From: a virus
Virus record (IMG/VR): IMGVR_UViG_3300023245_000106
Location: 1-24,788 of that record
Length of the DNA: 24,788 nt
Reading direction: 5' to 3' (one strand)
Below the pieces are notes generated by a model. The model worked only from the letters and a program-made list of their open reading frames with translations. It was not told the DNA's origin and ran no database searches. Within the stretch, counting starts at the first letter, position 1. Each line of letters begins with the position of its first letter. Positions 1-24,788 of this stretch are shown in pieces. A program made the position numbers and the translations under genes.

Positions 1-84
1 TAGACCTTCTTTCATAACCTTCTTCTTTAAAACTCTCATAGCTTTTTCGAGGTTACCACCTCTAACTTCTACAGTTATACTCAT
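1..84 (-). CDS. rpsU: Ribosomal protein bS21, 3' part outside window
   Basis: Only the first 28 codons are inside the window; the frame is open to position 1. The visible protein starts MSITVEVRGGNLEKAMRVLK and continues with a basic KKKV..EG segment. This matches the N-terminal half of bS21, a small basic protein of the 30S subunit that sits near the anti-Shine-Dalgarno end of 16S rRNA and helps start translation. The start is fixed by a very strong ribosome binding site (GGGAGGAGGT, 8 bases upstream). A strong terminator separates it from the CobS-like gene, so it may depend on read-through or on a promoter I could not see. Phage-encoded bS21 is known from marine phages, including pelagiphages; here it would be expected to replace host bS21 and bias initiation. 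The rest of the protein cannot be checked. Confidence 0.85.
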   Translation of the reverse strand, partial: MSITVEVRGGNLEKAMRVLKKKVMKEGL

Positions 85-113
85 AAATTTATTACCTCCT
101 CCCTTGATAGTGT

Positions 114-142
114 AAAAAGGTGGAGGGTACTACCCCTCCACC
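114..142 (-). terminator. Rho-independent terminator after the CobS-like gene
   Basis: On the minus strand GGTGGAGGG pairs with CCCTCCACC across a 6-base loop and is followed by TTTTT (114-118). This is a 9-bp, GC-rich stem. Outside it, AGTGTAA (149-155) can pair with TTACACT (109-115), so the whole 109-155 stretch can form a longer interrupted stem. It lies between the CobS-like stop codon and the bS21 ribosome binding site. Confidence 0.85.
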
Positions 143-168
143 AAGGACTTACACTATGTTTAATAGAT

Positions 169-1389
169 TTAGATGGCATCGCTGTCATCTGACTCACTAT
201 CATTGTCGTCCATTTGTGAACTCATATCCGCTTGTCTTTGCTGTTCGCTTATCTGCTCAGCAGTAGCGCCAGCATCCACTTTGGTATATAATTCCATAAA
301 TGAATTCTTTGTGTCATCATCAAATCTGTTAGTACAAACTTCAATAGCTTTGATTTTTTGACCAAAGATACTGTATGCTTGAGTGATGTGAACCAATCTT
401 CTAGTTGATATAATCTCGTCAACACCACCATCATAGTAGGTTTTTCTGATTACATCAGCCCATGTTACCAACTTCTTACAAAAATCTATATCATCTTTGC
501 TTGTAGCCTTTAATGTAGAAACTAAAATCTTTTCTTCTACACTTGGTTTTGGATATTTCTGTTCAAAGGTAATTGGAAATCTTTCCAAGAAAGCCTCATT
601 AAGAACATTAGTACCAATAAACTTACCGTCATCACTACCTTGACCTTTAGTATTGGCAGTAGCAACACAGTTGAAACCATGAGCAGGTTTTACAAATCTG
701 TTTATCTTCTTAACATAGACACCAGAGCCTTCTAAGATAGGTTGTAAACACATAATCTTATTAGACGCAAGGTCAATTTCATCAAGTAGAAGCACAGCGC
801 CTCTCTCCATGGCTTCGATTACAGGACCATTCTGCCAAACAGTTTGGCCATCTTTAAGTCTGTAACCACCAAGTAAATCATCTTCATCTGTTTCAATGGT
901 AATGTTTACTCTAATTAATTCTCTCTTGTTTTCGGCACAAGCTTGGGTAACACCCATAGTCTTACCGTTACCTGAAAGACCTGTAATAAAAACAGGATAA
1001 AACATCTTGCTTTTGATAATGCTCTTAACATCTGGATAATTACCAAATGAAACGAACACAGGATCCTTTTCAGGAACAATGTTGCCAGTTAATGATGAAA
1101 CTACATACGCAGCTTCAGAAACAGTTTCAGTTTCAGGTGCTTTAGTAGTCAAAACTTTTTCAGTTTCACCTTTTGTTTCAGCCTTAATAGACGGAGTATA
1201 ATCTCCCTCAGTAGGCAATTTGAACAATGATTTACCAATTTTGAAATCATTATTTTTAATTAGCCATTGTGGTGCATACTTGCAACCAAAATTGGCATTA
1301 GCTTCTTTTAATTGAACTGTAGTCAATTCGTTTGAACCAAACTTTTTAATAGCAAAGTCAACGAACTCTTGTTGTTTAGTGTTTAGCAT
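169..1389 (-). CDS. cobS-like: CobS/MoxR-like AAA+ ATPase
   Basis: An AAA+ ATPase of the CobS/MoxR type. Counting from the upstream ATG at 1410, it has Walker A GLSGNGKT (residues 144-151), Walker B LLLDE (207-211), a sensor-1-like ATAN stretch (250-253) and a candidate arginine finger in LERF (about 277). An N-terminal module of about 60 residues and a threonine/glutamate-rich linker precede the ATPase; the tail is acidic (DDNDSESDDSD). In bacteria CobS works with CobT to insert cobalt into corrin rings. Many phage members are labelled CobS, but the fold is equally that of MoxR-type ATPases, which remodel VWA-protein partners. The next gene upstream encodes such a partner. I place the start at 1389 (eighth codon of the longest frame) because AAGGAC lies at the right distance before it, whereas the ATG at 1410 has no ribosome binding site and lies about 9 bases from the predicted transcript start. 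The enzymatic role is inferred. Confidence 0.8.
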   Translation of the reverse strand: MLNTKQQEFVDFAIKKFGSNELTTVQLKEANANFGCKYAPQWLIKNNDFKIGKSLFKLPTEGDYTPSIKAETKGETEKVLTTKAPETETVSEAAYVVSSLTGNIVPEKDPVFVSFGNYPDVKSIIKSKMFYPVFITGLSGNGKTMGVTQACAENKRELIRVNITIETDEDDLLGGYRLKDGQTVWQNGPVIEAMERGAVLLLDEIDLASNKIMCLQPILEGSGVYVKKINRFVKPAHGFNCVATANTKGQGSDDGKFIGTNVLNEAFLERFPITFEQKYPKPSVEEKILVSTLKATSKDDIDFCKKLVTWADVIRKTYYDGGVDEIISTRRLVHITQAYSIFGQKIKAIEVCTNRFDDDTKNSFMELYTKVDAGATAEQISEQQRQADMSSQMDDNDSESDDSDAI

Positions 1390-1398
1390 AGTGTTATT

Positions 1399-1404
1399 GT
1401 CCTT
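1399..1404 (-). promoter_or_regulatory. Ribosome binding site that decides the CobS-like start
   Basis: AAGGAC lies 9 bases before the ATG at 1389. The same motif at the same distance stands before the internal ATG of the CobT-like gene. In both genes the upstream ATG (1410 and 3864) lacks any Shine-Dalgarno match, so the apparent MKKDxNT prefix is probably untranslated leader. Confidence 0.6.
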
Positions 1405-1425
1405 CTTCATTGTTAATATAGGTAT

Positions 1426-1454
1426 ATTATACAGGCCTTTTTTGTAAAAGGCAA
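1426..1454 (-). promoter_or_regulatory. Sigma-70-like promoter of the CobS-like gene
   Basis: TTGCCT (1454-1449) and TATAAT (1431-1426) are separated by exactly 17 bases. The flanks (AACGCTTG before, CCTG just before the -10, ATAC after) are shared with the promoter of the CobT-like gene. The predicted transcript start is near 1419. Confidence 0.75.
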
Positions 1455-1485
1455 GCGTTATATACGATTTTTTTCACTTTTTTTT

Positions 1486-1500
1486 CGTTACCAGGTAACG
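1486..1500. promoter_or_regulatory. Palindrome upstream of the CobS-like promoter, candidate operator
   Basis: CGTTACCAGGTAACG is an odd-length perfect inverted repeat (7-bp arms around one base), about 32 bases upstream of the -35 box. A partial copy (TACCAGGTAAC, 3939-3949) stands in the matching place upstream of the CobT-like promoter. On the minus strand it is followed by an A-run, so it is not a leftward terminator. It could instead end rightward transcripts (GTTTT follows on the plus strand), but the shared position favours a regulatory site. Confidence 0.4.
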
Positions 1501-1533
1501 GTTTTCTAACATTCATTAAATTAATTGCCATTT

Positions 1534-3843
1534 TTATGCAACCTCTTGAATGAATTTGTTTAAAACTACTCTGGAAACCAATCGATTCGCCATTGATTTA
1601 CCAAAGATTCTTTTTAACTCAGAGGCTGTGCCTTTTTTAACTTCAGCACCTTGCATATCAAAGTTTTCAACAGCAAGTTTTTTACCATCTAAGATAAAGA
1701 ATTTATTATAACCATTGGCGTCTACAGCCAAGGCTTTATCTCTAGTAAAGTCTTTTCTCATTTTATTATATTGATTTTGCTTATCATTATAATCTTTGTA
1801 GTCATTGATATATTTTTCAATATTCCATCTTTTAACTCTTTTGATTATGTAGAAACCAATAATGTTAACATCATATGTTTTACCAATATGAGATAATAAT
1901 TTTTCTGTAGTATCATGGTAACCACCAACAAATTTTGATTTGCCAATTTGATAAACATTCTCTTTACCATACTCTTCATCTGACCAACTACCAATAGTTT
2001 GACCAACAAGTTTACCTCTTGGACAGTTACCTGCTCCGTCAGTAAGAGTAATAAATGTCATCTTCTCAATACCATATTTTTTTTTAAACATTGGTATCAA
2101 TTTGTCCATATAAATTAATGACTCATTCAAAGGTGTGTTACCAAGATAATATTTACTTGGTATACCATAAGTGTTTCCAGCTGCCATTTGGTCTTCACTA
2201 CTGATAGACGCATTGTTTCTTCTATTCCAAGTATGTCTATCATCAAAATATAAAGCCATGTGATATAATGTTTTCATAGCAAGTTCAGATTGTTTTTTAT
2301 TCTGTCTATGGCTGATACAATTTACAAGGTGAAAATTATCAAACTCAAATTCTCCATTATTATTTGAAAAACCTTTTGTTACTTTATCATCATCATAACT
2401 TCTTTCACTTGTAAAGAAATAAACTTCATAAGGTATGTTAACTTTTCTACAAAAATCAACAAGATTTATTAACTGTTTAACAGTATTGAATATTACATCA
2501 CTCATAGAACCTGACCAATCAAGTAACATCATCATACCGTGATTTTTACCATCTGGAATAACTGTTAGTTTTTTGAAAATATCATCTGTAAATTTGTAAT
2601 CTTTTAATTTCATACTGTCAAGAACACCAGTTTTATCTGTAGTTGCTCTTTTGTAAGCAGTAGCTGACTTCTTCATCTCAAATTCTTTAACAAGATACAT
2701 AACAGTTTTTTTATTTTCATTCATAAACTTTTTGTAATCTCTATCAAGAAATTCTATATAACTTTTAGTGTTACCATAAGATTTAATTGATTTAACTTTG
2801 TAATCTTCCATATCTTTTAGAAAAGTTTTCCATGAAGTTAAACAACCATCTTTACCAAGGTTGGCAGTAGGCACTTTACCGTATCTATAACCTTTGTTTT
2901 TAGTGTTTAATAATTCTTCAGATTTTTGAGCAAACGAATCATCTGTAATTGCTTTTAATAATTTTTCTTTATCACCAAAACCACCAGAACCTTTAGCATA
3001 TCTATCTGATTCTTTATCATTATCAGAATTTTCAGCTTCACTTTTATTATTGTTGCCGTCACCAGATTGGTTACTATCACTTTCAGTATCCGCTTTTTGG
3101 TCACCAAAGTTATTGAAATCATTTTTTTCATCATCAGCGTCATTGTTTTTATCAGCTTCTGATTCAGAACCTTCACCAGTTCCAGAACCATCAAAATCAT
3201 CTTCATCATCAAAATCATCTTCATCAACTAAGTCATAATTTTTTGAGATAGTAAGTTCATCAAAGTTAGGTAATTTAGCCATCTGTTCGATTTGTTCTTT
3301 TTGCCAAGCTAACATCTCTTGAGCAAGTGACAATACATCATCAAATGTAACAAGTGAATCAACTTTAGAAATCCAGTTCTTGTCTTGTTTACTGAAATCA
3401 AATGGCAATCTATTCATAGACTTAGACCTTAGATTGATTTTATCAATAACCATAAAGTCTTTATTAATATTTTTACCAGCAAAACCAAAGAAGTTTTGTT
3501 TTTCTAAGATATCAAAACCATTTTTGTAATTGTAAACTACACCAGGATATTTCTTTTGAATAAGGTGGTCAATTCTAGTATCTTCTAACACATTAACATA
3601 TGACCTTAGTTCTTGACTTTCAATGCCTTGCCATTTTTCATAAGGAGTCCATAAAGCATGGGCACATTCGTGAGCAATAAGCATATCATAAACATCACCA
3701 CTTTGCTCTTTAAAAATAGGCAAAGTTAATACACGGTTCTTTACATCAAAAGAAGCCGTACTTACATTGTTATGTTGTATTGTAATATTTTCTGTAGCAA
3801 TTAATTTTGCTAGATTGCTTTTCACATCAAGATTTATATTCAT
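1534..3843 (-). CDS. cobT-like: CobT-like VWA protein with N-terminal HExxH metallopeptidase-like domain
   Basis: A large protein in three parts (numbering from the upstream ATG at 3864). Residues about 45-130 contain HECAH (65-69), an HExxH zinc-peptidase motif, followed by NVLEDTRID (91-99), whose E94 could be the third metal ligand. Residues about 211-290 are a low-complexity linker rich in Asp, Glu, Asn and Ser. The C-terminal half holds a von Willebrand factor A domain: DWSGS (449-453) is the DxSxS metal site and TLTDGAG is a later strand. CobT and other MoxR partners share the acidic linker plus VWA layout; the peptidase-like N-terminus is not part of classical CobT. It lies directly upstream of the CobS-like ATPase gene, so the two probably act together. 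The start is set at 3843 because AAGGAC precedes that ATG, while the ATG at 3864 is about 5 bases from the predicted transcript start. The substrate is unknown. Confidence 0.75.
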   Translation of the reverse strand: MNINLDVKSNLAKLIATENITIQHNNVSTASFDVKNRVLTLPIFKEQSGDVYDMLIAHECAHALWTPYEKWQGIESQELRSYVNVLEDTRIDHLIQKKYPGVVYNYKNGFDILEKQNFFGFAGKNINKDFMVIDKINLRSKSMNRLPFDFSKQDKNWISKVDSLVTFDDVLSLAQEMLAWQKEQIEQMAKLPNFDELTISKNYDLVDEDDFDDEDDFDGSGTGEGSESEADKNNDADDEKNDFNNFGDQKADTESDSNQSGDGNNNKSEAENSDNDKESDRYAKGSGGFGDKEKLLKAITDDSFAQKSEELLNTKNKGYRYGKVPTANLGKDGCLTSWKTFLKDMEDYKVKSIKSYGNTKSYIEFLDRDYKKFMNENKKTVMYLVKEFEMKKSATAYKRATTDKTGVLDSMKLKDYKFTDDIFKKLTVIPDGKNHGMMMLLDWSGSMSDVIFNTVKQLINLVDFCRKVNIPYEVYFFTSERSYDDDKVTKGFSNNNGEFEFDNFHLVNCISHRQNKKQSELAMKTLYHMALYFDDRHTWNRRNNASISSEDQMAAGNTYGIPSKYYLGNTPLNESLIYMDKLIPMFKKKYGIEKMTFITLTDGAGNCPRGKLVGQTIGSWSDEEYGKENVYQIGKSKFVGGYHDTTEKLLSHIGKTYDVNIIGFYIIKRVKRWNIEKYINDYKDYNDKQNQYNKMRKDFTRDKALAVDANGYNKFFILDGKKLAVENFDMQGAEVKKGTASELKRIFGKSMANRLVSRVVLNKFIQEVA

Positions 3844-3852
3844 AGTGTTAGT

Positions 3853-3858
3853 GTCCTT
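3853..3858 (-). promoter_or_regulatory. Ribosome binding site that decides the CobT-like start
   Basis: AAGGAC lies 9 bases before the ATG at 3843, in a leader that differs at only two of 24 positions from the leader of the CobS-like gene. Confidence 0.6.
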
Positions 3859-3875
3859 TTTCATTATATAAGTAT

Positions 3876-3904
3876 ATTATACAGGTGAAATCTGTAAAAG
3901 TCAA
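3876..3904 (-). promoter_or_regulatory. Sigma-70-like promoter of the CobT-like gene
   Basis: TTGACT (3904-3899) and TATAAT (3881-3876) with a 17-base spacer, in the same context as the promoter at 1426-1454. The predicted start is near 3869. A half-palindrome TACCAGGTAAC lies upstream at 3939-3949. Confidence 0.8.
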
Positions 3905-4000
3905 GCGTTAAAAACACTTTTTTTGAATTATTTTTCTATACCAGGTAACAACTATTAAGGCTGCGTCAGGTTGCACAGCTGATGTTCTTAGTTTGTTCTA

Positions 4001-4393
4001 CTATCTTTTGTCGCCGGATCCACGAATCGTGTTGTTTTTTTTACGATTCTCTAACTTTTCTAAATTAGCGCTTGCAATGTCGGATAACTTAATGCCAAAA
4101 TCATTAGCCAATACAGCGATATACCAAAGGCAATCCCCAATTTCAGCTTTGATTTCAGACACCAGTTTTTCATCTTTACTATCTGAGCCATCTCTTATTA
4201 TCTTCTTTACTTTATTAGCTACTTCACCTGCTTCACCGGTCAACCCCAATGTTGGGTATATAATGGCCTGTTCTCTCGGATATATTGCCGTTGTTAAAGC
4301 AACCTTTTGATACATGTCAAAGTCACTTACTTTTTTGTATTTATTAGACTCGTTACTTTGAGCCCCTAATTCTAGTTCTAATTGTCCGCTCAT
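4001..4393 (-). CDS. mazG: MazG-like nucleotide pyrophosphohydrolase
   Basis: The 130-residue protein carries the all-alpha NTP pyrophosphohydrolase signature: ExxE in GEAGEV (E54, E57) followed by ExxD in EIGDCLW (E84, D87), which bind magnesium. MazG family enzymes remove pyrophosphate from nucleoside triphosphates; phage versions have been proposed to act on dNTPs or on (p)ppGpp-related signalling. Length fits a single-domain phage MazG. The ribosome binding site GGGAGATGA overlaps the end of the DruA-like gene upstream, so the two are translationally linked and probably share the promoter at 5706-5734. The C-terminus is basic and low in complexity. The real substrate cannot be read from sequence. 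Confidence 0.88.
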   Translation of the reverse strand: MSGQLELELGAQSNESNKYKKVSDFDMYQKVALTTAIYPREQAIIYPTLGLTGEAGEVANKVKKIIRDGSDSKDEKLVSEIKAEIGDCLWYIAVLANDFGIKLSDIASANLEKLENRKKNNTIRGSGDKR

Positions 4394-4399
4394 GGTAAA

Positions 4400-5698
4400 T
4401 CATCTCCCTACCTGTGGTAAATATTTCTCTTTAGTTTCTTCCCATGATAGATAAATGATATCATCATAGAAGTGGGTTTCAGTTGACACTCTGTCTTGTT
4501 TCTTTAGACTAGCCAACCGTTTCTTAGCATACTTGGTCTTCCATAACTCTGTTAATGCTTCAACTGAATTATCAAATTTTCTAGTTAACGCAACCTCAGT
4601 ATGTTCTTCTCTTAAAAATTCTCTTGTATTTGTAAATAACTCACCAAAGTATATACCTCTAGCATGTTCAGACTTTTGTAGTTTCTTATCAATGCCTAGT
4701 TTACTATATGTGAATGCTCTACTTCTATTTCTATGGTCTCTTTTATGAGGTTGACCACTAGGTTTCTTTGCAACATACCATTCAAAGAATTTGTATGTGT
4801 GGTTCTTCATTAACCATTGTTGTATCATGGTATTAGTTGTTTTCTCAGGTTCATACGAAACTGAACCAGCAGTCCAACCCATTTTCTTCCAGTTTTTTAG
4901 TCTATCATATTGTGATAATGGTATTACTTTAGTTTTACCATATAGACTTGTAGTTGTGACACCTACTAGTTTATCTTTATATTGATGTTCCCATGTTTGC
5001 TCTACCACATCTGACAAACATAATAAGGCTAGTAGTTTCCCACCAACCAGGTTGTATCCAAGCGGCTGTATAGGTACAATTGTACTACCAATGCAAGTAT
5101 GATTAATCATCTTTTGTGTTTTTCTAGTTCTATCCCAACCAATGTATGCGTCCCTTGGTGTAAGGTCTAAGAAGTCACTAGACATACAGATAACACCTAG
5201 ATATTTCTGTGTTACTTTATCTCTTACTAAGAAGTTTAAATTTCTACCAATGTTACTATTGTTTTTCATAGTAGATAAGAATGTTCTTAATGCATTCCAT
5301 ATCTCACTACCTTTGGCATTTGTGTGTGATTGTATTTCAGCACCATCTGTCCAGATAAGTTCTGGTTGTAGGTTCATATATTCTTCGGGGTCTTCTGGTA
5401 ACCAAAAGTTATTCTTTACTTCTTGTATGACTGTCGCCTGGTCTGGTTTCAGCATAGCAGGTTTATCATCAAAGAATGAATTAGTTTCTACTGTTGGATA
5501 TCTAAACTTTACCTCTTGAAATTTTTGATAAAGTGTATACTCTTGTACTGTCATAGCAGACACCAAGGTCAAATCTTTTATGATTGTTTCCTTTAATGTA
5601 TCTGTATCAATATCTGGTACTAGAGATAAATCTATGGCGTCTTGCCAGCTTTGCCATTGGTCGTCTATTGACATGTCTTTGTTCCACGAATAACTCAT
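4400..5698 (-). CDS. DruA-like protein (DUF4338)
   Basis: The central part (about residues 150-260) resembles the DUF4338/DruA family: GRNLNFLVRD, then YLGVICMSSDFLDLTPRDAYIGWD, an NHTCIGSTIVPI strand, a conserved leucine-rich helix and a VGVTTTSLYGKTKVIPL segment. DUF4338 is the family of DruA from the Druantia anti-phage system; its biochemical activity is not established as far as I know. The flanks (tryptophan-rich N-terminus, basic KRDHRNRSRAF segment around 320) are not recognised. A near-consensus promoter ends just before the ATG, so the message would be almost leaderless; an internal ATG at 5674 (M9) is the alternative start. It is co-transcribed with mazG. The family match was made by eye and needs a profile search. 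No helicase or other Druantia partner is present here. Confidence 0.65.
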   Translation of the reverse strand: MSYSWNKDMSIDDQWQSWQDAIDLSLVPDIDTDTLKETIIKDLTLVSAMTVQEYTLYQKFQEVKFRYPTVETNSFFDDKPAMLKPDQATVIQEVKNNFWLPEDPEEYMNLQPELIWTDGAEIQSHTNAKGSEIWNALRTFLSTMKNNSNIGRNLNFLVRDKVTQKYLGVICMSSDFLDLTPRDAYIGWDRTRKTQKMINHTCIGSTIVPIQPLGYNLVGGKLLALLCLSDVVEQTWEHQYKDKLVGVTTTSLYGKTKVIPLSQYDRLKNWKKMGWTAGSVSYEPEKTTNTMIQQWLMKNHTYKFFEWYVAKKPSGQPHKRDHRNRSRAFTYSKLGIDKKLQKSEHARGIYFGELFTNTREFLREEHTEVALTRKFDNSVEALTELWKTKYAKKRLASLKKQDRVSTETHFYDDIIYLSWEETKEKYLPQVGR

Positions 5699-5705
5699 AA
5701 TGTAT

Positions 5706-5734
5706 ATAATACTCTAATTGTTTACAATTGTCAA
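5706..5734 (-). promoter_or_regulatory. Sigma-70-like promoter of the DruA-like gene
   Basis: TTGACA (5734-5729), 17-base spacer, TATTAT (5711-5706). The -35 box overlaps the last codons of the deformylase gene. The sequence around both boxes (AAGCTTGACAATT and TTAGAGTATTATATA) is nearly the same as at the gp55 promoter (10131-10159), which supports both. The predicted start is at or next to the A of the ATG at 5698. Confidence 0.8.
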
Positions 5735-6303
5735 GCTTGGTTCTTCTCTAATAATTTATTAAATTTTCTATATTCTTCCATTCTTTTGATTTGTTTCATA
5801 GCTTTCTTTTTAGCCATGTCTAATTTTAGTTTAGATACATTCTCTGTAAAGTTTCTACCAATAATGTGGTCGTATTCATGTTGACATATTCGACTCATTA
5901 TACCATCTAAGTGTACTTCTTTTGTGTCGCCATTTTTGTCTTCATATTTTATCACACATTTTCTAGGTCTTTCTATATCAATAAACATGAAAGGATAAGT
6001 TAAACAACCCTCTTTCATTCTAATCTTTTCTTCACCTACTGATACTATCATAGGATTAAACATTGCAAAAGCCATACCTTTTTCTATACCCTCATGGCCA
6101 CCAGCTACAAACATATTGAAAGGAAGACCTACTTGATTACAAGTTAGACCTATGCCACCAAATTTCTTCATAACTAAAAACATACAGTCAACAAGTTCTT
6201 GTCTATCTTTAAAACCTTCTTCTTTCAATAGTTCATCTGTAAATGGTGCTATTGCTGATTGTACTCTAGGGTCGTTTGGTGGTATTAACTTTAGTTCTTT
6301 CAT
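5731..6303 (-). CDS. def: Peptide deformylase
   Basis: All three deformylase motifs are present: GIGLTCNQ (50-57, canonical GxGLAAxQ with Thr-Cys in place of Ala-Ala), EGCLTYP (98-104, metal ligand C100) and QHEYDH (141-146, ligands H142 and H146, catalytic E143). Deformylase removes the formyl group from the initiator methionine of new proteins at the ribosome exit. At 190 residues with a long basic C-terminal helix region it is close to full bacterial length, unlike short cyanophage deformylases that lack the C-terminal helix. The start codon overlaps the gp46 stop (ATGA), so it is the last gene of the gp47-gp46 unit. Phage deformylases are known in marine viruses and are thought to help process large amounts of phage or photosystem protein. 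Confidence 0.92.
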   Translation of the reverse strand: MKELKLIPPNDPRVQSAIAPFTDELLKEEGFKDRQELVDCMFLVMKKFGGIGLTCNQVGLPFNMFVAGGHEGIEKGMAFAMFNPMIVSVGEEKIRMKEGCLTYPFMFIDIERPRKCVIKYEDKNGDTKEVHLDGIMSRICQHEYDHIIGRNFTENVSKLKLDMAKKKAMKQIKRMEEYRKFNKLLEKNQA

Positions 6304-8015
6304 ATTGTTCCTAACTGTGTGAAGTTTTGATGTTTCTCAAATTTAATAATGTTTGTAAACCTGTCAAACAAAATATCTCCTTTGTGTGATATAATAAAGA
6401 TGTTTTCTTTCTCTAAACCTTTAATAATTTTAAAGAAGTCATCTGTACCTTGACCATCTAAACTACTATCAAAGATTTCATCTAAGATTAATAGATTGGT
6501 ATTTGTACTATTCTTCATTCTAGCGATATCACGCCATGTAAATAGTAAGGCAAGGTCAATTCTCATCTTCTCACCTTCACTAAAGTTATTATAATTAAAT
6601 GTATCTCTAAATCTACTCTTAACTGTTTCATTAAACTCTTCATCTAAGTTGAATGATATATAAAAGTCCATTGCTTGTAGATACTTATTAATAAGTTGGT
6701 TCATAATAGGTACATACTTACGAATGATGTTTGCTTTAGCACCTTTATCGTTAAGTATTTCTCTTAGTATGTCAACATAATCTTTTTCTTCTTGTACATC
6801 TGTTAACTTTGCGTCAGCAACACCAAGGTCAGCTGCCATATTGGCCAATTCAAGTTCTATCTTTTCAATGTCAATATCTTTTCGACTAGCTGTAGAAATC
6901 TCTAACTGAATTTGGTCGCTGTGTTTCTTCAACGCTGATAGACTTCCGTTTATCTTGGCTATCTCGACATTCATTTCTTGTATCTTGTTTGACATCTGGT
7001 TGAATTGGGTCAACTTCTCTTCGTGACCAGTTAATTCTCCTACGAGCTGCTTGAGTCCTGATTCTAGTTTGGAAATTGTTGTAGTTTCGTGATTGCATTT
7101 TTCTTCCTTAAAGGTTTCGTCTATTGATTGTGTACACACCGGACATGTGTCATTATCTTTAAAAAAATCTAGTGTCTTTTTATGTGTAGATATATTTTGC
7201 TCTATCTTAGTTTCAAATTTTTCTAAGTCTTTAACCTTTTTGGTGGTTGTGTCATGGCCAATTAATGCATTTTGACTGACTGCAATGTCTTCATTTAGTT
7301 TTTGTAATTTTTGTTCATATATTATTCTATTTCCATCATTTTCTACTATCTTATTTTGTTGTACCGTCAGGTTGTCGCTACCTTTGGTCTCCAGAGTTTT
7401 TAGATACTTTGCTTCAGTTTCATACTTGGTCTTTATTAACTCACATTGGTGCCTCACCTCCGTAAGTTTTTTTTGAAGTTCGCTCTGTTGGGAACGCAAA
7501 ATTAGGTCCATTAAGCCAAAAACTCTAATATCTAAGATTTCTTCTACAACTTCTCTACGATATCTAGGTTTCATTTTCATAAACGGTTCGTATGAGGAAG
7601 AACCTAATAAAACCACCTGAATGAATGACCTATAATTGAGTTTCATTATGTTTGTTTCAAGGTACTTTTGATAATCTACATTGTTGGCGTCTTGATTAAT
7701 AAGTTTACCATTACAAAATATCTCAAATAGATTTGGTTTTATACCTCTTCGTATAATATAGTTCTTTGTGCCAACATCAAACTCTATCTCTACCATACAA
7801 TCACCATTATTAATGGTGTTGACCATTTGTTCTTTCTTAATAATTCTAAAAGGTCTGTTGAATAGTACAAAACATAATGCGTCTAGTAAGGTTGACTTAC
7901 CTGTGCCGTTTGTACCTACGATTAAAGTAGTTTGTGAGATACTTAAATCTATCTCTATTGGCTGATTGCCTGTTGATAAAAAATTCTTATATGATATTCT
8001 TTTAAATAGTATCAT
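6300..8015 (-). CDS. 46: gp46, recombination endonuclease subunit (Rad50/SbcC-like)
   Basis: An SMC-type ATPase of the Rad50/SbcC family. The N-terminus has Walker A GTNGTGKS (34-41); two coiled-coil arms flank a zinc hook CPVC (291-294); the C-terminal half has the ABC signature FSEGEK, Walker B NLLILDE followed by a D-loop, and the switch histidine in FIISHKG. Length (571) is close to T4 gp46. With gp47 it forms the exonuclease that resects DNA ends for recombination-dependent replication and host DNA degradation. Its start overlaps the gp47 stop and its stop overlaps the deformylase start, so the three are translated together. Confidence 0.95.
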   Translation of the reverse strand: MILFKRISYKNFLSTGNQPIEIDLSISQTTLIVGTNGTGKSTLLDALCFVLFNRPFRIIKKEQMVNTINNGDCMVEIEFDVGTKNYIIRRGIKPNLFEIFCNGKLINQDANNVDYQKYLETNIMKLNYRSFIQVVLLGSSSYEPFMKMKPRYRREVVEEILDIRVFGLMDLILRSQQSELQKKLTEVRHQCELIKTKYETEAKYLKTLETKGSDNLTVQQNKIVENDGNRIIYEQKLQKLNEDIAVSQNALIGHDTTTKKVKDLEKFETKIEQNISTHKKTLDFFKDNDTCPVCTQSIDETFKEEKCNHETTTISKLESGLKQLVGELTGHEEKLTQFNQMSNKIQEMNVEIAKINGSLSALKKHSDQIQLEISTASRKDIDIEKIELELANMAADLGVADAKLTDVQEEKDYVDILREILNDKGAKANIIRKYVPIMNQLINKYLQAMDFYISFNLDEEFNETVKSRFRDTFNYNNFSEGEKMRIDLALLFTWRDIARMKNSTNTNLLILDEIFDSSLDGQGTDDFFKIIKGLEKENIFIISHKGDILFDRFTNIIKFEKHQNFTQLGTI

Positions 8016-9058
8016 TCGCTAGCTTCCATGTACAGTTCTTTTGCAAACTGTTTTAATTTTTGTTTGTCTAATTTTATATCTGTCTGTTCGATATAGTTAC
8101 TTAAAAAGGTAAGTGTGTCTTCACCTTGTTCTAATATATCTTCTCGTACTGAGGCACCAATATCTGTAGGGTCTTCAATTACATCAATAGCATGTATGTT
8201 AATAGCGTTATACAATCTATCCATTAGTCTTTCAAACATGTCATTATCTGACCTATTAGATACAAACAACTTAACAAAACATTTGTCGTATTGATTAATG
8301 TCTAACTCATCATAGTTTGTTTCTTTATCATTGTAAATAATCTTTTTAAACATACTATTAGGATTTTCTACCCTTGTCAACTCTCTAGTTTCAGTATCAA
8401 AGATATGAAAGCCTTTAGGACATTGGTAGTCTGACCATGTCATTTCGTATTGAGTGCCAAGATAATAGATATGACCATCATCTGATTTCTTATGAAAATG
8501 ACCAGACATAACCTTTTCAAATCTTTTAAACATTGCCTTTTCTTGGCCATGGTCATTGAAATGTCCATTGTGCATTTCAAAACCTTTTACTTCTAAGTGA
8601 CCCATAGCAATAGATGATGTACTATTCTCTATTGTTCTAATACTTTCTGCCTCATTGTCATCACAAATCCATGGTATAAAGAGTATTGGTAGACCATCAA
8701 ACTCAACTGTTGTTGATTGTGTATATACCTTGGCGTCTTTACATATGTCAAGGTTTTGCATAGCATTGACCTCATTTGTATTCTTATAATAAGTGTCGTG
8801 ATTACCAATGATAATATGTGTATCAATACCTTGTTCATCTAATCTATTCCAAAATACTTTCTTGAAATTGTGTGCTGTATTGTGGTTGATAAACTTTCTT
8901 CTATCTACCACATCACCTAGATGTATTAATGTTTTGATACCATACTGTTGCATGTATGGAAAAAACAGTTCATTATAAAATTTGTTTTGAAACTCAATAA
9001 AGGCTGGTGAATCGTTACGAGCCCCAAAGTGAGTATCATTTAGCAGAGCGATTCGCAT
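8012..9058 (-). CDS. 47: gp47, recombination endonuclease subunit (Mre11/SbcD-like)
   Basis: A calcineurin-type phosphoesterase with the Mre11/SbcD motifs in order: NDTHFG (D8, H10), LGDVVDR (47-53), GNHDTY (85-90), a MGHLE histidine and GHFHKK near the middle. These residues bind the two metal ions of the nuclease site. The 348-residue length matches T4 gp47 (339). It is the nuclease partner of gp46. Its ribosome binding site (AAGGAG) lies inside the last codons of the upstream HNH gene, from which it is separated by a single base after the stop codon. Confidence 0.95.
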   Translation of the reverse strand: MRIALLNDTHFGARNDSPAFIEFQNKFYNELFFPYMQQYGIKTLIHLGDVVDRRKFINHNTAHNFKKVFWNRLDEQGIDTHIIIGNHDTYYKNTNEVNAMQNLDICKDAKVYTQSTTVEFDGLPILFIPWICDDNEAESIRTIENSTSSIAMGHLEVKGFEMHNGHFNDHGQEKAMFKRFEKVMSGHFHKKSDDGHIYYLGTQYEMTWSDYQCPKGFHIFDTETRELTRVENPNSMFKKIIYNDKETNYDELDINQYDKCFVKLFVSNRSDNDMFERLMDRLYNAINIHAIDVIEDPTDIGASVREDILEQGEDTLTFLSNYIEQTDIKLDKQKLKQFAKELYMEASE

Positions 9059-9059
9059 A

Positions 9060-9476
9060 TTAGTTGAACTCCTTTAGGTAAGTAATAATGTTTGTTAATC
9101 GTTTCATATCTTCTCTAGCATTTCCTATAGTTGCATTACAATAGTGGCATAACAAAGCTCTTACTTTGCCTGTCTTGTGATTGTGGTCTATATGTAATCT
9201 TTTAACTTGCGTATCTTTATGAATTTTACAAATATAACAACAATCTTTTTGTTCTGTTAACATTGTATTATATTCAGTTAAAGTAATACCATAGTTTTTC
9301 ATCATTGCTTTGTTTGCTGATTGGTCTTTATTCTTAGCATAATACTCTCTCATAGCAGATTTTCTTTTTTCTGAATTATTATATTTTGCTAATGTTTCTT
9401 TTCTTCTTGCTGGGGTTGTTCTTATTTCTCCAACTTTGTATTTTCTAGTCCCATTGGGACTTCCTAATCTACTCAT
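9060..9476 (-). CDS. HNH endonuclease, endonuclease VII family
   Basis: The C-terminal half is a recombination-endonuclease-VII-type His-Me domain: C80-x-x-C83 and C110-x-x-C113 zinc ligands, with the catalytic HIDHNHKTGKVRALLC core between them (D97, H98, N99, H100). The N-terminal half is basic and helical (KRKSAMREYYAKNK), typical of free-standing members. Such genes are often homing endonucleases lodged between conserved phage genes; here it sits between gp55 and gp47. It has its own exact late promoter and a good ribosome binding site (AAGGAGT). It could instead be the phage's own Holliday-junction resolvase (T4 gp49 is of this family), but it lacks the long C-terminal part of gp49. Confidence 0.8.
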   Translation of the reverse strand: MSRLGSPNGTRKYKVGEIRTTPARRKETLAKYNNSEKRKSAMREYYAKNKDQSANKAMMKNYGITLTEYNTMLTEQKDCCYICKIHKDTQVKRLHIDHNHKTGKVRALLCHYCNATIGNAREDMKRLTNIITYLKEFN

Positions 9477-9509
9477 AACTACTCCTTATATTAATATTAG
9501 TATCATTAA

Positions 9510-9517
9510 TATTTATA
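9510..9517 (-). promoter_or_regulatory. Late promoter of the HNH gene
   Basis: Exact T4 late box TATAAATA on the minus strand, 33 bases before the ATG at 9476. With T4 spacing the transcript starts near 9504. Confidence 0.65.
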
Positions 9518-9543
9518 ATAGTTAGTATCTTAACGATAACTAT
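9518..9543. repeat. Imperfect inverted repeat between gp55 and the HNH late promoter
   Basis: ATAGTTATC and GATACTAACTAT (minus strand) form a stem of about 9 bp with a two-base bulge and a 5-base loop. It touches the late box directly. There is no T-run, so it is not a clear terminator; it may mark the gp55 3' end. Confidence 0.3.
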
Positions 9544-9548
9544 CTTCA

Positions 9549-10109
9549 TTATTTTTTCTTCTTTGCGGCTTCTAATTTCTTTTTATGTTGTAATGTAGTT
9601 CTCTTTGGCATTTTTTTAGCACTAGGATTTAGTTCTTCCGTTGGCACCATATTCTTTTGTAAGAATTCTGTAAACTGATTTTTAAAATCTCTATCTTCAC
9701 CTGGATTTAAAGTCATATCATCATAATTACCCTCTGCAATCATTCTTTGTTTGATTGTAGTTTGTTTCTTTTCTTTTTGTATTCTACGAATAAATGCGTA
9801 ATAGATTATTTGTGTGAAGTAAGCAAACGGATTGTTTGACTTGTCTGGATTAAAGTTGTGTAAATACTGTAAACAGTTTTCTATACCATCACTAATCATA
9901 TCATCTCTATATGTGTAGTTGATAAAATTAGGTCGATAAGATAAATGATTCGCTATCTTTAGGAAACATTCACCGACATAATTAGGAACTCTAGGTTTGT
10001 CTTTTCCTAATTTTTCTGCTTCTTGAACAGAGTTTCTAAACTCGACCATAGCGGCCAAGAATTCTTTGTTGTTAACATAATGTTCTGGTTTTGCTTTTGA
10101 TTTTGCCAT
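9549..10109 (-). CDS. 55: gp55, sigma factor for late transcription
   Basis: A small sigma-70-like factor of 186 residues, like T4 gp55 (185). The recognisable part is the region-2-like helix YRDDMISDGIENCLQYLHNF followed by NPFAYFTQIIYYAFIRRIQKEKKQ, which corresponds to the core-binding and promoter-melting helices. In T4, gp55 replaces sigma-70 on host RNA polymerase and reads the TATAAATA late box. That box occurs repeatedly in this window. The C-terminus is lysine-rich (KKLEAAKKKK). The start at 10109 is supported by GAGGAT, and a near-consensus host promoter lies just upstream, consistent with expression before the late phase. Confidence 0.9.
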   Translation of the reverse strand: MAKSKAKPEHYVNNKEFLAAMVEFRNSVQEAEKLGKDKPRVPNYVGECFLKIANHLSYRPNFINYTYRDDMISDGIENCLQYLHNFNPDKSNNPFAYFTQIIYYAFIRRIQKEKKQTTIKQRMIAEGNYDDMTLNPGEDRDFKNQFTEFLQKNMVPTEELNPSAKKMPKRTTLQHKKKLEAAKKKK

Positions 10110-10130
10110 AATATCCTCAATGTTGTTTAT

Positions 10131-10159
10131 ATAATACTCTAAGTTGATGTAATTGTCAA
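10131..10159 (-). promoter_or_regulatory. Sigma-70-like promoter of gp55
   Basis: TTGACA (10159-10154), 17-base spacer, TATTAT (10136-10131). The predicted start is near 10124, leaving a 15-base leader with the ribosome binding site. The boxes and their flanks closely match those at 5706-5734. Confidence 0.85.
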
Positions 10160-10205
10160 GCTTAGGTTGTTTTTATTTATTTTTCAATTTAGTTTAATTC
10201 CACGG

Positions 10206-10234
10206 TTGACATCTTTTTTATCTTGCTGTATAAT
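10206..10234 (+). promoter_or_regulatory. Perfect sigma-70 promoter on the plus strand (antisense)
   Basis: TTGACA (10206-10211), exactly 17 bases, TATAAT (10229-10234). It is back to back with the gp55 promoter; the two -35 boxes are 46 bases apart. Predicted start is near 10241, running rightward into the 3' ends of the Sm-like gene and then uvsW. No convincing plus-strand gene follows. Confidence 0.6.
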
Positions 10235-10247
10235 AACGGTGTCCGTT
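10235..10247 (-). terminator. Weak hairpin after the Sm-like gene, possible terminator
   Basis: On the minus strand AACGG-ACA-CCGTT is followed by ATTATA. The stem is only 5 bp and the T-run is poor. It lies 34 bases after the stop codon of the Sm-like gene and overlaps the start region of the antisense promoter. Confidence 0.3.
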
Positions 10248-10280
10248 TTCAGAAACACTAGCTTTAAGTACCTAATGTCC

Positions 10281-10712
10281 TTAGTGCATTGTTGGTTCAT
10301 CTTCATCATCAAAATCATCAAACTCTCTAAAGATTTCATTCATTTTTTTATTCTCTTCAGGAGTAAACTCTTTTCTGTGATAGTTCTCATCTCTTTTAGG
10401 TCTATCTAAACTATCATAGTTTTTAATAATATCAGTATAACTACCACTCATCTCTAAGGAGGCGTTGGTGATTGTCATAATTTTATCTTTAGGAATAGTA
10501 ACAACTTTGTCCATAGTATAGTTAGTCCAACGAATCAAAGCAATATAATCTCTGAAGCCTGTTGGTGTCATTTGAGGAATATACTTTATCTGTAAAGGTT
10601 TGTCAAGTCTAATTAGAGGACCATTATCTGGCAACTGTTTCTCACCAGTAGGTAGTACGGTAACAATGTCGTCACCGTTAATAAGTTTTATTATTTTAAC
10701 TGTTTGATTCAT
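10281..10712 (-). CDS. Conserved small protein, Sm/Lsm-like fold suspected
   Basis: A 143-residue protein whose N-terminal half, starting VKIIKLINGDDIVTVLP, followed by short beta-type segments (LIRLDKPLQIKYIP, DYIALIRWTNYT, DKVVTIPKDKIMTI), recalls the Sm-like barrel of Hfq/Lsm proteins, where an NG-type turn follows the first strand. The C-terminal 40 residues are charged and end in the acidic run EFDDFDDEDEP. The start overlaps the end of uvsW by 17 bases, so it is translated as part of the uvsW unit. A GATAAATA sequence at 10764-10771 could add late transcription. The Sm suggestion rests only on pattern; the function is not known. Confidence 0.6.
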   Translation of the reverse strand: MNQTVKIIKLINGDDIVTVLPTGEKQLPDNGPLIRLDKPLQIKYIPQMTPTGFRDYIALIRWTNYTMDKVVTIPKDKIMTITNASLEMSGSYTDIIKNYDSLDRPKRDENYHRKEFTPEENKKMNEIFREFDDFDDEDEPTMH

Positions 10713-12186
10713 TGTTCAATTCTATGTTGTGTATTTCATATTCAAAGTCTTCCTCACTATAGATATTTATCCTTTCTCTAAAGTGGTTGAGTGTGTAGTT
10801 CTCTTTCTCATTGTATGTTAAGTCATCTGCAATGTCATATAAAGTAGCAGAACCATTATTATCTTTTAATCTTAAACCTCGACCAATAGATTGTAAGTTT
10901 CTTATCCTAGATTTAGAAGGACTAGAAAAGATAATGTTGTGTAAGTTACGAATATTAATACCGGTACTAAAGGTTCCGTAGCTTGCCACGATAATAGCAT
11001 TGTCAGCCTTTTCTGTAAGTTCTCTAATCTTTTCTCTTTCATCTGTATCTACTCCTCCGTGTACATAAAAAACTTGTTTATCAGGTGCCTTTAGTTTAAT
11101 ATCTTCGTACAATTGTTTACCATGTTTTTCTACATATTGAAATAAACAAAGTGTATTACCATTCAGACCAGCGGCCAAGTTTCTTATAAACTTATTTCTT
11201 TTATCAGAGGTCACAATGTAATCCATCTCTTCTTGATAGTTCATGCCACTAGCATGTTTACACTCAATCGCACCATGTTTTAATATTAGACAGAAAATCT
11301 TTAAGTCAGCTAATTGTTTCTTCTCTTGTAGTTCTACTGTAGAAACCACCTTGTTGACCGTACCAAACAGTCCTTCTAATACTAACTTGTGTGTTTGTGT
11401 ACCATCTAATGTACCTGTTAGTCCAACTCTATATGGACAATTTTCTAATTTTGCCAATATCTTTGTCAATGAAACAGCCTTAAATAAATGTGCTTCGTCA
11501 CCTATTACCATACCAACATCTTTAAAGTATTTCTTAGGTTGTGTATAGATAGATTGCCATGTAGATATGATTACAGGTTGATTTGTTTCTTTAGAATGGC
11601 CTTGATATATTCTGTGTACATTTTTCTCAGGTGACCAACCATAATCTTTGAAGTCTTTGAACAGTTGTTCGACCAAAGATGTGGTAGGTACAATAATTAA
11701 TATCTTTTTCTTCTTTTCTTTTAACCGAAGAATGTTAAACCTAACAAGAAGATAGACAATAAGAGATTTTCCACTAGCTGTGGGTGAAAGTAATAAAGTC
11801 CTATTTTTTCTAACTGCATATATAAATGCCTCCTTTTGATAGTCACGAACCGTAAAAGGTATTTTTAAAGCTTCAATAAACTTATCTACCTTTGCTTCGT
11901 CAACTTTTGTATCTTGTATTTTAGTGCCGTCAACAACATGAACCTTGTTATCTTCACACCATTTTAATATATAGGGGTATAGACCAACATAAATCTGGCC
12001 GGTTTGATATGAGAATAATCGAATCTTTCCGTCCCATACTCTGTTTCTAAACTGAGGCATAAACTTAAAACCAGGAACTTCAAATGTAAAGAATTGTCCT
12101 AGTTCTCTTCGTATGTCATCATCAGCCTCAATCTTTAAATGAACATCATCTTTTTTATCTATAATTAAATATCTTGTTAAACTCAT
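10696..12186 (-). CDS. uvsW: UvsW RNA-DNA and DNA helicase
   Basis: A superfamily 2 helicase of 496 residues (T4 UvsW is 503). Motif I is SPTASGKS (134-141), motif II is DEAH (230-233), motif III lies in LTGTL, and motif VI is QSIGRGLRL. The N-terminal 100 residues correspond to the T4 substrate-binding domain. In T4, UvsW unwinds R-loops and branched DNA and shuts off origin-dependent replication so that recombination-dependent replication takes over. It starts directly after the 2OG oxygenase gene with no gap and overlaps the Sm-like gene downstream. Confidence 0.95.
   Translation of the reverse strand: MSLTRYLIIDKKDDVHLKIEADDDIRRELGQFFTFEVPGFKFMPQFRNRVWDGKIRLFSYQTGQIYVGLYPYILKWCEDNKVHVVDGTKIQDTKVDEAKVDKFIEALKIPFTVRDYQKEAFIYAVRKNRTLLLSPTASGKSLIVYLLVRFNILRLKEKKKKILIIVPTTSLVEQLFKDFKDYGWSPEKNVHRIYQGHSKETNQPVIISTWQSIYTQPKKYFKDVGMVIGDEAHLFKAVSLTKILAKLENCPYRVGLTGTLDGTQTHKLVLEGLFGTVNKVVSTVELQEKKQLADLKIFCLILKHGAIECKHASGMNYQEEMDYIVTSDKRNKFIRNLAAGLNGNTLCLFQYVEKHGKQLYEDIKLKAPDKQVFYVHGGVDTDEREKIRELTEKADNAIIVASYGTFSTGINIRNLHNIIFSSPSKSRIRNLQSIGRGLRLKDNNGSATLYDIADDLTYNEKENYTLNHFRERINIYSEEDFEYEIHNIELNNESNS
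10764..10771 (-). promoter_or_regulatory. Possible late box inside the uvsW 3' end
   Basis: GATAAATA, one base from the late consensus, 52 bases before the ATG of the Sm-like gene. It is inside coding sequence, so chance occurrence is a real possibility. Confidence 0.25.
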
Positions 12187-12744
12187 TTATAAAATCCATG
12201 TCATAAGTGAATACCTATTACCTTTAATTACTTCTTTAACTTCGTGTGAGAACATAAAATTACTAGGAAAAACAATGCCTAATGCTTTCTCTTGCTTAGG
12301 TATATATTCGCCGTCACAGAATACAATTTCACCACCCTCTTCAGCAGTTTGTAAAAACATTAATGCTGTTACATGTGGATAACCATACTGTTGACCATGT
12401 GAATGGTGTATATTGTCTATATGATTTTGCATGAATCCACCTTCAGCATAATGATTCATTCTGAATGGTGTAAAACTTTGAGGTACTATTTTAGTATGTG
12501 TTTTAATATAATCATCAACCATACCTCTAAATCCAGTTTTTAATTCTTCGTAAAACTTATCTTGTTTATTAATCCAATACTCTTTCATATCTACTCTATC
12601 GTTAGTTCTAGGAGATATGCCTTCGTTTGTGGAGAATGATGATTGATTCCATTCACCATTAGAATGATAATGGTCTATGACATCATCAGCCAAGTTAGGA
12701 CTAATTGCAAGAGGATATGTTTTGATATAATCTGTTATCTGCAT
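12187..12744 (-). CDS. 2OG-Fe(II) oxygenase (prolyl-4-hydroxylase-like)
   Basis: A 185-residue single-domain dioxygenase. The iron-binding triad is H108-x-D110 (in QNHID) and H167 (in FSHEV); R177 (in GNRYSL) would bind the 2-oxoglutarate carboxylate. The MNHYAEGG and EEGGEIVF stretches are typical of the prolyl-4-hydroxylase alpha-subunit-like group. Such enzymes hydroxylate protein side chains or other substrates; the target cannot be inferred. Its stop abuts the uvsW start and its start overlaps the uvsY stop (TAATG), so it is embedded in the recombination unit. Marine T4-like phages often carry several such enzymes of unknown target. Confidence 0.88.
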   Translation of the reverse strand: MQITDYIKTYPLAISPNLADDVIDHYHSNGEWNQSSFSTNEGISPRTNDRVDMKEYWINKQDKFYEELKTGFRGMVDDYIKTHTKIVPQSFTPFRMNHYAEGGFMQNHIDNIHHSHGQQYGYPHVTALMFLQTAEEGGEIVFCDGEYIPKQEKALGIVFPSNFMFSHEVKEVIKGNRYSLMTWIL

Positions 12745-13172
12745 TACACAGCACCACTAGTAAACCTACGCCAGTCAATGGCATTTTTAATTGTAAAGGT
12801 TCTATTAGTGATTTGTCTAATTGTTCTATCTAAGAAATCAACACAAGCGTTTAAGTAATCTACTTTTTGTTTTGCTTTAATATACTCTTCATCTGAAAGA
12901 ATATATTGGTCGACATCAGCTCTTAATAGTTTGAAGTTAAAAGGTCTCTGTGCATATACTGAAGCGTCTGCTTTGCCAGTATAATATTCCCAAAGTCTTC
13001 TTTTGGTATTATATAAATCACCTTCAGCTCGACTAAGCATTAACTTAAACTTAGTTAAGTGTTTTAAATATTTGTTGTGTAACTGTGGAGTTTTAAGCGA
13101 TTCTAAATCAAGTTCAGTATCGTTTATTTTTAAATCCAAATCAGCTTGTTCTTGTAGTTTTTCTAAATCCAT
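12744..13172 (-). CDS. uvsY: UvsY recombination mediator
   Basis: A 142-residue basic, helical protein, close to T4 UvsY (137). The KYLKHLTKFKLMLSRAEGDL helix, the KRRLWEYYTGKAD segment and the C-terminal FLDRTIRQITNRTFTIKNAI stretch are typical of UvsY. UvsY forms a ring that loads the UvsX recombinase on single-stranded DNA covered by gp32. Position between the structural genes and uvsW is as in other T4-like phages. No clear promoter was found in the 40 bases before it. Confidence 0.85.
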   Translation of the reverse strand: MDLEKLQEQADLDLKINDTELDLESLKTPQLHNKYLKHLTKFKLMLSRAEGDLYNTKRRLWEYYTGKADASVYAQRPFNFKLLRADVDQYILSDEEYIKAKQKVDYLNACVDFLDRTIRQITNRTFTIKNAIDWRRFTSGAV

Positions 13173-13213
13173 AATAAAGGTATCCTATCATAATATTAAT
13201 TAAATGTAAAGCC

Positions 13214-13840
13214 TTAGGTGACTGTATTCGTTGTATTACTTGCACTTTTTAAAGCAAATTCGTATATCTTGTATTTAAATGTAACAGTTGCCGATAGATA
13301 ATTAACATCATCAGCTTGTTGATTGAAACTTAGTCCAGACAATGATGTTGGAAAAACATCAGCAAATCTTACTTCTATAACGGTGTTATTTTTACTTGAT
13401 AAAACATTTAGTGTTGCGTCTGAAAAGATAGGTCCTAATGGTGTCGCACCATATTTTACCTTACCTGCGTCTGTAACTAAACTATCTTTACCACTTGTAG
13501 GAAATCTATCTTTGTTTGCACTTACCAACTCAGCAAATTGTGTTCTTGATTTTGGAAATCCAATACCATACATCCACCCATGTATCTCTCTATAATTCTC
13601 TAAGTTTTCATCTACTAGAAATGTAATCTCTAAATCATTAAAAGTTAAGGTGTCACCTGGAAGTGGTATGTCCGCCAACGGAGTCGGTTGGAGAGTGGTG
13701 CCGAGAGAAATCCCTGGTATGTTACAAGCAGTTGTGAAATACTCCACTTTAGGCAGTTTTGTAAGTTGAAACTTAAACTGAGTAGGCGAAGCGTAATCAA
13801 ACTTTGTGGGTTGTCTGTCGTATGCATTTGTTGTTGTCAT
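13214..13840 (-). CDS. Tail-tube-fold virion protein (gp19-like; gp3 or gp54 candidate)
   Basis: A 208-residue protein with the T4 tube fold pattern: FKFQLTKLPKVEYFTTACNI near the N-terminus, a PGIS segment, LPGDTLTFNDLEITFLVDEN and the HGWMYGIGFP helix. gp19 proper is elsewhere (20333-20860), so this is a paralogue. In several marine T4-like phages a gene at this place, between gp23 and uvsY, is annotated as gp3 (tail terminator), and gp54 (tube initiator) also shares the fold; I cannot decide between them. It stands alone between the capsid terminator and uvsY. A near-late box lies so close to the ATG that its transcript would be leaderless. Confidence 0.7.
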   Translation of the reverse strand: MTTTNAYDRQPTKFDYASPTQFKFQLTKLPKVEYFTTACNIPGISLGTTLQPTPLADIPLPGDTLTFNDLEITFLVDENLENYREIHGWMYGIGFPKSRTQFAELVSANKDRFPTSGKDSLVTDAGKVKYGATPLGPIFSDATLNVLSSKNNTVIEVRFADVFPTSLSGLSFNQQADDVNYLSATVTFKYKIYEFALKSASNTTNTVT

Positions 13841-13845
13841 ACTTA

Positions 13846-13853
13846 TATTTATC
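13846..13853 (-). promoter_or_regulatory. Near-consensus late box next to the tube-like gene start
   Basis: GATAAATA on the minus strand, directly after the gp23 terminator. With T4 spacing the transcript would start at the A of the ATG (13840), giving a leaderless message. Confidence 0.4.
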
Positions 13854-13870
13854 CATCCTGGAGGACGGCC

Positions 13871-13895
13871 AAAAAAAAGGGCGCCGAAGCGCCCT
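13871..13895 (-). terminator. Strong terminator after the major capsid gene
   Basis: On the minus strand AGGGCGC-TTCG-GCGCCCT is followed by eight T (13878-13871). The 7-bp stem with a UUCG tetraloop and a full T-run is a textbook rho-independent terminator, 31 bases after the gp23 stop. Confidence 0.95.
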
Positions 13896-13925
13896 CTAAT
13901 ATTACTGTTGAAAACTCAACAAATA

Positions 13926-15269
13926 TTACATAAGATTTGTAACTTTAACTCTTTGGTAGTATCTGTTTGCGTTTGCAGAACCAGCGTTGTCCACTGCTGT
14001 AGCGACACCCGATTGAGCACCAGTTTCAGCGAATGGATTAGCAATAAGACCATATCTAGTCTTGAAGCCAATTTTCGGTTGGAAAGTATCTTGACCAACT
14101 GCTCTCACCATTTGTAGTGGAACATATGGACAATAGAACATACCAGCGTCATAAGGTGAAGTACCTTTATAACCAACAACATAGTATTGTGTTGCTGAAC
14201 TGTTTGCACTATACGGGTCAATGTATACTTTGAATCTGCCGTTAAGAACACCAGCAAAAGTATTGCCTGTGTCATCAACATTCAAATTGTTATTTAATGC
14301 AGGTGTGTAATCTAAAACACCAGCCATTTGAAGAGCACTCGCAACATCAGCTGAACAGATAATCATATTACCTTTTCCTCTTCTTGTTCTTTGTGCAATT
14401 CTGTTCGCATCTCTTTCAAGTTGGAACATAAGTCCTTTGAATCTTTCAACAGACCATCTTCCGTTTGAGTCTGTATCTAAATCAAAGATACCTGCTGTAG
14501 TTGTGTTAGTAGCAGCACCTTTCTCTGCGTTTGTGTAAACTGTTCTTACAACTTCTCTGTTGATTTCCGCAAGGATTTCAGCAGATAAGATATTTGCAAG
14601 TTCAGTTTCAGCGTCTAAACCATGGATTGCTTTTAAGTCTTGAGCAAGTTCCATTGTGTATTCAGCTTTCAACGCTCTTGATTTAGCAGTAACAGTCGAT
14701 TTCTCGATTGAGAATGCCATTTCAGCGAAAGCGTTTCCGTCTGCGTCACCTAATGCTTCAGCAGCTGCTGTAGTCATTGCTGAACCTGTTGTGTAAGTTC
14801 CAGCAGATGGTGAGTCGTTTAGAGCACCTGGATTAGTGCCTGAGTTAGCAGTAGTTGAATAACCATCTACAGCTGAACCAGCAGCATTTCTTCCAGAGAA
14901 GTCTGTATCAGCTTCGTCAAACATAGCTTCGTTGCCAGATTGTGAAGTGTATCTACTTCTCATTGCAAAGATTAGTCCAGTTGGACCAGTCATTGGTTGT
15001 ACGCCTGCGATATCGTAAGCGATAAGATTAGGCATTGCTCTTCTAACAAGTGAAATTAGGATTGGATCCCAATTTTGTACACCTGTAGCTGATGTTGCGT
15101 TTGTAGGCGCAGCTTCAGATAAGAATGCTGAATCTTCTTTAGCAGCTCTTTCTTGGTTTTCAAGAATAACTGATGTAACGGCTCGTCTGTAAGAATCCTT
15201 GATTTGTGGTAAATCTGGGTGTTCTAAAACAGGCTGCCATTTCTTTTCGTGTTGTTCGGATAAGTACAT
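13926..15269 (-). CDS. 23: gp23, major capsid protein
   Basis: The 447-residue protein has the gp23 pattern: an N-terminal propeptide, then NWDPILISLVRRAMPNLIAY and GVQPMTGPTGLIFAMRSRY near residue 75-110, and the C-terminal MVRAVGQDTFQPKIGFKTRYG stretch. It forms the hexamers of the head (HK97 fold). The propeptide probably ends after E52 in FLSE, which fits the T4 prohead protease rule of hydrophobic-x-Glu. T4 gp23 is 521 residues, so this is a compact version, as is usual in marine relatives. The ribosome binding site is AAGGGAGA. A strong terminator follows, which isolates the structural transcript from the recombination genes. Confidence 0.96.
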   Translation of the reverse strand: MYLSEQHEKKWQPVLEHPDLPQIKDSYRRAVTSVILENQERAAKEDSAFLSEAAPTNATSATGVQNWDPILISLVRRAMPNLIAYDIAGVQPMTGPTGLIFAMRSRYTSQSGNEAMFDEADTDFSGRNAAGSAVDGYSTTANSGTNPGALNDSPSAGTYTTGSAMTTAAAEALGDADGNAFAEMAFSIEKSTVTAKSRALKAEYTMELAQDLKAIHGLDAETELANILSAEILAEINREVVRTVYTNAEKGAATNTTTAGIFDLDTDSNGRWSVERFKGLMFQLERDANRIAQRTRRGKGNMIICSADVASALQMAGVLDYTPALNNNLNVDDTGNTFAGVLNGRFKVYIDPYSANSSATQYYVVGYKGTSPYDAGMFYCPYVPLQMVRAVGQDTFQPKIGFKTRYGLIANPFAETGAQSGVATAVDNAGSANANRYYQRVKVTNLM

Positions 15270-15297
15270 TTGTTTTTTCTCCCTTTGTCCGGTTATA

Positions 15298-16497
15298 CTA
15301 AGATATTTTCATATCTTTTGTTTTGCTTATAGCGGCAGTGTAAGCAGCCATTGCTTTAGACAGGTCTTCGTTAGAAGTTCCATCTTCAGCCGCCACATCA
15401 TGTAGTGAGTCTTTGACTTCTTCTTTAATTCCAAAGTATGATTCTTTAATAGTTTCACATTTAGTTTTAAAAGAGTCTGCGTCTGACCATTCAATTTCTT
15501 CTACTAACTTAGCAAATTTTTCTTTTGCTGTATCAGCAAGTCCGTTTGAAGCTTCTGACATGATTTCGTTTCTTGTCTTAACTGCATTGTCCTTGTTTAA
15601 TTCAACATTTGATTGTATCTGCTCATTGAGTTTCTTTTCTAAAGATTCAATTTTATTTGCTTGGTCTTCAAGCACATTGTATCTTTCATCTGGAACATCA
15701 ATGTAGTGTTCTGCAAAAAGTTTTTTAAGACCTGTGATAAAGTCTTCAGCGATTTCACCTTTGATACCTCTTTCAAGAGCGATTTCGTTTTCTTTCATCC
15801 ACTCTTCAACGACATATGCTAGGTAACTGTCAACTTTTTCTGTCAGTTCTTCTTTATGCTTTGCAACATCTTGCTCGTATGTTTCTTTTACATCTACTTC
15901 CATTGTTTCAGCAATCTCTTTTACTTTAGAGTTTACCGCTGATTCAAATACGGTTGCAGCTTTTTCTTTAAATTCTTCGGATAAGTCATCTTGTCCGGCG
16001 ATTAAAGCGTTAACATGTTCTTGAGTCTCTTCTTTATTCATTTTGTAAGAAGCCTTCTTCATAGAATAACTTTCTTTCTCGTCTTTTTTATCAGACTTGA
16101 TTTCAGTTTCTTCTTCTTGTGAATCGTCTTTCTTACCTTTATGTTTATTAAGAGCGTCAAGAGCAGCTTTTGGCATTTCGCCTTCCTTGATTTCTTCCGA
16201 ACCTTCGTCCGTTTCAGCGTTTTCCAACTTAGTATTGTGACCAGTCAATGTTGGCATTGGGTCAGCAGCACCTTGTGATTTTTGTTGGGCATCGCCAGAA
16301 ACTTTCTTAGATTTTTTTGTTGCGTCAGGATTGCTATCTGTTGGTTTAACAACAGCTGCGCCTAAATCCTCAGCATCATTTTTCAGATGGTTCGGTTCAG
16401 CCGCTACAGCATTCTTTTTAGGAGCATCCGCTTGGGCATTTGCCTCAGCTACTGCTTCTTGCTCTAACGCCTCTAACTTTTTTTCTGTATCGGCCAT
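15298..16497 (-). CDS. 22: gp22, prohead core scaffold protein
   Basis: A 399-residue, highly charged, cysteine-poor protein located between protease and capsid genes, as gp22 in T4 (269 residues). The N-terminal 150 residues are low in complexity (Ala, Asp, Lys, Glu), and the middle to C-terminal part forms long charged helices suited to coiled coils (KIESLEKKLNEQIQSNVELN). gp22 fills the prohead core and is degraded by gp21 during maturation. The extra length is in the disordered N-terminal region. It has an exact late promoter upstream and a good ribosome binding site (AAAGGAGA). Confidence 0.88.
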   Translation of the reverse strand: MADTEKKLEALEQEAVAEANAQADAPKKNAVAAEPNHLKNDAEDLGAAVVKPTDSNPDATKKSKKVSGDAQQKSQGAADPMPTLTGHNTKLENAETDEGSEEIKEGEMPKAALDALNKHKGKKDDSQEEETEIKSDKKDEKESYSMKKASYKMNKEETQEHVNALIAGQDDLSEEFKEKAATVFESAVNSKVKEIAETMEVDVKETYEQDVAKHKEELTEKVDSYLAYVVEEWMKENEIALERGIKGEIAEDFITGLKKLFAEHYIDVPDERYNVLEDQANKIESLEKKLNEQIQSNVELNKDNAVKTRNEIMSEASNGLADTAKEKFAKLVEEIEWSDADSFKTKCETIKESYFGIKEEVKDSLHDVAAEDGTSNEDLSKAMAAYTAAISKTKDMKIS

Positions 16498-16516
16498 TTG
16501 AGAAATCTCCTTTTTT

Positions 16517-16536
16517 AAAAATAACTAGTTATTTTT
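16517..16536. repeat. 20-bp perfect palindrome in the gp22 leader
   Basis: AAAAATAACTAGTTATTTTT is a perfect palindrome. It starts 9 bases after the predicted late transcript start (about 16545) and lies just before the gp22 ribosome binding site, so the mRNA would carry a 5' hairpin. Confidence 0.6.
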
Positions 16537-16550
16537 CTCTAATTAATAGA

Positions 16551-16558
16551 TATTTATA
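16551..16558 (-). promoter_or_regulatory. Late promoter of gp22
   Basis: Exact TATAAATA between the gp21 stop and gp22. Predicted start near 16545; leader about 48 bases. Confidence 0.85.
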
Positions 16559-16561
16559 AGT

Positions 16562-17206
16562 TTAAAGTTTTCTAAGAAAATCAGCAAACACATTCGCCTT
16601 AGCTTCCGCTAATTTGATTGACTTTGCCTTTTCAATATATGCTTTATACTCTTCAATATCCCTTGCTTTTATTACTCCATTGTCCCATATCCACTCTTTA
16701 CTCTCCATAATACCTTCAACGAAAGCGTCTGGAGCAGAGGGGTCTGCTACAATGTCAGCGGCCGTAGCCAAGTAGAAGTCTTTTCCCACATAGTTATTGC
16801 CGTTTCTTGAAACCAATGAACCCATTCCTCTTGAAGAAACTCCCAATTGAGCGCCTTCATCAATAAGACCTTTTACAATCTTACCGTAGGGTGTGTCCAT
16901 GATTTTTGCTTCACCAATAAAATTTTTGCCTTCCGCTTTTAAAGAGGTAATCATGTGTGATACTCTCTCTAAGTTAACTGTTGGTCCGTCAGGATGTCCC
17001 AGCTCACCAAAGGCTCTTTTCTTATCAATAAATTCTTTTGTATATCTGTCTACTTCGGTAGATAGGATATTATTTTCATAAATTCTACCGTTTCTATTCT
17101 TAATATCCGATTGTAGAAAGACACCACGAATCTTGTAGTTCTTTTTACCATTGGTTTCTTCAACCAAGTATTCTGCGTCTTGTATTTCTTCTGATATTAG
17201 TTTCAT
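16562..17206 (-). CDS. 21: gp21, prohead core protease
   Basis: A 214-residue serine protease of the T4 prohead type (T4 gp21 is 212). The catalytic histidine is in ELGHPDGP (H71) and the serine in LGVSSRGMGS (S124 or S125); the N-terminal RNGRIYENNIL segment is also typical. It cuts scaffold and capsid proteins after hydrophobic-x-Glu sites once the prohead is complete, and then digests itself. It has its own exact late promoter at 17227-17234, giving a leader of about 15 bases. Confidence 0.93.
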   Translation of the reverse strand: MKLISEEIQDAEYLVEETNGKKNYKIRGVFLQSDIKNRNGRIYENNILSTEVDRYTKEFIDKKRAFGELGHPDGPTVNLERVSHMITSLKAEGKNFIGEAKIMDTPYGKIVKGLIDEGAQLGVSSRGMGSLVSRNGNNYVGKDFYLATAADIVADPSAPDAFVEGIMESKEWIWDNGVIKARDIEEYKAYIEKAKSIKLAEAKANVFADFLRKL

Positions 17207-17226
17207 TAATTCTCTCTCGTATTAAC

Positions 17227-17234
17227 TATTTATA
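17227..17234 (-). promoter_or_regulatory. Late promoter of gp21
   Basis: Exact TATAAATA between the small beta-rich gene and gp21. Predicted start near 17221. Confidence 0.8.
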
Positions 17235-17242
17235 TGTTTTTG

Positions 17243-17635
17243 TTACCTAAACTCTAAAATAATTGTATAATTGTCACCGTTAGCAAAGTTCTTTGTTGAT
17301 AATAGAATATCACCAGTTGGTGTCGTTGCGTTGTTAGTAACTTCATTACCAGCTGTTCTTAAATCAAAATAACCATTACCACTCAATAACATAGCCGTTG
17401 CGTTAGTAACTCCGTCCCATATCAATTCAACAGCAGATTTGTTATTTGCCGTGTTAATTGAATACCATACTCTCGCAAGTTTTCTGTTACCATCTTCGGT
17501 CATAAAAGTGACCTCTGAGGCGTCAATCTTCTTTACTTGTGTTTCACCGGTACCATCTGAAAAGTTTGTAAGTTTAGAAACAAACTTAACACCAGATGTA
17601 TCAGTAATCGTTTGTGTTGTTACTAAATCAGCCAT
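17243..17635 (-). CDS. Small beta-rich protein in the head module, unknown function
   Basis: A 130-residue protein with many Thr, Asn, Gly and alternating beta-type residues and no cysteine. It shows a weak likeness to the next gene upstream: both begin VxTQ, have a GxKxxxKxT segment, a central Y strand, a V-L-x-x-D strand, a TGDI segment at about the same distance from the end, and a final I-L-L-E or L-L-L-E strand. This suggests tandem duplication. Position between core genes and the protease implies a head role, perhaps decoration. The ribosome binding site AAAGGATT lies within the end of the upstream gene. I do not recognise a family. Confidence 0.6.
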   Translation of the reverse strand: MADLVTTQTITDTSGVKFVSKLTNFSDGTGETQVKKIDASEVTFMTEDGNRKLARVWYSINTANNKSAVELIWDGVTNATAMLLSGNGYFDLRTAGNEVTNNATTPTGDILLSTKNFANGDNYTIILEFR

Positions 17636-17981
17636 TGCTAAATCCTTTTTCTTTATGACACTCTAATAACAAACTAAACTTATCTACATTACCGTCTGTC
17701 GTTACTTGAATATCGCCTGTTCCTTTTATTTTTTCTTCTACAGGTTTTAGACCGTAGTTGTCTATGCCTGTCATTGTTAAACTCTTATCATCAAATTGCA
17801 ATGTTACCGTGCCTGTGCCTTCTACTTCATAATATGCATTTGCAATTGATAATTCAGATTCGTTTGTAGAACCTTTTAAAGTATCTAACTCTACAAGTTT
17901 CTCGTTTTCATTACGAGCACCAGTAACCTTATTGATTACTTTAAATCCATCATCAACTAATTGTGTAGATACTATTGTCAT
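17628..17981 (-). CDS. Small beta-rich protein, likely paralogue of its neighbour
   Basis: A 117-residue protein with beta-type pattern (YYEVEGTGTVTLQFDDKSL, GTGDIQVTTDG, KFSLLLECHK). It starts in a TAATG overlap with the upstream gene and overlaps the downstream gene by 8 bases, so the trio is translated as a coupled block. The match to the downstream protein is spread over the full length but is low. No domain recognised; a virion or head-assembly role is inferred from position only. Confidence 0.6.
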   Translation of the reverse strand: MTIVSTQLVDDGFKVINKVTGARNENEKLVELDTLKGSTNESELSIANAYYEVEGTGTVTLQFDDKSLTMTGIDNYGLKPVEEKIKGTGDIQVTTDGNVDKFSLLLECHKEKGFSNG

Positions 17982-18229
17982 TAACCGCCTACTGATACTG
18001 CATGTGCATGACTAGTAGCTGATGTAATTTCGTCTGTTGGGTCTTTACTGATAATAATTTCATCACCAGCTGCATGTAAATAAAATTCACCAATCTTTGT
18101 GTCGTCTGCAAGATTGACTGTGCCTGTTACAGTACCAGCTGTTGCAACTACTCTAACAGTTGTTGCTGAACCAATATTATTTGCACTAGGGTCATTTACT
18201 ACATCTCCCAAGATTTTAAATGTCGCCAT
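17981..18229 (-). CDS. Small beta-rich protein, decoration-like
   Basis: An 82-residue protein starting MATFKILGDVVNDPSAN, with two or three clear beta strands (TVRVVATAG, KIGEFYLHAAGDEIIISKDPTDEI) and a Ser/Ala/His tail. Small proteins with this layout (strand, loop, GE- or GD-type turn, KDPTD segment) occur in the head region of marine T4-like phages and may coat the virion; I state this as resemblance only. Start supported by AGGAGA. It overlaps the upstream core-like gene by 14 bases. Confidence 0.6.
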   Translation of the reverse strand: MATFKILGDVVNDPSANNIGSATTVRVVATAGTVTGTVNLADDTKIGEFYLHAAGDEIIISKDPTDEITSATSHAHAVSVGG

Positions 18230-18458
18230 TGTTTTCTCCTATTTCTTTGTCCATGTAATCATAGACAACATTTGTTTGTACATTATGTTTAAGAGCAACC
18301 TTATCTATGGTTGCCTCAACTTCTTTTACAACATCAACACTATCATAATCTACCTGACCAAAAAAGTCATTTACCACCTCTTTATGTTTAGGTGGCAATT
18401 GACTAAAAGTTTCCGTGTCAACTACATTTGTTTTAAGTAGCTGATTGAGTTTCATCAT
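18216..18458 (-). CDS. Small protein at the gp68 position
   Basis: An 80-residue charged helical protein (LPPKHKEVVNDFFGQVDY, VVKEVEATIDKVALKHN) overlapping the upstream gene by 26 bases and the downstream one by 14. In T4 the genes between portal and protease are 67 and 68, which encode prohead core proteins. By place this would be the second of them, though T4 gp68 is longer (141) and I see no sequence match. The start has two adjacent Met codons; GAGGCG upstream is a weak ribosome binding site. Confidence 0.55.
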   Translation of the reverse strand: MMKLNQLLKTNVVDTETFSQLPPKHKEVVNDFFGQVDYDSVDVVKEVEATIDKVALKHNVQTNVVYDYMDKEIGENNGDI

Positions 18459-18726
18459 TTGCTGGCGCCTCTACTTCTAAAGCGATTTCATTACCATCTG
18501 TTCCCATCATAGTTCCAGTTTCCGGTGAGGGGTCTGTTACTACTGGTTTTGGGTCACTAAATGGTTGTGCCTCAACATCTGAGAAGATTTTACCTGCAAT
18601 ATCAATTCTATGCTGGTCTAAACCATCTGCTACTTTAGCTCTTAAAGCGTCTTTAAAAGCTTCGCCTGCGTCTGCATTGTTTCCGACTGATAAGTCATCA
18701 ACAAATTTCTTTACATGTTCACTCAT
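18433..18726 (-). CDS. 67: Prohead core protein, gp67-like
   Basis: A 97-residue acidic protein immediately after the portal gene. The segment AFKDALRAKVADGLDQHRID is a charged amphipathic helix of the kind seen in small T4-type core proteins. The second half is rich in Pro, Asp and Glu and likely disordered. Position after gene 20 is that of T4 gene 67, a core component needed for correct head shape. Start supported by TAGGAG. Identification rests on position and composition more than on sequence. Confidence 0.55.
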   Translation of the reverse strand: MSEHVKKFVDDLSVGNNADAGEAFKDALRAKVADGLDQHRIDIAGKIFSDVEAQPFSDPKPVVTDPSPETGTMMGTDGNEIALEVEAPANDETQSAT

Positions 18727-18736
18727 TTTTTATCTC

Positions 18737-20254
18737 CTATAAGTTTCCACCAGAACCTGGAATATCTTCCGTAGGTGCTGATATAATGCCGTCATCAATT
18801 TCTTTTTTGATTTGAGTATTAATGTCTTCAATATCTCTATCAGATTGTTTAAGTATATTTTTTCTAACATACTCTACTGAATAATATTTACCAACATAAT
18901 CTCTCACTTCGTTTGCTAATCTAATTCTTTCCAAAAGCATTTCGCTTTCTTTAAGTTCAGCAAAGTGTCCATCTTGTAAGAAGTCATAAGCAATAAAATC
19001 TCTTAATGTATGCCAATCGTCCTCTGTGATAACAGCTTTTAGTATTAGTTGTGTTTTTAATATGTCATTAAATAACTCTGTAAACTTCTTTCTCAACCTT
19101 TGTACAAACTTTGTAAATTTAAGTTCATCTCTGGTAATCTCGGTACTTCTACCAAGATTGAAACCTTGACTTGCTTCTAATCTACTCGCTGGCACATTCA
19201 ATGAACGATATAGTTTACTTCTAAAGTATTCAATGTCTGTAATTTCACCCAAGTTTTGTCCGCCTGGTAGTGTAGTAATATCTGTACCTCTACCACCTTC
19301 TCTACTTGGTAACCAAAAGTCTTCTAACATAGACATATAGTTTCTGTCATCTCTGATTTCACCTGTTGAAGCGTCATAGACAAGTTTGTTTCTATATCTT
19401 GCCATAACATCTCTTAGGTATGCTTCAGCTTTTACTTTTGGTAAATTACCAACATCAATCTTGAATATTCTTCTTTCAGGTGCTCTTGCGATTCTGTAAA
19501 TCACAGCAGCGTCTTCAATCATTCTCAATTGATTAACTGGTTTAATTGCCTTATGCATATAAGACAGAACCATATTTTTATTCTGGTCAATTAAACCTGA
19601 TGGTACAAATGAAATTGTATCTGGGGCAATCTTAATACCACCAGATGTTGTACCGGCAATTCCTTTTTCATTGAATAAGTAATATTCTTCATACTCATCA
19701 ATGATAGTTAAACCGTGAGGCATAGGACCGTCAGGTCTTTTCTTCCTTACTTCTCTAACTTTTTTGATTTTTCTAGGGTCAATGTATCTTAACTCTGTGA
19801 TACCTTTTCTAGGTGATTCTCTATCAATAACTTTATGATAGTAAACTCTGCCATCAACATACCATCTTCTAAATATGTCGTGACCTTTTGTATTAAAGTT
19901 CATTAACCTTAATACTTCCTTAAACTCATCTTCTATCTTTCGTCTAACTTCTTTACCAAAAGGAACTTCATCCAACCTAAGTCTAATAGCATCCTTCAAT
20001 TCATTAGCCACGATTGCTTCATTAACAATATCTTCAATTGCCATGTCACATTCCGGGTGTAATGCTATTTCTCTGTATCTTCGGATTAGGTCCTGCTCTG
20101 TTTTAGCCGTACCTTCCATATCGAGGTACTGACCAAAATAACCACCAGCTGCGATAGTTTGTGTACCATCATCTGCCTGTGGTTGTGTAAAGCCTTGTTT
20201 TGGATCCGCCTTTTTAACTTGACGAGTGATAGAAAATCCAAATAATTCAGCCAT
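18737..20254 (-). CDS. 20: gp20, portal vertex protein
   Basis: A 505-residue protein (T4 gp20 is 524) with the portal hallmarks: ECDMAIEDIVNEAIV near residue 75, LRYIDPRKIKKVREV in the middle, SYMHKAIKPVNQLRMIEDA, RRIFKIDVGNLPK, and the C-terminal region with SRLEASQGFNLGRSTEITRDE. The portal is a dodecameric ring at one head vertex through which gp17 pumps DNA and to which the tail attaches. An exact late promoter and the ribosome binding site AAAGGAT precede it. Confidence 0.96.
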   Translation of the reverse strand: MAELFGFSITRQVKKADPKQGFTQPQADDGTQTIAAGGYFGQYLDMEGTAKTEQDLIRRYREIALHPECDMAIEDIVNEAIVANELKDAIRLRLDEVPFGKEVRRKIEDEFKEVLRLMNFNTKGHDIFRRWYVDGRVYYHKVIDRESPRKGITELRYIDPRKIKKVREVRKKRPDGPMPHGLTIIDEYEEYYLFNEKGIAGTTSGGIKIAPDTISFVPSGLIDQNKNMVLSYMHKAIKPVNQLRMIEDAAVIYRIARAPERRIFKIDVGNLPKVKAEAYLRDVMARYRNKLVYDASTGEIRDDRNYMSMLEDFWLPSREGGRGTDITTLPGGQNLGEITDIEYFRSKLYRSLNVPASRLEASQGFNLGRSTEITRDELKFTKFVQRLRKKFTELFNDILKTQLILKAVITEDDWHTLRDFIAYDFLQDGHFAELKESEMLLERIRLANEVRDYVGKYYSVEYVRKNILKQSDRDIEDINTQIKKEIDDGIISAPTEDIPGSGGNL

Positions 20255-20281
20255 AATAATATCCTTTACTTTAATTACTAC

Positions 20282-20289
20282 TATTTATA
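20282..20289 (-). promoter_or_regulatory. Late promoter of gp20
   Basis: Exact TATAAATA, predicted start near 20276, about 22 bases before the portal ATG. Confidence 0.85.
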
Positions 20290-20299
20290 ATAGTTTTAA

Positions 20300-20323
20300 G
20301 AGGGCGATTTTTAGGCCGCCCTC
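20300..20323 (-). terminator. GC-rich hairpin after the tail tube gene
   Basis: GAGGGCG and CGCCCTC form a 7-bp stem with a 10-base loop, 9 bases after the gp19 stop. The bases following on the minus strand (TTAAAACTA) are a poor T-run, so termination may be partial or the hairpin may protect the 3' end. The gp20 late promoter follows directly. Confidence 0.5.
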
Positions 20324-20332
20324 AAAAATATA

Positions 20333-20860
20333 TTAAGTAGTAGTGTTACTTTCAAAGTATTGGTACGCAAAAGTAACGCCAAATTCTTCTATAGCGTCAT
20401 TTGTTCCGTAATCCAATTCAATAGCAGCAAGTTCAGTCGGGAATACACCTCTTAAAGTGTACGACTTAATTGTTGCTCCGTTTCTATCTAACTGGTCAAC
20501 AAAAGCGTCAACTTGATAATCCGCTGGATTTGTCAAGCCTTCACCGTCTGTTGCATTATTGATACCATTTGACCATCTTTCAAACGCATTTCTTAGTTTG
20601 AAGTTTGTATCATTTAGTACAGTAATTGTCCAGTCTGCATATGTTCTATCGCCAGCAATCTTAATCTGTCTACCTCTGAAAGGTACCGTAAATGACGGAA
20701 TTGTCATTGCCGGTAACTGAGTAGTATCACATAAGAATGCTAGTTCTTCTATTTCTCCACCAACCTGTGCGTAACCAGGAAAAGGCATTGTAACCTTAAA
20801 CTGATTGGCTCTAGCGCCACCGCCAGCAAGTTTAGCTTTGAAGTCATTAATGTTTGCCAT
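20333..20860 (-). CDS. 19: gp19, tail tube protein
   Basis: A 175-residue protein (T4 gp19 is 163) with the tube pattern: NQFKVTMPFPG near the N-terminus, AFLCDTTQLPAMTIPSFTVP, FRGRQIKIAGDRTYADWTIT and an RNAFERWSNGIN helix. It stacks as hexameric rings to form the inner tail tube. It follows the sheath gene with a 17-base gap holding the ribosome binding site (AGGAGA), so it shares the sheath transcript. Confidence 0.95.
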   Translation of the reverse strand: MANINDFKAKLAGGGARANQFKVTMPFPGYAQVGGEIEELAFLCDTTQLPAMTIPSFTVPFRGRQIKIAGDRTYADWTITVLNDTNFKLRNAFERWSNGINNATDGEGLTNPADYQVDAFVDQLDRNGATIKSYTLRGVFPTELAAIELDYGTNDAIEEFGVTFAYQYFESNTTT

Positions 20861-20877
20861 TTTTTATTTCTCCTCTA

Positions 20878-22797
20878 CTAACCTGCTACTTCGTCAAACG
20901 AAACGCCGGTTCTTGTTGCTATAAATTGTAAAGTAATGAAGTTAATGCTTCTAGCAGGTTTTACAAAAATCTCTGCTATGAATTCATTTCTATCAATTAC
21001 TTCACCTGTGTTATTAGTTTCATCACACACTACTAAAAAGTCTGTGATACCTCGTCTACCTTGTACTTCTCTTAGGAAAGGCTCTACAATGTTTCTAAAG
21101 TTCGCTCTTGTAAATTCATCATTGAATTCAAAAAGTTGGAATTTAGAAGCAGTCGCAATTGCCTTCTCTAAAACGATAAACAGTCTTCGAACATTTATTC
21201 TATCAAATGCTGAAGGTGCTGATAATCCAGTTTTATCTCCGAATAATACAGTTCCTTGTCCTGGGAATGTTGCCACAGGATTTACTCTAGCTCTGTATAA
21301 TTCATCTCTATGAGATTTTTGTGGATTGAAAGCAAGTTTTACTGCGCCTCTAACAATACCTCTGTTAAGACCCGCTGGTGAATACCAGGCGTCTGCAACA
21401 AGGTCAGTTCTAGCACTTAAACCTGCCATATCACCGTTTAAAGGTACATATCTGTAAACATCATTATATCTGTCGTAACAGTATTTGTAACCACTATCAA
21501 ACAATACATAAGATGATGAACGAATTGCATTAAAGAATCCTATAACATTATCTTTTTGTGTGTTTGCGTTTGATATACCTACAACATCACTTCTTTCTGG
21601 AGAAGCAAATACAACTGCGTCTTTTCTATTTTCAGCAATCGTAATTAAGTTGTCGATATGTGTAGCGTCACCGTCAGCGGCCATGATTAGACCAACATCA
21701 ACTGTATCAGCGTCTGCAAACTTTTCGTAAGCAGTTAGTTTCTGACCTACTGTAGATACTGAACCGTCAGCACCTGCTTGTAGTGAAACATCACTTATAG
21801 TAGTAACAGATGTAAATGTAGTTCCTGAGGCTGCGTTACCCCAGTTTGAACCTGAAGCATTATGGTCCATCCAATAGATGTAGTTTGATGAATTGTAAAT
21901 CACATCTGGATAGTAGTTTATTCCACCTTGAGCTGTTTTTGCGTCAGAAGCTTTTGATAGTCCACCAAAAATTTCTAATACTTCGCCCTTAGTTCCTGAA
22001 ATACCACCATCTTCGTCAATTACTGCAACATGCAGTTCATCACCTACTCCACCGTTTGCTAATGCATATGGTGATGTACCTGGTGCTTTGTCAAATAAAT
22101 CGTAATGTTTCCATCTTCTTCTTACACTTGCACCATTAGTTGGGGCTGCATGTAAACCTGAAGAATCGGAAGTTCCGAAATATTGTGGTTCGTCTTTTCT
22201 TACAATGCTTAAATCGTTAGTTGCAATACTAACAACTCTGTATTCGTAGTTGTCACCAAAGTTAACAATATCGCCTGCTGTAATGCCTGTAGCTGAATCA
22301 ACAGTAACAACAGTATCTCCGACAGCCATAGAGGTGTCGTCAACAGTTGTTTTTGCTAGTTCTTCATAAGCAGTAGCAGATGGACAAGTAGCAATCTGTA
22401 GATTGTTTCCCCATGCACCGGCTGTTCTTGCTGCCCATAATCCTACAGAAGCAGAACCATCAGCGTGATTGTCTTGGTAATCGGTCGTATTTTTTATTAC
22501 AAATGCACTACCGCTTTCGGTAGCATTTGATACAGATGTATTCTGTACACGGACAACTCTTAACGAATTCGAATATGCTAGAAAGTTAGAAGCGGTAAAA
22601 AATCCCTCAAATGTAGTTGAGTTAGGTTTACCGAATGTACTTACTAATTCTTGTTCGCTAGAAATACTAACTACTTCGTCTAAAGGTCCTTTTGTTGCTT
22701 GAAAAGCAACAGCGCCAATAGAAGTCGAAACAGCTGGTATAATTCTAGTAAGGTCTTTTTCCTGTACGAGAACACCTGGTGATACTTGAAATGCCAT
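20878..22797 (-). CDS. 18: gp18, tail sheath protein
   Basis: A 639-residue protein (T4 gp18 is 659). It starts with the sheath signature FQVSPGVLVQEKDLTRIIPAV, has the conserved TKGPLDE loop, and ends with the C-terminal core containing NVRRLFIVLEKAI, FLREVQGRRGITDFLVVCDE and the final strand. The variable middle (about 170-380) is Gly/Ser/Thr-rich and forms the outer domains. The sheath contracts to drive the tube through the host envelope. An exact late promoter lies 90 bases upstream and AAAGGAGA is the ribosome binding site. Confidence 0.96.
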   Translation of the reverse strand: MAFQVSPGVLVQEKDLTRIIPAVSTSIGAVAFQATKGPLDEVVSISSEQELVSTFGKPNSTTFEGFFTASNFLAYSNSLRVVRVQNTSVSNATESGSAFVIKNTTDYQDNHADGSASVGLWAARTAGAWGNNLQIATCPSATAYEELAKTTVDDTSMAVGDTVVTVDSATGITAGDIVNFGDNYEYRVVSIATNDLSIVRKDEPQYFGTSDSSGLHAAPTNGASVRRRWKHYDLFDKAPGTSPYALANGGVGDELHVAVIDEDGGISGTKGEVLEIFGGLSKASDAKTAQGGINYYPDVIYNSSNYIYWMDHNASGSNWGNAASGTTFTSVTTISDVSLQAGADGSVSTVGQKLTAYEKFADADTVDVGLIMAADGDATHIDNLITIAENRKDAVVFASPERSDVVGISNANTQKDNVIGFFNAIRSSSYVLFDSGYKYCYDRYNDVYRYVPLNGDMAGLSARTDLVADAWYSPAGLNRGIVRGAVKLAFNPQKSHRDELYRARVNPVATFPGQGTVLFGDKTGLSAPSAFDRINVRRLFIVLEKAIATASKFQLFEFNDEFTRANFRNIVEPFLREVQGRRGITDFLVVCDETNNTGEVIDRNEFIAEIFVKPARSINFITLQFIATRTGVSFDEVAG

Positions 22798-22844
22798 TTA
22801 GGTCTCTCCTTTAATTAGATTAATCTTTTAAAATATTCAATACT

Positions 22845-22860
22845 CATAAGTTTTCTTATG
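22845..22860. repeat. Hairpin in the gp18 leader
   Basis: CATAAG and CTTATG flank a 4-base loop, within the 85-base leader between the late promoter and the sheath gene. There is no T-run. A 10-bp palindrome AGATTAATCT (22817-22826) is nearer to the ribosome binding site. Confidence 0.4.
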
Positions 22861-22887
22861 CCCATATCAAAATGTCAACCTTACTGA

Positions 22888-22895
22888 TATTTATA
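22888..22895 (-). promoter_or_regulatory. Late promoter of gp18-gp19
   Basis: Exact TATAAATA between terminase and sheath genes; predicted start near 22882. Confidence 0.85.
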
Positions 22896-22911
22896 ATAAG
22901 TAAAAACTTGA

Positions 22912-24788
22912 CTAACTGCCCTTATGTACGACTGGATGCCATACTGTACCATATTCATCTACTTCCGATTTCTCATGGTCTGGTGTTCCGTCATCTACAA
23001 AGCCAAAAGGTGCCATATCCTGTTCAATTAAATGTTGCTGTTCTTCATATAACATTTGTCTTGCGTTAGTATCTGTCAGTTCTTTAAAGAAAGGTTGATT
23101 AGATAACCAACCAAATATAACTAAACACATCATCAAGTCATCATTAGCACCATCATCTGCTTGCCAACTTTGACCTTTTCTAATAAAGGTAGACATTTCT
23201 TCTATAATATTGAAGTCTTGTATTATTACCTTATCACTTTCAATAAGGGTTTTGATGTTAGCACAACCAATTTTTTTAATTTGTTTAGTCATCTTAACAC
23301 CAAATCCCGAACCTCTCCCACTAAAGCCAGCTCCCAAAATCTGACCCGCTCTTCCTCTTTGTGTTGTCATCAACAAATTATCATACTCTAATTCAAACTG
23401 TAGAGCTTCTGCAATCTGTTGACCTAAATCGTTTGTTTCTACCAATACATGTGCATGATTAAATGCTTTACACACCTGGTCAATTGTATGTGGAAATAGT
23501 AATGGTCTAATTTCATTGTTACGAAACTTTGCAACAATTCTAAATGGCATTTGTGTTACATCTAATATTAAAAATGCTGAGTAATCTTTTGATACACCTC
23601 TGGCGACATCAACTGTACAAACATATGTATTACCTTTAATAGGGTCTTCGTATACATCTAATCCAGCGTTTGACTGAATAGGATTCATGTATGCAAGTGT
23701 TTTAATTTTAGAAGGATTAATAAGTGTGTTTACAGAACCTAAAAATTCACAATTATGAGAAACAACACCGTTAGTAATATATAAGTTTTCTTTTTCTACA
23801 TTTATAGGGTCATATAAAAATATTTTTTCATTAACCAACTCATTATATAATACTTTTTTACTACTTAAATAATCTCCTACTTTTACATTTCTTGCTAATA
23901 TTTTATCTTTACCAAAAGGATGGTTAATAGAAGTTTTTATTTCAGATTTATCATCAAAGATAATATGCTGATAAAGGTTTCTTTTAACCTTTTGTATACC
24001 ATTAAAATTAGAAAATCCACTTGTACTTAATATTTTTATATTATCTGTATTAGTTCTAAACATTTGTCCAACTCTTTTTTTCAACAATTTTTTATATAAA
24101 TCTTCTATTTTTATTTTACCATCTTCCGTTTCAACTATCGTATTACCGTCAACACATTCAAACTCTTGTTGAAACTGCTCAGCTGAGGTGTTTCTTATTG
24201 TTGCTTCTTTCCAAGCTTCATCTCTGCCTGGCACCTCTGACCAATGCACTTCAATTGGCACATAGTCATTTCTTTTATTCTCTGCGTCTGTCCATAATTT
24301 GTAAAACTGATTCATACCATATGGTGTAGATACAATAATCATTTTAGTTTGTGTACCAGCAGAAATTGTAGGATAAACAGCACTAAAGAATTGCTCGGCA
24401 ATATTAGCAGGTACGAAAGCAAACTCGTCAAGGAAGATAATGTTGTAAGAACCACCTCGAATAGCACTTGAAGATGTTGCAGCCGCCACAATGACTGATT
24501 TATTTTCTAATTCAATATTACCTTTGTTCCAGTTAATAACTCCTTGTTGCATCCACTTTGGTAGATTTTCATAAGCAAGTTGTACTCTACCTAAGATATC
24601 TCTAGCAGTAGATGATTTGTTTGCTAGAATAGCAATATTAGAGTTAGGATTAAATAGGGCGTAATGTAATAGATATGATACAGTAGTGGTAGATTTACCC
24701 GACTGCCTAGGTAGTTTACAAATTGTGAAACGATTGTCATGGATTGTCCTTACGATATGTCTTTGAAATTCGTACATTTTAAATGGCA
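22912..24788 (-). CDS. 17: gp17, terminase large subunit, intein-containing, 5' end outside window
   Basis: Packaging motor ATPase and nuclease. Numbering from the ATG at 24777: Walker A LPRQSGKST (22-30), Walker B IIFLDE (113-118) and coupling motif IVSTPYG (148-154). The RNase-H-like nuclease residues lie in VDVARG (D390), VETND (E447, D450) and ANDDLMM (D546, D547). The frame stays open to the window edge (codons for Pro-Phe-Lys precede that ATG), and only about 20 residues stand before Walker A where T4 gp17 has about 160, so the ATG at 24777 is almost surely internal. A 135-residue intein (C208-N342) interrupts the conserved QEFE/CEF sequence just before the nuclease domain; without it the visible protein is 486 residues. 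gp17 docks on the gp20 portal and pumps DNA into the head. Confidence 0.95.
   Translation of the reverse strand, partial: PFKMYEFQRHIVRTIHDNRFTICKLPRQSGKSTTTVSYLLHYALFNPNSNIAILANKSSTARDILGRVQLAYENLPKWMQQGVINWNKGNIELENKSVIVAAATSSSAIRGGSYNIIFLDEFAFVPANIAEQFFSAVYPTISAGTQTKMIIVSTPYGMNQFYKLWTDAENKRNDYVPIEVHWSEVPGRDEAWKEATIRNTSAEQFQQEFECVDGNTIVETEDGKIKIEDLYKKLLKKRVGQMFRTNTDNIKILSTSGFSNFNGIQKVKRNLYQHIIFDDKSEIKTSINHPFGKDKILARNVKVGDYLSSKKVLYNELVNEKIFLYDPINVEKENLYITNGVVSHNCEFLGSVNTLINPSKIKTLAYMNPIQSNAGLDVYEDPIKGNTYVCTVDVARGVSKDYSAFLILDVTQMPFRIVAKFRNNEIRPLLFPHTIDQVCKAFNHAHVLVETNDLGQQIAEALQFELEYDNLLMTTQRGRAGQILGAGFSGRGSGFGVKMTKQIKKIGCANIKTLIESDKVIIQDFNIIEEMSTFIRKGQSWQADDGANDDLMMCLVIFGWLSNQPFFKELTDTNARQMLYEEQQHLIEQDMAPFGFVDDGTPDHEKSEVDEYGTVWHPVVHKGS
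23752..24156 (-). other. Mini-intein in gp17
   Basis: The 135-residue insert begins with C208 (CVDGNTIVETEDGKIKIEDL, splicing block A). Block B is the SINHPF region (S283, H286; Ser in place of the usual Thr). Block F contains VKVGDYL and the LYD aspartate. It ends GVVSHN with penultimate H341 and terminal N342, and the next residue is Cys343. All residues needed for standard protein splicing are there, and removing it rejoins QEFE to CEFLGS, a normal terminase sequence. It is too short for a homing endonuclease. The DNA is markedly AT-richer than its host gene: 26 G+C in 120 bases at 23761-23880, against 24 in 60 bases at 23641-23700. Confidence 0.93.

What the first reader, a model, noticed from the sequence alone, without database searches (positions are those of the whole stretch)
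23752..24156. Endonuclease-free intein in the packaging motor
A complete mini-intein sits at a strictly conserved point between the ATPase and nuclease domains of gp17. All splicing residues are visible (C1, block-B His, block-F Asp, HN/C end), and the base composition differs from the flanks. Without an endonuclease domain its persistence needs an explanation: recent loss of the endonuclease, help from an endonuclease in trans, or a timing function in which packaging waits for splicing. Block B carries Ser where Thr is usual.
Basis: partly seen in the sequence, partly recalled or inferred. Interest (0 to 1): 0.75.

Follow-up and report, generated by a model that had tools for sequence, protein, structure and literature searches.

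The report
Split intein naturally fused back together
A self-removing protein insert in a marine virus's DNA-packaging motor is a close relative of a well-known two-piece ("split") intein, here rejoined into one piece by deletion of the selfish nuclease gene that separates the two halves in related viruses, which indicates that intein splitting can be undone in nature.

Summary
A 135-codon intein occupies exactly 23752-24156 (-) in a T4-type terminase (gp17/TerL), with C1, S76-x-x-H79, D116, H134-N135 and C+1 in place. Empty-site relatives align straight across QEFE|CEFLG; the closest is 95-97% identical in DNA. It is a contiguous version of the AceL-TerL/Cat natural split inteins (PDB 6dsl, E 1e-40). 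At the same site, 76 of 98 distinct inserts are split inteins with a spacer of homing-endonuclease size between the halves. Others are split with the spacer deleted, and six are contiguous. The window sequence equals L003 (split plus HNH endonuclease) minus 590 nt, 391/405 identical. The 21 nt joining its halves are, base for base, the 3' end of that endonuclease gene read in another frame. A tree nests the window among split inteins. So the likely history is: split intein, deletion of the endonuclease gene, restored frame, cis-splicing mini-intein. A packaging-timing function is neither needed nor supported. Block-B Ser is normal for this family and is present in the active Cat intein. Splicing itself was not tested.

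The parts
23752..24156 (-). Contiguous mini-intein, 135 codons, C1 to N135, in gp17/TerL
24085..24156 (-). Segment homologous to the separate N-intein (IntN, 24 codons) of split relatives; contains C1
   Evidence: identical in protein to IntN of L003, L005, L017
24064..24084 (-). Scar: TTGAAAAAAAGAGTTGGACAA, 21/21 identical to the 3' end of the homing-endonuclease gene of L003, here read in another frame as LKKRVGQ; falls in the least confident loop of the model
24083..24086 (-). Inferred deletion joint (590 nt absent relative to L003; 2-nt microhomology GT)
23752..24063 (-). Segment homologous to the separate C-intein (IntC, 104 codons beginning ATG TTT) of split relatives; contains block B (S76-H79), block F D116, H134-N135
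   Evidence: 90-95% identical to IntC of L003, L004, L007, L008
23920..23931 (-). Block B S-x-x-H (Ser76, His79)
23809..23811 (-). Block F Asp116
   Evidence: invariant
24157..24788 (-). N-extein: gp17 ATPase domain, runs off the contig end; ends ...QQEFE
   Evidence: Pfam Terminase_6N
22912..23751 (-). C-extein: CEFLGSVNTL..., RNase H-like nuclease domain of gp17, with stop codon
   Evidence: Pfam Terminase_6C

Best explanation
The feature is a cis-splicing mini-intein of the AceL-TerL/Cat family that descends from a naturally split intein. In its relatives the gp17 gene is broken into N-extein+IntN, then a homing-endonuclease gene preceded by a T4-late-promoter-like box, then IntC+C-extein. 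In the window lineage one deletion of about 590 nt removed the IntN stop codon, the promoter-like box and nearly all of the endonuclease gene, ending 21 nt before the IntC start codon. The result happened to be in frame, so the two gp17 halves and the two intein halves became one ORF with a 7-residue linker read from the endonuclease's last codons in a different frame. The full-length precursor then splices itself by the ordinary class 1 route (C1, S/H block B, D116, N135, C+1) to give gp17. Shown: the sequence relations, the scar, the nesting among split inteins, empty-site relatives, and intein DNA much more alike than the exteins. Inferred: that the deletion was a single step, that splicing occurs, and that the element persists because imprecise removal would destroy an essential gene and because an occupied site should resist cutting by the endonuclease of sister phages.
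For: (1) Closest solved relative is the consensus of natural split inteins, 6dsl, E 9.7e-41. (2) Of 98 distinct inserts at this site, 76 are split with total insert lengths of 958-1559 nt; the longest internal ORF overlaps the IntC start codon in nearly all of those listed (L182's is broken). Endonuclease profiles were found in those tested: HNH_3 in L003, GIY-YIG in L015 and VP-1, homing-endonuclease PHROG in L004 and L011. (3) Window = L003 minus 590 nt, 391/405 identical; the 21-nt linker is identical to the L003 endonuclease 3' end. None of 200,000 composition-preserving shuffles reached 21 matches (maximum 18). (4) That 3' end is conserved as endonuclease protein (..GLKKI(I/V)....W.NV*), overlapping the IntC ATG by 8 nt in most loci, so the scar came from the endonuclease and not the reverse. 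(5) Tree: window in a 98/83-supported clade with L003 and L004 (split+HEG), L005 and L008, itself inside a larger split clade (99/96); 7 changes of HEG state needed, at least 5 forced. (6) Other deletions of the same spacer leave their own joints: L008 from an L004-like parent (609 nt), L131 from L107-like (603), L202 from L204-like (585), L183 from L182-like (547), L211 from L110-like (580), L220 from L218-like (560). (7) Mobility: IntC DNA is 96% identical between the window and L003 or L004, while N-exteins are 71-84% and the L003 C-extein 72% identical; the empty-site L024 is 95-97.5% identical to the window exteins. (8) Not a one-off assembly fault: the same joint occurs in two further IMG/VR records. 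(9) Pairwise IntC dN/dS with near relatives is 0.12-0.31.
Against: No splicing was observed. dN/dS values rest on few substitutions and compare mostly split lineages, so they say little about selection since the fusion. L010, a 99% identical allele, has a 1-nt deletion in an A5 run of IntC, probably a sequencing error, but if real it would be a broken gp17. Four other contiguous inteins at this site (L254, L259, L261, L279) have no close split relative in hand and no recognisable scar, so contiguity could be ancestral in other branches. A fifth (L281) lies close to split L181/L187 but its linker does not match their endonuclease 3' end beyond chance.
Confidence: 0.87

Rival explanations
1. The contiguous intein is ancestral; homing-endonuclease genes inserted into it and produced the split forms.
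For: Contiguous members exist in distant branches (L254, L259, L261, L279), and insertion of an endonuclease is the usual account of intein splitting (PMC11766414).
Against: The window is nested among split members; its linker equals the endonuclease 3' end, which is protein-conserved and shared by endonucleases of distant split relatives. May hold for the family root, not for this allele.
Confidence: 0.06
2. A classic bifunctional intein lost an internal endonuclease domain.
For: Common origin of mini-inteins in general (established knowledge).
Against: No member with an endonuclease in frame between both intein halves was seen among 98 inserts; the nearest is VP-1, where IntN alone is fused to the endonuclease. 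The scar is read out of the endonuclease's frame.
Confidence: 0.03
3. The intein is kept as a timing device: packaging waits for splicing of gp17.
For: It lies in an essential motor protein between ATPase and nuclease domains.
Against: The closest relative lacks it altogether (L024); patchy distribution and high mobility fit a selfish element; no regulatory feature was seen.
Confidence: 0.03
4. Assembly chimera or sequencing artefact joining two halves.
For: Metagenomic source; L010 and L012 show homopolymer indels.
Against: Same joint in three IMG/VR records including the window; open 678-aa frame in L002.
Confidence: 0.02

Closest known systems
AceL-TerL natural split intein (IntN 25 aa, IntC 104 aa; PMC11766414); L008/L009 here have this same 25/104 layout
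   Same: Terminase gene, C1/C+1, short N-intein; window IntC about 90% identical to that of L008
   Different: AceL-TerL is two polypeptides and splices in trans; the window is one polypeptide with a 7-residue linker
Cat, consensus atypical split intein (PDB 6dsl)
   Same: 63% identity over the aligned part, same fold in the model, Ser/His block B
   Different: Engineered and split; the window is natural and contiguous
GOS-TerL split intein (Ser1, IntN 37 aa; PMC11766414)
   Same: Same family of terminase inteins; Ser1 split members such as L208, L228 and L234 occur at this site
   Different: Ser1 rather than Cys1; split
'Fractured genes': split inteins with an intervening endonuclease gene (Dassa et al. 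2009, cited in PMC10448857; the paper itself is not held)
   Same: The split+endonuclease arrangement seen in sister phages
   Different: The window shows the reverse outcome: endonuclease lost and halves rejoined

Membership tests
Intein (class 1) | Nucleophile at position 1, TxxH-like block B, C-terminal His-Asn, nucleophile at +1 | tested here: met
   C1 and C+1 in the sequence; S76, H79, D116, H134, N135 invariant or near-invariant in 27 aligned members. Ser replaces Thr family-wide
Intein (class 1) | Hint fold | tested here: met
   AF2 pLDDT 93; Foldseek top matches are inteins
Intein (class 1) | Host gene continuous when the intein is absent | tested here: met
   80/80 retrieved empty-site loci
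Intein (class 1) | Splices | not testable with these tools
AceL-TerL/Cat atypical split inteins | Sequence clade and insertion site | tested here: met
AceL-TerL/Cat atypical split inteins | Encoded as two separate polypeptides | tested here: not met
   single open frame: a contiguous descendant, not itself a split intein
Homing intein with endonuclease | Endonuclease inside or between the halves | tested here: not met
   only a 21-nt remnant of its 3' end

The most novel reading that the evidence does not exclude
First documented natural re-fusion of a split intein: splitting is reversible, because loss of the intervening endonuclease gene recurs at this site and sometimes restores a cis-splicing intein. 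By the same logic the AceL-like short-N-intein alleles (L008) are themselves products of such deletions that stayed split. The retained IntC start codon might still allow some separate C-half to be made.
Probability: 0.6. Interest if true: 0.72.

Novelty: new variant of a known kind. Interest (0 to 1): 0.62.

Why it matters
Split inteins are usually described as the outcome of an endonuclease breaking a contiguous intein. Here several stages sit side by side in closely related viruses: empty site, split intein plus endonuclease, split without it, and rejoined. That makes intein splitting, endonuclease loss and re-fusion directly testable on near-identical sequences, and it gives a natural one-chain counterpart of AceL-TerL, an intein used for protein labelling.

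Tried and rejected
Trans endonuclease within the window: the ORF at 9060-9476 is a phage endonuclease VII relative and shows no similarity to the intein-associated endonuclease; the rest of the genome is not in hand (the record is only this 24.8-kb fragment). RNA element at the site: no Rfam match. tRNA: none. L281 as a second proven re-fusion: its linker does not match the endonuclease 3' end beyond chance (534 of 5000 shuffles as good). A first structure alignment with short IntN rows misplaced them and was replaced. Primary papers on AceL-TerL, Cat and fractured genes are not in the library, so novelty was checked only against held papers; none of the passages read describes a re-fused natural split intein.

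Full report
Observation. The ORF at 22912-24786 (-) is a T4-type terminase large subunit (Terminase_6N and Terminase_6C) carrying a 135-residue insert at 23752-24156, CVDGNT...GVVSHN, followed by Cys. NCBIfam intein N- and C-terminal models pass their cutoffs in the whole protein; Pfam's Intein_splicing model does not. The model fold is confident (pLDDT 93.3, lowest block at residues 21-30) and its best structural match is the engineered split intein 6dsl, then many other inteins. GC is 23% against 34-36% in the exteins. gp17 runs off the contig end; a longer ORF with the same insert is visible in L002 (678 aa).

Host gene without the insert. A search with the joined flanks returned 80 relatives aligned without a gap; all read QEFE|CEFLG. 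L024 is 94.7% (N) and 97.5% (C) identical in DNA to the window exteins and has no intein. The nearest isolate is Pelagibacter phage Mosig EXVC030M at 84% protein identity.

What the insert is. The best sequence match in the PDB is CatC, the consensus of the atypical TerL split inteins AceL-TerL and GOS-TerL (PMC11766414). In IMG/VR the same site holds relatives in several states. Of 98 distinct inserts, 76 are split with a total length of 958-1559 nt, two are split at 617 and 718 nt, 14 are under 600 nt and not open (two of them, L010 and L012, differ from a close allele only by homopolymer indels), and 6 are contiguous. These are counts of retrieved loci, capped at 80 per scan, with a few near-duplicates, and are not population frequencies. 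In the split loci with a long spacer, the spacer ORF usually has a conserved C-terminus whose stop codon overlaps the IntC start by 8 nt. Nuclease domains differ: HNH in L003; GIY-YIG in L015 and in Vibrio phage VP-1; L004 and L011 match a homing-endonuclease PHROG. Domain profiles were checked only in those loci.

Direction. Aligning the window insert to L003 with one block deletion gives 391/405 identical positions and a 590-nt deletion; the 21 nt between the IntN- and IntC-like parts equal the 3' end of the L003 endonuclease gene. That end is conserved as protein in distant endonucleases, so it belongs to the endonuclease. A tree of IntN+IntC puts the window with L003, L004, L005 and L008 (98/83) inside a larger split clade (99/96). 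Hence for this allele the order is split with endonuclease first, contiguous second. At least six other deletions of the spacer are visible next to an undeleted relative (L008, L131, L183, L202, L211, L220); those remained split. L005 also lacks the endonuclease, with a joint less clearly resolved. Two steps cannot be excluded for the window, but one suffices.

Spread. IntC DNA is 96% identical between the window and L003 or L004 although their exteins are much more diverged, and an intein-free near-twin exists. This fits horizontal transfer by homing. Whether the window allele can still spread with a co-infecting phage's endonuclease is untested.

Mechanism. The residues for class 1 splicing are present and conserved. 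The Ser in block B corresponds to Ser75 paired with His78 in Cat (PMC11766414) and is family-wide, so it does not argue against activity. The linker LKKRVGQ falls in the least confident loop of the model, compatible with a tolerated linker. Splicing is inferred, not shown.

Limits. Primary literature on these split inteins was not available; novelty is judged against the held papers only. Calling L008 an AceL-TerL-type allele rests on the 25/104 fragment lengths and C1/C+1 reported in PMC11766414, not on a direct sequence comparison with the published intein. dN/dS values are based on few changes and are not specific to the fused lineage.

Noticed in passing
L003 4402-4430, L004 857-885 and most split+endonuclease loci: The endonuclease cassette begins at the IntN stop with a copy of the TerL junction, roughly GAATGTGAGTTYTTTGG (E-CEF[LF]G), followed in most by the T4-late-promoter-like TATAAATA. 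This may record how the cassette first entered.
   Followed up: partly
L003 4433-5020 versus L004 888-1478: Different nuclease N-terminal parts (HNH in L003, not in L004) on a shared C-terminal part at the same site: apparent nuclease-domain exchange.
   Followed up: partly
L020 (coliphage HY03), L021 (phiS), L022 (JK32): Isolated T4-like coliphages carry related inteins split around a nuclease ORF at another gp17 site, IDE|CAFI; usable laboratory models. VmeM-32 (L019) and SRB7757 (L023) have contiguous ones there.
   Followed up: partly
L018 (Vibrio phage VP-1) 912-3131: IntN fused in frame to a GIY-YIG endonuclease at the window's site; the same gene also has a second, intein-like insert in the Walker A region.
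   Followed up: no
L182: Endonuclease ORF broken by a stop, while the close relative L183 has most of it deleted: looks like decay then deletion.
   Followed up: no
L208 3847-4303: Ser1 split relative on a contig labelled as a Chloroherpeton MAG, resembling GOS-TerL in layout; probably phage DNA.
   Followed up: no
window 9060-9476 (-): Endonuclease VII-like ORF between the gp47-like gene and a gp55-like gene; the neighbours were named by eye only.
   Followed up: partly
L134, L141, L142, L160, L203 and others: The gp17 N-extein is itself interrupted around residue 29 (Walker A region), suggesting a second intein or insert in the same gene.
   Followed up: no
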